NCBI GenBank assembly: GCA_035516255.1
Contig: DATJAL010000002.1
Location: 248,001 to 312,000 of the forward strand
DNA: 64,000 nt
DNA from: Chitinivibrionales bacterium
Lineage (GTDB): Bacteria > Fibrobacterota > Chitinivibrionia > Chitinivibrionales > FEN-1185
Direction of reading: 5' to 3'
The notes under the pieces are model-generated. The model searched no databases and was not told the DNA's origin. It saw only the letters and a list, made by a program, of their open reading frames with translations. Made by a program: the position numbers and the translations under genes. Below are positions 1 to 64,000 of this stretch, piece after piece. Within the stretch, counting starts at the first letter, position 1, and every line of letters begins with the position of its first letter.

Positions 1-6
1 CAACTG

Positions 7-1776
7 TCAAGGTTGTCGTACACCCGCCGCCAGCCAAGCGCACAGCCCCGCCAGGAAAAAATGCCCGTCTGCAAACAGGTTGAAAAGCACCGACCTGCCT
101 ATCCGGTGCTCGCGGTTGAACCGCATGAAAACGTACAGATAGAGAAGCGGAATCATCTGGAGAAAAAATCCTACCGACACGTGCAGGCTTTTTGCCGGCC
201 CGACGAACAGGGGAGAAAGCGCGCACACGACGCCGGTGAGCAGGATCACCGCGAGAACGAGTTTTCTGGCCCCTTCCTCGCCGATGATGGTGACCAGCGT
301 TTCCCTGCCCATGATCCTGTCGCCTTCGATATCGCGCAAATCAAAGATCAAGGAGCGGAGAAACGCCAGGACGAAAATGAGTATGAAGCAGGGCATGGTG
401 ATCAGTGAGATGCGGCTCGCGCCGCCGGCGCCCGCCATGGGAACGAACGTGAGCACGATGCCCCAGGCCAGCGCAACGAACAGGTCGCGTGACATGGGCA
501 CGTCTTTGAGTTTGCCGTACCGGAGGAACTTTCGTAAAAATGCGGGAACGATGGTGATATGATACACCGATCCGGCAAACGTCGCGAATAGCATGAGATA
601 AAAAAGGACCCTGCTTTCAAGAAAACTTATTACCAGGATAAGCAGGATGCACACGGCCACCACCGCATACAGCGCGGGCTTGTGCGCGCTGTAGAAACGG
701 TACCTTCCCACGCCGAGGTGCTGGGTTGCTTCCATGCTCGTGAGGCTGTTCCACAGGTACATTGAAAGGAAATAAAGAAACGAAAGCGCGAAACCGGAAA
801 CCGTTTGAGGCAGTCCCTGGAGCACGCACGACGCGTAATAGACGAGCGCCGCTCCGGTCGCTACAAAAATATTGAGCGTGGAAAAAAGGTCGATGACGTG
901 CCGCAGCAGGTTTACCGGCGTGATTTTCCGAGTTTGGTCCATATACAAAAGATAATCCGTGATGCGTTTGATCATCCAGTTGGGCGTTGACGCGCCGGCC
1001 GTGATGCCCACGGTCTTGCAGTTGGCGATCTTGTCCCATTCGATTTCTTTTTCGGTCTCGATCCATTGCGTGGGCGTACCGGTTTCCGCCGCGATTTTTG
1101 CAAGACGCCTGGTGTTGGCGCTGTTTTTCCCGCCCACCACGAGCACGGCGTCGACCTTTTTCGCGAGCTCGCGCGTCTCTTCCTGACGCCGGTCGGTCGC
1201 CGAACAGGTGGTTTTTTTTATCACCACCTCGCCGCCCGCAAAGCGCTTGCGGATTGCGCCGGCGATTTCGTCAAAGGTGACGTTGTCGAAGGTGGTCTGC
1301 GAGACAAGGCAGATTTTTTTTAAACCGGGCAGCTTTTCCACATCGTCGGGTGAGCCGACGAGGTGGCCGGCATCGCCCGCGTATCCCTGTAGTCCCACCA
1401 CTTCGGCATGTCCCGCGTCTCCGGTGATGACGATGGCGTAGCCCTGCGCCCGGTATTTCTCAATGACGCGGTGCACGGTCTTGACTTTTGGGCATGTGCC
1501 GTCGATCACGTGGCCGCGCGGCTCCCACGAGCGCTGGACTTCGGGCGCCACGCCGTGCGCGCGGATGAGAATGGACGATCCCGCCGGCGGCGGGTTGCCA
1601 TCGTCAAGCGCGGTGATGCCGCGCTCCTTGAGCATCTGCACGGTCTGGTTGTTGTGGATGAGTGGTCCAAGGGTGTACACGCCGCCGCCGGATTTGGCCG
1701 CCTGCTCGAGCGCGATGTCGACCGCGCGCCGCACGCCCATGCAGAACCCCGCGGTGGTGGCAGTGATGATTCTCAT
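7..1776 (-). CDS. ispH: IspH-UbiA fusion: HMBPP reductase with C-terminal prenyltransferase-like membrane domain
   Basis: This 589-residue protein joins two enzymes. Residues 1-285 are a full IspH, the Fe-S enzyme that makes IPP/DMAPP at the end of the MEP pathway. The three cluster cysteines are present (C12 in GFCMGV, C95 in DGTCPKV, C191 in TTCSATDRRQ), as are H41, H74, the acid in GHAEV, GGKNSANT and AGASTPNW. Residues about 290-589 hold some eight hydrophobic segments and the second UbiA aspartate motif DLRDIEGDRIMGRETL (479-494). The first UbiA motif, usually NDxxDxxxD, is here WNSLTSMEA near N343 and lacks the aspartates. Known families give each half; that the halves act in sequence (prenyl-PP supply, then transfer in the membrane) is inference. 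No long polyprenyl synthase gene is nearby. The gene is complete, starts at ATG without a strong ribosome site, and is divergent from the ABC gene. Confidence 0.93.
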   Translation of the reverse strand: MRIITATTAGFCMGVRRAVDIALEQAAKSGGGVYTLGPLIHNNQTVQMLKERGITALDDGNPPPAGSSILIRAHGVAPEVQRSWEPRGHVIDGTCPKVKTVHRVIEKYRAQGYAIVITGDAGHAEVVGLQGYAGDAGHLVGSPDDVEKLPGLKKICLVSQTTFDNVTFDEIAGAIRKRFAGGEVVIKKTTCSATDRRQEETRELAKKVDAVLVVGGKNSANTRRLAKIAAETGTPTQWIETEKEIEWDKIANCKTVGITAGASTPNWMIKRITDYLLYMDQTRKITPVNLLRHVIDLFSTLNIFVATGAALVYYASCVLQGLPQTVSGFALSFLYFLSMYLWNSLTSMEATQHLGVGRYRFYSAHKPALYAVVAVCILLILVISFLESRVLFYLMLFATFAGSVYHITIVPAFLRKFLRYGKLKDVPMSRDLFVALAWGIVLTFVPMAGAGGASRISLITMPCFILIFVLAFLRSLIFDLRDIEGDRIMGRETLVTIIGEEGARKLVLAVILLTGVVCALSPLFVGPAKSLHVSVGFFLQMIPLLYLYVFMRFNREHRIGRSVLFNLFADGHFFLAGLCAWLAAGVRQP

Positions 1777-1912
1777 GAATTAAAAATACATGATGAGAAT
1801 TTTATTTATAATAATAAGAATAGTCGGCGGATGATGTCATCAGGCAACCGACAGCATCTATTTTAAAATAAGCACTTTAAAATCATCGTCGCATAAGGCA
1901 TTTTTAATCCCT

Positions 1913-2842
1913 ATGTCCGACGCCGTCATTAAAATCCAGAACCTGTTTAAAAGCTTTGGCAAGAACGCAATTTTCGACGACGCCTCCTTGTCCATTATTG
2001 AAGGCTGCGCGTTCGGGCTCGTGGGCCTGAACGGCAGCGGCAAGACAACGCTGATTCGCTTGCTTCTCGGCCTTTTGCGTCCCAACCGGGGAAGCATCAA
2101 CGTGCTCGGATTTGATCCCTGGAGGCACCGGGCGGAATATTTCCGGCGGCTCGGCGTCATCCTTGACCATGACGGGTTTGCCGGCAACCTGACCGTGGCC
2201 CAGAACTTAAAAGTCTTTTCCGCGGCAAAGAGAATGGAATGGCGGCACGTGGAAGCATATGTAAACGAGTTCTGGCGGGACACCTTCATCGAGGATGAAT
2301 TCCGCAACGGAAAGAAAAAAGTTAAGCTGCTGTCGAGGGGACAGAAGGTGCAATGCGCCATTTGCCGCGCGTTTCTCTCGTGGCCCGCCGTGTATTTTCT
2401 CGACGAGCCCCTGGTGGCCCTCGATGTTGACGCAAGCGACCACTTTTACCGGCTTGTAAAGCTCGCCAAGGAAAAGGGCGGCACCGTGCTCATCAGTTCC
2501 CACCAGCTTCAGGCAATAGAGGATTTGTGCGACACGGTAGGCATGCTTCACAACAAACGCATCGATATTCTCAAGTCGCATGATGAAGCGGCCATGCCGA
2601 AACCGTGGTTCGTGCGCTGCGCGCAGGGGCAGAACTTCGGCTCAGTCATAGAGGACATCTGCCGGTTTCATCCGGAGTATGACAATGGAGCATGGCGTTT
2701 TTCCGTTGTAGACCCACCCGCGGTTGTCCCGAAAATAGTGTCCGCGCTTGTTGCCGAAGGCTGCGAGATCCAGGAAGTCGGGCCGGAACCGGACGACCTT
2801 AAAGACAGGATACGCGATCATTACCGGGAAACAAGAAAATAG
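1913..2842 (+). CDS. ABC transporter ATP-binding protein
   Basis: ATPase subunit of an ABC-2-type exporter, 309 residues. Walker A is GLNGSGKTT (38-46), the signature region reads LLSRGQK (139-145), a variant of LSGGQ, Walker B is AVYFLDEP with D164-E165, and the H-loop histidine is H197 in SSHQ. After about residue 215 comes a roughly 95-residue C-terminal extension, as in many CcmA/NatA-type ATPases. It is followed, after a 152-base gap occupied by an inverted-repeat element, by a small membrane protein that is its likely permease. The substrate cannot be told. The stop codon lies within the left arm of the downstream repeat. Confidence 0.93.
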   Translation: MSDAVIKIQNLFKSFGKNAIFDDASLSIIEGCAFGLVGLNGSGKTTLIRLLLGLLRPNRGSINVLGFDPWRHRAEYFRRLGVILDHDGFAGNLTVAQNLKVFSAAKRMEWRHVEAYVNEFWRDTFIEDEFRNGKKKVKLLSRGQKVQCAICRAFLSWPAVYFLDEPLVALDVDASDHFYRLVKLAKEKGGTVLISSHQLQAIEDLCDTVGMLHNKRIDILKSHDEAAMPKPWFVRCAQGQNFGSVIEDICRFHPEYDNGAWRFSVVDPPAVVPKIVSALVAEGCEIQEVGPEPDDLKDRIRDHYRETRK

Positions 2843-2980
2843 CCGCAGAGACGCAGAGAACACGGAGAAAAAGAGCGTTGAAAATTGGATTCGGAATAGA
2901 CGGGGAATGGATAACCAAATCTTTTCAGTAAATTTTGATTAAACTTGCTTTCACCCTGTGCCTCTGTGGCTATTTTTCTT
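2833..2980. repeat. MITE-like inverted-repeat element
   Basis: The left arm (from about 2833, reading AATAGCCGCAGAGACGCAG) and the reverse complement of the right arm (ending about 2980, reading AATAGCCACAGAGGCACAG) match at most positions over about 25 bases. The 100-base interior has no gene. The left arm contains the last codons and stop of the ABC ATPase gene. Similar 'cagag' intergenic repeats are, from general knowledge, common in many bacterial genomes. Whether it is mobile cannot be judged from one copy. Confidence 0.6.
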
Positions 2981-2994
2981 AATAGGAATAGAAA

Positions 2995-3663
2995 ATGAAA
3001 GACACCCTCACCATCATTAAAAAGGAATGGCGCAGCTTCTTCGGAAGCGAAAAGGGCGTTTTTGCCGTGCACGGCATTCTGATTTTTGTTTGGAGTTTTA
3101 TCCCGCTGAGCAGCGGTTCGGGATCCGTTCTGTCCGGAAACCCGCTCTGGTGGCTTTTCTTTTCGGTCATCGTGAGCGGCAGCTTCGCCAATTCAGTGTT
3201 CGTGGCTGAACGCCTGAGCGGTTCCATGGAAATTCTTCTGACCAGCGGATTCCCGCGCAACAGCGTCCTGTTGGGGAAGACCGGTTTTGTCATTCTCATG
3301 GCCGTCGTCATCGGCGGGCTGAGCTTCGCGCTGTCGTTTTTATGGGCGAGCCTCATTTCCAAACAGTGTCTTTTTCAAACAGATTCCCTGCTGTTCGGGG
3401 CGCTGCTTTACTGCGCGGGCACGTTCATGAACGCGGCCGCCGGCGCGTGGATGTCCATACGCCTGTCGAGCCCGCGCCTGCTGCCCTTTGTCAACTTACT
3501 GTTCGTCGGCCTCGTGTGCGGGATCTATTACGCGCTCCGCTACGCGGCCGGCGTGCCCGGATGGCCGCTGTTTCTTTTTCTCGCCGCCGCCGGGATTGCG
3601 TTTCTTTTACTTGCCAAAAAGGACTTCAACGGTGAAAAAATCATTGCTCCGCTTGACCTGTAG
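2995..3663 (+). CDS. ABC-2-type transporter permease
   Basis: A 222-residue membrane protein with about six hydrophobic segments. It opens with the short amphipathic stretch MKDTLTIIKKEWRSFF that is typical of ABC-2 permeases. The segment VAERLSGSMEILLTSGFPR between early helices matches the cytoplasmic 'E...GTLE.L...P' region of that family (known family feature, matched by eye). It follows the ABC ATPase on the same strand and probably forms the exporter with it. Its 3' end overlaps the start of the apbE gene by 32 bases, which suggests translational coupling and a shared role with the flavin transferase. Confidence 0.82.
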   Translation: MKDTLTIIKKEWRSFFGSEKGVFAVHGILIFVWSFIPLSSGSGSVLSGNPLWWLFFSVIVSGSFANSVFVAERLSGSMEILLTSGFPRNSVLLGKTGFVILMAVVIGGLSFALSFLWASLISKQCLFQTDSLLFGALLYCAGTFMNAAAGAWMSIRLSSPRLLPFVNLLFVGLVCGIYYALRYAAGVPGWPLFLFLAAAGIAFLLLAKKDFNGEKIIAPLDL

Positions 3664-4660
3664 CGCCGCCGTGCTTTTCGGCATCGGCGCGGCGCTCGCC
3701 GGCTGCGCCAGGGTGGAAAAGCACGCCCGGCATTTTTTCGGCCTCGACACGGGCATCGACGTCACGGTGTATTCGGCGTCCTCGCGGGCCGAGGCCGACA
3801 TCGATTCGTTCGAGGCGCTCACGGGACGGCTCGAGGACATGCTTTCCATTTCCAAGCAGTCAAGCGTGATATGGCGAATCAACCACCGGCCGGATTCCCT
3901 GGCGTCCGTTTCAGCCGCATTTTCCCCGATCATTGCCGCATGCAGAAAAGAATATGCGTTGTCCGGCGGGCTGTTCGACGTCACCGTGGAGCCGTTCAAG
4001 ACCCTTTACGGATTGGAATCGCACCAGAGGGAAAACCACGTTCCGTCGCAGGCTGAAATCGACAGCGTGCTCGCGCTCACCGGGTTCGGCCGCGTCCGGT
4101 TTGTTTCGGACAGCGTTTTGGTTTTACCGCGCGGCATGCACTTTGACTTCGGCGGCATCGCAAAGGGGTTTGTGCTGCGGGAAGCCACGAAGTTCTTCAG
4201 CGAAAGGGGGCACGCGAGCTTTCTGGTGAACCTCGGGGGCGACCTTGTAGCATACGGCACCAAGCCGTCGAACGAGCCGTGGGTGATCGGCATACAGGAT
4301 CCGCGCGATTCGGTTAATCTGATCGCCACGCTGTCGTTTACCGGCGGCTGCGTGTTCACCAGCGGCGATTATGAGCGGTGTTTCATTGTCAACGGCAAAC
4401 GGTACCACCACCTCTTCGATCCGAAAACGGGCAAGCCGGGCTCCCTCAACATGAGCGCGACCGTGACGGGACGCGACCCGCTGGCGGTCGACGCGGCCAT
4501 TAAGACCGCGTTCCTGATGCCCGCGGAAAAGGCGCTTGAATATCTTTCGACAAGGAACATGTTGGGATTTCTCATTGACAGCACGAAAACGGGGTGGGCG
4601 AGCGCGGGGCTGAAGCAGTCCTTGACGCCCAATCCTGGTTTTGTGGTGAATTACCGATAG
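3632..4660 (+). CDS. apbE: FAD:protein FMN transferase (ApbE), lipoprotein
   Basis: ApbE moves FMN from FAD onto a threonine of target proteins outside the cytoplasm. The start is GTG at 3632, preceded by an AAGGA site; the longer open frame upstream belongs to the overlapping permease. This gives 342 residues beginning with a lipoprotein signal ending in ALAGC. Family motifs visible are DFGGIAKGFVLRE, FLVNLGGDLVAYG, FTSGDYER, and the HHLFDPKTGKPG histidine-loop followed by AVDAAIKTAFL near the C-terminus. No FMN-binding target gene with a clear SGAT motif is intact in the window. Together with the NusG_II and Gx genes, which converge on it from the other strand, it suggests a flavin-dependent redox system at the inner membrane (inference). 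Confidence 0.93.
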   Translation: MKKSLLRLTCSAAVLFGIGAALAGCARVEKHARHFFGLDTGIDVTVYSASSRAEADIDSFEALTGRLEDMLSISKQSSVIWRINHRPDSLASVSAAFSPIIAACRKEYALSGGLFDVTVEPFKTLYGLESHQRENHVPSQAEIDSVLALTGFGRVRFVSDSVLVLPRGMHFDFGGIAKGFVLREATKFFSERGHASFLVNLGGDLVAYGTKPSNEPWVIGIQDPRDSVNLIATLSFTGGCVFTSGDYERCFIVNGKRYHHLFDPKTGKPGSLNMSATVTGRDPLAVDAAIKTAFLMPAEKALEYLSTRNMLGFLIDSTKTGWASAGLKQSLTPNPGFVVNYR

Positions 4661-4707
4661 CAGGGATCGTTTATTGAGGCTTCAGGAAAAATTGGTGCCG
4701 ATGATTT

Positions 4708-5877
4708 TTATTTTATCACTCTTAAAATAACAAGCTTATAAAGCCCTGTAACCAAAGCAGTTATCCAGTTAGTCTCAATTGATCCTTCAAGGCTGTTTTT
4801 CAAAATTTTTTCCTCTTTTCGCCCAAAAATTACAGCAATTTTATTTTTTATAAACCTCTTCCCATCTTCCGCGATCCCGGGAAAATATTCCAGCGCAAGC
4901 ACACCTGCGAAAATTGTTTCATCATGCCGCTTGAATATTGCCCGTAAAGTCTGCAGCATCACCGCATGAAAGTTGAAATACGAAAGAATGCTGGAAACCT
5001 GGAGCCAAGTCCAGAGCCGCAGCCATTGCTTGAGCGTCGCGTCGACACCCTCGTGCGTGACAAATGGGATAATTTCAATCCGCGTGCCGTAGGAAAAGAA
5101 CAGATCGACGCAGGCGATAAAAACGAAAAGCACCCAGAAACCGGACATTGGCTTGAAGAATGCTTTGATTGATCCTTTGAGTTGAATCTGAACGATCAAC
5201 GATGCGGCAACGGCGCATGCGCACAGCGCTTCATAAGAATCTGAGAAGACGATCGCAATGCAGGAGCACAAAAGTATCCATGAAAAGAAATGATTGGATG
5301 ATGAAGCTCTGATCGCCGGAAGATGGAAATTGTTTTGCGAATCCATAGAGATCATTCCGGGTCCAACCACTTTGTAAACCAGCGGCGCGAGCAGCCCCAC
5401 GATACCGCCGAAAATGACGGATGCAATGAGCATCACCGGGATCTGGTAAAACAGGTGCAGGTTGGCAGCCATGAGCGCGTACACCGCGCACAGTTGTCCG
5501 GCATTGTGGAACGCTGCGCCGATGGTGCCGAGGCCGATGGTCCCGAGAAGCTTGTTTTTTCCGAGCAGGCTCCAGAAGATTCCCATGGTAATGGTCGAGA
5601 GAACGCCGCCGCTCATCGCCAGGGATATGGTGAGAAATGAAAAACCGAAATAAAATCCCACGATCCACGTGCGCAACAGGGAAAACAGCACAGCATCAAC
5701 CGCGCCGTATTCGATGATCCAGAGAATGGTGATGATGTTCGCGAGCCCGGGCTTGAGCCAGGGGAAAAAGGGGAGGCGCGGGATGAAAAATTCAAGTGCG
5801 TTCAGGGCCACGGCGCACAAGAGCCACACCGTTTTTCTCACCGCCTGCTGCTGCGCCGCGTCATTGAGTGATTGCAT
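4708..5877 (-). CDS. Gx transporter (Hpre_diP_synt_I) fused to EcfT-like domain
   Basis: A membrane protein of 389 residues. The N-terminal 200 residues carry five to six helices and match the Gx transporter family (once called heptaprenyl diphosphate synthase component I), for example FFPWLKPGLANIITI and LLGTIGLGTIGAAFHNAGQL. After a short hydrophilic link, the C-terminal 185 residues have further helices and a cytoplasmic segment LALEYFPGIAEDGKRFI that resembles the coupling region of CbiQ/EcfT proteins. The start ATG at 5877 overlaps the NusG_II gene by 17 bases and has a GGGAAAGG site; a longer frame to 5949 runs inside that gene. In Gram-positive flavin-based electron-transfer loci, Gx-type and EcfT-type genes are separate neighbours, so a fusion here is notable. 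The EcfT assignment is by motif only. Confidence 0.75.
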   Translation of the reverse strand: MQSLNDAAQQQAVRKTVWLLCAVALNALEFFIPRLPFFPWLKPGLANIITILWIIEYGAVDAVLFSLLRTWIVGFYFGFSFLTISLAMSGGVLSTITMGIFWSLLGKNKLLGTIGLGTIGAAFHNAGQLCAVYALMAANLHLFYQIPVMLIASVIFGGIVGLLAPLVYKVVGPGMISMDSQNNFHLPAIRASSSNHFFSWILLCSCIAIVFSDSYEALCACAVAASLIVQIQLKGSIKAFFKPMSGFWVLFVFIACVDLFFSYGTRIEIIPFVTHEGVDATLKQWLRLWTWLQVSSILSYFNFHAVMLQTLRAIFKRHDETIFAGVLALEYFPGIAEDGKRFIKNKIAVIFGRKEEKILKNSLEGSIETNWITALVTGLYKLVILRVIK

Positions 5878-6238
5878 CGATGCCTTTCCCGGACGAAGCT
5901 TCAAGTTCGATGAGGATATGGTTCGGCGCGCACACGATCTGCTGGCCAACGCGCCGTATCGCGCCCGCGTGCACGCAGATCTGCTTGGGACAATCCGCCC
6001 ACGCTACGCGCACGCTGTTGTCGCGGATGGAAAGGGACAGGTCGCCGATTTTTCCCTTCAGGGTGATTTCCTTTGGGGAAGAAAGGGCGTATTGGGCGAT
6101 TTTCTTGTTTTCGCGGTAAACCACGACGGTGGCGGGCGCGTGGGATTGCATGAGGGGTAAAAAGAGAAGAGCCCCGGCAAGACATGATGCGATGATGACA
6201 AAATCAAGGAAGGTGAATGATTTCAACTTGTGAGGCAT
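5861..6238 (-). CDS. NusG domain II-containing membrane-anchored protein
   Basis: A 125-residue protein with one N-terminal membrane anchor (about residues 12-32) and a small extracytoplasmic beta domain. The latter half, with RVAWADCPKQICVHAG and the following QQIVCAPNHILIEL, is the hallmark of NusG_II proteins: a CPxxxC pair and a CxPN motif. Family members sit beside Gx transporter and ApbE genes and resemble EetA of flavin-based electron transfer (recalled knowledge). The start ATG at 6238 is chosen over the upstream frame because the anchor begins there. The gene overlaps the Gx-EcfT gene by 17 bases and lies 44 bases after the 613-residue unknown gene. Confidence 0.85.
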   Translation of the reverse strand: MPHKLKSFTFLDFVIIASCLAGALLFLPLMQSHAPATVVVYRENKKIAQYALSSPKEITLKGKIGDLSLSIRDNSVRVAWADCPKQICVHAGAIRRVGQQIVCAPNHILIELEASSGKGIDAITQ

Positions 6239-6282
6239 GATGTATCGGTTGTAAAGATAGTTGATGGATCCATCAGGGATGA

Positions 6283-8124
6283 CTATTCTCCAATGAACCT
6301 CGCCGCCCAGCTCCGCACGGTTTTCCCATTGAGCACATGAAAGGTGCGCAGCTTCCGTATCGTTTCCATACTGAACGCCGAAAGCGGTATCCATACGAAT
6401 CGTTTCTTGAATTTCTTGGCCAGCCCGGTAAGCCGCACACCCGGTTTTTTCGCCGCGACGTAGGGAATAATCTTTTCCCGTGAAAACAACAATGCGCCGT
6501 ACGCGAGATATTCGGAAAGGCTTTTGAGCTCCGGCGCGTCGCTGAGCGCGAACACGTTGGGAATCAGGCGCGGCGGAAACAGCAGGGAGAGTCCGCCGTA
6601 TCTCGAGCGTGCGATGCCCGGGCCGATCAGGTCGGCGTACGGGTCGGTGGCGTAGAACGTGAGGGTGGATTCCTGGTCATGCTCGGCGTACCACGTTGCG
6701 CAGTGCGGGTAGTTGTCGTCGTGCCCCTCGTCGAAGATGATCACCACCATGTCGGTTTTTCCCTGCGAGGGCGGGATTTCCCGCACGTAAATGTCGGCGT
6801 TGAACCAGTTGCGCATGGTTTCGCGGATGTCGATGCCGTCCTTCACCGACACGGTGAATTTCTCCGTGAGCGACCGGTCCTCGCACACCACGGCCCCGGC
6901 CTTTTTGCGCACGTGCGCGTTGAACCCCTCGATGCGCCGGTCCTCGGGCACGTGCGAGCACACGGAGCCGGGCCGCCACGAAAAACGGTATTTCTTTTTT
7001 GCCAATTGCGAGGGGTCGGGCTTGATGGAAAGCGTCCGCCAGTACACCCGCACGTCGCGGAACATGTTGATTGCCGGCCTCGCGCCGGCATCCCCGGGCA
7101 GCTCCACTTTGTCAATTCCAACGGAGAGCAGCGGTTTGTCAAGTTCAAAGGGCAGATACGGATAATATTTGGCGCTTTTAAGGATGTGGAGCGCATAGGC
7201 GTTGCCGCCGACGCCCTTGGCGGCCGCCACGATGTCGAACAGCGTCGGCATGAATCGGCGCTCGCTCACCGTGAGGTTGCGCAGAAACGTGAGGCCGGCC
7301 TGGATCCGGGCCGGGGAAAGAAAGGCCGCGTCCTCGCTCGCGTCGGAATATTCGTCGCGTGTCTCGATGAAAAGGCTCTTCACGGTGTCGGCCGGGTTGA
7401 CGCGCCGCGAAAACGGCTCATACCGTTCGCGCTCGAACTTGCCGGCGACGTACGGCAGTTCGCCGAGCGCGAAGTAGAGGTGGTCGGGGTTGACGAATTC
7501 CCTGGTGATGGCGTACGAAGGCGTCTTTGCAAAGGAGAGGTTGTAGGTTTTCTCCTTTTTAAAATGGCGCACCACCGCGCTATAACGGTTCATGTGGACC
7601 AGCGCGAGAATGTTGCGATAATCGCAGCGCAACTGATGAAGCCTGAACGCGGTGAACTGGGCGCCGGTTTCCTGGTCATGGAAATGCTCGGATCCACTGG
7701 CGCCGATTTCGGGATGGCCCGACGCGATCACACGCAGGCACAGCGACGCATAAGCGTCAAAGCCGAGCTGCGCCACGGCATAATCGTCTGGAAGCGGCGG
7801 GAGCGGCGCAGGGGCACTTAGCTCAGCATGGCCGATGCAGAAGCACCGGACATGGTTCTGCCCGCTCTGGCGCATCGCCTCAATGGACGCATCGCAGGGA
7901 TCCGCAGGCGCGTAATACACCGTTCCGTCCGCACCCCGCGCGATCACGGCGGAGATGTGCGGCAGATCGTGGATGGCGTCGAGCAGATGCTCCTCGAAGC
8001 ATTCCGGAATGTCAACGGCGATGCAGTCGAATTTTTCCTGAAGGCACAGGTCGCGTATGTGCTGGGCAAAGGTGAGTTTTCCGTGGATATAGGGGACGAG
8101 GGTGATGGAATCCGCCAGCTTCAT
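6283..8124 (-). CDS. Unknown protein in MoxR operon, TraB/DUF5682-like N-terminus
   Basis: I do not recognise this protein with certainty. It has 613 residues from ATG 8124; a TTG at 8136 overlapping the previous stop is the alternative start. There is no signal peptide or membrane segment, so it is probably cytoplasmic. The first 100 residues (VPYIHGKLTFAQHIRD, then FDCIAVDIPECFEEH, then VYYAPADPCDASIEAMR) follow the layout of TraB/PrgY/DUF5682 proteins, which often accompany MoxR ATPases; that match is by eye and weak. The last 200 residues include MVVIIFDEGHDDNYPHCATWY, rich in acids and histidines that could bind metal, but no known catalytic motif. It follows the MoxR gene by 8 bases, so the two are co-expressed and probably act together. 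Confidence 0.6.
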   Translation of the reverse strand: MKLADSITLVPYIHGKLTFAQHIRDLCLQEKFDCIAVDIPECFEEHLLDAIHDLPHISAVIARGADGTVYYAPADPCDASIEAMRQSGQNHVRCFCIGHAELSAPAPLPPLPDDYAVAQLGFDAYASLCLRVIASGHPEIGASGSEHFHDQETGAQFTAFRLHQLRCDYRNILALVHMNRYSAVVRHFKKEKTYNLSFAKTPSYAITREFVNPDHLYFALGELPYVAGKFERERYEPFSRRVNPADTVKSLFIETRDEYSDASEDAAFLSPARIQAGLTFLRNLTVSERRFMPTLFDIVAAAKGVGGNAYALHILKSAKYYPYLPFELDKPLLSVGIDKVELPGDAGARPAINMFRDVRVYWRTLSIKPDPSQLAKKKYRFSWRPGSVCSHVPEDRRIEGFNAHVRKKAGAVVCEDRSLTEKFTVSVKDGIDIRETMRNWFNADIYVREIPPSQGKTDMVVIIFDEGHDDNYPHCATWYAEHDQESTLTFYATDPYADLIGPGIARSRYGGLSLLFPPRLIPNVFALSDAPELKSLSEYLAYGALLFSREKIIPYVAAKKPGVRLTGLAKKFKKRFVWIPLSAFSMETIRKLRTFHVLNGKTVRSWAARFIGE

Positions 8125-8132
8125 AGCCAGCC

Positions 8133-9059
8133 TCAATGGTCCTTGGCGTCGGGATTGAGGTCCTCGTCGTCAGGAAAGAAATAATCGCCGAGGCTCATAT
8201 CGGGCAAATGTTCGCCCGACAGTTTGCGTTTCGCGGCAAGCGCCTCAAGGTCGAGCGCCTCATCGCCGAGAATCTGCCTGACGGAATCCGCAAACAGGTC
8301 CTTTACATTCGCGCCTGAGCCGTTTTTCCGCTTTTTGAGGGTGTAGCGGATGGCGTTGATGCCGTCGCGCACCGAGTAGGGAAGGTCGAGGCCGTGCGCC
8401 TGCTGCAGATAGTCGACGCACATGTCAAGTATTTCCTCGGGGCAGAACGGCAGGTTGTACGAGAGGATCTTCAGCTCGTCTTCGCGGCTCGGAAAGCAGA
8501 TTTCGATGCCGGGCTGGAGCCGCGACATGATGTAGTCCGGGATTTCGTACGTGGAGGAATCGTCGTTCATGGTGACGACCGCCCTGAATTCCGGGTGCGC
8601 CTTCACCACGATGCCCGCCACCACGGACTCGGCCATTCTCCTGTTGTCAAAAAGGCCGGCAAGCGATGCCCACGATTTCTCCGACATCCGGTTTCCCTCG
8701 TCGAGCACCGCGATGCCGCCCTCGATCGCCGCGGACAAAAGCGGGCTCGCATGGTAGGCTATTTTTCCCTTCTCGGAAAGCACCGGCGTGATGAGCAGGT
8801 CCTCGGGCCTGGTGTCCGACGTGCACTGCAACACATAGACGCTTTGCCCGCGCTTCTGCGCCGCCGTGATGCCGAGCGTGGTTTTGCCGATGCCCGGCAC
8901 GCCGATGAGCCTCGGCGTGAGCGGCAGGTCGTCTTTCGCGACCGTGATCCAGCACGCGAGGAGCTGGCGCAGCGGCTCCTGCTGGCCGATCCACTCGGCC
9001 TTCACGTCCACGGGGTGGGAGAGGACGACTTCTACATTGTCAATGATCGTTGTTTTCAT
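8133..9059 (-). CDS. MoxR-type AAA+ ATPase
   Basis: A 308-residue AAA+ ATPase. Visible parts are Walker A GVPGIGKTT (53-61), Walker B GIAVLDEGNRM with D120-E121, sensor-1 VVTMNDD (N165) and the arginine-finger region YIMSRLQPGIEI (R180), then the alpha lid. Family knowledge: MoxR ATPases act as chaperones that remodel or load cofactors into partner proteins, usually together with a VWA-domain protein. No VWA gene is seen here; the partner is probably the 613-residue protein just downstream. The ATG at 9059 begins the conserved part and lies 4 bases after the CsgG-like gene; the longer frame to 9107 overlaps that gene and is unlikely. Confidence 0.87.
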   Translation of the reverse strand: MKTTIIDNVEVVLSHPVDVKAEWIGQQEPLRQLLACWITVAKDDLPLTPRLIGVPGIGKTTLGITAAQKRGQSVYVLQCTSDTRPEDLLITPVLSEKGKIAYHASPLLSAAIEGGIAVLDEGNRMSEKSWASLAGLFDNRRMAESVVAGIVVKAHPEFRAVVTMNDDSSTYEIPDYIMSRLQPGIEICFPSREDELKILSYNLPFCPEEILDMCVDYLQQAHGLDLPYSVRDGINAIRYTLKKRKNGSGANVKDLFADSVRQILGDEALDLEALAAKRKLSGEHLPDMSLGDYFFPDDEDLNPDAKDH

Positions 9060-9063
9060 CGCG

Positions 9064-10074
9064 CTATTTCTTGCCGTTGATGCGGTCGAGGTCGCCCGAT
9101 TTCTCAAGTTGTTTGCCGAGCAGTTTGCCCGTCTCCTCGCACGCGTTAATGAAGGGCTTCACGTCCTTCCAGTGCCGCTCGCCGATCCCGTCGATGGTCA
9201 CCGTGAGGCTGGGCGCTGCGGCGGAGGGCGTCTCGAAGAACGAGAAGGTCATGCGCATCATGCCTTCTTTCTGGCCGAACCTGGCCGGCCTGGTGGAATA
9301 TGATTCGAGCTGCGGCCTGATGACATACGCCTTGCACTGCTGCGCTCTGTCGAGCGCGCCGCGGGACGCGGTGTCGACGCCGGGCTTGATATAATCGGAA
9401 AGCTTGTCGGCGAGCTTTTCGTACGCCTCGCGCCAGTCCCGCTCCTCCAGGTCAAAGCCGATAATGCCTTTTTCAAACGGCGCCATTTCGATGTAGGCGC
9501 GCTTGTCGCATGATGGCTCGCTTGACGGCTGATCCCTGCTTGGCGTTTCCTTGCGGCCTTCTTTGCGCTCCGAGGCCTGCGGGGCGGATTTGGGCGGCGG
9601 CTCCTGTCTGCAAAGTTCCTGCGCAAGCTTCGGGAGGCGCCCGACCATGTCTTCAAGGTCTCCCTTGACATCATCGGAAACGGTCCTCGAGATTTTTGCG
9701 GTCTTTATGTCGATGAGGCGCAGGTTGAGCATGAACATGGAGCCAACTTTACCGAGGGAGCCCGACACGAGCTTCTGCACGCCGAGGATCTGCCCCATCT
9801 CGATGAGGCATGATTCGTTGGTGCACGCGCCGGTCTGCTGGAACCCCTGTTCCTTGAGGATCTCCGACATCTGCTCGCGCTCCATTACGTCAACCATTCC
9901 GGTCTTGAAGAACTCCACGCGCAGCCGGTCGGAAATCAGCTCGGCCTCGTCCTTGGTGACGCCGGCGCCGCCCTTGAGCGTCATGATGGCGACGGTCTCT
10001 TTTTTCTGCTGAGCAAAGCCGCAGAGCACGGCAAGACAGATCATGAGAATCGAGGTGGTGATTTTAGATTTCAT
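9064..10074 (-). CDS. Secreted CsgG/LpoB-like protein
   Basis: A 336-residue exported protein with a signal peptide (residues 1-20, ending CGFAQQ). Residues 25-150 match the CsgG/LpoB/DUF2380-type nucleoside-fold domain: VAIMTLKGGAGVTKDEAELISD, then VDVMEREQMSEILKEQGF, a CTNESCLIEMGQILGV segment and VSGSLGKVGSMFMLNLRLID. Such domains in periplasmic proteins assemble rings or activate enzymes of the envelope. After a charged, proline-rich linker (175-210), the C-terminal 130 residues are not recognised. It heads the minus-strand run that includes the MoxR gene (4-base gap). The start is ATG 10074, where the signal peptide begins. Confidence 0.8.
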   Translation of the reverse strand: MKSKITTSILMICLAVLCGFAQQKKETVAIMTLKGGAGVTKDEAELISDRLRVEFFKTGMVDVMEREQMSEILKEQGFQQTGACTNESCLIEMGQILGVQKLVSGSLGKVGSMFMLNLRLIDIKTAKISRTVSDDVKGDLEDMVGRLPKLAQELCRQEPPPKSAPQASERKEGRKETPSRDQPSSEPSCDKRAYIEMAPFEKGIIGFDLEERDWREAYEKLADKLSDYIKPGVDTASRGALDRAQQCKAYVIRPQLESYSTRPARFGQKEGMMRMTFSFFETPSAAAPSLTVTIDGIGERHWKDVKPFINACEETGKLLGKQLEKSGDLDRINGKK

Positions 10075-10198
10075 GGCGAAAACCTTGCCGGAAAAATGTT
10101 GAGGACAATCCGGTTTTATCTGATTGGAATCCGAAAAAATATACCTTATAACGGGCGGGAAATCCATCAAAGCCGGGAGTTAAAAATGGTTGTCATCG

Positions 10199-10957
10199 CT
10201 ATCCGTCAATATTCCGCTGATCTGCTGTGGAAAACAAGAAATCCTTGATATTCTTGTACCACCGCTTGTACCACGGCGCCTTTTGCGGTTTCTGCGCCGG
10301 GTGCCGCCGCTGCGCTTCTTTTTCCAAATCCCCCAGCAGTTGGGGAAGAATGAGCCCGGTCGCCATGCTGATCAGCCAGTGCGGCATGGGATCACGCACC
10401 CAGCCCTGCGCCACGATTCCCACCCTGCAAGAGTCGCTGCCAATGGCAAGGATGAACGCGGCAAGATACACGCCATGGGTGCGGTAGTTGATGAATCCGT
10501 TTATAGAGTGATTCCATTTGCTTTCGAGGGTCTGGTCCTCGTTCTGGTGCGCAATGAACCGCAGGAGAGAGGGGTCTTTCCATCCGAGCGTGTCGATGTT
10601 TCCGATGGCCCACACCCGCGCGATCGCTGCCCGTCCCTCAACGTACCATGTTCCGAGACCGGACACGCGCCGGGCGGGCTCGGTGATGCGGTCGCACCGG
10701 TAAACGTGCCTGAATATCTTTGAATAATTGCCGAAATCGGTGGCGATGCCGGCAATGGTCGCCGCGGGATGGCCGAAGTTCCACACGCCCCAGGCACGGT
10801 AGGTGACGGGCGTGTCCGCCACCTGCTGGAATTCCACGTGGTCCGGCGCGCCCATTTTCAACTGGTTGATGATGAAACTGTAGTCGAACGCGCCGGCGCG
10901 GGCACAGTATGCGAGCGCGGGGATAATAATTATTGCTATTATGGATTTATAACGCAT
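10199..10957 (-). CDS. Exported START/SRPBCC-like protein
   Basis: A 252-residue protein with an N-terminal signal (MRYKSIIAIIIIPALAY, ending about residue 22). The body reads like a START/polyketide-cyclase fold: HPAATIAGIATDFGNYSKIF near the start of the domain and VGIVAQGWVRDPMPHWLISM near the final helix, as in lipid-binding START proteins. It would bind a hydrophobic molecule in the periplasm (inference). The C-terminal 40 residues are very basic and proline-rich. It stands alone: 124 bases separate it from the CsgG-like gene, and 72 bases lie between it and the radical SAM gene upstream. Confidence 0.65.
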   Translation of the reverse strand: MRYKSIIAIIIIPALAYCARAGAFDYSFIINQLKMGAPDHVEFQQVADTPVTYRAWGVWNFGHPAATIAGIATDFGNYSKIFRHVYRCDRITEPARRVSGLGTWYVEGRAAIARVWAIGNIDTLGWKDPSLLRFIAHQNEDQTLESKWNHSINGFINYRTHGVYLAAFILAIGSDSCRVGIVAQGWVRDPMPHWLISMATGLILPQLLGDLEKEAQRRHPAQKPQKAPWYKRWYKNIKDFLFSTADQRNIDG

Positions 10958-11029
10958 TTGATTTTTAAAAGCGGTAACAAGTTTCAATGTGCCAGCACAG
11001 TCAAAATATAACTTTTTGGTTTGACTTTG

Positions 11030-12367
11030 TTACTCTGTTACTTTGTCACTTATTTTTTCATTAAACCATTTTGCTAAATCAATTATCTCCTGCACCGCGG
11101 ACGGACTCCATCCCGGAAGCTGCGTGATGAAATAGGTGTCGTTGTGCGACAGCGGCGTTTCAAGGAGCTGAGGAAATTGCCCGGAATAGTTTTCAAAGAG
11201 CGGTGTTTTGGGAACAGGGGAGAAGAACACCGGTTTGGCCTTGACCGAAAGCGTGGCCACGAACTTTATCTCGTCAGCCACATCCTGCGGTGTTTGGCCC
11301 GCCAGCCCGGCCATCACATACACGCCGATGTCATTTCCGGAAAAACCCGTTTGCAGTGCGAGCCCGGTTTTCTTTTTTAATTCCTCTTTGCGGGCTTTTC
11401 CTCCGGTATCGCGGCGGAACGCCCTGCTGCCGCTTTCATACCCGAAGCGCAGCGTTTTAAACCCGCCGGAGCGCATGACTTCCAAAGTCTCTTTTGTCAG
11501 CCACCGAACATGGAGTCCGTTCGGCGCGTGAAATGTGGCCTTAACTCCCGCATGCACCATGGCTTCCATCAGGGAAATGAAATGCCGGCGCGGCTGGTAT
11601 AACAGCGCGTCATCGTACCAGGCAAAATGCCGGATGCCAAAACGGTTTTGCATAAACGCAAGCTCCTCTGCCACGATGGAAACAGGCCTTGCTTCATACT
11701 GATTGTGCAGAAACCTGGATGCGCAATATGAACAACGGAGCGGGCAGCCACGTGATGAAAGCGCCGGGCCGTGAAATTGAATACTTGCCACGTCAAATGC
11801 TGGAATGAGCGAGGCGCTGCTGTCAAGTGCTTTCAACGATGAAAGGCTGGGGACTCCTGATCCGGCTAATGCCTTTTGGTTAAAAAGGCTGCCGGTAAAA
11901 ATCCGGACATCCGGCATTGAAGCGGTGATGAATGAAGGGATAAGCACTGCTGATGTCCCGCCAATAACAATCGGAACTCGTGGAAAAATCCGTTTGACAG
12001 CATGTACGGTTTTCTGTATTCCTAATATCCAGTATGTCATTGAGCTGCCGATAAATACAATATCAGGTTCAGGTATTGAATGAAGATATTTCTCAAAGGA
12101 TTCTTCGGATTGACCGTACAACTTATAATACCGCCTTATACTTTTGTAAAGGTCAGGTTTTGGAAATTGTCTGAAAGGAAAATTTCCTGTGGCGTTTGGT
12201 TTTGAGGAAATGCCGTCTTCTCTTGAAAGGCAGTTATAATAACTGACATTTAATCCGTTATGCCTCAGGAATACGATGAGCCAGTATAATCCCACCGGGT
12301 GCATCCATTCATCATATAGTTTAAAATCGGTCACCCAGGGATTTATTACAAGTGAATGCGCAATCAT
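11030..12367 (-). CDS. B12-binding-type radical SAM protein
   Basis: A 445-residue enzyme. The N-terminal 180 residues resemble a cobalamin-binding Rossmann domain (IVFIGSSMTYWILGIQ, VPIVIGGTSAVLI), and the radical SAM core follows with the cluster motif SSRGCPLRCSYCAS (CxxxCxxC, about residues 206-213) and HFAWYDDALLY, GFKTLRFGYESGSRA. The C-terminus has the SPVPKTPLFENY signature seen in this class, where the cobalamin domain is followed by the Elp3-like core. The substrate is unknown; family members modify lipids, antibiotics and cofactors. A DxHxxG motif for base-off cobalamin is not visible, so true B12 use is uncertain. It is alone on its strand. Confidence 0.85.
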   Translation of the reverse strand: MIAHSLVINPWVTDFKLYDEWMHPVGLYWLIVFLRHNGLNVSYYNCLSREDGISSKPNATGNFPFRQFPKPDLYKSIRRYYKLYGQSEESFEKYLHSIPEPDIVFIGSSMTYWILGIQKTVHAVKRIFPRVPIVIGGTSAVLIPSFITASMPDVRIFTGSLFNQKALAGSGVPSLSSLKALDSSASLIPAFDVASIQFHGPALSSRGCPLRCSYCASRFLHNQYEARPVSIVAEELAFMQNRFGIRHFAWYDDALLYQPRRHFISLMEAMVHAGVKATFHAPNGLHVRWLTKETLEVMRSGGFKTLRFGYESGSRAFRRDTGGKARKEELKKKTGLALQTGFSGNDIGVYVMAGLAGQTPQDVADEIKFVATLSVKAKPVFFSPVPKTPLFENYSGQFPQLLETPLSHNDTYFITQLPGWSPSAVQEIIDLAKWFNEKISDKVTE

Positions 12368-12605
12368 AAAAACGCAAAACTTTCTTTTTCAAGCAATTTG
12401 TGGTATAATCAATAAACAAAAATACTTTTACGCGTTTGCCGTTGGCATGCAAGTGAACATTGTTTTCTGAAAGGCGCAAAGGTATTTTTTTAATTTCAAT
12501 TTCTTTCGGGGTATTTGCAATATCTGTAAGAAACCGGTTTAATTGAGAAATTTACTAAAGCGCTTCATCTGGGGAAGGACATGATTTCGGAAGGTGTATA
12601 TCGCG

Positions 12606-14708
12606 ATGACCATTGAAACGCAAAAGAATTTCCTTGGAAAAACGCAGACCATACTCATGGCCGAGATCGAGTCAGAGCGATGGAGCTCGTGGATCAGGCT
12701 TGGTATAGCGGTGGGATATTCGCTCCTTGCTTTTTACAGTTATTCGGTTGATGATATTTCGGTGCGGGCGTTTGCGCTGCAGATGGGCGCCGTGCTCACC
12801 ATGCTTGCCTACAGCGGTTATTATCTGACACGCTACAGCACCACCCGCGCGCGGACCTATTCGTCTTTCATTCTCGTCATACTCGACGTGCTCGTCATCA
12901 CCACAGTGCTGGTCTCGTATTCACTCATGGGCGCGCCGTCTGCGCTGCTCTGCGGTTCGCTCTTCAGCGTCTATTTTATCGCGATCATCTTTACGGCGCT
13001 GCACAACAAGCTCTCCCTCTCCATTTTCAGCGGTGTGTTTTCTGCCGTGTGCTATAGCGCATATTATCTATATATATTCCTGTTTAAGGGCGGGCCGACG
13101 GACACCTGGATTTCGGATTTTTCCATCCGGGTGGTACTGCTGCTGATCGTCGCTGCCATCGCGGGCATCATCTCCCGCAAGAATTACGCCACCATCAACA
13201 AGGTCATCAGCTCGGAACAGCGTTATCAGAACCTCGTGCACCGCCTGCCCGAAATGCTTTTCACGCTTGACGAGCGCGGAAAATTCCTGTGGTCGAACAA
13301 CACGTCGTTCGCCCTGCTCGGCCTGCCCGCCAAGGTGCTGCCCGGCAGGAACATCAAGGATTTTCTGGCGCAGCCCGGGCAGCTCAAAATTGACAAAGCT
13401 GAATTCAAGGGCACCATTCAGATCAAGGACCTCAACGGGCGCACCAAATATGTCGACTGCACGCTGCAGCCGACCTCCGAGGTGGAAAAACCGCTCATCT
13501 ACGAAGGCATCATGACCGATGTGAGCGACCGCGAGCTCGCGCTGTCCCAACGCGAGGAAATGGTGACGCGGCTGCACCAGTACCAGAAGATGGAATCGCT
13601 GGGCACGCTGGCGAGCGGCATGGCGCACGATTTCAACAACATCCTCCAGACCGTGGACGATATCACCGTTCAGGTGCAGAAAGACACGGCTGAGCCGGAA
13701 ACAAAAAAACGCATGGAGGTCGTCTCCGAGACGCTGGTGGAGGCAAAGCTCCTGATTTCCGAGTTGCTCGCGCTCGGCCGAAACAAGCTGCTCGACTACA
13801 AGAACATCCATCTTCAGGGTTTTTTCGAGGACATTATACCGCTGTACGGAAGCCAGCTGGGATCCAAGTTCCAGGTGGTGTTCAAGGCGCCCGACGAACC
13901 GCTCTGGATCCAGGGCGACGATGATTATTTCAAGCGGGTGTTCCAGAACCTCATCGGCAACTCGCGCGATGCGATGGAAAACGGCGGCACCATCACCATC
14001 GAATGTTTCGCCGACCGCAGGCACGGGGAGAAGACCGGCACCGTGGTGATCCGGTTCACCGATACGGGCACGGGCATTCCGCACGAAGTACTCGACAAGA
14101 TTTTCGACCCGTTCTTCACCACGAAGAAGAAGGGCAAGGGCACGGGCCTGGGACTCGCGCTTGTCCAGAGGATCGTGTCGCTGCACAACGGCCGCGTCTT
14201 CGTGGAACGCACCGACAAGCGGGGCACCACCTTCCGCATCGAGATACCGGAAAGCGAGGGCGGCGAGGTGGAGCACGACACCACCATGATCATGCTCAAC
14301 CGCACGCCGTCTATGGTGCTGCTCCTCGACGACGACCCCAAGATCAGGGCGATCCTGCGTTTCTTCATGAACGAATTCAAGTATGCGGTGTGCGAGGCGT
14401 CCACGGTGGAGGAGGGCGCGCGGGAGCTCAACAAACATCTTGCTGAATGCGAAGTGCTTATCATGGACTGGAAACTCGGCAGGGACGATCCGCACGCTGC
14501 CATCGCGAGGCTCCGCGCCATCAAGCCGTCGCTCATTGTGATCGTGGTGTCGGGATATCCGCCGGAGCAAAAAAGCGTGGAGGACATGAAAATCTGGAAA
14601 TGGTTCACCAAGCCCTACGACAAGAACCAGCTCGACCTCGAAATCCAGAAGGCGCTTTTTTACGCGAAAAAGGGATCGAAGAAAGCGGGGAAGCAGGGGA
14701 ACGGCTAG
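12606..14708 (+). CDS. Membrane hybrid histidine kinase (6 TM - PAS - HisKA - HATPase - REC)
   Basis: A 700-residue sensor kinase. Six hydrophobic segments fill residues 20-195, followed by a PAS domain (about 210-310; PEMLFTLDERGKFLWSN), a HisKA domain with the phospho-acceptor in GMAHDFNNIL (H341), an HATPase domain with NLIGNSRDAM and DTGTGIP, and a C-terminal receiver domain with acidic pocket LLDDDPK, phospho-acceptor D621 in IMDWKLG and lysine in TKPYDK. Signal and output are unknown. The start is ATG 12606 behind a GGAAGG site; GTG at 12594 is possible. No partner regulator is adjacent; the REC-HD-GYP gene 3 kb downstream is a candidate by distance only. Confidence 0.92.
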   Translation: MTIETQKNFLGKTQTILMAEIESERWSSWIRLGIAVGYSLLAFYSYSVDDISVRAFALQMGAVLTMLAYSGYYLTRYSTTRARTYSSFILVILDVLVITTVLVSYSLMGAPSALLCGSLFSVYFIAIIFTALHNKLSLSIFSGVFSAVCYSAYYLYIFLFKGGPTDTWISDFSIRVVLLLIVAAIAGIISRKNYATINKVISSEQRYQNLVHRLPEMLFTLDERGKFLWSNNTSFALLGLPAKVLPGRNIKDFLAQPGQLKIDKAEFKGTIQIKDLNGRTKYVDCTLQPTSEVEKPLIYEGIMTDVSDRELALSQREEMVTRLHQYQKMESLGTLASGMAHDFNNILQTVDDITVQVQKDTAEPETKKRMEVVSETLVEAKLLISELLALGRNKLLDYKNIHLQGFFEDIIPLYGSQLGSKFQVVFKAPDEPLWIQGDDDYFKRVFQNLIGNSRDAMENGGTITIECFADRRHGEKTGTVVIRFTDTGTGIPHEVLDKIFDPFFTTKKKGKGTGLGLALVQRIVSLHNGRVFVERTDKRGTTFRIEIPESEGGEVEHDTTMIMLNRTPSMVLLLDDDPKIRAILRFFMNEFKYAVCEASTVEEGARELNKHLAECEVLIMDWKLGRDDPHAAIARLRAIKPSLIVIVVSGYPPEQKSVEDMKIWKWFTKPYDKNQLDLEIQKALFYAKKGSKKAGKQGNG

Positions 14709-16147
14709 GCGACCTGGTTGTCCTTCCGGTACCTTAGCGGCGTGGTCCGGCAGATCCTGGAGAAATATTTTTCCATTTCACCCACGTTTTTGAACCCGCA
14801 CGACTCAGCGATCGAGGCGACGCTTGAATGAGAGGAGCGCAACCGCTCCTTTGCGATTTCGATGCGCTGCGCCATGATGTAATCGCGGAAATTCTTCCCG
14901 CCGCATTTCTTCAACACCGCGCTTATCCTGCCCTGGGTAAGCCCGAGTTTTTCCGCAGCCCAGTCCAGCGAGAGCTCCTTAAAGGTGATGGCTTCATCGA
15001 TGAATTGACAAACTTGGTCCGACAGTTTCTTTTCCTCTTCGGTCTGCTCGAACTGATCGAACGACATCGTCCGTTTCCTGATGAAGAAAAATACGCCTCC
15101 TCCAAGCAGCGCGAGGAGAAGGCCCGCGACGAAGCTCATGAACCATTGCATCCATCCCGAGGAGAAAAACGGTTTTGGCAGCAGGGTCACCGTGCCCCAG
15201 GTATACGGGCTGAGCTGGTCCGATTCCGGAGATTCGGTCCAGGAAATACTCGTTATTTGGCCGTTTTCGCCGGGCAGCCGCACGACCACATTGCACCCGA
15301 ACGAGTCGGGGAGCGTTGCACCGAAAAGCGCGGCGGGCACCGTGACGTCGATGGTGAAACCTTTGCCGTCCTCCTTATGGACTTCGTTGGCGCATGCGTA
15401 TGGTTCCCGTTCGGTTGCGATGCTGAAGGATCCGTCTTCTGAAAAAACGGGCTTGTAAAGAATGCGGAACGGAGGGCCGTCGAGTGGCACCGCAAAGCTG
15501 AAGGCCTGCTGCGGCGGATACGGTTTACGAGAAAGAGACGGGTCGATGCAAACCTCGACCCCCATGGCGGCGAGCTTGTCCTTTGACGCGCCGCTGAAAT
15601 TGAACGCAGCTTGGGCTTTGGTTAAAATGGTGATACCGCCTTTATTCCAGCATGCCGCGACATGTGCGGCGCCAGGCGCGCGGCCCGCTGCAACGTTTTT
15701 GGCGAAAAGCAAGGAACCTTCTCCTTTTGCAAACGGAATTGCCGCGGCAAAAAAGGGAACCGGTTTGTTGGCGATGAACACTCCTCCCTGCTTAAACGAA
15801 ACGCGCTGGCCGTTTGTAAAGGACGCCTCGGCGATAAGGGTCATGCCTTTGTAAAGCTGGTTGGGCACCGAGCCGGCGTTCCAGACAAATGAGAAGAGAG
15901 GGCGCTTGACGCGGCCGAGCGCGACCAAGGTGTCACGGTTTTGCCCCGCCAAGGAATAGCGGGCGGAAAAAGTGATTGAACCGACCTGGTCGCATGCCTT
16001 CACCGCCACCGTGCAAAGAGGCGCGGACACGACCGCCCCGCTTCGCGGCGATTCAAAGCTGATGCATGACGCGGCCGCTCCGGCCCTGACGGTGATACCC
16101 ATGCCCGCGGCGAGCACAAGAAAAAGAGGCACAAAATAACGTTTCAT
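14705..16147 (-). CDS. Transmembrane AraC-family regulator with periplasmic CBM9-like sensor
   Basis: A 480-residue one-component regulator. It has a signal peptide (1-24), an Ig-like stretch (25-120), then a region (about 125-335) that looks like a CBM9-type carbohydrate-binding domain, with KGFTIDVTVPAALFG and SPYTWGTVTLLPKPF near its end. A single membrane helix (about 345-368) leads to a C-terminal AraC DNA-binding domain (395-478) with KNFRDYIMAQRIEIAKERL and SVASIAESCGFKNVGEMEKYF. Such a layout implies sensing a sugar-like ligand outside and binding DNA from the membrane (inference). The start is ATG 16147; the frame further upstream reads through the tRNA gene and is not coding. It meets the kinase gene tail-to-tail with a 4-base overlap. 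Confidence 0.82.
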   Translation of the reverse strand: MKRYFVPLFLVLAAGMGITVRAGAAASCISFESPRSGAVVSAPLCTVAVKACDQVGSITFSARYSLAGQNRDTLVALGRVKRPLFSFVWNAGSVPNQLYKGMTLIAEASFTNGQRVSFKQGGVFIANKPVPFFAAAIPFAKGEGSLLFAKNVAAGRAPGAAHVAACWNKGGITILTKAQAAFNFSGASKDKLAAMGVEVCIDPSLSRKPYPPQQAFSFAVPLDGPPFRILYKPVFSEDGSFSIATEREPYACANEVHKEDGKGFTIDVTVPAALFGATLPDSFGCNVVVRLPGENGQITSISWTESPESDQLSPYTWGTVTLLPKPFFSSGWMQWFMSFVAGLLLALLGGGVFFFIRKRTMSFDQFEQTEEEKKLSDQVCQFIDEAITFKELSLDWAAEKLGLTQGRISAVLKKCGGKNFRDYIMAQRIEIAKERLRSSHSSVASIAESCGFKNVGEMEKYFSRICRTTPLRYRKDNQVA

Positions 16148-16214
16148 AAGGCTCTGACGACATCTGCCAAAGCGGAAACTGGCAGGAACAGGCGTTTCGT
16201 GCGTTGAAGGGAAA

Positions 16215-16288
16215 TGGGCGCACCTGGATTCGAACCAGGGGTCTCTGCGATGTGAACGCAGCGCTTTAACCAGCTGAGCCATACGCCC
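16215..16288 (-). tRNA. tRNA-Val (anticodon CAC)
   Basis: A 74-base cloverleaf on the minus strand. The acceptor stem GGGCGTA pairs with TGCGCCC with A as discriminator, the anticodon stem CTGCG/CGCAG encloses loop TTCACAT (anticodon CAC), and the T-arm is CCTGG-TTCGAAT-CCAGG. No CCA is encoded. It reads GUG codons as valine. Confidence 0.95.
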
Positions 16289-16298
16289 ATGAACAATA

Positions 16299-16327
16299 AA
16301 AATAGAAAACCCGTATCATTCAATCAA
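16299..16327 (-). promoter_or_regulatory. Sigma-70-type promoter of tRNA-Val
   Basis: On the minus strand, TTGATT (16327-16322) and TATTTT (16304-16299) are 17 bases apart, and the -10 box ends 10 bases before the mature tRNA 5' end. Spacing is ideal; function is inferred. Confidence 0.55.
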
Positions 16328-16499
16328 GGGTTTTGATTGAGGATGTACGTTTATGGATTTGTTTTATTTGATTATCCGGCACAATAAATAAGTTATTTTA
16401 CCTACAACCCGGCGGCGATTTTAACGGCAAAGGGCATGACCGTACCCGTTTTTCCTGAACTGCTATAAATATTTTTCATTGTTCATCCGTAAATACTGT

Positions 16500-17600
16500 A
16501 TGAAAAACAACAACCGCATGTTTTTATCGTGCTGGTGCTTTTCCGCCGTTTTTTTCACCGTTAACGTATTCCCCGCTACAAAGAATCTCTACTCCGACGA
16601 CACGCGGGAATTGTTTTACCTGCCGCGCTCATCCGCCACCGGCGGCTCGGACATTGTATTTGAAAAGAGCGGCTCGCCGCAAGCCAACACTGCGGTGCTC
16701 GGCCTTGATTCCGCAAACGACTTGACGCTTTCGTATTCCTCGTATTATCAGAACACCTTCAGCGCCTCGGTGCTCTCGTATGCGGGCGCCATCGACCGCG
16801 TCTCGGGCTTCTGCCTGTCGCTGAGCTATCTTTACAATCCGGGAATACCCGGCACCGACAACCTGGAAATCGGCAACGACGGCCAGCCGGTGTACGATCC
16901 CACCCGTCTGCAGTATTCGTCGGAATCGGTTATCCTTTTTCACGCGGGATACGGCTATAAATTCACCATTACTCCCCGGATAAACCTCGGAGTGGGGCTC
17001 GGCCTCAATGCCCAGCGGCACCGCCTTCCCTTTGACCTGTACCGCGGGTACGGAATGGGCTTCGACGCCGGCGCCGCGATTGATTTTCCGAGGCCCGGCA
17101 TCCGGCTCGCGCTCGATTGCGACAATGTCACCTCGAATTACACGCGGTGGAGCTCGACCTATTCCGAGCTCGCGTATCCGCATCTGCGGTTCGGCATGGG
17201 ATGGCAGACGGATATCCCGTACATTTACGGCCACCTTGCCATCCAGTACAAAACGCCGGACCTGCTTTCAAACGAGGGCGCCAATGCCGAAGACCTGTCG
17301 TCGTTGTTCGGCGCTAACGACACTGTAAGCTCGACTGACCAGAACCTCAACATCCCGAGCGACACGCCCGGCGTTGCCTCACTCAGATCCGATCCGGTGA
17401 CTTTTTTCATGAGCGGCAGCATCGGCTTCGAATACAGGATCATGGATATTTTCGCGGTGCGCGTGGGTCACAGCGTCATGAACGCCTGGACGTTCGGCTG
17501 CGGCCTTTCGTTGTTTAAAAAGAAACTCGGGCTCGACTTTGCCTGTCTTACCCATGAGCTTGCGCCGACGTATCAATTGAGCGTGACCTATCGCCATTAG
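16500..17600 (+). CDS. PorV/PorQ-like outer-membrane protein
   Basis: A 366-residue predicted beta-barrel. It has an N-terminal signal (about 1-25, ending VFPA) and a pattern of alternating hydrophobic strands with aromatic ends. The opening after the signal (LDSANDLTLSYSSYYQNTFSASVLSYAG) and glycine-rich strand turns (INLGVGLGLNAQRH, GMGFDAGAAIDF) are as in PorV/PorQ-type proteins, and it ends in LSVTYRH. In other bacteria such barrels serve type 9 secretion or act as lipid-linked surface proteins; no T9SS gene is in the window. Start ATG 16500 is chosen at the signal peptide; an upstream TTG-type frame start is possible. It stands alone between the tRNA and the HD-GYP regulator. Confidence 0.65.
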   Translation: MKNNNRMFLSCWCFSAVFFTVNVFPATKNLYSDDTRELFYLPRSSATGGSDIVFEKSGSPQANTAVLGLDSANDLTLSYSSYYQNTFSASVLSYAGAIDRVSGFCLSLSYLYNPGIPGTDNLEIGNDGQPVYDPTRLQYSSESVILFHAGYGYKFTITPRINLGVGLGLNAQRHRLPFDLYRGYGMGFDAGAAIDFPRPGIRLALDCDNVTSNYTRWSSTYSELAYPHLRFGMGWQTDIPYIYGHLAIQYKTPDLLSNEGANAEDLSSLFGANDTVSSTDQNLNIPSDTPGVASLRSDPVTFFMSGSIGFEYRIMDIFAVRVGHSVMNAWTFGCGLSLFKKKLGLDFACLTHELAPTYQLSVTYRH

Positions 17601-17692
17601 CAGTGATATATGATCAGTGACGCGGCATGAGCAGGATTCCGCCTTTTGCCTGCTGTTCTAAGTAAAAAGTCCGGGAAGAAGAGCTGTTCGCG

Positions 17693-19678
17693 ATGAACAT
17701 CGGTGAAGAATATCTTATTCTCATTGTTGATGATGACAAGACGCTGTGCGACGCCCTGTCCAAATTTCTTTCGGGGCTCGGATATAAAACGGTGCTCGCC
17801 TTTAACGGGCTCCAGGCCGTCGAACTCTTCAACGAGCTGCGGCCCCATCTGGTGATCCTCGACATCCACATGCCGGTGATGGACGGCATCCAATTCCTCA
17901 ACAAGACCAGGAAAAACGCGACGGCCATCCCCGTGATCGTGACCACGGCGCATCCGGACATCAACACCGCCATCGAGGCGATCCAAAGCGGCGCCTTCGA
18001 CTACATTGTAAAGCCGTTCGAGCTCGACGTGCTCCAGCAGAAAGTGGCGCGGGCGCTGCAGACCACCAAGCTGGTGCGCGAGAACACGCTGCTGTCGCAG
18101 CTCGTTTCGCTGCACGAAATAACGCAGAAGCTCACCAGCACGCACGACATCGAAGACCTGCTGGACGTCACCTTTCATTACTGTCTCACCGTGTCCAAGG
18201 CCGAAAGCGGCTCCATCCAGCTGGTGTACAAGGACACCAACGAGCTCGTCATCGTCCGGCAGAAAGGCATACAGCTGACCCAGATCCGGTCGCCGATTGA
18301 CAAAACAGACGAGTGGGCGATTTCAAAATGGGTGCTCAACAACGGACGGTCCCTGCTGCTCTCCGACGCCGAGAAACTGCCCGACCTCAACCTGCGGCTC
18401 AACCGGCAGGAAATCGGCTCGTCGCTCAGCGTTCCGCTCAAGGTGGCGCAGGAAGTCATCGGCGTCATCAACCTCAACCGCGGAAAAAACCAGGAACAGT
18501 TTTCCATGGTCGAGCTCAACATCATCAACATGCTCGTGGCGCAGGCGAGCATCGCGATCAACAACGCCAACCTGCTGTCGTCCATCAGGCAGAAACTCGA
18601 CGAGCTGTCGCTCATCAGCACCTACTCGGAGCAGCTCATGGGGCTCGTTGACGAAAACGACGTGATCAGGAGCCTTTTTTCCACCGTGCAGAAGCATTTT
18701 CCCATCGATGTGATTGCGTTTCTCATCGTGCAAAAGCGCACGCACGAACTGCTCTACTGGACGCGGGGCGTTCTGGCGCAGCCCGACATCGAGAAGGTCT
18801 GCGCCGAGGTGATCGTGGAATACAACCGCGCCACGCACAGCAGGGTGCAGCAGAAACGCGTCGCGTTCCGCCAGCTCATGCCGCCGCTTGAGTTCGCGCC
18901 GAACATCGTGATGCCCCTGGCGTTCAAATACTCGGTGCCGATCGTGGGCGAGGCGTTCGATTACGGCGCGCTGTATTTCGGCGCCATGAAGGACCTCCAA
19001 GGAAAACACGAACAGCTAACGCTTTTGTCAAGCATCGTGAGCCAGACGCGCATCGCGCTCACCAATTCAAAGCTGTACAACGACATGAAGGAGAACTACA
19101 TCCGCACCATCAAGGCGCTGGCCATCGCGGTTGACGCAAAAGACACGTACACCCACGGCCATTCCGAAAACGTGATGAACATCGCGGAGGAAATCTCGAA
19201 CGAGATGGGCGTCGACACCAAGAAAAAAAGCAGCATCCGCGACGCCGGACTGCTTCACGACATCGGAAAAATCGGCATCCCCGGCTATATCCTTAACAAA
19301 ACGGGATCGCTCACCTACGAGGAGTTCAACGGCATCATGAAGACCCACTCGTCCCTGGGCGCGAACATCGTCAAGGACGTGCCCTTTCTCCAGGACCTTT
19401 ACAAACTCATCCTGTACCACCACGAGAACTTCGACGGCAGCGGCTACCCCGACGGCCTCAAGGGCGAGATGATCCCCATCGGCGCACGCATCATCCGCGT
19501 CGCCGACGCGTTCGAGGCCATGACGTCGAACCGTCCCTACCGCAACAGCCTCGGCAAGAAGGAGGCCATCAAGCGCCTCAAGGAAGGCTGCAACGTTGAA
19601 TTCGACCCGGACGTCGTCGAGGCGTTTCTGCGCGTGGCCAAAAAAAAGAAGTGGGTGGATGATGCCGACGTTGCTTGA
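17693..19678 (+). CDS. Response regulator with GAF-like domains and HD-GYP output
   Basis: A 661-residue cytoplasmic regulator. Residues 8-125 are a receiver domain (IVDDDK acidic pocket, D57 in VILDIHMPVMDG, K in IVKPFEL). Residues about 145-300 are a GAF domain (SLSVPLKVAQEVIGVINLNR), and a second GAF-like region follows (about 305-470). The C-terminal HD-GYP domain (480-650) keeps HDIGKIGIP (about 522) and HHENFDGSGYPDG (about 576-588), the metal and substrate residues of cyclic-di-GMP phosphodiesterases. It would lower c-di-GMP on phosphorylation (family-based inference). No kinase is adjacent; the hybrid kinase 3 kb upstream already has its own receiver. Confidence 0.92.
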   Translation: MNIGEEYLILIVDDDKTLCDALSKFLSGLGYKTVLAFNGLQAVELFNELRPHLVILDIHMPVMDGIQFLNKTRKNATAIPVIVTTAHPDINTAIEAIQSGAFDYIVKPFELDVLQQKVARALQTTKLVRENTLLSQLVSLHEITQKLTSTHDIEDLLDVTFHYCLTVSKAESGSIQLVYKDTNELVIVRQKGIQLTQIRSPIDKTDEWAISKWVLNNGRSLLLSDAEKLPDLNLRLNRQEIGSSLSVPLKVAQEVIGVINLNRGKNQEQFSMVELNIINMLVAQASIAINNANLLSSIRQKLDELSLISTYSEQLMGLVDENDVIRSLFSTVQKHFPIDVIAFLIVQKRTHELLYWTRGVLAQPDIEKVCAEVIVEYNRATHSRVQQKRVAFRQLMPPLEFAPNIVMPLAFKYSVPIVGEAFDYGALYFGAMKDLQGKHEQLTLLSSIVSQTRIALTNSKLYNDMKENYIRTIKALAIAVDAKDTYTHGHSENVMNIAEEISNEMGVDTKKKSSIRDAGLLHDIGKIGIPGYILNKTGSLTYEEFNGIMKTHSSLGANIVKDVPFLQDLYKLILYHHENFDGSGYPDGLKGEMIPIGARIIRVADAFEAMTSNRPYRNSLGKKEAIKRLKEGCNVEFDPDVVEAFLRVAKKKKWVDDADVA

Positions 19679-19846
19679 TTTGTTTTTAATCTGATGATGA
19701 CACAAAGCGTTCATGAATTGATGCGTTAGTTCGTTAAAACCCGCCGGCGAAATTCTCATTTACCACTCATTCTCACCGGGCTTGATATATATTTTTTGTT
19801 CCTTTCTTATTCCATTCTATCAATTTCAACCTTGAAAGGCCGGTTT

Positions 19847-20824
19847 ATGAAGAAATGCTTGATGGTCATTCTCATGCTCATGGTAAGCTGCGCGACCGAC
19901 AAAGCTTCAAAGCAGGGCGTGATATGCGTCAATGGCACCTGGATAAAAAAGGACAACATCGAACGGGTGCTCGAGATGTATAAACAATCGGCGCCGCAAC
20001 AGGTGCTGCAGGGGCTCCCCGCGACGCTCAAGAAAAGCGTTGCCCGGCAGCTCGTCGCCACCGAGCTGATGATCCAGGAGGCCAAAAAGCGCCAGATAGG
20101 CTTCGATTCGCTCGTGGCGGTAAAGCTGATCGACGACATCAAGAGGCGCTTTCCGGATTCGGCCACTTTCGACAGCGCGCTGGTCAAAATGGGGCAGACC
20201 CGCCGGGAAATGTGGCAGCAGGCAAAGGAAGGGCTCATGGTGGATTCAATGATCAAGATCCTGATCAAACATGTCGACACCGCCTCTGCGGCAGAGTGCC
20301 AGGATTACTACGAAAAAAATATGACGAAACTCCCTTCGGAGAAGCGTTTCCGGGTCAGCCAGATCATGTTCACGGTAAAAAAAGACATGCCGGCTGATAA
20401 GAGGGCCGCCGTCGCCCAAAAGGCGGAAAAAGTCCTGGCTGAAATACGGGCAGGCAAGGACTTCGCCGCCGCTGCCAGGAAATATTCCGATGACACCAGT
20501 ACCGCGAAAGCGGGCGGAGACATCGGCTGGTTAAAAAAAGGAGATTTTAAAAGAGAATTGGACTATGTGGTGCTGTCGCTCAAACCGAATGAGGTAAGCA
20601 GCGTGGTCCAAACAGATGCGGGATTCATAATATTTAAAAAGACGGGAGAGGAAGCGCTTCCGCCCCCGAAGTTCGACCAGGTAAAAGACCAGATCAAGGC
20701 GACACTCATTTTGAAAAAGCAGAATGATGTCGTCACGCATTTCATTGACAGCCTGGTTGCCAGGTCGAATATCATTTACACGGATACCTCATATAAAATG
20801 GCCGAGGAATCCCGGTCACGCTGA
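19847..20824 (+). CDS. Parvulin-type peptidyl-prolyl isomerase lipoprotein
   Basis: A 325-residue lipoprotein (signal ending LMVSC) with a SurA/PrsA-like layout: an N-terminal chaperone segment (20-165), then a parvulin domain (about 175-275) with EKRFRVSQIMF, AAARKYSDDTSTAKAGGDIGWL and PNEVSSVVQTDAGFIIFKK, and a short helix at the end. It folds proteins in the periplasm, probably including outer-membrane barrels. Start ATG 19847 sits at the signal peptide with GAAAGG upstream; the longer frame to 19796 has no signal. It ends 9 bases inside the convergent membrane gene. Confidence 0.9.
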   Translation: MKKCLMVILMLMVSCATDKASKQGVICVNGTWIKKDNIERVLEMYKQSAPQQVLQGLPATLKKSVARQLVATELMIQEAKKRQIGFDSLVAVKLIDDIKRRFPDSATFDSALVKMGQTRREMWQQAKEGLMVDSMIKILIKHVDTASAAECQDYYEKNMTKLPSEKRFRVSQIMFTVKKDMPADKRAAVAQKAEKVLAEIRAGKDFAAAARKYSDDTSTAKAGGDIGWLKKGDFKRELDYVVLSLKPNEVSSVVQTDAGFIIFKKTGEEALPPPKFDQVKDQIKATLILKKQNDVVTHFIDSLVARSNIIYTDTSYKMAEESRSR

Positions 20825-21268
20825 CAATGGGGCAGGCTTTTCGAGCTTGGCCAACCGGTAAGATCCGTATTTGAGCTTGCAGTCGTGCAGGAGCCAGTCG
20901 TCGCCCTGAGGGCTCATGCCGGCTTTAAAGATCGTGTCCATTACCGTTAGCTGCTCCACATTTTTCCTGAGCCGTGCCGGGTTTGCCACAAATACCTCGG
21001 CAAGGCTTTTTTTTATCCGCCAGTCCTGCTCGGCCTTGTTTGCAAGCCGGATGCCGTAAGGGCCGAGCTCCTGCTTGAAAGAATAAATATGGCGTTTGAA
21101 ATCTCTGTCAACAAGTATTAGCTCGAGGATTCTTTCAATTCCGAACCATAGCGCCCTGAATGCGGCTGCGACAAGAAGGGAGAGCCAGATTGATTTTGTG
21201 ATAAACAAGTAGCATGCGATGCCGCAACAGAGGGATACGTACAATCGATAGAATCCCAAAAACCACAT
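20816..21268 (-). CDS. Small membrane protein of unknown function
   Basis: A 150-residue protein I do not recognise. Two adjoining membrane helices (residues about 5-45) are followed by a 105-residue charged cytoplasmic part ending DWLLHDCKLKYGSYRLAKLEKP. The codon pattern is like its neighbours and the start ATG is clear. It is convergent with the parvulin gene and shares 9 bases with it. No partner genes suggest a role. Confidence 0.6.
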   Translation of the reverse strand: MWFLGFYRLYVSLCCGIACYLFITKSIWLSLLVAAAFRALWFGIERILELILVDRDFKRHIYSFKQELGPYGIRLANKAEQDWRIKKSLAEVFVANPARLRKNVEQLTVMDTIFKAGMSPQGDDWLLHDCKLKYGSYRLAKLEKPAPLSA

Positions 21269-21522
21269 AGAAGGTCTCTTTTTTAAAATAGTTTATTGAA
21301 ATAAGTCCGCGATTATAGATTTTGACAAAAGCTGCATGAAACCCATATATTATCATGTGAAAAGGAGCGTCCGGAAGGAGGGCAACGGATGGAGTTGATG
21401 GTTGTCCTGGGAGGATCTGCAGCCTGTGGACAGCTTGCTAGCGGCTAATAAAATTGATGCGGTGACCGGGGCGTCTATGCCGTGGACGCCATAGACGCTA
21501 CCGGTTGGCTCAAGAGGTTGCG
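21269..21522. other. Non-coding stretch with strong hairpin and possible gene remnant
   Basis: No full gene is seen in these 254 bases. At 21465-21505 lies a hairpin: ACCGG plus GCGTCTATG on one side and CATAGACGC-TA-CCGGT on the other, with a 10-base loop and no T-run. One plus-strand frame just before it reads WEDLQPVDSLLAANKIDAV then TGAS, which recalls the DAVTGAT motif of FMN-binding/RnfG or DUF2271 proteins, but stops bound it on both sides. It may be a decayed gene or a structured RNA. Confidence 0.3.
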
Positions 21523-22020
21523 TTACACCCTGAATTCCCGGTCCACGATTTCGTTGATGAACCGGTCGAGCGATACGGGATAATATTTGAATTTCGGACC
21601 GAAAATAAGTCCGGTCCGGATGTTCTCCTGACTACACAACTGGTCGTGAACCCTGTTGAGGTGTTCTTCGGGCTTCTCGTCGAAGTTCTGGACGTTGAAA
21701 TACTCGCTTTCAATCTTCATGTTTTTCTTGTTTGCATAGGCGAACGAGAACATCCTGCCCTGAAGCTCCTTATCAAACGTCTCCGGGTCAAAAACGTCAC
21801 CGAAGGTCTCGCCGAGCATCGAAGGGGTGATGATGAACTTCGGCGACACGTTTATCTTCCCGTTGATTTCCACGGACGCGGATTCGTTGGCTTCATCCGG
21901 CGCGACCAAAATGTAGGGGAGTTCGTGATAACCGGAAACAATGCCGGAAATGGGCTTGCGCAGAACGTTGGTTCTGTTAAAGATTTCCTTGAGGTATTGG
22001 TTTTTATCGTAGTCGAACAT
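21523..22020 (-). CDS. Hypothetical protein
   Basis: A 165-residue soluble protein with no signal peptide or membrane segment and no motif I recognise. It is acidic and rich in phenylalanine, tyrosine and asparagine (MFDYDKNQYLKEIF at the start, FGPKFKYYPVSLDRFINEI near the end). A central part GKINVSPKFIITPSMLGETFG may form a small beta fold. The ATG start and codon pattern support a real gene. It is isolated, with AT-rich gaps on both sides. Confidence 0.6.
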   Translation of the reverse strand: MFDYDKNQYLKEIFNRTNVLRKPISGIVSGYHELPYILVAPDEANESASVEINGKINVSPKFIITPSMLGETFGDVFDPETFDKELQGRMFSFAYANKKNMKIESEYFNVQNFDEKPEEHLNRVHDQLCSQENIRTGLIFGPKFKYYPVSLDRFINEIVDREFRV

Positions 22021-22143
22021 ATGATAAAAATAATTTATTGAGAAATAAACGGCTTACTGAATCATAAAAAGATTCTTCTTTCCTAAAAAAATTCGTTTAT
22101 GTCGGCATTGATATTTCATCGATTCATGACATACTCATCCCAT

Positions 22144-22533
22144 TCACTGACATGCCCGGTCCAACGAAATGCCGCTCTTCACCATTTCCCCCGGCCGATA
22201 ACATTTGTGTCCCTTCGCAAGCGTAAAGACAACGTTCTGCATTGAACAAAGAAACATCCTGACGCCTGACCCGACCGGGATTTTCCTGTCGAGCATGATG
22301 TCCACCGCAACGGTGTCTTTTTCATACCGCACGGCACCGACCATTCCGATCAGTTTCTCCTTGTAGTTTTTCATCGTGAAGACACGCAGGCCGGGCATGA
22401 GCGCCTTGTAGGCGCGGCTGTCGGCGAGGATTTCTTTGGAAGGGAAGTGGTAGAAGAGGAGGTATTGGTCGGGGTGGCAGGAAAAAAGAAAGGTTAGCAG
22501 GAGGAGGAAATTGATGAAAAAATATTTTTTCAT
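22144..22533 (-). CDS. Small lipoprotein, intact copy of a tandem pair
   Basis: A 129-residue lipoprotein with a signal ending FLFSC. The mature part contains LIGMVGAVRYEKDTVAVDIMLDRKIPVGSG, a small beta domain in which an MlaD/Mce-like fold with 'I.VGSGVR' turn could be imagined, though I do not assign a family. It matches the next gene upstream (22549-22944) residue by residue across most of its length, so the two arose by tandem duplication. Function is unknown; the LIGMVxxV...VxxxLDRxIxVGS core shared by both copies marks what is conserved. Confidence 0.6.
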   Translation of the reverse strand: MKKYFFINFLLLLTFLFSCHPDQYLLFYHFPSKEILADSRAYKALMPGLRVFTMKNYKEKLIGMVGAVRYEKDTVAVDIMLDRKIPVGSGVRMFLCSMQNVVFTLAKGHKCYRPGEMVKSGISLDRACQ

Positions 22534-22548
22534 AAGTTTTTGATAAAG

Positions 22549-22944
22549 TTAAAGGCATACTACTGGCGTAGGTGGCACCTTAAAATGAATAACGTCACGA
22601 GGACAGTAATATTTATGTTGTTTGGAGAATTCGATAGTAAAACGCGGTGATAAAGGACATGGAGAATAACTAATTTCAGATCCAACTTGAATTTGTCTAT
22701 CAAGCATTGCCCTAACATCAACACTATCATTCAAAAAAGAGACTTGTGAAACCATACCTATAAGAACGCCGTTGCTGTCAACTATCTGTAATCCTGGCTT
22801 TAATTACTGATATTCTCTTTGATTTTTACCGAGACTGTCTGCTGGCCATCGAAAAGTAATCAAATACTGTGTATTTTGTTCCTGGTGGCAGAAAATTGTT
22901 AACACTTGAGCTGCAAGAAGGATAAGCAAAAAGATTTTTTTCAT
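22549..22944 (-). pseudogene. Small lipoprotein paralogue broken by one in-frame stop
   Basis: Reading down from ATG 22944, the frame gives a lipoprotein signal (MKKIFLLILLAAQVLTIFC) and 46 residues, then TAA at 22806-22804. The same frame then continues without a break as LKPGLQIVDSNGVLIGMVSQ to the stop at 22549. Across the stop it aligns with the intact neighbour (YLITFRWP with YLLFYHFP; LKPGLQIV with LMPGLRVF; AMLDRQIQVGSE with IMLDRKIPVGSG; KYYCPRDVI with KCYRPGEMV). So a single nonsense change separates it from an intact 131-residue gene. A downstream ATG (22755) could still give a 68-residue fragment without signal. The DNA is more AT-rich than its neighbours. Confidence 0.8.
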
Positions 22945-23133
22945 TTTAATCTTGCCTTGTAAAAAATAATCCTATCCACCAATTATTCATCACGCATTCT
23001 GTTATTTGAACGTCTATATTTGAAAATTTGTTACAGAAATATCATTTAAATTCCATACTGTCTATCGCCATTAAAAACAATATCTTATTCAAATCATGTC
23101 AACTATCTTATAAAGTCATATTTAATCAAATTA

Positions 23134-23162
23134 TTGACAAAATATTTTAAATCCATTATATT
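23134..23162 (+). promoter_or_regulatory. Consensus sigma-70-type promoter of TetR/MMPL operon
   Basis: TTGACA (23134-23139) and TATATT (23157-23162) are exactly 17 bases apart, 39 bases before the TetR ATG. The leader between holds GAAAGG near 23190 as ribosome site. A partial GACC...GGTC symmetry in the leader may be an operator but is weak. Confidence 0.75.
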
Positions 23163-23200
23163 TTTCGACCAAAAAACCAATTCGTTCGAAAGGTCTAATT

Positions 23201-23794
23201 ATGGAAAAACCCGATGCCGGCGATGCGGCCACAAGACAGCTTATTCTCAAAACCGCCGGCGATTTCTTCGCAAAGTACGGTTTGTCCAAGACCACGGTTG
23301 ACGACATAGCAAAGTCTGTCCGCATGGCCAAGAGCTCGCTGTACTATTATTTCAAAAGCAAGGACGAGATGTTCGCCGCTGTTCTCGAAAAAGAGACGGA
23401 GCAATTCAAACAGAAAATGACCGCTGCTCTGCAGGCAGTCGAAGATCCCCGGGAGAAGATCAAAACCTACGTGCTCGTGCGTATGCAGTGCATGCGAGAA
23501 CTGCTCAACATGTACAACGCGCTGAGGGACGATTACCTCAGGCATTATGAATTCATTCAGAAAATGCGCGAAACCTATGATTTTCAGGAGCGGGAGCTGA
23601 TGAAGATGCTTCTGCATGAAGGAAACAGCAAGGGCATCTTCAACATAAAAGATATTTCACTCACCAGCTATGCAATCATCGTGGCTATAAAAGGTTTTGA
23701 ATATGATTGGGCGGTGCGATCCGGTGGGCAGACTGTTGAAAAAAACATGGATTCGCTTCTGGACGTGCTGTTCATGGGCATCGTAAAACGGTGA
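23201..23794 (+). CDS. TetR-family regulator
   Basis: A 197-residue repressor. The DNA-binding domain occupies residues 10-60: ILKTAGDFFAKYGLSKTTVDDIAKSVRMAKSSLYYYFKSKDEMF in parts shows the TetR helix-turn-helix pattern. The C-terminal helices would bind a hydrophobic ligand. It leads the operon with the MMPL transporter (16-base gap to its GTG), the LolA-like protein and the DUF1302-like barrel, and probably represses all four from the consensus promoter just upstream (inference). Substrates of the pump are the natural inducers to test. Confidence 0.93.
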   Translation: MEKPDAGDAATRQLILKTAGDFFAKYGLSKTTVDDIAKSVRMAKSSLYYYFKSKDEMFAAVLEKETEQFKQKMTAALQAVEDPREKIKTYVLVRMQCMRELLNMYNALRDDYLRHYEFIQKMRETYDFQERELMKMLLHEGNSKGIFNIKDISLTSYAIIVAIKGFEYDWAVRSGGQTVEKNMDSLLDVLFMGIVKR

Positions 23795-23810
23795 AAAGGG
23801 GCATCGAGGC

Positions 23811-26486
23811 GTGAAAAAGTTTGCCGACTTTGTTTTCAGGTTCAGAATTTGGATCGTCATCGTCACCGTAGGCATCACTGCTTTTTTCGGTTACCAGCTC
23901 AGGCACCTTCGGGTGAACAGCGATGTGATAAGCTATCTGCCCAAAACAGACAAGGCAGTGACGCTGTTCAACGAGATCGGAGAGAAATTCAATGGAAATT
24001 CCCTTGCGATCATCGCGGTTGAAGATCCGGCGCTGTTTTCGAGGCCGGCCCTTCTGCGCATAGACTCGCTCACGGAAAAGCTCAAGCTCGCTGAGGGCGT
24101 GTCGTCGGTGACAAGCCTTGCCAACATCATCGACGTCAAGAAAACGCCGGACGGCCTGGAAATAAGCAGGCTCGTTGACCTTGCCGAAATGCCGGATTCG
24201 CAGGCAGCATTTGACCGGCTCAAGGCCTACACGCTTTCCAAGGAGTTTTACAAGGGCAGGCTCGTTGACAGCAGCGCCAAGACCACGCTGGTGGTGTGCC
24301 AGCTCGCGGACAAAAGCGACAAGATGAAAACCGTTGAGGGCATCAAGAAGACCGTTGCCACGATGCATTTCCCGGCGCGCGTGTATTTCGGCGGCATGCC
24401 CGAAATGATTTATCAAATATCAATGGATATTTTTTCCGACCTCGCCAAGCTTGTTCCACTGGTAAGCCTGCTTATTATTCTCACGCTGTTCGTCAGCTTC
24501 GGCACGGTGCGCGGTGTGCTGGTGCCGCTTTTATCAGTGCTTATTGCAACGGTGTGGACGCTCGGTACCATGAGCCTGCTGCGCATCCCGCTTACCATCA
24601 TCTCCGACATCATTCCCGTGCTGCTCATTGCCGTGGGAACGGCGCCGTGCATCCACATTCTCGGGAAGTTCGACGAAAAGCCCGAGGAACGCTACGGAAA
24701 CCGCGGCGATGAACCGAAACGGGCCTTCCGCGAAGTCGGCACTCGCGTGATCCTTGCTGCGATCACCATCATTTTCGGGTTTACAAGCTTTATTTTCGGC
24801 TCGTACCTTACCATGATCCGGGAGTTCGGGATATTTTCGGCCCTTGGTGTTTTCTTTTCCCTCATTATTTCTACCATGTTTGTGCCGTCGGTGCTCACGT
24901 TCGTCAACGTAAAGCGCAGGGAAAATGCCGTAATAAAACCGAAAAACACCCTTTCCGGCAGGATCATGGCGGGCGCGGGCGCTTTTGTTCTTAAAAACGA
25001 GTTCCTGATTATCGGCTGCGGCATTCTTGTTCTTATTGTCGGCATTGTCGGATTTCCCCGCATCCAGCGCAAGGTTGACATTGTAGACTATTTCAAGGAA
25101 GGCACGGCGATAAAAACAACGGAAAAGATTCTGGAAAGCAGGTTCGGCGGGTCGCGGCCGATCTACATCCTTGTCAGAGGCGACCTGCAGAGCCCGTTCG
25201 TGCTCAGGGAAATGCGCACCATTTCCAAGTTCCTCAAATCCCTCGGCTGCGTGCAGAACCCGCAGTCTGTCGCCGACCTGATCGCCGAGATGAACGATGT
25301 GATGACGGGCGAGCGCATCGTGCCGGACTCACGGGCAAAGGTGGGCAACCTGTATTTCCTGCTCGAGGGACAGGACATTGTTTCCCGACTTGTCAACAGC
25401 GACAAGAGCGAGGGGGTGCTCATCGCGATGGTGGGCACGCTCGACGTAAAAAAGATGCGGACCATCGTCGACGGCATCGAATCGTATATCGCCGGCCTCG
25501 ACACGGACCTCGCCGTGTTCAGCCTCTCGTCCGTTCCCGAGGCGGCTCGGCAGACGCTTTACCGGAATCAGATTTCCAGGATAAGCAAACAGGTCGAATA
25601 TGATTGCAGGACACGCGCTCCGGTATGCAACGTTACAAAGGAGAAAGTCGAGGAGTTTCTCGGAAAACAGGGATATATGGCGTCATTTTCAACGGCTTCG
25701 GATTCACTGAGAAAATCGGTTTGTGTCGCTGTCCGCAATTCATTGATAGCCTCGTTGTCGGCCGGCCTGCGGTCCGACAGCGCCCTGTGCGCAATGCTCA
25801 CCGAGGACATTCTCGAATTGTGCCACGACACCATCGCAGTGGGTGCAAACGTTTTTAGCAGGTATAAAACATTGTCCGGCCTTTCTGCCGGCGCTGTATC
25901 GTTTTCAATCGGGCACACGGGCATGCCGCTTATTTACCGGCACCTGGACGACAGCCTTGTAAAAAGCCAGGTGCAAAGTTTCATCATTGCGCTCGTTTTC
26001 ATTTACCTCCTTATCGCATTCCAGCTCCGTTCATTGGTCGGCGGGCTTTTCGGCCTCATCCCGATCCTGCTTACCGTGGTGCTCATGTTCGGCATCATGG
26101 GTTTTGCCAAAATCCCCATTGACGTGGCGACCGTGCTCGCGGCCAGTGTGGCGCTGGGCATCGGCATCGACTATTCCATTCATTTCAGCGTGCGGTTCAA
26201 GACGTTTTACAAAGGCGGCGACAGGGTGGGTGAGGCGCTTGACAATACGCTCAGGACCACGGGAAGGGCGATCGTCATCAACGTGCTGGCGGTCTTCATG
26301 GGATTTGTCACGCTGCTTTTTGCCCGGCTCGTGCCGCTGCAGCATTTCGGCGCGCTGGTCGCCATCACCATGATCGGCAGCGGCCTCGGCGCGCTCACCC
26401 TGCTGCCCGCGACCATCATCATGACCAAGGGGGGTTTTATGAAAAAGTGGCAGGAAAGGGGAGAAATCCGGGAAGATTTGAATTAA
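23811..26486 (+). CDS. MMPL/HpnN-type RND transporter
   Basis: An 891-residue inner-membrane protein with the RND/MMPL layout: one helix (14-32), a large periplasmic domain (about 35-205), five helices (210-370), a cytoplasmic link, one helix (about 395-415), a second periplasmic domain (420-720) and five final helices (722-880). Known relatives move hopanoids, sterols or other lipids to the outer membrane. Motifs include LTIISDIIPVLLIAVGTAPCIHIL and VALGIGIDYSIHFSVRFK, each carrying the acidic residue of helix 4 or 10-like segments. The start is GTG 23811 after GAGG. Downstream LolA-like and barrel genes complete a likely envelope-spanning lipid route. Confidence 0.9.
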   Translation: MKKFADFVFRFRIWIVIVTVGITAFFGYQLRHLRVNSDVISYLPKTDKAVTLFNEIGEKFNGNSLAIIAVEDPALFSRPALLRIDSLTEKLKLAEGVSSVTSLANIIDVKKTPDGLEISRLVDLAEMPDSQAAFDRLKAYTLSKEFYKGRLVDSSAKTTLVVCQLADKSDKMKTVEGIKKTVATMHFPARVYFGGMPEMIYQISMDIFSDLAKLVPLVSLLIILTLFVSFGTVRGVLVPLLSVLIATVWTLGTMSLLRIPLTIISDIIPVLLIAVGTAPCIHILGKFDEKPEERYGNRGDEPKRAFREVGTRVILAAITIIFGFTSFIFGSYLTMIREFGIFSALGVFFSLIISTMFVPSVLTFVNVKRRENAVIKPKNTLSGRIMAGAGAFVLKNEFLIIGCGILVLIVGIVGFPRIQRKVDIVDYFKEGTAIKTTEKILESRFGGSRPIYILVRGDLQSPFVLREMRTISKFLKSLGCVQNPQSVADLIAEMNDVMTGERIVPDSRAKVGNLYFLLEGQDIVSRLVNSDKSEGVLIAMVGTLDVKKMRTIVDGIESYIAGLDTDLAVFSLSSVPEAARQTLYRNQISRISKQVEYDCRTRAPVCNVTKEKVEEFLGKQGYMASFSTASDSLRKSVCVAVRNSLIASLSAGLRSDSALCAMLTEDILELCHDTIAVGANVFSRYKTLSGLSAGAVSFSIGHTGMPLIYRHLDDSLVKSQVQSFIIALVFIYLLIAFQLRSLVGGLFGLIPILLTVVLMFGIMGFAKIPIDVATVLAASVALGIGIDYSIHFSVRFKTFYKGGDRVGEALDNTLRTTGRAIVINVLAVFMGFVTLLFARLVPLQHFGALVAITMIGSGLGALTLLPATIIMTKGGFMKKWQERGEIREDLN

Positions 26487-26528
26487 GGAAAACGACTGTT
26501 TACAAACAATCATCAAAGGAAGTGTTAC

Positions 26529-27272
26529 ATGAAACAACTGGCTCTTATCGCGGTGCTGGCGTCGGGTCTTTTGTCGGCGGCATTTACCCAGGAAAAGGAG
26601 CTTAACGGTGATGAAATTCTTAAAAAGGTCGATGACGTTCTCTACGCCTCTAAGGACAAGGACATGCAGGTGCGCTTCGTGTTGATTGACAAAAACGGAA
26701 AAGAAAGCGTGAGGGACATGGTAACGCTTGAGAAGGGGCCCGACAAGCGGCTCATGAAATTCACCGCGCCCGCGGACCAGAAGGGGATTGGGTTTCTTTC
26801 CCTTCCGGACGAGGTGATGTATGTGTACCTGCCGGCATTCGGCAAAACGCGGCGCATCGCCTCGCATGTTAAAAACACCAAGTTCGCCGGCACCGATCTC
26901 ACCTACGAAAATCTCGAGGCGAAACGGTATTCCGACAGCTGGAACGCCAAACTTACCTCACAGGACAGTGAATTTTACGTGTTGGAGCTTGCCCCAAAAC
27001 CCAAAACGGTCACGGATTACTCAAAGCTTATGGTCAAGGTCAAAAAGGGTGATTTCCTCGCCGTCAAGATCGATTATTTCGACAAAAGCGGGACCAACTG
27101 CAAAACCATGGACCGAGGCAAGTTCGAAAAATACGGGAATTACTGGGAGGCGACCGAATCGGTGATGACCGACTTGAAGGAACAGCACAAGACCAAGCTG
27201 ATTATGTCGGCGATCAAGCATGATACGAATATTCCCGACGATAAATTCAGTGAGAGATATTTGATGAGATGA
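26529..27272 (+). CDS. LolA-like outer-membrane lipoprotein-sorting protein
   Basis: A 247-residue periplasmic protein with a signal peptide (1-20, ending AAFTQ). The body matches the LolA-like family PF17131-type proteins that pair with MMPL transporters: MVTLEKGPDKRLMKFTAPAD, VMYVYLPAFGKTRRIAS, FAGTDLTYENLEAKRY and a final EATESVMTDLKEQHKTKL. The half-barrel would carry a hydrophobic cargo across the periplasm. A good AAAGGAAG ribosome site precedes ATG 26529. It lies 42 bases after the transporter gene. Confidence 0.88.
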   Translation: MKQLALIAVLASGLLSAAFTQEKELNGDEILKKVDDVLYASKDKDMQVRFVLIDKNGKESVRDMVTLEKGPDKRLMKFTAPADQKGIGFLSLPDEVMYVYLPAFGKTRRIASHVKNTKFAGTDLTYENLEAKRYSDSWNAKLTSQDSEFYVLELAPKPKTVTDYSKLMVKVKKGDFLAVKIDYFDKSGTNCKTMDRGKFEKYGNYWEATESVMTDLKEQHKTKLIMSAIKHDTNIPDDKFSERYLMR

Positions 27273-27300
27273 TTGTTTGTTAACGCAGGTTTGTGAAATT

Positions 27301-27375
27301 GTCATGCCCGGCTCAGACCGGGCATCCAGTGTGCAGATCAATGGAAGAATGGATTCCCGCTTTCGCGGGAATGAC
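27301..27375. repeat. REP/BIME-like palindromic repeat (copy 1)
   Basis: Two palindromes face each other: ATGCCCGG...CCGGGCAT (27304-27325) and ATTCCCGC-TTTC-GCGGGAAT (27353-27372), flanked by GTCAT and ATGAC. It shares the ATTCCCGC hairpin with copies at 42.6, 48.5 and 57.5 kb. It sits between co-directional genes of one operon and could attenuate transcription or protect RNA ends. Confidence 0.8.
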
Positions 27376-27431
27376 AATCGCAGGTTGTTGAAGAAGTGTT
27401 CCTTCACCTTGTATAGGGGGAATGTGACGAT

Positions 27432-28880
27432 ATGCTTAAACAGTGCTTGGTTATGTCAATGATCATGGTGGTATCCATTTTTATCCCTGCAAGGGCGCAG
27501 GAGGAAACCACGCCGCTTACCCTGTCGTGGAACGGTTATATCCTGGCCGACGACAGGGCGCATGTGAGCGGCGTTTACGATATGGCATGGCAGGAATACC
27601 GGCTCGACCTTAAAAGCGAGGTGAAGGCGTTCGGCAAGGCGAAATTCGCCAGCGATCTCTGGATACGCTCTCTCGGTTTCCCGTCCCCCGCAACCATAGC
27701 CGACCTGCAAAACACCGGCACGGTCTCCCCGCTGAACATTTCGCTGCGCGAGGGGTACGTCGACCTGTACGGCCTCGGGTTGAAGGACCTCGACGTCACC
27801 GTGGGGCGCCAGCGCATCGCATGGGGCACGGCAGACAAGATTAATCCGACCGACGTCATCAATCCCTACGACCTCGAAGACATCTGGGATTTCGGAAGGC
27901 ATTTGGGGTCGGACGGAATCAAGGCGGTGTATTACATCGGTAATTTTTCGATTACCGGCGTGTTCGTGCCGCTGTTCAAGCCCGACGTTCTGCCCTTCGG
28001 CAATTATGTGAATGTGTTCATGCCGTCGGTGGGCACAATACCGTTTGTCAATATCAAAAACTTGAGGGACACCGTCATCATGCCGCCGCTCACGCTGCGG
28101 GACAATGCCATCGGCGGCATAAAGTTCGGGGGAAGGGTCGCCGGCGTTGACTTTTCCGTGAGCTATGCCTATTTCCGCGACGGCCTTCCGATTGCCGGCG
28201 GCCTCACGCTCGTGCCCGAGGCGACGAATCTGAGCGACCTGACTGCGGATTACATGAGAGACAGTCTCATTGACATAAAAGAAGCAACGATACGGCTGGA
28301 ATACCCGCGGCTTCACATGGCCGGGGTCGATTTTTCCAGTGCCATCGCCAAGGTCGGCGTCTGGGGCGAGCTGGCGGTGTTTTTCCCGGAAAAAAGGACC
28401 GACATGGCCGTGACGTTCGGCGGCAACGACACCCTGGCGCAGTTTTTGTCGGGCATGGCGGCGGCGTCGGGCCTGACGTCCTCGCTCCCGCCGGCGCTTG
28501 ACAACAAGCCATACGTGAAGTTCGTTGTCGGCATCGACTATACGTTCCCGGCCGACATCTACATCAACGCGCAATATATCCACGGGTTCATCCACGAAAG
28601 GGGAGACAGCATCGAGGATTACCTGATGGCCAACCTGGACTGGAACCTGCTCAACGACAAGCTCAAGCTGACGCCGATCGGGGTCGGGCTTGAGATCAAG
28701 AATTTCTCGAAGATCGCGGACAACTACGCCGTCGTCGGCCAGCCGCAGGTCACCTGGTATCCAATTGACAATGCGGAAATCGCGCTGGGCGCGCGGCTGA
28801 TTGACGGGAAAAACGGAACGTATTTCGGGAAGATAAAAAATGATGACGAGGTGTTTGCGAGAGTGAAATATAGTTTTTAA
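27432..28880 (+). CDS. DUF1302-like outer-membrane beta-barrel protein
   Basis: A 482-residue predicted barrel with signal peptide (1-22, ending ARAQ). The segment LDVTVGRQRIAWGTADKINPTDVINPYDLEDIWDF (in part) is the hallmark of DUF1302 proteins, and the protein ends with a strand VFARVKYSF with a terminal phenylalanine, as required for barrel assembly. DUF1302 proteins are found with MMPL transporters and DUF1329/LolA-like proteins (recalled association). Here it is the last gene of the TetR-MMPL-LolA run and would be the outer-membrane station. Confidence 0.87.
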   Translation: MLKQCLVMSMIMVVSIFIPARAQEETTPLTLSWNGYILADDRAHVSGVYDMAWQEYRLDLKSEVKAFGKAKFASDLWIRSLGFPSPATIADLQNTGTVSPLNISLREGYVDLYGLGLKDLDVTVGRQRIAWGTADKINPTDVINPYDLEDIWDFGRHLGSDGIKAVYYIGNFSITGVFVPLFKPDVLPFGNYVNVFMPSVGTIPFVNIKNLRDTVIMPPLTLRDNAIGGIKFGGRVAGVDFSVSYAYFRDGLPIAGGLTLVPEATNLSDLTADYMRDSLIDIKEATIRLEYPRLHMAGVDFSSAIAKVGVWGELAVFFPEKRTDMAVTFGGNDTLAQFLSGMAAASGLTSSLPPALDNKPYVKFVVGIDYTFPADIYINAQYIHGFIHERGDSIEDYLMANLDWNLLNDKLKLTPIGVGLEIKNFSKIADNYAVVGQPQVTWYPIDNAEIALGARLIDGKNGTYFGKIKNDDEVFARVKYSF

Positions 28881-28926
28881 GCAAGATTGGATGTGCTGAC
28901 CGGTGGCTGGTGATTGCTCCTTCTTT

Positions 28927-30210
28927 TTATTCCCCGATAACTTCAATTCCATTCTGTGAATCAGGCGGACTTTTTTTTGCCGTGTCGGGCGCAAGCGCCT
29001 TTTTCATGCGGACATCCCGCAGGGAGTCCGCGGCAAGGTCCCTGCCCATGGCTCCCTGTGAAATCGCGTGAAGCCACCATCCGATGTTGCCGTCGAATTG
29101 TCCCAGGGTATAGATGATTTTATTGAGGGGGTTTTTTCCCGCCCATTCCAGTTCTTTTTCTATGCGCTTCCTCCGGGCGGCTTCCTGCCGGCCGAGCTCC
29201 CGTTTTTCGGTAAAGATGGGATAATAAACGGTCGCCGAGTTGCCGTGCAGATCGTACACCTTGATCGCAAGCGTCGAATGGGAAGAGTCGATTTTGAGGG
29301 TCTTAACGATCCCCTCGCGTTTCGAGCCCTTGAAATAAATACTCTCGTTGTAATCGTCCGAGCTCAACAGCGCTTCGCGTAGGCCGAATTCGCTTGTTGC
29401 CGTAAAGGCGACCACGAGCTGCTGCAGACTGTCGTTGGAAAGCGAGACGTTTTTTATTGCCGGACCGGCGCCGATGTCCGTTTCTGGAGCAAGGCGCATC
29501 GGATTGAAATACCAGGCGAGTTTATACGCGGCAGAGCCGGAATCGGTGCCATGCACTGGCAAGGGAAGAGGATATTGGACCAATCCTGCGTGTTCATCAA
29601 GTACGAACCCCATGCCCGCCATGCCGAAGGAAAATGCTATGCGGAGGCCGTTTTCGGTCCCTTTCGCGAGCATGGCGGAGGAAAAACTCCTCGAAAATTC
29701 TTCTGCTCTGTCAATAATTCCGAGCTTTGCCGCAAAGGACGTGTCCAGAAGCACCGGCGTGACGCCCTGAGCCGCGGCGCAGGTGCTGCAGGGAAAAAAC
29801 AGCGTCTTGTTTTCGCTGCCGGAGGTGTAGTGCACCACGGCGGAATCGAACCGGAGCGCCTGTGGCATTGCGGAGAAAAAATAAACCGCCTTTACGGAAA
29901 GGTCCCTCAAGCGGTAGAGGCGGTCGAACCTTACGAGCACGTAATCGAATCCGCATTCATACGCCATGTGCTTGATCGAGTTTAGATCGTAGAGCCACTC
30001 GGCCCTGGTTCCCTCGCAGTAAGCGCATTCGTTGAAAAGCTGGGACCGCGGAGGGTTGAGCGGTAACACAAGGGGTTCTCCAGATACAATAACAAGCGAA
30101 TCGGGATGCGATACCGGTATATTCGTCCGCGGCTGTTCACGGTCGTTGTTGAGGGCAACGGCGGGGATAAGCAAGCATAAAATAACCCATATATTGCGTT
30201 GAATCATCAT
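28927..30210 (-). CDS. Secreted protein of unknown function
   Basis: A 427-residue exported protein, signal peptide about 1-20 (ILCLLIPAVAL). I do not recognise a family. Cysteines come in pairs: ECAYCEGTRAEWLYD near residue 60 and FFPCSTCAAAQG near 140, which could form disulfides or bind metal or haem-like ligands (no CxxCH motif is present). A later part (250-340) looks like an Ig-type beta domain (LVVAFTATSEFGLREALLSS, STLAIKVYDLHGNSATVYYP), followed by a charged helix. It is convergent with the DUF1302-like barrel gene. Confidence 0.6.
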   Translation of the reverse strand: MMIQRNIWVILCLLIPAVALNNDREQPRTNIPVSHPDSLVIVSGEPLVLPLNPPRSQLFNECAYCEGTRAEWLYDLNSIKHMAYECGFDYVLVRFDRLYRLRDLSVKAVYFFSAMPQALRFDSAVVHYTSGSENKTLFFPCSTCAAAQGVTPVLLDTSFAAKLGIIDRAEEFSRSFSSAMLAKGTENGLRIAFSFGMAGMGFVLDEHAGLVQYPLPLPVHGTDSGSAAYKLAWYFNPMRLAPETDIGAGPAIKNVSLSNDSLQQLVVAFTATSEFGLREALLSSDDYNESIYFKGSKREGIVKTLKIDSSHSTLAIKVYDLHGNSATVYYPIFTEKRELGRQEAARRKRIEKELEWAGKNPLNKIIYTLGQFDGNIGWWLHAISQGAMGRDLAADSLRDVRMKKALAPDTAKKSPPDSQNGIEVIGE

Positions 30211-30337
30211 AATTGGCGAATCGTTGAACCGGGTTTAAAAAACGATATAAAATACGCCTCGGTTATAAATAATATTTCGCGCGGCCCTACTTGTTAGCAA
30301 TAACGCGAATGGTAATTCGTATTTTGAACTAAAAGTA

Positions 30338-30382
30338 TTGACAAGTAACTCAAAATTCATTATATTTGACTTCTAAGTCAAA
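30338..30382 (+). promoter_or_regulatory. Promoter and operator of second TetR operon
   Basis: TTGACA (30338-30343) and TATATT (30361-30366) are 17 bases apart. Overlapping the end of the -10 box is a palindrome TTTGACTT-CT-AAGTCAAA (30365-30382), well placed for a TetR dimer to block transcription. AGGAG at 30393-30397 is the ribosome site for ATG 30403. Confidence 0.8.
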
Positions 30383-30402
30383 ATAATATTATAGGAGTCA
30401 AT

Positions 30403-31065
30403 ATGGATCCTCGGCCCCGAGAAGTGCGCGATCAATTGGTCCATGATGCAAAGGTAAATCTTATTTTGGACGCTGCGCTTAAGGTGTTCGCGGAAAAGGG
30501 CTATCATGAGTCAAGACTTGAAGACATTGCCGCAACCGCCGGTTTTTCAAAGGCTTCATTATATAATTACCTTGAGGATAAGGAAGAGATTTTCCTTCTT
30601 ATTCTTATAAGGTTGCATGAAAAAATCGTTGATGTCCTGAAAAAGGAAATCAAACCGGACCGTCATTTAAAAGACAACCTGCGCGAGATGCTCATCGCGA
30701 TCCTTAAAATTTATAGTGAAAATTTTTCTTTTTCAATGAGTATGACCGATCTGAAAACCATGGCGCCAAACAGCATGCAGCGTTTCCAGGAACGCCATCA
30801 GCAATTGACCGCCCGCTTCAAACATTACAGCAAGGAAATGCTGGATTTATCGGCCGCGGTTTTTGCCGCCGGACGGAAGCGTGGTGAAATCGCCTCGCTC
30901 CTCGACGATAAAACGCTGTCGCAATTCGTTTCATCCATTGTCCGCGGCGTGATGTTCGAATGCAAGAGCTCCGGTAAGGTGGGAGAGGTAACGGCGCACG
31001 CGGACAAGATCATGGATTTCCTGACGAACGGACTTGGATTTACCAACGTACCGGCCCGCGGTTGA
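30403..31065 (+). CDS. TetR-family regulator of the TolC/RND pump
   Basis: A 220-residue repressor with a TetR DNA-binding domain at residues 20-65 (ALKVFAEKGYHESRLEDIAA, FSKASLYNYLEDKEEIFLLI). The C-terminal ligand domain is all-helical. It precedes tolC by 45 bases on the same strand, with the adaptor and RND genes following, and a clear palindromic operator sits on its own promoter. Autorepression together with control of the pump is the simplest reading. Confidence 0.93.
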   Translation: MDPRPREVRDQLVHDAKVNLILDAALKVFAEKGYHESRLEDIAATAGFSKASLYNYLEDKEEIFLLILIRLHEKIVDVLKKEIKPDRHLKDNLREMLIAILKIYSENFSFSMSMTDLKTMAPNSMQRFQERHQQLTARFKHYSKEMLDLSAAVFAAGRKRGEIASLLDDKTLSQFVSSIVRGVMFECKSSGKVGEVTAHADKIMDFLTNGLGFTNVPARG

Positions 31066-31110
31066 TGACCGGCGCAATAGGTACTCAAGATTAAAACAGC
31101 GGAGTTGAGC

Positions 31111-32553
31111 ATGGCGTATCAAAGGAAATTTATCCTGGCGGCATTGGGCGCGGCCGTCATGGTCTGCGCGCAGGCGTCCGGCCAGCAGTTGAGCCTGGAG
31201 CAGGTGATCAGTGAGGTTTGCACCAACAGCGATTCTGTGAAGATGATGAAGGAGACGGTCAAGAAGTCGGAACAAATGGTGCGCGAGAACTGGGCAAACG
31301 CTTTGCCGTACATTTCTGCGACAGGCGCCTATGTTCACAATTATGGATCCCCGTTCAGCAGCAGCGGCAGCAGCAGTTCGGGTTCCTCTCGTCCGCTTGC
31401 CAAGGAAGCCAGCACCTTTACCCCCATGGATTCCGCCATGGTTTCGGCTTTGGAAAGCGTCGCGCCCCTGCTGAAATCTTTTAGCAGCCTGTCCAATCCG
31501 GTGCATTCTAATATTTACATGGCAGGAATTTCATTCAATCAGCCGATTTATACTTTTGGAAAAGTCGGCCAGGCGATACACGTTGCGAAAACCTACAACC
31601 AATCGGCTCAATACAATTACCAGCGCAATATGCAGACGCTGCAACTCGGGGCGCTCGACGTGTTCTTTGGCGCTCTCACGTATCAAAAGAAAGCGGAAAT
31701 TGCCGCACATTCGCTTGACCGAAAGAAAGAATTGAACAGTTTTCTGGAACGAAATTTTCGGAATGGGTCCGGAAGCAAAGCGCAGGTCCTCAAGACGAGG
31801 GCGGACGTCGCCGATCAAGTGGCCCAGATTATTGTCGCACGGCGTGATGCCAAGGTGGCGCGGATGAATCTCAACATGATGATGGGGCGGGCGCTCACCG
31901 ATTCAACGGCAGTGGATACGGTTTCAATGCTCGACAAGGTCGTTGCCATGAACATTCCGCAACCCGAAGACGCCGCAAAAACAGCCTTGACAAACCGTGC
32001 TGATATCAAATCATTGAGGCTCCTCGCCGAAAGCACAAAGGGCGGGGCGAAAATCTACCGGGCCATGTACCTGCCGACAATAGGGGCGACGGGCTCGGCC
32101 GGATATACGAGGATGAACTCTGATCTCTCCTTGCTGAGCAACAACGGCAGTCCAAGCTGGTCGCTGGGCGTGGGCGCCCAATGGACGCTTTTTGACGGTT
32201 TTGCGAACAGCGCCAAGGCCGCTCAATACATGAGTGACGCGAACAAGCTCGAGATCGTCGCGTCCACCATGGAAAAAATGGTGGAAATTGAAGTTCGTTC
32301 GGCAATTCTCGAATGCGCGGCCGCGGACAGCAATTTGAACTCCTCAAAGGAAATGCTCAGCGCAGCGCAGGAGACCTACGACTTGACGAACAGCAACTTC
32401 AAGCAGGGGAGCGGCCAGTTTTCCGACCTTCAGCTCGCGGATGAAACCTTCCAGCAGGCTGAACTGGGAATGATAAATGCGAAATACCGTCAGACCAGGA
32501 GCCGCGCCGCTTTGCAGGTCGCCATGGGCTGTGACATTATCAAGATCAAGTAG
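31111..32553 (+). CDS. TolC-family outer-membrane efflux protein
   Basis: A 480-residue outer-membrane channel subunit with signal peptide (1-24, ending ASGQQ). Two repeats of the TolC helical hairpin are visible (about 30-240 and 245-475), with markers LSLEQVISEV at the start, SWSLGVGAQWTLFDGF in the second barrel strand pair, and ETYDLTNSNFKQGSGQFSDLQLADETF in the final coiled coil. An insertion rich in serine (residues about 80-95) lies in the first half. ATG 31111 follows GGAG. It works with the adaptor and RND pump encoded next. Confidence 0.92.
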   Translation: MAYQRKFILAALGAAVMVCAQASGQQLSLEQVISEVCTNSDSVKMMKETVKKSEQMVRENWANALPYISATGAYVHNYGSPFSSSGSSSSGSSRPLAKEASTFTPMDSAMVSALESVAPLLKSFSSLSNPVHSNIYMAGISFNQPIYTFGKVGQAIHVAKTYNQSAQYNYQRNMQTLQLGALDVFFGALTYQKKAEIAAHSLDRKKELNSFLERNFRNGSGSKAQVLKTRADVADQVAQIIVARRDAKVARMNLNMMMGRALTDSTAVDTVSMLDKVVAMNIPQPEDAAKTALTNRADIKSLRLLAESTKGGAKIYRAMYLPTIGATGSAGYTRMNSDLSLLSNNGSPSWSLGVGAQWTLFDGFANSAKAAQYMSDANKLEIVASTMEKMVEIEVRSAILECAAADSNLNSSKEMLSAAQETYDLTNSNFKQGSGQFSDLQLADETFQQAELGMINAKYRQTRSRAALQVAMGCDIIKIK

Positions 32554-32584
32554 ACCGGATGATTTCAAGAACGTTGGAGGAGCT

Positions 32585-33655
32585 ATGAACGCACGAAAAA
32601 TGAACATTCCAATCATATCGGCAGCGGCCACCGTATGCATCGCCGCGGGTGCGGTGCTCATTGGCTGCAGTGGAAAGGACCCGCAGAAGCAACCAGCGGC
32701 TCTCCAGAACCGCGTCGATTCGGCCATGATCAAGGTGGTTGTTGCCGATGTCAACGAAGGTCCGTTCGAAGACTGGGGCAGCTACTCCGCCGACTTGCGA
32801 GGCATAGAGGATGCGAACCTTATAGCACCGGCGCAGGGCGGTCGCGTCAATTCTGTGAGGCAGGTCGGGACGTATTTCAAAGAGGGCGACGGGCTGTGCG
32901 ATATCGACGGCGATAAGTATGGCGCCGCACTTGAAGCGGCAAAAGCCCAGGTCGCGGTAGCAAAAGGCGATCTCGACAGGGCCACTGCAAACGTTCAGAA
33001 CGGTTCTCTCGGGCGCTCCGCGGTGGACGCGGCCAATCTTGCGTATCAGAACGCGAAAATGGCGCTCGCCACTGCAAGAAGGGCGTGGGAAGACTGCCAG
33101 TGCCAGGCACCGTTTGACGGCATCCTGGTAAGCCGGTATGTCGACAGGTTCCAGACCGTCGCGCCGGGGGCCTCGACGGTCCGGGTATCGCGCATCGGTC
33201 AACTGGAGGCCGTTATCGCCATACCCGAAGCCGAGGCGTTTTCCTACGAGGAAGGGATGAAAACCGAATTCCGGCTGCTCCAGCATCCAGAAAAGCCTTA
33301 TGACGGCGTGCTCAGGAGTCTCGACCGGGCCGTCGATTCAAAATCGAGGACCGTCACGGCCCGCATTGTGGTTTCGAACAGGGACGGCGCACTCAAACCC
33401 GGCATGGTGGGACGCGCGAACATTCTGCGGAAGAAATATGCAAAGGCGATTGTCATTCCGTCAACCGCCCTGGTGCGCCTACAGAACGGGGTTGCGGTGA
33501 TGGTGGTCGAAAACGGAGTCGCCAGACAGCGTATTGTCTCGGTAGGTGCAACAAACACGGACACCTCGCTTATCACGAATGGACTGCACGCCGGCGACAA
33601 GCTGATCGTCGCCGGAGCATTCCAGGTGAGCGACGGTACAAAGGTGGCGTTCTGA
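32585..33655 (+). CDS. RND efflux periplasmic adaptor lipoprotein
   Basis: A 356-residue membrane-fusion protein with a lipoprotein signal ending VLIGC. The order is barrel-sandwich half, a rather short helical hairpin (EAAKAQVAVAKGDLDRA ... AYQNAKMALATARRAWED), the second lipoyl half (CQAPFDGILVSRYVD), then beta-barrel and membrane-proximal domains ending KLIVAGAFQVSDGTKV. Start ATG 32585 follows GGAGG; the longer frame to 32477 overlaps tolC and lacks a signal. It links the RND pump to TolC. Confidence 0.93.
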   Translation: MNARKMNIPIISAAATVCIAAGAVLIGCSGKDPQKQPAALQNRVDSAMIKVVVADVNEGPFEDWGSYSADLRGIEDANLIAPAQGGRVNSVRQVGTYFKEGDGLCDIDGDKYGAALEAAKAQVAVAKGDLDRATANVQNGSLGRSAVDAANLAYQNAKMALATARRAWEDCQCQAPFDGILVSRYVDRFQTVAPGASTVRVSRIGQLEAVIAIPEAEAFSYEEGMKTEFRLLQHPEKPYDGVLRSLDRAVDSKSRTVTARIVVSNRDGALKPGMVGRANILRKKYAKAIVIPSTALVRLQNGVAVMVVENGVARQRIVSVGATNTDTSLITNGLHAGDKLIVAGAFQVSDGTKVAF

Positions 33656-33707
33656 AAGAGCCGCGTGCGAGCGTCGGCTGCGTTTACAAAAGGAAGCGAG
33701 ACGTGCA

Positions 33708-36700
33708 ATGACCAAGTTTGCGCTTAAAAACCCGGTTTCGGTGATCGTGCTTGCGGCGTTGCTGTTCATTACCGGCATGGTGAGCTTCGGCGGATTGAAA
33801 AGGGAATCTTTCCCGGAAATCAAGATACCGTACATTTACGTCACCACGGTCTATTCGGGCGCGAATCCGCCCGAGGTGGAAAATCTCATCACTCAGAAGA
33901 TCGAGGACAAGCTCGACGGCATCGACGGGGTCAAACAGATGACCAGTTCGAGCAACGAGAGCTATTCGACCATTTTCCTCGAATTCCAGCCCACGGTGCA
34001 GGTGGAAGACGCGCTCCGCCGCGTCAAGGACAAGGTGGACCAGGCCAAAAGCGACCTGCCGCTTGACGCGGAAGAACCGATCACCCAGGAGCTCAATTTC
34101 TCCACCATACCGGTTGCCAACATCGCGTTCTACGCCGATTACGACATGGAGCGCCTTGAGAGTCTCGTTAATAACCTTAAGGACCGAATGGAGAAAATCC
34201 CGGGCGTTCTTGAGGCCAAGGTGCTTGGAAAGCAGGAAAAAGAAATTGCCGTGGATGTCGACCCCGCGCTGCTGAGGGAGTACGGATTGACGTTGTCGGA
34301 CATATCCAAAGCCATAACGAACCAGCATACCAACGTTCCCGGCGGCACCATGATCACCTCGGGTTACCGGTTTTCCATAAAGATCACGGGTGAGCTGACC
34401 GATCCCGACCAGTTCAACGACCTCATCGTGCGTTCGGTAAACGACAGGATGATCCGGATCAAGGACGTGGCCAAGGTATCATTCACCTACACCCGCGACC
34501 GGCAGACCATCTCGCGCACCAACGGAAGACCGTCGCTCACTCTCACGGTTGCGAAGCGCACCGGAGAAGACATCGTCCGCATCGTCGATGAAGCAAAGAA
34601 GGTCATTGCCGAAGACCAGCAGCACTGGCCGGCGGGGACGCATTACGAAGTCTTCTACGACATGTCGAAAAACATCCGGCAGATGGTCTCCGAGCTGGAA
34701 AACCACCTTCTCATGGGAATCCTGCTCGTGCTGCTGGTGTTGAGTTTCTTTCTCGGCGTGCGCAACTCGCTGTTCATTTCCACGGCGATCCCGTTCTCCA
34801 TGTCCATCGGGTTTATTGTGCTGAGTCAGCTTGACGTTACGCTCAACATGGTGGTTCTTTTCTCGCTGGTGATGGTGCTGGGAATGCTGGTGGACGACGG
34901 CATTGTCGTGGTGGAAAACATCTACAGGCATTTGGGAATGGGCAAGAGCAGGCACCAGGCTGCCCTCGACGGGACACGGGAAGTAATGGTGCCGGTATTT
35001 ACCGCGACGCTCACCACGGTCGCGGCCTTCACGCCCGTGCTTTTCATGCCGGGCGTGATGGGCGAATTCCTGAAATACCTTCCGGAAACGGTCGGAATAA
35101 CACTGTCGGGCTCACTGTTTGTCGCCTTCATCTTCAACCCGGTGTTCGCTTCGCTGACCATGTCGAACAAGGAGGCCCACAAGCTTGACGGCGAGGAAAA
35201 AGGCTGGTTCGAGCGGTTCAAGGAATTTTACAGAAATGTCCTGCGCCGCTCCCTTAAGCATCCGTGGATCCTTGCCGCATTCTGCCTTGCCTTCGTCTTG
35301 TCCGGCATTTTCGCCTATTTCAAATTCGGGCCCGGTGTCGTATTCTTTCCTGTGATCGAGCCCGATGTTGCGTCGGTACAGATCGAGGGTCCGCTTTCGC
35401 AGGACATTGCAATAACCGATGCGATGATCAGGAAACCAGAGTCGGTTGTGCTGTCGATGCCTCCGCGTGTTGCTTCGGTAAAGACCGTAAACACCATTGT
35501 CGGCTCCGGAAAAACGTCGAGGATGGTTTCAAGCGCCCAGGCGGAAAGCAACAAGGGGTACCTCGACATCGTTTTCAAGGATTTCGAAGAACGCGACGTT
35601 TCGTCTTATAAAACCATGAAATGGCTCGAAGACACCCTTCGCGGCATTGTTCCGGGATGGAAATTACAGGTGATAAAGCAGGCCATGGGACCTCCGACGG
35701 GAAAAGCGGTGGAGCTGGAAATAGGCGGCGACGATTATGCGCAGCTGAGTCTTCTTGCCGACAGCATCATGGCTGTTATCCGCACCGTGCCCGGACTGAC
35801 GAACGTTACGACGGACTACGACCCTGCGCGACCGGAGATCCGCGTCAACGTGGACCGCGAGCAGGCAAAACGCATGGGATTCTCCACCCTCGATGTCGCA
35901 TCGGCGGTCCGCGGCTCGATTTACGGATACGAAGCGGCGAAGTACCGTGTGGGAAAGGACGAGTATAAAATAATGGTGCGGCTCGCGCCCGACGTGCGCG
36001 AAAACCTGAACGGGCTCAACGAAATCGTGATCTCCAAGGACGGAAAGGAAGCGCCGCTGTCAAGCGTTGCAACAATTGCCCAGGGAGCCAACATCGCGTC
36101 GATAAAGCATATCGACGGCAAGCGCTCCATCCAGGTTACCGCCGAACTCGCCCCCGGACAGAAAGACGAACGCGGTCCGAAGGCGATGGCGGTTGCGGCC
36201 GTCAGGAAAATCCGTGCACCCGCCGGGTATAGCGTGCGCCCCGGCAGCGGCAACAGGATGCAGGCCGAATCCAGCAGTTTTCTTGTCAAAGCGTTTTTTG
36301 TCGCGATGGGACTTGTGTTCCTCACCATGGTGTTCCAGTTCAATTCGCTGTATCAGCCGTTCCTTATTCTCATCGGCATCTTTCTTTCGCTTGGCGGAGT
36401 GTTCTGGGGGCTGCTGATCACCAACAAATTCTCTGCGTTTGTCAATCTCATTACGGCCGGCAGGGCGGACATGCGCGACGTGACGTTTGCAATCCTGATG
36501 AGCGGCGTGGGCATTATTGCGCTGGCGGGGGTGGTGGCCAAAAACGGCATCGTTCTCATCGACTTCATGAACCGGCTCAAAAAAAGCGGCCGCCCGCTGC
36601 ACGAAGCGGTCGTCGAAGGCGGCGCCACCCGTCTGCGTCCCGTGCTTCTGACCGCCATCACGGCCATGATCGGCCTGCTGCCTCTGGCGACGGGGTACGG

Positions 36701-36890
36701 CATTGATTTTCTTCACCTCGGTTTCATGTCTCGCTCGGCCACCACGCAGTGGTGGGCTCCCATGGCATGGGCGATTTTCTGGGGGTTGCTGTTCAATACC
36801 CTGCTCGTCCTCATTGTGACCCCGACATTCTATTATACGTGGGAAAACTGGCGCGCCAAGGTAAAATCACGCAAACTCGCAAAGTCTTAG
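33708..36890 (+). CDS. HAE1-family RND efflux pump, inner-membrane subunit
   Basis: A 1060-residue proton-driven pump of the AcrB type, full length. Twelve membrane helices surround two periplasmic domains. The proton-relay pair DD lies in helix 4 (LGMLVDDGIVVVENIYR, about residue 395) and the partner lysine in helix 10 (VVAKNGIVLIDF, about 945). Family motifs ESFPEIKIPYIYVTTVYSGA and DALRRVKDKVDQAKSDLP are clear. A 50-base gap follows the adaptor gene. Substrate unknown; sequence style is closer to environmental SwrC/HAE1-type pumps than to AcrB itself (impression). Confidence 0.95.
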   Translation: MTKFALKNPVSVIVLAALLFITGMVSFGGLKRESFPEIKIPYIYVTTVYSGANPPEVENLITQKIEDKLDGIDGVKQMTSSSNESYSTIFLEFQPTVQVEDALRRVKDKVDQAKSDLPLDAEEPITQELNFSTIPVANIAFYADYDMERLESLVNNLKDRMEKIPGVLEAKVLGKQEKEIAVDVDPALLREYGLTLSDISKAITNQHTNVPGGTMITSGYRFSIKITGELTDPDQFNDLIVRSVNDRMIRIKDVAKVSFTYTRDRQTISRTNGRPSLTLTVAKRTGEDIVRIVDEAKKVIAEDQQHWPAGTHYEVFYDMSKNIRQMVSELENHLLMGILLVLLVLSFFLGVRNSLFISTAIPFSMSIGFIVLSQLDVTLNMVVLFSLVMVLGMLVDDGIVVVENIYRHLGMGKSRHQAALDGTREVMVPVFTATLTTVAAFTPVLFMPGVMGEFLKYLPETVGITLSGSLFVAFIFNPVFASLTMSNKEAHKLDGEEKGWFERFKEFYRNVLRRSLKHPWILAAFCLAFVLSGIFAYFKFGPGVVFFPVIEPDVASVQIEGPLSQDIAITDAMIRKPESVVLSMPPRVASVKTVNTIVGSGKTSRMVSSAQAESNKGYLDIVFKDFEERDVSSYKTMKWLEDTLRGIVPGWKLQVIKQAMGPPTGKAVELEIGGDDYAQLSLLADSIMAVIRTVPGLTNVTTDYDPARPEIRVNVDREQAKRMGFSTLDVASAVRGSIYGYEAAKYRVGKDEYKIMVRLAPDVRENLNGLNEIVISKDGKEAPLSSVATIAQGANIASIKHIDGKRSIQVTAELAPGQKDERGPKAMAVAAVRKIRAPAGYSVRPGSGNRMQAESSSFLVKAFFVAMGLVFLTMVFQFNSLYQPFLILIGIFLSLGGVFWGLLITNKFSAFVNLITAGRADMRDVTFAILMSGVGIIALAGVVAKNGIVLIDFMNRLKKSGRPLHEAVVEGGATRLRPVLLTAITAMIGLLPLATGYGIDFLHLGFMSRSATTQWWAPMAWAIFWGLLFNTLLVLIVTPTFYYTWENWRAKVKSRKLAKS

Positions 36891-37066
36891 CCGGCGCATA
36901 AAACGGCATGCCAGGCTTCAACGGCAATAGGGTTTTTTCCCGCCTTGTTGCGCAGGAAACCTTTTCCAATGAGACAACTGAGCGGCTGATGTTGTAAGAC
37001 CGCAAAAAAACAATGTATTTTGAAATAAAAAATCGGGGCGATTCTTATTAACAAACAGGAACAACG

Positions 37067-38500
37067 ATGGCAAAAGTCCTTTTTGTCGAGCCGCCGCCCA
37101 CCCTTGATTGGACCGTAGGGTCCAAAGTATCGAAGGCGGGAAGGCGCCATCCCTGCCTGAACGAGACCGGCGAACAGGTGTACAGCTACCAGAACCTTTC
37201 CTGCGCCGCGGTCCTCCGCAATTCCGGCCATGCCGTTGCATACCTTCATTGTCCCACACTGCAGCTCGATCTCAAAATGACTAAGGACGAAATTTCAAAA
37301 CGCAGGCCCGACGCGCTGGTCATCATGGTCGAGCACATCAATGCGCCCGTGGCGTGGGAGGTGAGCAGGCACGCAAAAGATTCAGGAATCACCGTGATCT
37401 GGGTGGGGCCGTTCGTAACGGCGCTGCACGAAAACGAAATCAAGCGCGCATGCGCTGATTTTATCCTGCGCAGGGAATGGGACTACTCGGTGGGGCGTCT
37501 GCTCGACACGCTCAAAAACGGAAAAGACTTTTCAGAGATAAGAGGTCTCACCTGGAAAGACCCATTGGGTGCGGTGAGGATCAATGAAGACGAGCCCGCC
37601 GTCGAAGACCTCGACCGCCTTCCCATCCCGGCGTATGATCTTCTTGATTTAGGCAAATTCTACGAAAGCGTCTTTGTCGCGTTCCCGGCGGCCACCATGA
37701 TCACCTCGCGCGGCTGCCCGTTCAACTGCATCTTTTGCTCGTACCCGCAAACGATCTACGGCCACAAGCACCGCGCCATGTCGCCGGAGCGGGTGGTGCG
37801 GGAGATCGAGTATCTGGTCAACGACCGCGGCGTGAAGGAAATCCGCATCGACGACGACACCTTCAACATCGACCGCCAGCGCGTTATTGACATATGCAAA
37901 CTCATGGTCGAGCGAAAAGTGAAAGTTGCCTACTCGGTGCAGGCGCGCGCCCAGCTCATGACCGAGGAAATGGCATACTGGCTCAAAAAATCGGGGTGCC
38001 GCATGGTGCTCTACGGCGTGGAATCGGGCAATGAGGAGGTGCTCAAACACATGCGCAAGCGCACCACCAAGGACGAGATACGGCGCGGCGTGGCCATCGC
38101 CAAGAAGCACGGCATCGACGTGCTCAACTGCATCATGCTCGGGTTTTACTGGGATACCAGAGAGACCATGGAGGAATCCATCCGCTTCGCCTTTGAGCTG
38201 AACGCCGAGTTCACGCAGGTGTCGGCGCCCACGCCGCTGCCCGGCACCGATTATTACAAGCTTCTTAAGGAAAACAACTGCCTTCTAACCGAGGAATGGG
38301 ACCAGCACGACAGCGTGCACCATTCAGCGGTTGCGCTGCCCAACCTTTCGAACGAGGAGATCAACCGCTATCTTACCTCGTTTTACCGCAGGTATTACCG
38401 GAGGCCGAAATATTTGTGGATGATGGCGCTGCGGGCGCTGCGGTCGTGGGGGAATTTTACGCAGAGCGTGAGGAAGGCCAATGTGTTGTTTACAAAATAA
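37067..38500 (+). CDS. B12-binding-type radical SAM protein
   Basis: A 477-residue enzyme with an N-terminal cobalamin-binding-like domain (1-150; LVIMVEHINAPVAWEV, VIWVGPFVTAL) and a radical SAM core with TSRGCPFNCIFCSYP (CxxxCxxC, about 210-217), IRIDDDTFNIDR and MVLYGVESGNEEVLKHMRK. The C-terminus has the PTPLPGTDYYKLLKE signature of the same class. A DxHxxG cobalamin motif is not obvious. Relatives act on lipids (hopanoid, glycerol lipid) and natural products; the substrate here is open. It follows the RND pump by 176 bases on the same strand. Confidence 0.87.
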   Translation: MAKVLFVEPPPTLDWTVGSKVSKAGRRHPCLNETGEQVYSYQNLSCAAVLRNSGHAVAYLHCPTLQLDLKMTKDEISKRRPDALVIMVEHINAPVAWEVSRHAKDSGITVIWVGPFVTALHENEIKRACADFILRREWDYSVGRLLDTLKNGKDFSEIRGLTWKDPLGAVRINEDEPAVEDLDRLPIPAYDLLDLGKFYESVFVAFPAATMITSRGCPFNCIFCSYPQTIYGHKHRAMSPERVVREIEYLVNDRGVKEIRIDDDTFNIDRQRVIDICKLMVERKVKVAYSVQARAQLMTEEMAYWLKKSGCRMVLYGVESGNEEVLKHMRKRTTKDEIRRGVAIAKKHGIDVLNCIMLGFYWDTRETMEESIRFAFELNAEFTQVSAPTPLPGTDYYKLLKENNCLLTEEWDQHDSVHHSAVALPNLSNEEINRYLTSFYRRYYRRPKYLWMMALRALRSWGNFTQSVRKANVLFTK

Positions 38501-38863
38501 AAATCGGCCTTTTGATGCCGGTACCGCTGATGGCCCTCGCGCAAAGACGGCGATGTCGGTGTGGCGGGGCTGACGTGCACAGGCACGATTTTACCCGCGG
38601 CAATGATGACATCCTCGAATCACTGTAAGGAATCGTCCGGTACGATACCGTGGAGTCGCTTGTTGTCAAGTATCGTGCACGGCAATCGATATCCGGAATG
38701 TCTAAATATAGATCCGCGGCTAAATCCTGTTGGCGGAGTGGCGCAGTATTAAAAGCCGGTTCTGCAAAGGTAGTGAGCCCGTCTTGAGGAGACCTTGTCA
38801 TCCAATCGCATTGTACATCGCTCAGGCATCAATCATTTTCCCCCGCTTCTCATGGCGACCCTC
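38501..38863. other. 363-base gap without a convincing gene
   Basis: No frame has a good start, ribosome site and codon pattern. One plus-strand frame (38533-38752) is open for about 70 codons and includes ECLNIDPRLNPVGG, which might be the tail of a lost gene. No tRNA or terminator with T-run is seen. Confidence 0.4.
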
Positions 38864-39988
38864 TCAGTGCATCACACCCGGCACAAGCGAGATCAGGATT
38901 TCCAGAAAGATGAGCGCGATGATGATCCATTCGAGCATTTCGAGGCGCTGGCTCGCGGCGGTGTCGTGGATCTGTTTATAGAAATCCTCTATGGTGTCGA
39001 GCTTGCGGAGGATGCTCGAGTTCCATTCGCTGACGTGGAACCGCTGTGAGGCGAGCCGGTACACCCGCGCCAGGAACTGGTCGCCCAGGAGTTTTGGCGC
39101 GTTGCTCACGCGTTCGAAAAGAATGGCGCCCTCGAGTTGCATGGTCGATATGCGGCGCGCGATGCGCGGCGTCCATCCGGGCACGAGGCGCAGGAGCCTT
39201 TGCGGCCGCGCCGACAACTCAAACGATGTATCGAGCGATGAATCAAGCTGGTAATCGAGAAAGCGGAGCTCGAGCAGCTCGATGTTGGCGAATTCAAGCA
39301 CGGAACGTATGTCTTCGGCATCACGGTCGAAGATCATGGCCGCGTTCCAGTCCACCAGGGTGACGTCGCCGTCGCCGTAGGAGATGCGGCAGGTGAGCGC
39401 GTCCGCGGTTTCCGATTCGGAAAGCGATCTGCGCTCGGCGCGCAGGACCTGGGCAAGCAGGGCGCCGGCGCGTTCGTGGAGCGTTGCGGCAGGACCTCCA
39501 AGCTCGAAATCGCCGATTTCGAAGATAAGATAGTCTTCCACGGGCACCGATACGAGCGGGTGATCAATGGCGTCGCCGAGCGCCTTGGTGACGTTGCTGG
39601 CCCTGCGGCGCGCTTCCGCGGGCAAGGTCTCGCTTTCGTCCACCGCGATGCTCAGGTCGCGCAAGTCGGCAAGAGCGCCCGACACGGGGATGTCGTAGGA
39701 AATAGACAGCGCGCCGAAATCGTAGAAGGTAAGCGATACGGCCCGCGACAACTCGCGGCCGCCGATACTCGGGATTTCCCGCGAGACCTGTACAACGGAG
39801 AGCGGCTGCGGGTCAAAGCCGAAATACTTGGGCGCGCGACGGTTTTTATTCAGCAGCGTTGCATGGCCGCCGAGCGCGGGAATGCGTTCCAGGCATTTCG
39901 ACAGATTGGTGGCCCTGCCGATGTCGAAGGCATATAAAACGTGGCATATTCCTTTGCCGATCGTCACAGGCTCTCCGCTGCTTTTCAT
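38864..39988 (-). CDS. DUF155 / RMD1-RMND1-like protein
   Basis: A 374-residue protein. The C-terminal third matches the DUF155 family: LLGDQFLARVYRLASQRF, then WNSSILRKLDTIEDFYKQIHD and the final anchor RLEMLEWIIIALIFLEILISL, a membrane helix near residues 350-368. The central part VPVEDYLIFEIGDFELG and the DRDAEDIRSVLEFANIELLELRFLDYQLD stretch fit the same fold. In eukaryotes RMND1 sits at the mitochondrial inner membrane; the bacterial role is unknown. It is alone on its strand, 84 bases after the MFS gene start region. Confidence 0.78.
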   Translation of the reverse strand: MKSSGEPVTIGKGICHVLYAFDIGRATNLSKCLERIPALGGHATLLNKNRRAPKYFGFDPQPLSVVQVSREIPSIGGRELSRAVSLTFYDFGALSISYDIPVSGALADLRDLSIAVDESETLPAEARRRASNVTKALGDAIDHPLVSVPVEDYLIFEIGDFELGGPAATLHERAGALLAQVLRAERRSLSESETADALTCRISYGDGDVTLVDWNAAMIFDRDAEDIRSVLEFANIELLELRFLDYQLDSSLDTSFELSARPQRLLRLVPGWTPRIARRISTMQLEGAILFERVSNAPKLLGDQFLARVYRLASQRFHVSEWNSSILRKLDTIEDFYKQIHDTAASQRLEMLEWIIIALIFLEILISLVPGVMH

Positions 39989-40072
39989 GGGCCATCCTGA
40001 TGGGAAATTTTAAATTAAAATAACCGCCGCGACGGAAAAGCGTGAAGGATATTTGAGGGGATGAAGCAAAAC

Positions 40073-41377
40073 CTACGAAACAGCCTTTTCCTCCTCTTTA
40101 ATCGGCACCCAGAACAACAGCGTCATCGCCGGGATTGAAACGCAGAACGCCATGATAAACATGTTGAGGTAGCCCATGCGCTCGACGATCACGCCTCCGA
40201 ACCCTCCAAAAAACGTCGAGAACAGCGACATGATGGCAGACCCCACCGCATAATGCGCGGCCTTGAATTGTGGTTTACAGGTGCGCAGGATGAAAACGAT
40301 GAGCACCGCGTTTCCGAGTCCGGCGGCAAGCTGCTCGTAGCAGTGGACGGCCGCGATGGTGGCCAGCCCCGAGGCGGTGGAGGCAAGGGGCTTTTGGTAG
40401 GCGAGCCAAATATAGGCCCAGATATTTAAGTTCATGAGGATGGTCAGCGGCCAGATCGCCTTTTTAAGCCCGGTCTTTTTTATCCATATCCCGCCGATCG
40501 AAGTCCCCGCGATCGCGCCGAACGCGCCGAGGAGCCCGGACAGCCATGAGAGCTGCCCTTTGGTGACCCCGAGTTCACGCATGAGAAAAGGCGTCCCCAT
40601 GGAAAACAGGATTTCGTCCCCCACTTTGTAAAAGACGATGAAGACGAGGATGAGAATGAACCGGTCCTGTTTGCTGTAAGTGACGAACGCGCCATAAAAT
40701 TTTCTCAGGATTCCAACCAGCGAAATATTTTCATCCGGCCTTTTGTGCTCGACGCGGGGGAGATGCCGTAAATGGAAAAGAGTGCAGCCAAGCATTGCCA
40801 GGCCGGCGCAACCGAATGCCCAGCCCCACGGTGCGTAGTTATTGCCGGGATATAATCTGGAGAACGCAAACGCGGCGGCAATTCCAACGAGCCCGCTCCT
40901 CGCAAGGATCATGGCGATCCGGTAGGCGAAAACGCGGTAGCCCGTGTATGCGGCCTGGTCAGACCGGTCGGGAAGGCCCTCCATGTAATAGCCGTCTATC
41001 GAAATGTCGTTCGTGGCGGAAAGGAACGCGAGAATGACAAATAAGAGCGCGATGAGTGCGATAAATCCCGCCGGCGAGCCCTGAGCCGGGATGATGAAAT
41101 TGATAAAAGCGATAAGGGCGGTGAAGAGCGTAATGAGCGCCTGAACGCCGATCATCCAGCCGCGTTTAGTGCCCAAAATGTCAATGAAGGGGGCCCAGAT
41201 GAATTTCACATTCCAGGGGATGCCGAGGAAATTAAGATACCCGATATACCGTTCTTTCATGCCGATGTCGGTAAAAAACACCGACGACATGAGCCGGATG
41301 ATGCCGAAGGGAAGCCCTTCGGCGAAATAGGTGGTGAAACACCAGATCGAAGGTTTTGCAAGCGGGGATTCTTTCAT
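40073..41377 (-). CDS. AmpG-like MFS transporter
   Basis: A 434-residue permease with 12 hydrophobic segments. The N-terminus (TYFAEGLPFGIIRLMSSVFF, LGIPWNVKFIWAPFIDILG) is characteristic of the AmpG/PAT branch, which brings in muropeptides or exchanges acetyl-CoA and siderophores. The central loop around KTGLKKAIWPLTIL and the second half repeat the MFS pattern. No peptidoglycan-recycling gene is next to it, so the substrate is open. A terminator for the upstream gene lies just before its start. Confidence 0.87.
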   Translation of the reverse strand: MKESPLAKPSIWCFTTYFAEGLPFGIIRLMSSVFFTDIGMKERYIGYLNFLGIPWNVKFIWAPFIDILGTKRGWMIGVQALITLFTALIAFINFIIPAQGSPAGFIALIALLFVILAFLSATNDISIDGYYMEGLPDRSDQAAYTGYRVFAYRIAMILARSGLVGIAAAFAFSRLYPGNNYAPWGWAFGCAGLAMLGCTLFHLRHLPRVEHKRPDENISLVGILRKFYGAFVTYSKQDRFILILVFIVFYKVGDEILFSMGTPFLMRELGVTKGQLSWLSGLLGAFGAIAGTSIGGIWIKKTGLKKAIWPLTILMNLNIWAYIWLAYQKPLASTASGLATIAAVHCYEQLAAGLGNAVLIVFILRTCKPQFKAAHYAVGSAIMSLFSTFFGGFGGVIVERMGYLNMFIMAFCVSIPAMTLLFWVPIKEEEKAVS

Positions 41378-41383
41378 ATCGGT

Positions 41384-41414
41384 AAATAAAAATAGGGTCC
41401 GCCATGGCGGACCC
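41384..41414 (-). terminator. Rho-independent terminator after the TolB-like gene
   Basis: A perfect palindrome GGGTCCGC-CATG-GCGGACCC (41395-41414) is followed on the minus strand by TATTTTTATTT. It lies 26 bases after the stop of the TolB-like gene and 7 bases upstream of the MFS start codon. Confidence 0.8.
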
Positions 41415-41440
41415 CGTGAAAAATCGAGTACGGAATTCTA

Positions 41441-42478
41441 CTACTTCGCGATGAAAATATCCGGCCACCGGTCGTTGCCGGTGTGGTAGGTCAGCCGCAC
41501 CGCCTTGTCCTGCGGCGTGCCGATTTTCCAGATATAAATTTCATAATCATAAATATCGTGCTCCTGGCCGAGGATCGTGGCGCCCCATACCATCCACTGG
41601 CCGTCGGCGCTGATCTGCGGGAAATACTCATGGGAACGGCGGCCGGGCAGGTCCATGAACCTGAATTTCTTGTCCACGGCCAGGCCCGCCGGGATCGCCA
41701 GTGGCTTTCCATTGGCGTCAACGTCGATCTTCAGCTCCTCGGTGCTGCCGTTGCCCTGGCCTTCGTTCATGCGGATAACGGCCTTGTTGTCGGGGAACCA
41801 CGAGATCTCGCAGCCGGCGCCGGTGGTGTACCATTCTTTTCTGTCAAAATTCCATATGCCGGTCTGGCGCGAGGTGCCGCGCAGGGTGATGGCGAGGCAT
41901 TTGCCGTTCGGCGATAGTTCCGGCTGCTGCGCCCAGGTGTTCTTCTTGAACTGTTTCTCGGCGTCGAAAATCTCCTTTTCCTCTCCGGAGGCGAGGCACT
42001 TGATGAACACCTTCGACGCGCGCGCGAACACGATGGAGTCTCCGGTGGGCCGCCACGTTCCCCACACCGCGTTCTCCGCGACTTTTTTCTCGCCCGTGCC
42101 GTCGGGCTTGACGGTCCAGAGGTCCCATTTGTCGTTCTTCTCGGCGTCTTCCTCCGGGACCCAGCCCGATTTGCTGCGGCAGAAGAGAATGGCGGCGCCG
42201 TCGGGCGAGAAGCGCGGGAACCAGTCGACGTTGTTCGGCGTGTTGGTGACGGGTTTCTGGTCGGAGCCGTCGGCGTTCATGATCCAAATATCGTGCTTGG
42301 TGTTGGCGCGCGAGGTCGACCAGACGATCTTTCCGTTCAGCTTTCCCTTGAACGCATCGAGAAGCTTCTGCTCGTCGCCGGACGGCTTGGCCGGTGATCC
42401 GAGCGGCGCTTCCTGGGCAAGAAGCAGGGAAAAGGATGCGAGAACGCAGCCCGCGATGAAAAGTAATTTTTTATGCAT
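41441..42478 (-). CDS. Periplasmic TolB-like beta-propeller protein
   Basis: A 345-residue exported protein (signal 1-21, ending LLLAQ). It holds at least four WD40/PD40-type blades, with repeats of the kind HDIWIMNADGSDQKPVTN, DWFPRFSPDGAAILFCRS, ELSPNGKCLAITLRG and YFPQISADGQWMVWG. Propellers of this type bind proteins or sugars at the envelope. It ends at a strong terminator. The gap of 162 bases upstream, with a half palindromic repeat, separates it from the acylation operon. Confidence 0.85.
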   Translation of the reverse strand: MHKKLLFIAGCVLASFSLLLAQEAPLGSPAKPSGDEQKLLDAFKGKLNGKIVWSTSRANTKHDIWIMNADGSDQKPVTNTPNNVDWFPRFSPDGAAILFCRSKSGWVPEEDAEKNDKWDLWTVKPDGTGEKKVAENAVWGTWRPTGDSIVFARASKVFIKCLASGEEKEIFDAEKQFKKNTWAQQPELSPNGKCLAITLRGTSRQTGIWNFDRKEWYTTGAGCEISWFPDNKAVIRMNEGQGNGSTEELKIDVDANGKPLAIPAGLAVDKKFRFMDLPGRRSHEYFPQISADGQWMVWGATILGQEHDIYDYEIYIWKIGTPQDKAVRLTYHTGNDRWPDIFIAK

Positions 42479-42593
42479 GTGGACTCCTTTGAAGTGAGAT
42501 ATGGTGATTGGATTACCTGAAAATAATTGTCACTGAATTGGATTAAAAGATTCTTTCCACTGTTACTTTTAAACAACCATCAATCCTTAGAGT

Positions 42594-42615
42594 GTCATTC
42601 CCACGAAAGCGGGAA
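42594..42615. repeat. REP-like half element (copy 2)
   Basis: GTCATTCCCACGAAAGCGGG followed by AA, a single half of the palindromic repeat seen at 27.3, 48.5 and 57.5 kb, between the TolB-like gene and the SGNH gene. Confidence 0.7.
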
Positions 42616-42640
42616 ACAATATCCATAAAGTTACCCTTAA

Positions 42641-44650
42641 TTACTTCATTTCCATAGGCTGCCACAACTGGCCGTAATCGTACAGGTCGCGGGCCACCAT
42701 CATGTAAACGACGACCCGCTTCTTGTCGAGCATGTTTTTACGCGCGCGGTACCACTTGTCGCGCACGAGCGGCCCGCCGCCCCAGCTCGTGACGATGTCG
42801 ACGGGAATGCCCGTGTTTGCGGCGATATGCGCGCCCACGCCCGCCGCTTTGCAATCGACAAGCTCGAACACGCCGGTGAAGCTGTCGCCGATGAGCATGA
42901 CCGGCGAATCGGGGTTGTTCCCTTTGTAAAGAGTGCCGTCCGGGTTGTGAACCTGTCTGGCGCTAAGCTCCACCGCGGCGAACGCGGCCTTGTCCGCTTC
43001 GGCGAGCTTGTCCACGATGTCGCCCATCCGCGAGAATGTGGTGTCTTTCTCGGTGTATTTCACCGGAGTCTTCGACGCGTCGCCGTACCATGAAAATTGT
43101 TTTATGCGATCGGCGATGAGTTTCGCGGCGATCTCAAGACCGCGGTCTGTCCAGTGCGTGTCGTGCCTTTGGTATACCGCTTCCTTGAACTTTGCGTCGT
43201 CTTTTTTCGCGGCAAGAAACGCGGGCAGCAGGTCGATGACCTCGACGCCCGCGGCCTGAAGGTCCTTGAGAAATTTCCTGGAATAGGGATGGATGATGCC
43301 GTAAAGGTCTTTTGGTGTATTGTCAACCGGCAGTTTTTCGAAGTAGATGTCGGATTTATTAGGCACAGGTACGAAAATCAAGGAAATATTCTTGCTTTTG
43401 AGGAATTTGTTGAATTCCACAAGCTGCGGAATCGGATTCTTGTCTTTTGCCTGGAGCGACATGTCGCCGCTGTTGAGGTAGAGCGGCTCCCCGCTGAAAA
43501 ACAGCCAGTTGTCTTTTCCCTTGAAGCCTTTCTGTGCGGGCGGCAGCGTCTTTGCAAATGCGAGCACCGCCCGGCGGAACGGCTCGTCTTTCTTTGCCCA
43601 GACGGCGTAATCGCCGAATGCTTTCGTCTCCTGATCGAACCTGGCGTTGTTTTCCCTGAAATTTGCCGACACCGAGGTGTCGATGCCCGCCGGCACCGCG
43701 GCCGCTTGCGGCTGATTTGCCGGCGCGGCAGTAGGCGCCGCCTGTTTTTCCGCAGGGAAATCCACCAGGAAAACGTTGTAAAGGATTTTTCCCAGGGGAT
43801 TGCCTTTGATGACGACAAGCGGATTGTCCACGGTCAATCCTTTGAGCTCCTTCACCGCGCCCTTGTCCATGTCGGGCGTGGGCCATTTGGCCTGTCCGTT
43901 CATGTCAACCACGTCGGTGTTGAGCTTTGGATACCAGTAGGAGGCGAGCAGGTTCGCCCAGTCGATCACCTGTTCCTTTGTCAAGACCGTTTTTGAATAG
44001 TCGTTGCGGATGTAGCCAAGGGTTTTCTGAATGACGGCCTTATCAACCGAGCTGATGTTCAGCTTTGCGTATATTTCTTTGAACCCGTCCCTGTCCTCAT
44101 CGAGTACCGTGGCGTCAAGGAATTTCACCCACGGCTTGAACTCGATCTTCATCCAGATCTGCGTCGAATCGCCGGAGCCGTGGAGGTAAACCGCCGCGAT
44201 TTCCTGATAAGGCATGAAAACCGAAGGGTCGGCCCATTTTTCGGAGACGATTTTCGAGCCGAGCTTCGCGAGATCGTCGTTTTTCGTCACGTCCCAGAGT
44301 TTCGCCTGCAGCGGGTCCCAGGCCATGGGCAGGTCTTTTTCCTCATTGGTAAGCGGGGTTTTCGCAAGGGTCGCGCACACGTCGGTGACCGTGCCGCCAA
44401 AGGTGAGGCCTGCAAGGCCGATTTGCTTCGGCGGCCTTTTCGGGTTCACGGCCTGCGGGTCGAACCGAACGGGATTGGCGGTGTATGCGGCGTAATCGAG
44501 GTTGGCCAAAGTAGGCACGCTGATCCTGCGGATCATGGTGCGCGAGGTGATACGGTTGTATCCCTTGTTGACGGTTTCGAACGGGGCGGCGCTGACCGAG
44601 GTGATGAAAAAAGCAGCGGCGGCCATTAAAAAAACGACTTTTGACTGCAT
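42641..44650 (-). CDS. AlgJ/AlgX-like SGNH protein with extra N-terminal domain
   Basis: A 669-residue exported protein, signal 1-21. The C-terminal 330 residues form an AlgJ/AlgX-type SGNH hydrolase fold: GKDNWLFFSGEPLYLNSGD (the WLF block), RHDTHWTDRGLEIAA with the catalytic D-x-H-W, and VMLIGDSFTGVFE with the nucleophile serine. Family role: transfer of acetyl groups to an extracellular polysaccharide in the periplasm. The N-terminal 300 residues are not recognised; they include a calcium-loop-like DEDRDGFKEIY. It is last in the acylation operon, 15 bases after the second SGNH gene. Confidence 0.85.
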   Translation of the reverse strand: MQSKVVFLMAAAAFFITSVSAAPFETVNKGYNRITSRTMIRRISVPTLANLDYAAYTANPVRFDPQAVNPKRPPKQIGLAGLTFGGTVTDVCATLAKTPLTNEEKDLPMAWDPLQAKLWDVTKNDDLAKLGSKIVSEKWADPSVFMPYQEIAAVYLHGSGDSTQIWMKIEFKPWVKFLDATVLDEDRDGFKEIYAKLNISSVDKAVIQKTLGYIRNDYSKTVLTKEQVIDWANLLASYWYPKLNTDVVDMNGQAKWPTPDMDKGAVKELKGLTVDNPLVVIKGNPLGKILYNVFLVDFPAEKQAAPTAAPANQPQAAAVPAGIDTSVSANFRENNARFDQETKAFGDYAVWAKKDEPFRRAVLAFAKTLPPAQKGFKGKDNWLFFSGEPLYLNSGDMSLQAKDKNPIPQLVEFNKFLKSKNISLIFVPVPNKSDIYFEKLPVDNTPKDLYGIIHPYSRKFLKDLQAAGVEVIDLLPAFLAAKKDDAKFKEAVYQRHDTHWTDRGLEIAAKLIADRIKQFSWYGDASKTPVKYTEKDTTFSRMGDIVDKLAEADKAAFAAVELSARQVHNPDGTLYKGNNPDSPVMLIGDSFTGVFELVDCKAAGVGAHIAANTGIPVDIVTSWGGGPLVRDKWYRARKNMLDKKRVVVYMMVARDLYDYGQLWQPMEMK

Positions 44651-44665
44651 GAAAGAAATCCTTTT

Positions 44666-46306
44666 CTACTCGTTTGATGCCATGGCAAGCGGGACGTCCT
44701 TCCATCCCTCGTTTCCATACCGGAAGTCGCGCTCCACCACTTCCCATATGACAAGTTTTTTGCCCTTGAGCAGGTTCACCTTGCGCGCGAGCGATTCGCG
44801 CACGAGCGTCGAAGCGCCGCCGTCGCTCACGATGGTGGCGATGGGCTGCGAAAGCTCTTTCGCGAGGTGCGCGATCCAGCCGGCCGAGCGCGGCTCGTCG
44901 GTCTGGTAGATGCGCGAAAAGCTGTCGCCGATGAGCACGATCTGCGAATTCTTAGAATCGTCTTTGTAAAGGTGCCTGCCGGTCTCGGCCCCGGCGGCGT
45001 CGCGCTCAACCTGATATACCTGATAACAGCGGGTCTTTTCGGTGGCAAACGCCACCGAAAGATCGTTGACCTTGAACGCGGGAAGTGTGGTCATGACGCC
45101 CACGTCGCCGGTCCTGTCGATGAAGACCGAGTCGAGGACATATTCCGTCGTACCCGCCCGGTACCACGGATATCGCTTGATGCGGTCGGCCACGGTGCGG
45201 GCCGCGACCATGACCCCTCTCGCGCGCCAGTGCGTGTCTTTTGACAGATACATCGAGTCTCCGGCAGTGGAGTCATTTTTACGCTCTGCGAGAAAGGGGG
45301 TGAAAAGATCCACCGTCTCGATGCCGGCGGTGCGCAGGTCGCGGATGGCCCTACTCGAATTTCCTTGGGCAGCGGTCTGTGCCGGATTTGCATTTTGGGC
45401 GAGCATGTCGGGGTAGATGCTCGGTTTACCCGGAACCACGACCACCAAAAGGTCCACACCGAATTCCGCGAGCTGCTTTTTGAATTTGACGGCGGCCTGT
45501 ATGGGGTTGTCGGAGACCACCTGGTCGTTGGGATCCACGATGATGGCGCGCTTGTCAAGAACATAGGGCCGGATCAGGTAATCGACGTCCTGTTTGTAAA
45601 AGAACCACGCGTTCCTGCCGAGAACGCCCTTTTCGCCGAGGTCACGGTACAGGGCATACCGGAGGAAGAACATGATCGGCCGCGCCCACGTCGTGTAGAT
45701 CGAGGTGTTTTCGATTTCCTTTTCATAAGGCCGCAGATACTTCGCGTCCCAGAAAATCACCGGCAGGTTTTTAACGACCAGCAGCGCTTTTACTGCAGCC
45801 GACGGTTTTCGGTACCGCGCGGCAACTTGCGCGGTGAACGCCCTGGCTTCCGAGCAGAAGCGCGCCGATGCCGCGCGGTCGCCGTTGCGCAGGCTTAACA
45901 GAAGAGAATCAAACGGCTTTGCGTAACGATCGATTTCCTGAACGGATTTCGAGGACTGGCTGGCCTTGACATGGCGGTTGAACGTCGAAACGGTCTTTTG
46001 TAATTCCGCAACGTCAACCATGGCCTCGTCGGCCTGTGCTTGGGGCCGCTGCGAGTCCCATGCCGCGCCGCTGTCGACGCCGGCCGATGGAATCTCGGCG
46101 GCCATCGAATCAACCCGCGCCTGAATTCGGCCGATGAGCCGGTTCATTGTCTCCGCGCGTTTGACCGGAGTGATGAAGGTGTCTTTGAACAGGTCAAGCA
46201 CCTGGATGCGTTGGCCGGTCGTTTTTTCCACTATGGCCTGCGAAACGGGCACGGCGAAAATGAGGAACAGAAAGATCGTGCTGAAGATGGCGGCTGCTTT
46301 TTTCAT
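44666..46306 (-). CDS. AlgJ/AlgX-like SGNH protein
   Basis: A 546-residue protein with an N-terminal membrane anchor or signal (1-24). Residues about 215-540 are an AlgJ/AlgX-like domain: GRNAWFFYKQDVDYLIRPY, SKDTHWRARGVMVAA (D-x-H-W), IVLIGDSFSRIYQTDEPRS (GDS block) and LARKVNLLKGKKLVIWEVVERDF near the end. The first 200 residues are helical and could reach the membrane protein AlgI. It lies between the MBOAT gene (18-base gap) and the larger SGNH gene. Two SGNH genes in one operon suggest either two acceptor sugars or a relay, as with AlgJ and AlgX. Confidence 0.87.
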   Translation of the reverse strand: MKKAAAIFSTIFLFLIFAVPVSQAIVEKTTGQRIQVLDLFKDTFITPVKRAETMNRLIGRIQARVDSMAAEIPSAGVDSGAAWDSQRPQAQADEAMVDVAELQKTVSTFNRHVKASQSSKSVQEIDRYAKPFDSLLLSLRNGDRAASARFCSEARAFTAQVAARYRKPSAAVKALLVVKNLPVIFWDAKYLRPYEKEIENTSIYTTWARPIMFFLRYALYRDLGEKGVLGRNAWFFYKQDVDYLIRPYVLDKRAIIVDPNDQVVSDNPIQAAVKFKKQLAEFGVDLLVVVVPGKPSIYPDMLAQNANPAQTAAQGNSSRAIRDLRTAGIETVDLFTPFLAERKNDSTAGDSMYLSKDTHWRARGVMVAARTVADRIKRYPWYRAGTTEYVLDSVFIDRTGDVGVMTTLPAFKVNDLSVAFATEKTRCYQVYQVERDAAGAETGRHLYKDDSKNSQIVLIGDSFSRIYQTDEPRSAGWIAHLAKELSQPIATIVSDGGASTLVRESLARKVNLLKGKKLVIWEVVERDFRYGNEGWKDVPLAMASNE

Positions 46307-46324
46307 GGTTTGTTTCCCTCCGCC

Positions 46325-47752
46325 TTAAAACTGAAAGTACAGGAAGGGACTGTACGTTTGCGTGAACATGCCGAGTATGGCGTACAGGAAAATGATCATG
46401 CAGATGATGAGCTTGCCGGGTGTAATGCCCTTTGCAATCCAGTTGTACGCCTGCATGGGCTGCCATACCAGCGCGGCGCAGATCAGCATTTCAAAGATGT
46501 GGCGCGTGGAAAAGATTTCCGCGCTCAAAAGCGGCGCCGATGCGGCGCCGGACACGACGCCGGTCATGGCGCCCCAGTACAGCAGCGCCTGGTGGAACGA
46601 CGGCGCGCGGAACTGCACCCAGCCGAAAAGTATGATGACAAAGGTGAATGCGACCTGCGTCCAGCCCGGCGCCCAGGAATATGCGGTCTTCTTGTTGAGC
46701 ACGCGCTCGTAAATAAGGAACGCGCCTTGGTAAATTCCCCACAATACGAAGGTCATGCTCGCGCCGTGCCACAGGCCGCACAGGAAAAAGGCGAACCCGA
46801 GGTTGAAATAGGTGCGGGCCGTGCCCTTGCGGTTCCCGCCGAGCGGGATGTACAGATAATCCATGATAAAGGACGACAGGGTCATGTGCCACCGTTTCCA
46901 GAAAATTGAAATGCTTTTGGAGAGATAGGGCGCATTGAAATTTTTCGGGAATTCTATGCCCATCATGCGTGCGAGCCCCACGGCCATGTCCGAGTAACCG
47001 CAGAAGTCGAAATATATTTGGAACGAATACGCGATCACGCCCCACCACGCGTTGAGCATGCCGGGAGCATCAGCGCCGAACGCCGCGTCCGCGATACCGG
47101 CCGCCGGGTCGGCAAGAAGGATTTTTTTGGCGAACCCGAGCATGAAAATCGCGGTGCCGCTGGCGAACTTTTCCCACGAATGGGTGCGCACCATCAATTG
47201 GTCCGCGACCGACTGGTACCGGATGATGGGGCCCGCGATCAGGTGGGGGTACAGGCCGAGAAAGCACGAGAACGCGCCGAAGGTGGGCGCCTGTTTTGCG
47301 TCGCCTTTGTAAACGTCGATCACGTAGCTCAGCGCCACGAACGTGTAAAACGAAATGCCCGAGGGCAGAAGCACCTTGAGAATATGGAACAGGTGCGTGG
47401 GCCCGCCGCAGACGTGGATAAGGCCGTTGAGTCCGCCCATGAAGAACATGTAATACTTGAAAAAGCCGAGGAGCAGGAGATCGGTGACAATGGCGAACAC
47501 CAGCGCGGTCTTTCGCCGCTGTTTCGTGGCGTCGGGTTTGACGATGATTTCGGCGCATAAATAATCTTTATAGGAGGTGATGAACAGGAGAAGCGTGAAC
47601 CACGGCACGAGCCAGCCGTAAAACACGTAGCTCATGATCGTGATCCACATGTTCTTGAGATAGAAATTCTTCCACTTGAACGGCAGGGCGAAATAAACCG
47701 TCAGAAAAATGGGCAGAAAATAAAACAGAAAGATGTGCGATGAAAAGACCAT
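46325..47752 (-). CDS. algI: AlgI-type MBOAT O-acyltransferase
   Basis: A 475-residue membrane protein of the MBOAT family with 10 or more helices. Markers are VLLPSGISFYTFVALSYVIDVYKG, FPKNFNAPYLSKSISIFWKRWHMTLSSFIMDY (in part) and the active-site histidine in FFLCGLWHGASMTFVLWG. AlgI passes acetyl groups from the cytoplasm across the inner membrane to periplasmic SGNH transferases, here encoded by the next two genes. No alginate synthesis genes are present, so the acceptor is probably another surface polysaccharide. Confidence 0.95.
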   Translation of the reverse strand: MVFSSHIFLFYFLPIFLTVYFALPFKWKNFYLKNMWITIMSYVFYGWLVPWFTLLLFITSYKDYLCAEIIVKPDATKQRRKTALVFAIVTDLLLLGFFKYYMFFMGGLNGLIHVCGGPTHLFHILKVLLPSGISFYTFVALSYVIDVYKGDAKQAPTFGAFSCFLGLYPHLIAGPIIRYQSVADQLMVRTHSWEKFASGTAIFMLGFAKKILLADPAAGIADAAFGADAPGMLNAWWGVIAYSFQIYFDFCGYSDMAVGLARMMGIEFPKNFNAPYLSKSISIFWKRWHMTLSSFIMDYLYIPLGGNRKGTARTYFNLGFAFFLCGLWHGASMTFVLWGIYQGAFLIYERVLNKKTAYSWAPGWTQVAFTFVIILFGWVQFRAPSFHQALLYWGAMTGVVSGAASAPLLSAEIFSTRHIFEMLICAALVWQPMQAYNWIAKGITPGKLIICMIIFLYAILGMFTQTYSPFLYFQF

Positions 47753-47791
47753 GCTCGGTTCTCCTGTGAGGCCCCTTCGAAGGTGCTGTGG

Positions 47792-48361
47792 TTACTGTAC
47801 TATATCGGCCCGTACGGCATAGTATTTGTTAAGGTCCGAATCCTGGTACTCATCCTCAACGTTGTCCTTCCAGATTTTGTCGATGGGTGTGATGAGCCAG
47901 AGTTTGTGCTTTGCACCCACTTCCATTTTTTCCACGGTCCCCGAAACGTTCTTTTTCATGGCGTCCTTGATCTGGGAACGGGGGATGAGCGGGTTGTAAT
48001 GGCCCACCAGGATGTCCTGCGCCTTGTACGAACCCTTCACCACGCTGAGCACCCGGTATTTCATGATGTAAACGTAGTTATAAAGGTCGTTGGAGGCAAA
48101 CTTGCCCGGGATCTCGGTGATGCGCGCGACAACGATGAGTGTATCGGATTTTGCAGGAGCACCCTTTGCGGCCGCTTGCTTCGGGGCCGGCGCTGTTTTC
48201 TGCACCGATGGAGCTGCCGCCTTTTCCTGTTCTGCCGGGGCGCTTTTCGCGGGCTTGGCCGTGGTCTTTTGCGCCGCAGCGGAATCGGTCTGGCCGCATG
48301 CGGAAACGACAAGAAAAACGCCGATCAACGCAGCGCAGATATATACAAGTACGCGTTTCAT
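47792..48361 (-). CDS. Lipoprotein leading the acylation operon
   Basis: A 189-residue lipoprotein (signal ending VVSAC). Residues 25-70 are a flexible linker rich in alanine, lysine and proline; residues 72-189 form a beta domain (TLIVVARITEIPGK, YRVLSVVKGSYKAQDILVGHY, KHKLWLITPIDKIWKD) with no firm family. It is 39 bases before algI, so it is probably expressed with the acyltransferase genes and may hold the periplasmic complex or its acceptor. Function is inferred from position only. Confidence 0.7.
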   Translation of the reverse strand: MKRVLVYICAALIGVFLVVSACGQTDSAAAQKTTAKPAKSAPAEQEKAAAPSVQKTAPAPKQAAAKGAPAKSDTLIVVARITEIPGKFASNDLYNYVYIMKYRVLSVVKGSYKAQDILVGHYNPLIPRSQIKDAMKKNVSGTVEKMEVGAKHKLWLITPIDKIWKDNVEDEYQDSDLNKYYAVRADIVQ

Positions 48362-48460
48362 GAAAACCTCCTATAAAAAAGTGACAAAGTGACAAATTCC
48401 GGATAGAATAATGATGTTAATCATCCAGGCTAATTGACAAAGAACTTAATGCTATGATTT

Positions 48461-48526
48461 GTCATTCCCACGAAAGCGGGAATCTATTTCCTTTGCCGAC
48501 TGGACTCCCGCGTTCGCGGGAGTGAC
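48461..48526. repeat. REP/BIME-like palindromic repeat (copy 3)
   Basis: Paired inverted halves: GTCATTCCCACGAAAGCGGG (48461-48480) and GGACTCCCGCGTTCGCGGGA ending GTGAC. The central part AATCTATTTC and GACTGGACTCCCG is shared with copy 4 at 57.5 kb. It lies between two operons. Confidence 0.8.
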
Positions 48527-48607
48527 ATTGTTTTATTTTCCTATAATCAAATATCAATCAATAGACCTTAAAATTATGAATTTATTAACTTATTGACGCG
48601 TAACCCG

Positions 48608-49513
48608 TCAACCATTTCTTCTCGGAAACACCCTGGGCAATTGCTCGGTAACTTTTTTAGGCGCATACCCAAGGTCTTTCATCGCATCCGCCGGATCAAG
48701 ATTGGCATCCTGGATTATCCCCGCGATCACCTGCCATTTGAGCGGCGGATCGCGCATGACAACCTTCATCATCGCCGCGATCATCTTGCACAGCCACACC
48801 GGAAGGCGCACCACCGGCTTGCGCTCCATGTCCATCAGCCTCAGGCAGAGCCGCGTGAAATCGATCATGCTCACGGCCTCTCCGCCGCTGAGGTTGTAAA
48901 TTTTTCCGAACGTTTTCTTGCTGCCGCAAGCGGCGAGCAGGCCAGCATTGACATCCTCAACATACACCGGCCGCTTGAGCGCGGCGCCGCTGCCGATGAA
49001 CGGTACCGCCGGGAATTTTTTCAGGTACTCGAGGTACAGGTCGAATTCCTGGCCGCCTTTTTCGCCGTACACCAGCGTGGGCCTGAGCATGGTGTAATCA
49101 AGCCCCGAGTTTTTAACAATCTCCTCCGCCGCCCGTTTGGAGAGCGAATAGGGCGTTGGGGCCGGGTAAGTGACTGATGCCGACGACACGTAAATGAAAT
49201 GCCCGACCTTTGCCTTTACCGCTTCGTCGACAATGTTTCTTGTGCCTTCAACGTTTATCTTTTGAAAGACCGCTTCATCCCTTGAAATGATGACCGCCGC
49301 AAGGTGCAGCACCGTGTCAACGCCGTCGCAGACCGCGGCGAGGCCGGCCCTGTCGGCGATGTCCGCATGCCTGATGTCGGCGGCAGTGTCCTTGACGCGT
49401 GCGACAAACGGGTCGCCCGGCATGCACAGCACGCGAACTTTTTTCCCCTGGTGCGCGAGCATGCGCACCAGCACGCTCCCCATAGCGCCCGTGCCGCCGG
49501 TGACGAGTATCAT
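48608..49513 (-). CDS. NAD-dependent epimerase/dehydratase (extended SDR)
   Basis: A 301-residue oxidoreductase with a Rossmann fold: GGTGAMG (6-12), D-box HADIAD, VLHLAAV, and the active YSLSKRAAEE (Y and K) with YVSSASVTYP before it. Residues 170-290 form the substrate lid (GKIYNLSGGEAVSMIDFTRL). It overlaps the GT2 gene by ATGA. Class features suggest a sugar nucleotide or isoprenoid substrate; the position after a GT2 and an ArnA-like gene favours a role in glycan or lipid-linked sugar formation. Confidence 0.88.
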   Translation of the reverse strand: MILVTGGTGAMGSVLVRMLAHQGKKVRVLCMPGDPFVARVKDTAADIRHADIADRAGLAAVCDGVDTVLHLAAVIISRDEAVFQKINVEGTRNIVDEAVKAKVGHFIYVSSASVTYPAPTPYSLSKRAAEEIVKNSGLDYTMLRPTLVYGEKGGQEFDLYLEYLKKFPAVPFIGSGAALKRPVYVEDVNAGLLAACGSKKTFGKIYNLSGGEAVSMIDFTRLCLRLMDMERKPVVRLPVWLCKMIAAMMKVVMRDPPLKWQVIAGIIQDANLDPADAMKDLGYAPKKVTEQLPRVFPRRNG

Positions 49514-50214
49514 CGCGGTTTGTACCTTCCTGCAAGATACCGTGCCATGACCCCGAGCACGCTCATGCCGTATTCCACCGGCCGCAGGTACGAAACCTCG
49601 TCGGCGTACCGTGTGGGGATCGGCATTTCGGCGATCGACAGTCCGGCAGCCCGGCCGAGCGCGATCAGTTCAATGTCGCACTCGAAACCGGCGCTCAGGC
49701 GGTCGAACGGCAGCGTTTCAAGCGCCTTTCTGCCATAGCAGAGCATGCCGCTGTGATAATCCGTGAGCGAAAGCCCGAAAACGATATTTTCAAAGAACGT
49801 CAAAGTCTTTCCCGCAAAATATTTGTACCGCGGCATGCCTCCGGAAAGCGCGGTGCCCGGAGCGATGCGCGAGCCCTGCATGATGTCGATGTTGTTTGCC
49901 GCCATTTTCCCGATGAACCCCGGGATCGCCTCCGGAGGATACTGGCCGTCGGCGTGGAGGCATACCGCGTAATCGCAGGCGTCCCCCTTGCAGCGTGAGA
50001 GTCCTTCGCGCACGGCCTTGCCGTATCCGCGGTTCCACGAGAAGTGAACCGGCCGCACCTTGGGATTCTCATGTGACAATTGTTCGATGACGGCGGCGGT
50101 GCCGTCGTTCGAGCCGTCGTTGACGATCCACAGGTGCGCGATGTCGTTCCACAGCTCCCGGGGAATGCGGGCGGCCACGCCTTCGAGGTGGCGCTCGGCG
50201 TTGAAAGCCGGCAT
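49510..50214 (-). CDS. GT2 glycosyltransferase, probable start frameshift
   Basis: The frame from ATG 50214 gives 234 residues beginning at MPAFNAERHLEGV, with WIVNDGSNDGT, the HADGQYPPEAI metal motif and YHSGMLCYGRKAL, all typical of DPM1-like GT2 enzymes that use polyprenyl-phosphate or sugar acceptors. The usual first beta strand (KISIF) is encoded just upstream in frame but has no ATG, GTG or TTG start. A GTG (50237-50235) with perfect GGGAGG spacing lies in the next frame; one added base in the A-run at 50229-50226 would yield MVRKISIFMPAFNAE. So the gene seems to have lost one base, in nature or in assembly. No membrane helices follow. Confidence 0.8.
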   Translation of the reverse strand: MPAFNAERHLEGVAARIPRELWNDIAHLWIVNDGSNDGTAAVIEQLSHENPKVRPVHFSWNRGYGKAVREGLSRCKGDACDYAVCLHADGQYPPEAIPGFIGKMAANNIDIMQGSRIAPGTALSGGMPRYKYFAGKTLTFFENIVFGLSLTDYHSGMLCYGRKALETLPFDRLSAGFECDIELIALGRAAGLSIAEMPIPTRYADEVSYLRPVEYGMSVLGVMARYLAGRYKPR

Positions 50215-50237
50215 AAAAATGGAAATTTTCTTACCAC

Positions 50238-51335
50238 TCAGATTGCCTCCCTCACCGCGTGGGCGTTTGCGTATTCCTTGATGTAAAATGCCATGGCGGT
50301 GCGCAGCGCCTTGTCAAGAGGAACTGCCGGCTCCCATCCCAGCAGCGTTTTCGCGAGCGTGATGTCCGGGACGCGGCGGTCGGAATCCTCGTAGCCCTCG
50401 CCGTAAAATTCGGACGAGGTCACGTCCTGGGTGACATACGGGAAATCGGCGGACTCCGGGAGCAGTTCCCGGTACAGCGCGATCATGGTGCCGGCAAGGC
50501 CCGCGATGGTGGTCTCGTTTCTGGGATTGCCGACATTGAAAACGCGGCCTTTTGCGCTGTCGGGATGAGCAAGGATGGCCATCACCGCGCCGACCGCGTC
50601 CTCGATGGCGGTAAAGCAGCGGCGGTTTCTCCCGCCGTCAACGAGCTTGAGCGGCTTTTGCGACAACAGCGCCTCCATGAAGCACGCCAGCACGCGCGGC
50701 ACGCCCTCGCCGTCGATGCCGGGCAGAAAGTCCATGCGCGGCCCGATAAAGTTGAACGGACGCACGACGGTGTAGGCGAGGCCGCGCTCGAACCCGTACC
50801 CGTATATCGCGCGCTCGAGCAGCTGCTTTGCGCAGGCATAGGTCCAGCGTTGCGCGTGTATAGGCCCGAGCACGAAAGGGGTGGTTTCCTCTTTGAAAAC
50901 GTCGGTGCCGGAATTAAAGGGCACATTCGCCTGGTGGGAGACCGTGGTGCCGTACACCTCGCACGTGGAAAAATGGATGAGCCATTTCTTCAACGCTGCG
51001 CAGCGGTCGACGATTTCAAGCGGGCGCGTAAAATTGCTCCTGATTACCTCGAGGGGGATCGTGTTGTAGAGGGACGGGTTGCACAATGCGACAAGGGAGA
51101 TCACCGCGTCGCTTTTTTTGATGTACTCCTCGACGCCCGCCGGGGACTCGATGTTGATGTTCGCATAGGTAAATTTCGGATTGGCGAGGTGTTCGGAGAT
51201 TTTCGATGGACTCCTGTCTATGCCGTAGATAAGCCAATCCGTGGTGCCGAGGATGCGCTCGACAAGGTGCGATCCGATGAACCCGCCGCAGCCGAGGATG
51301 CAGACCGTGCGGGGGAAAGCGGGGTATGTCGTCAT
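50238..51335 (-). CDS. ArnA-like NAD-dependent dehydrogenase/decarboxylase
   Basis: A 365-residue extended SDR that matches the C-terminal half of ArnA, which oxidatively decarboxylates UDP-glucuronate. Visible are GCGGFIGSHLVERIL, FSTCEVYGTTV, GPIHAQRWTYACAKQLLERAIYGYG (Y and K of the active site), VVRPFNFIGPRMD and the LVDGGRNRRCFTAIEDAVGAV block. ArnB and ArnT are absent, so the product may be a pentose-type donor for the neighbouring GT2 and not Ara4N for lipid A. It starts at ATG 51335 with a GGAGG site, 21 bases after the Ig-like lipoprotein gene. Confidence 0.85.
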   Translation of the reverse strand: MTTYPAFPRTVCILGCGGFIGSHLVERILGTTDWLIYGIDRSPSKISEHLANPKFTYANINIESPAGVEEYIKKSDAVISLVALCNPSLYNTIPLEVIRSNFTRPLEIVDRCAALKKWLIHFSTCEVYGTTVSHQANVPFNSGTDVFKEETTPFVLGPIHAQRWTYACAKQLLERAIYGYGFERGLAYTVVRPFNFIGPRMDFLPGIDGEGVPRVLACFMEALLSQKPLKLVDGGRNRRCFTAIEDAVGAVMAILAHPDSAKGRVFNVGNPRNETTIAGLAGTMIALYRELLPESADFPYVTQDVTSSEFYGEGYEDSDRRVPDITLAKTLLGWEPAVPLDKALRTAMAFYIKEYANAHAVREAI

Positions 51336-51356
51336 GATAAAGAACCTCCGGCTCCT

Positions 51357-52049
51357 TTAGTTCGCAACGGTAAATACGCCGCTGAGGTCCTTATACTGGT
51401 CATTGCTGTATTGGCGGACTTTGACGATGCAGGTTGAACTTGGATAGGAGGAGGAGAAGTCATATCCTGTTTCCGATCCGACAATCCACTGGTACGACAA
51501 GGCGGCGGATATCGAGATGGAACCCGCGCCGATGATTTCGTTGTATGATTTGCCGTTGTCGGTCGAAAGCATCACCTCAACCGATGAAACCTGCACCGGG
51601 CATGCACGCCAGGCAAGCGTCACCGAGTCGCCCACATGAACGGTCTGGCCGCCAAGCGCATTGGTGAGAATGATGAACTTTTCATGAATATACCCCGAGA
51701 GCCCCGCATTGTACGCTCCGGCATTGTCCTCTACTTTGATTTGAAAGCTGTCCGAAGGCCATAGGGTGGGCAGGACCACTTTTGCTTCGGTCGAATTCAC
51801 CGGAATGACCACCGCGAATTGCTGCCAGGTGCTTGAGGTCAAATGATAATTATAAGAAATGACCGGGTTTGCAACTGACTGGGTCCATTGAACGGGGGTC
51901 GTGTCTCCTGCGAGAAGCTTTGCGCCGTCTGCGGGAGACGTGATCGCAATCGCCTGTTTGGACTGGGTTGGGCCTGAGCCGCAGTGTGGAACCAAAAGCA
52001 GCGTTCCGCACAGCGCGGTAGTTGACAGAAGCAGCGTTGACAGTTTCAT
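51357..52049 (-). CDS. Ig-like lipoprotein
   Basis: A 230-residue lipoprotein (signal ending LLLVPHC). Residues 30-230 hold two Ig-like/Kre9-type modules: AIAITSPADGAKLLAGDTTPVQW at the start of the first, and GGQTVHVGDSVTLAWRACPVQVSSVEVMLS at the start of the second, with SCIVKV-like strand near the end (SSTCIVKVRQYSND). This module type is common in cell-surface and polysaccharide-binding proteins. It is in the middle of the six-gene operon, 19 bases after the glycine-rich protein gene. Confidence 0.7.
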   Translation of the reverse strand: MKLSTLLLSTTALCGTLLLVPHCGSGPTQSKQAIAITSPADGAKLLAGDTTPVQWTQSVANPVISYNYHLTSSTWQQFAVVIPVNSTEAKVVLPTLWPSDSFQIKVEDNAGAYNAGLSGYIHEKFIILTNALGGQTVHVGDSVTLAWRACPVQVSSVEVMLSTDNGKSYNEIIGAGSISISAALSYQWIVGSETGYDFSSSYPSSTCIVKVRQYSNDQYKDLSGVFTVAN

Positions 52050-52068
52050 GAGAGTTTCCTTTCGGATG

Positions 52069-53241
52069 TCAGAAAAGGGTTGTTTTTGTTCCTATGAAAA
52101 CGCTCCACCGGTGAAGAATGTCGTGGAAGTCCGGCGCGTTCCATTGTGCCATTGGTTTTGAATCGAACGGGTTGGCTGCCTGCGCGTTTGTGGCCGAAGC
52201 GGTCTTGCTGTGAATGGGGACATACGCGGCCACGAAAACCGGGAAATTGGGGCGGGAGAACTCAAGGCCGTAGCAGAGTGTCGCGGTCCATGCCTGATTA
52301 TCCGGGTCTGGCGTCGGATTATAGGTGGTCGCATCGAATCCGGGAATCCATGAGACGCCAAGCGGCGCGGAAAACATCAGTCCGAAAGAATGAACAAATC
52401 CCGCTAATTCCTTTGTCCCGTAAAACCCGGAAAGAGTGATGCTGGGAGGGAAATAAGCGCCAAGATCGTTCTCGCCGAAGGGTTTGAAATAGTACTTGAA
52501 TCTGTTCTTCTGGTCTGCCGAAAGAAGATTCCAGGCCTCGGCGTTGTTGTACAACGGGAAATAGGAATTCTTCCCGGAAAAATTAACCGCAAAGGGATGC
52601 GAGTACATGGCATCCACCAACAGCAGCGCCTTGTCGATATCCACGGTATAGCCGAGGTCCAGCGTCAGGCTGTAAACGCCCATTCCCAGCTGCAGGTTGG
52701 TGGGAAGATATTGCGGCGACTTGTCGGTGCCCACGGTCATCGCGTAATCTCCCGTGGGAATCGAGAGCGTAAAGTCGTACGAGAATTCACCCGACACGCC
52801 GAACGCGTTCTGGAAATCGATGCGGATGTCGCCCATGCCGTTGTTGATCACGCCTGTTCTCTCGTCAGCGGCGGTGGTGGGCTGCATCGATCCGTCTTTC
52901 GCCAGCACGGGGACCGTGAGCGCCAGAATGCTCGTGTAAGTGGGATGGAAGCTCAGACGGGTTTCGAGGGAGTTGGTCATGGATTTCTTCGTGGCCGTCG
53001 AGGAATACATTTCCTGAACGTCAAGCAGCCCGCCGGTCACGTTGGTGCCGATCCATTTTGCGGTCGCGCCGCCAGCACCGCCCGATCCGCCGGCCCCGCA
53101 CCCGCCTACGCAGGCCCAGGGTGTTGCCATAACGAATGAAGGTGCCTGCTGACGTGAGCGGATCGTTAATGATATGATGACAGCGGCAGCAAGACCGCCA
53201 ACAAGAGCGAAGATTGCGATGTGCCGGTTCTGCTGTCTCAT
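52069..53241 (-). CDS. Secreted glycine-rich protein, probable outer-membrane barrel
   Basis: A 390-residue exported protein. An N-terminal helix (8-28) is followed by a glycine patch GGCGAGGSGGAGGAT (residues 46-60), then about 320 residues of alternating strands (TRLSFHPTYTSILALTVPVL, GEFSYDFTLSIPTGDYAM, LGMGVYSLTLDLGYTVDI, VHSFGLMFSAPLGVSW) ending TKTTLF with terminal phenylalanine, as in outer-membrane barrels. I assign no family. Start ATG 53241 has a GGAGG site and overlaps the preceding lipoprotein gene by ATGA, so the two are translated together. Confidence 0.65.
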   Translation of the reverse strand: MRQQNRHIAIFALVGGLAAAVIISLTIRSRQQAPSFVMATPWACVGGCGAGGSGGAGGATAKWIGTNVTGGLLDVQEMYSSTATKKSMTNSLETRLSFHPTYTSILALTVPVLAKDGSMQPTTAADERTGVINNGMGDIRIDFQNAFGVSGEFSYDFTLSIPTGDYAMTVGTDKSPQYLPTNLQLGMGVYSLTLDLGYTVDIDKALLLVDAMYSHPFAVNFSGKNSYFPLYNNAEAWNLLSADQKNRFKYYFKPFGENDLGAYFPPSITLSGFYGTKELAGFVHSFGLMFSAPLGVSWIPGFDATTYNPTPDPDNQAWTATLCYGLEFSRPNFPVFVAAYVPIHSKTASATNAQAANPFDSKPMAQWNAPDFHDILHRWSVFIGTKTTLF

Positions 53242-54338
53242 GATGCACCTCCGGCGAAAAACACATAGGGAGTTGACGACCAATTGACTTGGAATTCTTT
53301 GGGTATATTGAGCCGGAATGCCTTTCCGGTGGATATTTGCACAAGATAAATGTCATAGTTGACCTGGTCTTGCGATGCGAGCGCGGCAAAATAATCGGGA
53401 TTGTTCGACCATTCCGGGCACTGCCATTCGACTACCGACGCATCCAAGACAGTGTTGACGTTGAATGCGTTCACCAACGAATTGCTTTTGTCCACAATGA
53501 AAACCATCTTGTGTTCGCCTACGGACGTGGTAGGAAAGTTGTTTATATTTTGCGGGCCCGGAAAATTTAGGAACATCATCCGGTCTGTTAAAATCGAGTC
53601 GGTCGAAATTGAAGGATTGCAGGTCTGCACGCCGCTGTTGATGGCATGGAGTGATGAATCTGAAAAATCATAAATGTAAGCACCGGCGTATCCGGTACAT
53701 AAGTAACGGCCGTCTTTTGATATGCCACCGTAAAACGGAAGATGCACCAACGTATCCGGCAACCCGATTTTTTGCCCGTTGATTGCATTGACCTGTTGTT
53801 TGTAGGTTACATAAGACGAATCTGAGGTGAGGGAACCGGTCAAGATTCCTGTTATGTTGGCATACGTGACCCAAAGATTTCCCTGCGGGTCTTTATAAAA
53901 ATGAGGATCGCTTCCGGGACTTGCAACGAGAATGGGGACCGCCGCAGGATCGAGCTGCTGGACGTAGGCTTCGCATTGAGCGCCCTGGAAAACATAGTAG
54001 GCCACCAGTTTTCCGTCAGGCGACGGCATCGGGCTGTTTGCATACCAGTCTTCACGGCCAACAGGTTTTTTCATTTGAATGGGAGTCGGGTTCGAGTCCG
54101 AGAAATTTACATAATAGAGGGTCGGCGTCATCTCGCCTTGAATGGACCAGTTGTAAAGGAGAATCACGTCTTTCAAGCCGCAGAATTTGGCCAGGCTGTC
54201 ACCGGAAATAAACCCTCGTTTTGGCGGCGGGGGAGCAGGAACAATAAATTGCGTCGGCTTGTACAGCCATCCGTTGTCGCACGAAACCAGCAGTTGGCAT
54301 AGTGCAACGGCAGGAATAAATAATAGTAATTTTTTCAT
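53238..54338 (-). CDS. TolB-like propeller lipoprotein
   Basis: A 366-residue lipoprotein (signal ending LLVSC). After a proline stretch (PAPPPPKRG) the mature part has repeated PD40-type blades: ANSPMPSPDGKLVAYYVFQ, PHFYKDPQGNLWVTYAN, YGGISKDGRYLCTGYAG and PEWSNNPDYFAALASQ. It is the first gene of the six-gene minus-strand operon. Together with the barrel-like and Ig-like proteins downstream it may form a surface complex. ATG 54338 has AGGAG in front; the TTG one codon earlier is not needed. Confidence 0.8.
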   Translation of the reverse strand: MKKLLLFIPAVALCQLLVSCDNGWLYKPTQFIVPAPPPPKRGFISGDSLAKFCGLKDVILLYNWSIQGEMTPTLYYVNFSDSNPTPIQMKKPVGREDWYANSPMPSPDGKLVAYYVFQGAQCEAYVQQLDPAAVPILVASPGSDPHFYKDPQGNLWVTYANITGILTGSLTSDSSYVTYKQQVNAINGQKIGLPDTLVHLPFYGGISKDGRYLCTGYAGAYIYDFSDSSLHAINSGVQTCNPSISTDSILTDRMMFLNFPGPQNINNFPTTSVGEHKMVFIVDKSNSLVNAFNVNTVLDASVVEWQCPEWSNNPDYFAALASQDQVNYDIYLVQISTGKAFRLNIPKEFQVNWSSTPYVFFAGGAS

Positions 54339-54706
54339 CAATACTCCTTTTATTGATGTCTGCTAAGCGGTTAAAATAACTTATTCCTGTTCATTATATT
54401 ATAGTTTGCTGTTTAAATTCCCGCACTTTTCAATATTTATTAATACAGAATGGATGGAATAAATTGCATTTTCATGCCCAATAAATTAAAACATTTATTC
54501 TGCCGCAAGGATGTTTATTTTCTTCCTCAGGGTAAGGAAGAATTGTCACCATTTGATTTCTTTATCTTGTTGAATTAAATGATTATTATAAAGATTCCGG
54601 TAGGGTGAAAAAACCAATTCTGATCGTGCCGGCTTCCCTGCAAATTTCTCACGGATTTTATTTAATAAACGTTTTCGGCGCACGGCAAGTTATTTTTCCT
54701 TCACCT
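54339..54706. other. AT-rich intergenic region between divergent operons
   Basis: It must hold the promoters of the surface-protein operon (leftward) and the biotin operon (rightward). I see no clean -35/-10 pair, no BirA-type operator and no RNA gene. A GTG at 54605 opens a frame into bioC, adding 34 residues that do not fit the family. Confidence 0.45.
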
Positions 54707-55480
54707 ATGAGCACGGTCATTCCCTCCAAGAAACTTATCGCCAATACTTTTTCGAAAAGGGCGTCGCGATATGGTGAAACGGCCTTTGTTCAGCGCCGTA
54801 TTCTTCAGCTTTTGATTGGTTTGATAAAAGAAAATCTGCCGTTTGACCTTCCGCTACTTGATGCGGGCTGCGGTTCAGGTCCGCTTGGAACGATGTTGCA
54901 GTATGAGAAGCTTCCCTTGACGCTTTTTCATGCTGATTTGGCGTTCAATACGCTGGCAAAGCTCCGAACCGGCCGGCCATTGGCCGTCCAATCGGACGTT
55001 GAAGCTCTGCCGTATAAAAACGCCGTGTTCGGCGGTGCCGTTTCGTCCTCCGTGTTCCAGTGGCTTGACAATACGGAAGAAGCGGCCACGGAGCTGCGTC
55101 GCGTGCTTGTTGACGATGGCGTCCTGTACTTCTCCGTGTACCTTGAAAACTCTTTTTCCCAATTGGTTGCCCTGCGCCGGAAACGGGGATTGAGCATTCC
55201 GGTGCGGCTGTTCAGCAGGGATGAGTTTGAAAATCTGCTCACGGCCGTAGGGTTCGCCAGCATAAAAACCGAAATTATTCGCGAGCAATACTATTTTTCT
55301 TCGGGCCGTGACGTCATTAGATTTTTGAGCGACTCAGGCAGCACGGCGGTGTCGGGAAAACATCTTGGCAGAACGGAATTGTTTTCGCTCTGCGGCGAAT
55401 ACGAAGACACCTTTTCCACCGCCCACGGCGTGCCGCTTACCGTGCATGTTGCGCTGGGAACCGCGCGCAAAGGTAGATGA
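54707..55480 (+). CDS. bioC: Malonyl-ACP O-methyltransferase BioC
   Basis: A 257-residue SAM methyltransferase that caps malonyl-ACP to start pimeloyl synthesis. From ATG 54707 it begins SKKLIANTFSKRASRYGETA, the BioC N-terminal signature, then motif I LLDAGCGSGPLG, SDVEALPY and VFQWLDNTEEAATELRRVL. The C-terminal helices include GRDVIRFLSDSGSTAVSG, which contacts the ACP chain in this family. The start gives the normal family length; GTG 54605 would add an unlikely extension. First gene of the biotin operon, 4 bases before bioD. Confidence 0.9.
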   Translation: MSTVIPSKKLIANTFSKRASRYGETAFVQRRILQLLIGLIKENLPFDLPLLDAGCGSGPLGTMLQYEKLPLTLFHADLAFNTLAKLRTGRPLAVQSDVEALPYKNAVFGGAVSSSVFQWLDNTEEAATELRRVLVDDGVLYFSVYLENSFSQLVALRRKRGLSIPVRLFSRDEFENLLTAVGFASIKTEIIREQYYFSSGRDVIRFLSDSGSTAVSGKHLGRTELFSLCGEYEDTFSTAHGVPLTVHVALGTARKGR

Positions 55481-55484
55481 CAGG

Positions 55485-56192
55485 ATGGAAAAAACAGCCA
55501 GGGGCTTCTTCGTAACCGGCACCGGAACCGATGTGGGCAAAACGTTTGTCTGCCGCCTGCTCGCGCGGGAGCTTTTGAAAAAAATGCCGGTCTCGTATAT
55601 GAAACCCATTCAAACCGGATGCACGACAAAAAAAGGCAGCCTCATCGCGCCGGATTTTGAGTACGTAAAAAGAAGCGGCGCATTGGAAACTGGTGATGAC
55701 AACCTTCACGTTCCTTACCGCTTCAGGCCGGCCTGTTCGCCGCATCTGGCCGCCGGAATCGATAATGAAAAAATATCGCTGTCCCGGGTTGACAAATGCT
55801 TGACAAAAATTTGCATGCTTCCGGGCATGAAAAACGGCTGTGTGCTTGTTGAAGGCGCTGGCGGCGTGCTGGTGCCGCTTGGTGGATCCATGAGCATGAT
55901 CCATCTGATAAAACGCCTTAATTTGCCGGTACTCCTTGTTGCACTTCCGGAGCTTGGCACGCTCAATCATACATTTCTCACTTTGTGCGTCCTGCACAGC
56001 GCCGATGTGCTTGTTGCCGGCGTTGTCATGAATAACCGGGAAAACCGGTCGGAAGACTTCATTTACCGTGACAATTTGAAAACCGTGCGTAAAAACATCG
56101 GAAAAATTCCGTTTCTTGAAATCAAATATGGTGAAAAATCCATTAACAAGATTAATTCCTTTTGTAATGAGCTCACGAAAAAATACCTTTGA
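55485..56192 (+). CDS. bioD: Dethiobiotin synthetase BioD
   Basis: A 235-residue ATPase that closes the ureido ring from DAPA. Visible: P-loop GTGTDVGKTFVC, PIQTGCTT substrate loop, VEGAGGVLVPL and LPVLLVALPELGTLNHTFL. It is somewhat longer than E. coli BioD (225). Start ATG 55485 directly after bioC; the 3' end overlaps bioA by 26 bases. Confidence 0.95.
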   Translation: MEKTARGFFVTGTGTDVGKTFVCRLLARELLKKMPVSYMKPIQTGCTTKKGSLIAPDFEYVKRSGALETGDDNLHVPYRFRPACSPHLAAGIDNEKISLSRVDKCLTKICMLPGMKNGCVLVEGAGGVLVPLGGSMSMIHLIKRLNLPVLLVALPELGTLNHTFLTLCVLHSADVLVAGVVMNNRENRSEDFIYRDNLKTVRKNIGKIPFLEIKYGEKSINKINSFCNELTKKYL

Positions 56193-57516
56193 CCACCTCT
56201 GGTTCCCGTTCACCTGCTCGCAGGACATCGAAAAGTTCCCGCCGCGGGTGATCGAGCGCGGACAGGGGGTCTATCTCTACGATGCCAAGGGGGAACGGTA
56301 TCTCGACGCGATCGGCTCGTGGTGGGTCTCCAATCTCGGTCACGGCCATCCACGGATCACCGCGGCGGTGAAAAAGCAGCTTGATAAACTGGAACATGTG
56401 CTCATGGCCGGTTTTATCGCAAAGCCCGCGCTCGAGCTGTCACGCCTGCTGGCTCCGATGCTGCCGAAAGGCCTCACCCGCATTTTTTATTCAGACGACG
56501 GCTCGACCGCCGTGGAGGTCGCGCTTAAAATCGCCTTGCAATATTGGGCGGCACAAGGAAAACGCCGCGCGTTGTTTGTTTCCCTGGCCGGCGGATATCA
56601 CGGCGATACGCTCGGCGCAATGTCGGTGGGAGACATACCCGCATATCATTCGCTGTTTCATGGAAGATTTAAATCCCAGTTGTACACCGATGCGCCGTAT
56701 TGCTACCGGTGCCCGTGTGGAAAAATGAAAGAAACATGCGCCGCGGAATGCATGACGTCCTTGGAAAAAATCCTGGCCGCAAAAGGAGAATCGGTTGCCG
56801 CTTGCGTTTTTGAGCCGATGGTCCAAGGCGCGGCCGGCATGCGGATATATCCCGCAAAGGTTCTCAAAAGGATTGCGGCCTCATGCAAGAAATACGGCGT
56901 TCTCACCATTGCCGACGAAGTATTCACCGGTTTCGGAAGGACCGGAAAACTTTTTGCGTGCGAACACGCGGGCATTATTCCCGACGTCATGTGCCTGGCA
57001 AAAGGCCTCACCGGCGGCTACCTTCCCATGGCGGCCACGGTGACAAACGAGAAAATTTATGCGGCGTTTTGCGGGGATTTCAGGTCCGGCCGAGAACTTG
57101 CGCACGGGCATTCGTTTACCGGAAATCCCCTGGCCGCGGCAGCGGCCTGCGAAGCTTTGTCGATAATAAAGGAAGAAAAAATTCCTCAATCGCTCGTGTC
57201 AAAGGCCGCATTTTTCCGAAAAAAGCTGGAACTGTTTGATGAAATAGAAGAGGTCGGTGATATAAGGTCCATCGGAATGATAGCCGCGCTGGAGCTCGTT
57301 GCTGACAGAAAAACGAAAAAACCGCTGCCGGTGGGTAAACGGATACCATTCCGGATAGCGCAAAAAGCTCTTGATAAAGGGCTTCTCATCCGTCCGCTGG
57401 GGAATGTTTTATACTTTGTTCCTGCGTATATCATCACCGAAGATGAAATTGAATTCATGATGAGCGTCACCCAAAAATCAATCAAAGAGATATTAGGTGA
57501 GGAATTGGAAAAATAG
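56167..57516 (+). CDS. bioA: Adenosylmethionine-8-amino-7-oxononanoate aminotransferase BioA
   Basis: A 449-residue PLP enzyme that makes DAPA from KAPA. N-terminal HLWFPFTCSQ is the BioA signature; further SWWVSNLGHGHP, YSDDGSTAVEVALKIA, ADEVFTGFGRTGKLFACE and the PLP lysine in CLAKGLTGGYLPMAAT. A cysteine-rich insert CYRCPCGKMKETCAAEC (about 180-196) is seen in one branch of BioA proteins. ATG 56167 lies within bioD and has no strong ribosome site, which suggests coupling. Confidence 0.95.
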   Translation: MSSRKNTFDHLWFPFTCSQDIEKFPPRVIERGQGVYLYDAKGERYLDAIGSWWVSNLGHGHPRITAAVKKQLDKLEHVLMAGFIAKPALELSRLLAPMLPKGLTRIFYSDDGSTAVEVALKIALQYWAAQGKRRALFVSLAGGYHGDTLGAMSVGDIPAYHSLFHGRFKSQLYTDAPYCYRCPCGKMKETCAAECMTSLEKILAAKGESVAACVFEPMVQGAAGMRIYPAKVLKRIAASCKKYGVLTIADEVFTGFGRTGKLFACEHAGIIPDVMCLAKGLTGGYLPMAATVTNEKIYAAFCGDFRSGRELAHGHSFTGNPLAAAAACEALSIIKEEKIPQSLVSKAAFFRKKLELFDEIEEVGDIRSIGMIAALELVADRKTKKPLPVGKRIPFRIAQKALDKGLLIRPLGNVLYFVPAYIITEDEIEFMMSVTQKSIKEILGEELEK

Positions 57517-57526
57517 TTTGAAGATG

Positions 57527-57600
57527 GCATTCCCGCGAAAGCGGGAATCTATTTAACGGAAGAATTTAGGAGACTGGACTCCCGTTTTCGCGGGAGTGAC
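57527..57600. repeat. REP/BIME-like palindromic repeat (copy 4)
   Basis: Inverted halves ATTCCCGCGAAAGCGGGAAT (57529-57548) and GGACTCCCGTTTTCGCGGGA ending GTGAC at 57600. It is in the only sizeable gap of the biotin operon, between bioA and bioF. Confidence 0.8.
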
Positions 57601-57638
57601 AATGATCGGAAATTTCCAAAGACACAAGCGGGATGCTA

Positions 57639-58784
57639 ATGAACGATTCACCCATTTACGCTCGTCTCGATGCTGAACTTGAGGAAAGAAAGAAGAAAAA
57701 TCTGTTCAGGACTCCCGGTGCGTCCGGCGAGGGCGTCCGGATCGATCTGTCAACCAATAGTTACCTGAATCTGCAGGATAATGCCGACGTCGCCTTGGAG
57801 GCGAAAAAACTCGCCGGTGAATGTCTTTCAGGAAACCTTGCTTCCAGAATCATCGAAACCCGCTCGCCGCTTTATAATAAACTGGAATCAGAATTGGCGC
57901 AATGGAAAAAAGCCGAAGCAGCTCTTGTTTTCAATTCTGGGTATGCCGCGAACCTCGGCATCGTACAATCTCTTTGCACGCGCGACACCGAGGTTTTCTG
58001 CGACAGGCTGAATCATGCGTCAATAATTGACGGAATAAGATTGTCGGGCGCGTTTCTTTCAAGATACGCCCATTGCGACATGGCCGACCTCAAGAAAAGG
58101 CTTGAATCGTCAAAGAAAAAAGAAAAACTCATTGTCAGCGATTCGGTGTTCTCCATGGACGGTGACGCGGCACCGCTGGCCGACATTTGCGAACTGGCAA
58201 AAAAATACCGTTGCATGGTGATGATCGACGAGGCGCATGCAACAGGCGTTTTCGGCGGGACGCTTGCCGGTTATGTTGAAGAATGCGGGGTCTCGGAGGA
58301 CGTTGACGTGGTGATGGGGACCCTGAGCAAGGCGATCGCGGGACTCGGCGGATTTTTCGCAGGAAGCTCAATGCTGAAGGATTCCTTAGTCAATAACGCG
58401 CGCAGTTTGATTTATTCAACTGCCTTGCCGCAGTCGGTTCTCGCGCACAATCTCGCAGCAGTCTATTATATAAAAAAACATCCGGAAGTGGGAAAGGAAC
58501 TTCTTGCAAAGGCCGAAAAATACCGCGAAGAAGTACAGTCCCTCGGATTTGACACCCTGAATTCATCAACCCACATCATTCCCTGCATTGTCGAAAACGA
58601 AAGTGACGCCATCGGTTTGTCGGCGTTCCTGATGAGGCGCGGCATAAAAGCCCCGGCCATCAGGCCGCCGACTGTTCCCGCGGGGACGGCGCGCATACGG
58701 TTCTCCGTTCATGTGGGGTGTTCGTCGGATGATCTTGCTTTTGCAATAAGTCAACTGAGTGAATGGAAGAAATCGCGTGGGTAA
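57639..58784 (+). CDS. bioF: 8-amino-7-oxononanoate synthase BioF
   Basis: A 381-residue alpha-oxoamine synthase that joins pimeloyl-ACP and alanine. Key parts: LNLQDNADVALEAKKL, FNSGYAANLGIVQSL, SDSVFSMDGDAAPL, DEAHATGVFGG and the PLP lysine in MGTLSKAIAGLGGFFAGS. ATG 57639 is favoured over 57633 for spacing. The end overlaps the bioH-like gene by 8 bases, and operon position supports BioF over the related KBL enzyme. Confidence 0.93.
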   Translation: MNDSPIYARLDAELEERKKKNLFRTPGASGEGVRIDLSTNSYLNLQDNADVALEAKKLAGECLSGNLASRIIETRSPLYNKLESELAQWKKAEAALVFNSGYAANLGIVQSLCTRDTEVFCDRLNHASIIDGIRLSGAFLSRYAHCDMADLKKRLESSKKKEKLIVSDSVFSMDGDAAPLADICELAKKYRCMVMIDEAHATGVFGGTLAGYVEECGVSEDVDVVMGTLSKAIAGLGGFFAGSSMLKDSLVNNARSLIYSTALPQSVLAHNLAAVYYIKKHPEVGKELLAKAEKYREEVQSLGFDTLNSSTHIIPCIVENESDAIGLSAFLMRRGIKAPAIRPPTVPAGTARIRFSVHVGCSSDDLAFAISQLSEWKKSRG

Positions 58785-59448
58785 ACCCTGGCTCGTGTTC
58801 GGCGGATGGGCGATTTCTCCGGAAATACTGAAACCGCTTTTCGGGGATGAAAGTTTCTATGTTGACATAAATAAGATTATGCCGTTATTATTTGATGGCG
58901 GCGAATTGAATTTGAACTGGACTGGCATTATCAAAAAAATGAATGAATGTTTGGCGATAGATGTCGCCGGGATTGTAGGATGGTCAACCGGTGCAATTAT
59001 TGCCTGCGCATTGACTCAGTACGTCACCGTGAAAAGGCTTGTGCTTTTTTCCGCCACGCCCTCGTTTTGCAGAAGGGAAGGATTCAAGTACGGAATGAGA
59101 GCAACCGTCATCCGTTCAATGATATCCAAATTGCAGGAAAAGAATGATGGCGTTGTAAAGGATTTTTTAATACAATGCGGTTTGAATGATGATGAAACAA
59201 AGAATTCCCGGTATGATGATCAGACGCTGATAAAAGGATTGATGTTTCTTGAGCAGGTAAATCTGATTGGTGCCTTGAAGAAACTCGAATGTGCATGCCT
59301 TGTCATCCATGGAAGAGATGATAAAATCATACCCTCTCATGCTGGCGAGACGCTTGCGGGAATGATTGGCGCGGAATGTAAATTGGTTGACGGCGGACAT
59401 GCGTTTTTTGCAAATCGGGTTGATGAGACAAAAAGGATGATTGGATGA
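58777..59448 (+). CDS. BioH-like pimeloyl-ACP methyl ester esterase
   Basis: A 223-residue alpha/beta hydrolase. The nucleophile elbow is GWSTG, the acid is in IHGRDDKIIPS and the histidine in VDGGHAFFANR. The cap part SATPSFCRREGFKYGMRATVIRSM and KDFLIQCGLND matches the BioH cap. It is shorter at the N-terminus than E. coli BioH. Its place between bioF and bioB supports removal of the methyl ester from pimeloyl-ACP. GTG 58777 follows GGAAG; GTG 58759 is possible. It overlaps bioB by ATGA. Confidence 0.85.
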   Translation: MGKPWLVFGGWAISPEILKPLFGDESFYVDINKIMPLLFDGGELNLNWTGIIKKMNECLAIDVAGIVGWSTGAIIACALTQYVTVKRLVLFSATPSFCRREGFKYGMRATVIRSMISKLQEKNDGVVKDFLIQCGLNDDETKNSRYDDQTLIKGLMFLEQVNLIGALKKLECACLVIHGRDDKIIPSHAGETLAGMIGAECKLVDGGHAFFANRVDETKRMIG

Positions 59449-60425
59449 CTTCGTTTCAAAAAGCCCAGCACCTTTACAATAAAGCAATCGGCAGATCCAT
59501 CGATGATGATGACCTGGATACCATCATCGCCTGGCCGGAAAGCGAAATCACGCTTCTTTTCGCCTGCGCCGATCTTGTCAGACGGAAATTCTTCAACGAT
59601 ATCGTCGATCCCTGCGCGCTCATGAACATCAAAGCGGGCGGGTGCGGCGAAGACTGCGCGTTCTGCGCGCAGTCGTCACATAACACGGCAAAGGTGGCTG
59701 TCAAAGACCTGGCGGACGCCGACGAAATCATTAAAAATTCCAAAGCCGCTTATGAAAGAAAACTTACCTTTTGCGTTGTGTCAAGCGGCAGACGGCTTTC
59801 CCGCGAAGAAGTGAAAATAGTCGCGGATGCCCTGAGAAAATGCAAAGGCGAGCTGCACGCGTCGCTCGGCATTCTTTCCGGAGAAGAATTTGTCCTGTTG
59901 AAAAATGCGGGGGTTTCGTGCTACAACCACAATCTCGAGACAAGCCGCAGGTTTTATCCCGAAATCGTGTCGACGCATGATTATAAAGACCGTATCAAGA
60001 CGGTAAGGGCCGCAAAAAAGGCAGGTTTGTTTGTTTGCTGCGGCGGCATATTCGGCATGGGGGAGACCTGGGACGACCGCAAGGCCCTCTGCCGTGAGTT
60101 GCGGGCGTTGGATGTTGATACCATTCCGATAAATTTTTTCATGCCAATTCCCGGCACCCGTGTAAAACCGCCGCTGGAATCGCCGATTGAGTTTTTAAAA
60201 ATCGTTTCCCTGTTCCGTCTTGCGCTTCCGGAAAAGACCATAAAAGTCTGCGGCGGCAGGGAACTGAACCTCGGTCCCATGCAGGCGCTCATGTTCTGCG
60301 CCGGCGCCAACGGGTATATTTCCGGCGATTATCTGACCACAAAAGGGGACAGCGTTGAATCTGATGATACAATGATCCAAAAATTACGGTTGAGGAAAAA
60401 ACATTCGAAAAAATCATCGGATTGA
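59445..60425 (+). CDS. bioB: Biotin synthase BioB
   Basis: A 326-residue radical SAM enzyme that inserts sulfur into dethiobiotin. The cluster motif is GGCGEDCAFCAQS (CxxxCxxC), with YNHNLETSRRFYPEI, FGMGETWDDR, PINFFMPIPGTR and KVCGGRELNLG, the arginine that holds the 2Fe-2S cluster in this family. It starts inside the previous stop (ATGA) and is the last biotin gene of the run. Confidence 0.95.
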   Translation: MTSFQKAQHLYNKAIGRSIDDDDLDTIIAWPESEITLLFACADLVRRKFFNDIVDPCALMNIKAGGCGEDCAFCAQSSHNTAKVAVKDLADADEIIKNSKAAYERKLTFCVVSSGRRLSREEVKIVADALRKCKGELHASLGILSGEEFVLLKNAGVSCYNHNLETSRRFYPEIVSTHDYKDRIKTVRAAKKAGLFVCCGGIFGMGETWDDRKALCRELRALDVDTIPINFFMPIPGTRVKPPLESPIEFLKIVSLFRLALPEKTIKVCGGRELNLGPMQALMFCAGANGYISGDYLTTKGDSVESDDTMIQKLRLRKKHSKKSSD

Positions 60426-60444
60426 CTGAAAGGCATAGTTGATC

Positions 60445-61269
60445 ATGGAGAATCAGCAAACACCCGTGTCGTTTAACTATACACGGCAGGACTCCTCAGG
60501 CCAGCCCGGTTCCGGGAAGAAACGCGGGGGAATTTTTGCAGTTCTGGCAGCGATCGGCGTCGTGCTTGTAAAATTCAAGTCCCTCGTTTTCGCGCTCAAG
60601 TTCGGAAAACTAGCCACTACCATCATATCCATGTTTGTCATGATCTGGGTCTATGCCACGCAGTTCGGATGGTGGTATGCCGCGGGATTCGTGCTGCTCA
60701 TAGCAGTGCATGAAAGCGGCCATGTGTTGGCGGCGCGCGGGGCAGGGCTCAAGGTGTCAATGCCGATCTTCATTCCCTTCGTGGGGGCGTTTATTTCCAT
60801 GAAACAGCAACCTACCAATGCGCGCACCGAAGCGATCGTCGCCTCGGGCGGACCTGTTTTGGGCAGCATCGGCGCCTTTTTCTGCCTGGCGCTCGGCATT
60901 GTTTATAAAAACAACCTGTTGCTGGCATTGGCCTATACGGGATGCCTGCTCAATCTTTTCAACCTTGTGCCGGTGCACCCGCTTGACGGAGGGAGAATCG
61001 TCACCGCCATTTCGCCGCTCATGTGGCTCATCGGTATTCCAGTGCTTTTATTTATCGCCTTGCGGTATCCTAATCCCCTTGTCGTACTTTTTGTTATTCT
61101 CGGAGCTTTTCAGGCATATCGTTTATGGAAGTCGCCGAACAAGGAGTATTTTGCCGTTTCAAAACAGACGCGCATCACTTTCGCCGCATTGTATTTCGGA
61201 CTGATGATCGTCCTCGGGCTGGTCATGTCATGGATTCATGGCCTTCATTCGGCGCAGGGTGGATTGTAA
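60445..61269 (+). CDS. M50-family site-2-type membrane protease
   Basis: A 274-residue membrane metalloprotease. The zinc site is AVHESGHVLAARGAG (HExxH) and the third ligand is the aspartate in VPVHPLDGGRI. Six or so membrane helices fill residues 30-265. There is no PDZ domain, so it belongs with the short 'protein of unknown substrate' branch and not RseP. It follows bioB by 19 bases and may be co-transcribed, but a role in biotin synthesis is not implied. Start ATG 60445; TTG 60439 is possible. Confidence 0.88.
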   Translation: MENQQTPVSFNYTRQDSSGQPGSGKKRGGIFAVLAAIGVVLVKFKSLVFALKFGKLATTIISMFVMIWVYATQFGWWYAAGFVLLIAVHESGHVLAARGAGLKVSMPIFIPFVGAFISMKQQPTNARTEAIVASGGPVLGSIGAFFCLALGIVYKNNLLLALAYTGCLLNLFNLVPVHPLDGGRIVTAISPLMWLIGIPVLLFIALRYPNPLVVLFVILGAFQAYRLWKSPNKEYFAVSKQTRITFAALYFGLMIVLGLVMSWIHGLHSAQGGL

Positions 61270-61419
61270 TGTTATAGAACCGCTGCCCTGAATTTGTTGG
61301 AGAAAAGCTGCCGATGCAGATGCCTGCAGCATCAAGAAAATCCGATTTGTTAAAAAGGAAATCCTGCTAAATAATTTCTGAATTAAAAAATCTTGAAATA
61401 AAACTTTACACATATTATT

Positions 61420-61448
61420 TTGTTTACCAGGTTTGTAAACAATATAAA
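61420..61448 (+). promoter_or_regulatory. Rrf2 promoter with embedded operator
   Basis: Inverted repeat TTGTTTAC-N7-GTAAACAA (61420-61442). Its left end doubles as a -35 box (TTGTTT, 61420-61425) and 17 bases later comes TATAAA (61443-61448). The operator thus fills the promoter spacer, an arrangement for tight repression, probably by the Rrf2 protein itself. Confidence 0.65.
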
Positions 61449-61471
61449 CATTCATCAATCGAAATTAATTT

Positions 61472-61909
61472 ATGGCGTTCAAGCTCTCCACCAAATGCAG
61501 ATATGGCACCCGCGCAATTGTCGAAATTGCAAAGGGTTATGGTAAAGTTCCGGTTAAAAGAAAAGATATTGCGAAATCACAAAGAATTTCCGAATCTTAT
61601 CTGGAGAATATTCTCATTTCTTTAAAAAACAACGGTATGATAGACACCATCCGTGGTGCCCAGGGCGGGTATATGCTTAAGAAACCGCCGTCAGCAATCG
61701 TACTTTTCGACGTTGTGCAGGCACTCGAAGGATCGCTGGCGCCCGTGGAATGCCTTGAAAGGCAGTCCGCATGCAACAGAATCCCGCATTGCTCCACGAG
61801 AAATCTATGGAAAAACCTTATGGACGCACAGAAAAAAGTACTCCAATCCGTCACGCTTCAGAACCTTATTGATGGTGAGAAAACTGAAGAAGTGAATTTT
61901 TGCATTTAA
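61472..61909 (+). CDS. Rrf2-family regulator with cysteine triad
   Basis: A 145-residue winged-helix regulator. RYGTRAIVEIAKGYGKVPVKRKDIA and SYLENILISLKNNGMIDTIRGAQGGY are the Rrf2 DNA-binding signature. Three cysteines in ECLERQSACNRIPHC (C-x6-C-x5-C) are close to the Fe-S site of IscR/NsrR proteins, so it may sense Fe-S or redox state. It precedes metA and cysE, which points to sulfur amino-acid control as in CymR (inference). The first residues MAFKLSTKC are standard. Confidence 0.9.
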   Translation: MAFKLSTKCRYGTRAIVEIAKGYGKVPVKRKDIAKSQRISESYLENILISLKNNGMIDTIRGAQGGYMLKKPPSAIVLFDVVQALEGSLAPVECLERQSACNRIPHCSTRNLWKNLMDAQKKVLQSVTLQNLIDGEKTEEVNFCI

Positions 61910-61946
61910 TGCCGATAGTGGAATAAAAAAAATTGGCATCTTTTTT
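61909..61946 (+). terminator. Possible Rho-independent terminator after Rrf2 gene
   Basis: ATGCCGA (61909-61915) can pair with TTGGCAT (61933-61939), with a long A-rich loop, followed by CTTTTTT. It starts at the Rrf2 stop codon and would separate that gene from metA; the large loop makes it weak. Confidence 0.4.
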
Positions 61947-61977
61947 GATGGTATGTGTTTAAAAAAAGGATTGACTG

Positions 61978-62871
61978 ATGACCATAGTTCTGCAAAAAGA
62001 CTATCATGCAAAAGCGGCCCTTGAACAGCGCCGTGTTTTGTGCATCGACCACGAACAGGCGCTCAAGGAAGACATCCGCGCGCTGCGCATCGGCATTCTC
62101 AACATCATGCCGCAGGCGGAACGGTATGAGTTCAGTCTTTTGTATCCGCTCGGCAGATCGGTGCTCCAGATCGAACCGATATGGATACGGCTGGCGACCC
62201 ATACCTATACAAGCACCGACCAGTCGCATCTTGACAAACTGTATGTGCCGTTCGAGGACGCCGTCGCGCGCAACAAGCTCGACGGGCTGATCGTCACGGG
62301 CGCGCCGGTGGAAGAGATCCCCTTTGAGCAGGTCACCTACTGGAATGAAATTCTCCGCATCCTCCGCTACGCGCAGAGAAACATTGCGTCGACGCTGGGA
62401 CTGTGCTGGGGCGGGCTCGCCATTGCCAAGTTTCTCGGCATGGAAAAGGTCGTGCTGCCCAATAAACAATTCGGCGTGTTCCAGACCTTCAATCTCGACC
62501 GCGACCACCGCGTCACCGGCGATATGGACGACGTGTTCTGGTGCCCGCAGAGCAGGCATTCCGGCATTCCCGACGCGGTGCTGGAAGCGGAGCGCGACAA
62601 GGGAAAAATCAAACTGCTCGCGCACTCAAAGGAAACAGGCTATGTGATTTTCGAGAGCAGCGACCAGCGGTTCCTCATGCACCTGGGACACCTCGAATAC
62701 GAGCCCAGCAGGCTCATCGAGGAATACAAGCGCGACCTTGCCGCGGGCAGGACGGACGTGGAGTCGCCAAAGAATTTCGACCTCGAATCGCCGGTGAACA
62801 CGTGGCGCGCGCACCGCAACGAATTTTTTTCCCAGTGGATAAAATTCATCCATGAAACGACCCAATATTAA
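61978..62871 (+). CDS. metA: MetA-family homoserine O-acyltransferase, divergent
   Basis: A 297-residue class I glutamine-amidotransferase-fold enzyme that activates homoserine for methionine synthesis. The catalytic cysteine is in LGLCWGGLA, the histidine and glutamate in LGHLEYEPSRL, and DGLIVTGAPVEEI has glutamate at the position that, in studied MetA proteins, favours acetyl-CoA over succinyl-CoA. Odd: the usual MPKKxxTExQ segment is MPQAERYEFS here, so the lysine pair is missing, and the 'SRHSGIPDAV' block is also altered. It may be a subfamily with changed substrate. It is followed by cysE after 16 bases. Confidence 0.82.
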   Translation: MTIVLQKDYHAKAALEQRRVLCIDHEQALKEDIRALRIGILNIMPQAERYEFSLLYPLGRSVLQIEPIWIRLATHTYTSTDQSHLDKLYVPFEDAVARNKLDGLIVTGAPVEEIPFEQVTYWNEILRILRYAQRNIASTLGLCWGGLAIAKFLGMEKVVLPNKQFGVFQTFNLDRDHRVTGDMDDVFWCPQSRHSGIPDAVLEAERDKGKIKLLAHSKETGYVIFESSDQRFLMHLGHLEYEPSRLIEEYKRDLAAGRTDVESPKNFDLESPVNTWRAHRNEFFSQWIKFIHETTQY

Positions 62872-62887
62872 AATAAGGAACAACGCC

Positions 62888-63817
62888 GTGAACAAAAAAA
62901 ACGGAAAACAGCAGACGCAGGACGCACGGATGATCGAGTGGGTCAATACACGCGTGCCGCAGGTGGCCGACAAACTCGAGCGGAACGTTCTTTCAAGCTT
63001 TTATTCGCAGGAAGAAGAAGGCCTCGACCTTTCGGGTCGGACCGCCATCTACGAAGTGCTCAACGACATTCTTGCGGTGCTCTTTCCCGGATTCTACAGC
63101 AAAGACAAGGTCGAAAAAAAGGAAATGAACTTTTTCATCGGGGACAGGCTCCGCCACATCAGCCTGCGGCTCGGCAAAATCATTACCGAGATTTTAAAAT
63201 ACCACTGCAAAAAGAAGGATGATTGCGACGACTGCACGTGTGAAGAACAGGCGCAAAAGGCCCTCACCACCCTGGTCGAATCACTTCCGGAGATCCGTAA
63301 AATGTTGCTCGAGGACATCGAAGCGGCGTACGAGGGAGATCCCGCCGCGTCATGCCTGGAGGAGATAATCCTGAGCTACCCCTGCATCGAGGCGATCGCC
63401 ACGTACCGCATCGCGCATCTCCTTTACAAACTCGACGTGCCGCTCGTTCCGCGCATCATGACCGAGCATGCCCATTCGAGGACCGGCATCGACATCCATC
63501 CGGGCGCGAAGATCGGGCCCCGGTTTTTCATCGACCACGGCACCGGCGTGGTGATCGGCGAGACCACCACCATCGGCAAGAACGTGCGGCTCTACCAGGG
63601 CGTCACCCTCGGCGCGCTGTCGCCGTTTGACAAAAAGGGACACCCGCAGCGCGGCGTCAAGCGGCATCCCGACATCCAGGACGAGGTGATCATTTACGCC
63701 AACGCCACGATCCTGGGCGGGAAAACGGTCATCGGCAAGGGCGCGGTGGTCGGCGGGAACTCGTGGATCACGAAATCGGTGCCGGCGGGCGCGGTGGTGT
63801 ATAAGGATCAGGAATAA
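62888..63817 (+). CDS. cysE: Serine O-acetyltransferase CysE, long form
   Basis: A 309-residue enzyme that makes O-acetylserine for cysteine. The C-terminal half is the classic SAT: AAYEGDPAASCLEEIILSYPC, RIAHLLYKLDVPLVPRIMTE, GIDIHPGAKIGPRFFIDHGTGVVIG and the left-handed helix repeats to VVYKDQE. The N-terminal 130 residues form the longer helical part of the form found in several phyla, here with a cysteine cluster KKDDCDDCTCEEQ. GTG 62888 follows AAGGA just after metA; ATG 62852 inside metA is the alternative. Confidence 0.92.
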   Translation: MNKKNGKQQTQDARMIEWVNTRVPQVADKLERNVLSSFYSQEEEGLDLSGRTAIYEVLNDILAVLFPGFYSKDKVEKKEMNFFIGDRLRHISLRLGKIITEILKYHCKKKDDCDDCTCEEQAQKALTTLVESLPEIRKMLLEDIEAAYEGDPAASCLEEIILSYPCIEAIATYRIAHLLYKLDVPLVPRIMTEHAHSRTGIDIHPGAKIGPRFFIDHGTGVVIGETTTIGKNVRLYQGVTLGALSPFDKKGHPQRGVKRHPDIQDEVIIYANATILGGKTVIGKGAVVGGNSWITKSVPAGAVVYKDQE

Positions 63818-64000
63818 ACCTTTATTCAATCCATTTGTAAAGTACCAAAGGCGAAATCGTGTACAAGTGAAGTTTGTTGTGTTTTCCGCTGGCGACAATC
63901 AGGTTTTTTACTTCTCGGATAAATTACCCCAGATTCATGCTCCACAAGATCCAGAGATGAGTTTTGGCCAGATTTGACAACTCTGCACATAAATACCTAT

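Follow-up and report, generated by a model that had tools for sequence, protein, structure and literature searches.

Does a MoxR-type ATPase that is encoded upstream of redox genes serve those genes, or does it work with a partner of its own? This question is raised by a locus in a 64,000-nucleotide stretch of a Chitinivibrionales genome (the window), where five genes on the minus strand read CsgG-like, MoxR, 613-aa protein, NusG_II and Gx (Table 1). The order of the genes was read again from the sequence, and it agreed with the initial annotation, as did the gaps of 4 bases (CsgG-like/MoxR), 8 bases (MoxR/613-aa) and 44 bases (613-aa/NusG_II) and the 17-base overlap of NusG_II with Gx. No sigma-70-like promoter was found in the 44-base gap, but the scan carries little weight, its site count being no higher than that for shuffled sequence. 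The layout is more than a chance arrangement: the MoxR and 613-aa genes are adjacent in several phyla, and NusG_II and Gx lie downstream of the two in 22 of the 26 loci from the same order that left room to see them, one of these 22 ending after NusG_II.

Table 1. Features of the locus, in window coordinates.
Feature	Position	Strand	Evidence or reading
CsgG-like secreted protein, upstream neighbour of MoxR	9064..10074	-	Pfam CsgG 2e-6
MoxR-type AAA+ ATPase, 308 aa	8133..9059	-	Pfam AAA_5 2.1e-17, AAA_3 1e-7
613-aa partner protein, not reaching the threshold of any curated family	6283..8124	-	co-occurrence with MoxR
613-aa protein, N-terminal half (residues 1-310)	7195..8124	-	remote DUF5682/YehM homologue by profile; TraB-like fold suggested
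613-aa protein, C-terminal half (residues 311-613)	6286..7194	-	no detectable homology, to VWA or other
613-aa protein, residues 421-443, EKFTVSVKDGIDIRETMRNWFNA	6796..6864	-	candidate docking or finger loop
EetA-like NusG_II protein, neighbour module	5861..6238	-	Pfam NusG_II 1.4e-24
EetB-like Gx protein (PF07456), extra hydrophobic C-terminal half	4708..5877	-	Pfam Hpre_diP_synt_I 1.2e-25

The ATPase belongs with the MoxR AAA+ ATPases as judged by AAA_3 and AAA_5, with an AAA_3 score of 31.9 bits against a cut-off of 27. Its Walker A (GVPGIGKTT) and Walker B (LDEGN) motifs are intact and are invariant in the cross-phylum alignment, and its C-terminal tail, GDYFFPDDEDLNPD, is conserved. The nearest solved relatives, identified by profile matches, are Midasin, CbbQ and NorQ.

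The distribution of this ATPase follows that of the 613-aa protein. Relatives of the 613-aa protein are present in 32 of 61 Fibrobacterota genomes, and MoxR was found in 32/32 of these, compared to 1/29 of the genomes without the 613-aa gene (Fisher p 1.5e-16, phylogeny uncorrected); i.e., 28 genomes have neither gene, one has MoxR alone and none has the 613-aa gene alone. Relatives with about 35–45% identity occur in Nitrospirota, Nitrospinota, Latescibacterota and Planctomycetota, and searches with the 613-aa profile recovered the protein in 14 of 118 Nitrospirota, 23 of 149 Planctomycetota and 20 of 64 Latescibacterota genomes sampled. A relative with 28% identity is encoded on a Neochlamydia plasmid, where its gene adjoins that of an AAA ATPase; phylum names outside Fibrobacterota were taken from the titles of sequence records and from this plasmid record. 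Outside Fibrobacterota the MoxR and 613-aa genes are usually adjacent, and adjacent genes are mostly spaced by –4 to +15 bases. In the nine Planctomycetota genomes checked, this MoxR was present in all nine (E 1e-79 to 1e-153), with its gene lying apart from the partner gene in eight and being split over two contigs in one genome. Co-inheritance that persists even where the genes are separated is strong evidence of partnership. The two genes are the only unit kept outside Fibrobacterota, and no third gene common to the loci across phyla was found, including no adjacent VWA gene of the YehP kind. MoxR and the 613-aa protein are an obligate pair, and at least six bacterial phyla have it. Co-occurrence and tight gene coupling bear out the partnership that the initial annotation had proposed, which is far stronger and broader than that annotation could see.

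Downstream of the pair lies another module. The NusG_II gene is coupled to a PF07456 gene, as shown by the Pfam matches and by a 17-base overlap that is kept in nearly all relatives, and the two genes correspond to eetA and eetB of Listeria extracellular electron transfer; the NusG_II protein is presumably EetA. EetB is defined as PF07456, and in Listeria this FAD-binding protein is required, together with ECF subunits, for the export of FAD (PMC9973259); the main text of that paper does not use the NusG name. ECF-T fusions have also been described there (PMC9973259), but the EcfT label previously given to the C-terminal half of the Gx protein is unconfirmed, with no Pfam ECF-T match in 13 orthologues. 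A literature search for NusG_II with flavinylation found nothing. What sets these genes apart from those of Listeria, in addition to the unconfirmed ECF-T part, is that they are linked to a MoxR pair, and this in one bacterial order. The usual gene order within this order is DUF2225 and/or CsgG, MoxR, 613-aa, a separate gene (c2), NusG_II and Gx, the gene upstream of MoxR being DUF2225 in most relatives and CsgG-like in some. The c2 gene encodes a secreted-looking product with no family assigned; it lies close to the 613-aa gene and is often followed by a spacer of 100–500 bases before NusG_II. Since c2 is kept in a relative of the same genus and is absent from the window, the most plausible origin of the 44-base gap is a loss of c2 that joined two units.

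With EetA-EetB genes behind the pair in 22 of 26 loci, the link within the order is real, and they are conserved neighbours of the pair there. The initial annotation suggested that the ATPase and its partner might serve the flavin/redox module. On this reading, the pair would mature EetA-EetB FAD export or flavinylated proteins by cofactor insertion or complex assembly. There are MoxR pairs that act on respiratory enzymes, such as NorQD, and in Fibrobacterota the presence of the pair is correlated with that of Gx (27 genomes with both, 21 with neither; p 8e-6, phylogeny uncorrected). However, the same comparison includes 13 genomes that hold one without the other, five with the pair and no Gx and eight with Gx and no pair. 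Beyond Fibrobacterota, an EetAB gene stands beside the pair in 0/46 loci, a few of which are on contigs that end soon after the pair, and the NusG_II gene was absent from 6/7 genomes with the pair that were tested, the Latescibacterota genome being the one that has it. In the relatives a separate gene and a spacer intervene, and Listeria EetB export has been described with ECF subunits and without a MoxR protein (PMC9973259). Gene order in the relatives is independent in part, and to that extent counts against the reading of the initial annotation. Maturation of the redox module is an unlikely explanation of the pair, and unlikely as its general function. The EetA-EetB genes form a unit of their own, putatively for flavin export, which is found near the pair in this order only, although with their retention in the order a functional link specific to this lineage is conceivable. 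Because the redox genes are only occasional neighbours of the pair, it probably works as a machine in its own right and not as a helper of the redox module.

To what family does the partner belong? The 613-aa protein does not reach the threshold of any model in Pfam, NCBIfam or PADLOC. A profile built from 58 relatives was compared by hhalign with a DUF5682 set that included E. coli YehM, and matched it over about 290 columns with E 8.6e-10; the N-terminal half alone matched with E 2.1e-10, each E-value being that of a single pairwise comparison. Decoys run against the 613-aa profile, i.e., reversed profiles, twenty unrelated families and TraB, gave p of at least 0.03. In Pfam searches, DUF5682 was reached weakly by two of the 58 members (best 0.0033), and in this genome no DUF5682 match was found at E <= 10, the Pfam cut-off being 26 bits. 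By profile comparison, the N-terminal half is distantly homologous to DUF5682/YehM. The C-terminal half matched neither DUF5682 (hhalign p 0.21) nor a VWA/YehP set (hhalign p 0.15–0.27), and no Pfam VWA domain is present in any of the 58 members; a VWA domain in this half was rejected on both the hhalign and the Pfam results. A strong profile match between DUF5682 and VWA arises from one fused DUF5682-VWA protein and was not used as evidence. With Pfam scores below the cut-off and a C-terminal half that is unrelated, the 613-aa protein is placed as a relative of DUF5682 and is not filed as a member.

The closest known arrangement is that of E. coli YehL-YehM-YehP-YehQ (MoxR, DUF5682, VWA, SWIM), in which YehM is encoded between YehL and YehP. 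The DUF5682 genes of E. coli and Planctomycetota adjoin a YehL-type MoxR gene in most of the cases seen, and the window has the same succession of a MoxR gene followed directly by a DUF5682-type gene, with homology in the N-terminal half of the product. The differences are that the MoxR of the pair is of another branch (21% identity to YehL, E 0.27), that no VWA or SWIM gene is adjacent, and that the partner has 613 residues compared to about 760 in YehM, with an unrelated C-terminal half. Since the two MoxR proteins are far apart, MoxR/613-aa and YehL/YehM have not simply come down as a single intact operon. The portion of the yeh-gene literature consulted holds no paper concerning YehM itself, and a search for MoxR together with DUF5682 found nothing.

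The structure of the 613-aa protein was modelled with a mean pLDDT of 89.9. Foldseek searches of the PDB with the shallow and the deeper model returned nothing at E <= 0.001 (best 0.06–0.13, with low TM-score), and a sequence-profile match in the PDB to a spike glycoprotein (E ~0.7) was set aside as chance. In a library of viral predicted structures, the best match was weak and was to a TraB family protein (E 2e-3), which weakly suggests that the N-terminal half folds like TraB. If so, this half might have hydrolase or metalloprotease activity of the TraB/Tiki kind and be fed or regulated by MoxR, which would make the pair an ATP-driven enzyme and not a chaperone. Conserved residues are consistent with such a reading, i.e., H14-G15 (in Fibrobacterota and most others), R24 and D75-P76-C77; the histidine after strand ILALVH, however, is unconserved outside Fibrobacterota. 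The profile comparison with TraB (PF01963) was non-significant, and TraB was rejected as a sequence relative. An enzyme of this kind appears improbable.

A segment in the C-terminal half of the model bears on how the partner could meet the ATPase. Residues 421–440 have a mean column identity of 0.82–0.85 and the lowest confidence in the model (pLDDT 54–57); the only block that is equally conserved, 591–600, is modelled with confidence. Low pLDDT may also mean poor modelling and not a docking loop. Conservation in a loop that is left unmodelled (421–443) suggests that the loop becomes ordered only when bound within a complex. NorD, the partner of NorQ, inserts a finger into the pore of the ring, and the same docking is seen in McrB-McrC, which lacks a VWA domain (PMC13036017). 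On the strength of the conserved, unmodelled loop and of finger docking in these two systems, we propose that the loop of the 613-aa protein docks into the MoxR ring. In this mechanism, MoxR would form a ring, the loop at about residues 421–443 would dock into or onto it, and ATP hydrolysis would move the partner, whose N-terminal YehM/TraB-like domain may bind or remodel a target. Since no similar solved structure was found and homologues of the C-terminal half are lacking, the mechanism is drawn by analogy.

The pair resembles several known systems and differs from each. Like NorQ-NorD, CbbQ-CbbO and RavA-ViaA, it combines a MoxR-type ATPase with a dedicated partner; unlike in these systems, neither a VWA domain nor homology to the VWA set could be detected in the partner. 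McrB-McrC shares with it an AAA+ ring, predicted in the case of the pair, and a non-VWA partner, whereas no nuclease domain was found in the pair and its ATPase is of the MoxR type. It is also improbable that the pair is an NTPase system for stress or defence, with kinship to the MoxR conflict systems, and not a maturation chaperone: MoxR and VWA proteins do occur in the conflict systems described in eLife 2020 (PMC7159879), and the pair is patchy across phyla and carried on the Neochlamydia plasmid, but the locus matched none of the PADLOC models of known anti-phage defence systems, no conserved nuclease, toxin or other effector gene was seen beside the pair, and the locus is stable within the order, unlike defence islands. 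That MoxR and the 613-aa protein would be two parts of one VWA-less AAA+ machine with a loop-docking mechanism is the reading we favour, and we hold it to be rather likely. The fuller proposal, of an undescribed and widespread two-protein MoxR machine in which a YehM-related partner replaces the VWA protein and docks through its conserved loop, we regard as evenly balanced.

If true, this would add a further class to the partners known for MoxR and would provide a way into the function of the YehLM proteins of E. coli, which are uncharacterized. MoxR ATPases are usually explained via VWA partners, and a VWA-less pair would widen the known uses of this motor, while offering a clean two-component system for biochemistry. 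The finding also corrects an assignment of guilt by association, in that neighbours conserved within one order are not the general target of the pair.

The genes on either side of the MoxR pair, i.e., the MoxR ATPase gene and its 613-residue partner gene, were compared with those of relatives. Upstream of the MoxR gene, most relatives carry a DUF2225 gene (e.g., L047:3285-4295, a locus from another genome), and in the window this place is occupied by the CsgG-like gene. Downstream, a gene for a secreted-looking protein, here termed c2, is placed between the 613-residue gene and NusG_II in most relatives. The c2 proteins contain invariant cysteines across relatives L036-L063, and Pfam assigns them no family. 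In the window c2 has been lost; its corresponding place is between 6238 and 6283. The ApbE gene facing Gx was not found at the corresponding place in the relatives examined.

Among Fibrobacterota, G036 was the only genome with this MoxR (G036:C16:4489-5415) in which the 613-residue gene was undetected, and its absence there is possibly an assembly gap. On the 231-kb plasmid pS13 of Neochlamydia sp. S13 (L128), the MoxR pair is present in diverged form. In a Planctomycetota locus (L240, G268:C148), DUF5682 (a remote homologue of the N-terminal half of the 613-residue protein) and a YehP-like VWA domain form a single reading frame of ~1270 residues.

Elsewhere in the window, the listed start of the AraC-like frame overlaps the tRNA-Val gene on the same strand, and the true start is therefore probably further downstream. 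The IspH-like/UbiA-like fusion has a similar fused length (~590-620 residues) in relatives, where it lies beside the same ABC genes.

Features in the window, and c2 in relatives
Feature	Location	Strand	Remarks
IspH (LytB)-like N-terminal part and UbiA-like prenyltransferase part	7-1776	-	One reading frame; names by eye
ApbE (FAD:protein FMN transferase)	3488-4660	+	Faces Gx gene
Frame with AraC-like region at its end	14705-16282	-	Region by eye
tRNA-Val gene	16214-16289	-	
c2, secreted-looking protein	Relatives L036-L063, between 613-residue gene and NusG_II		~250-315 residues
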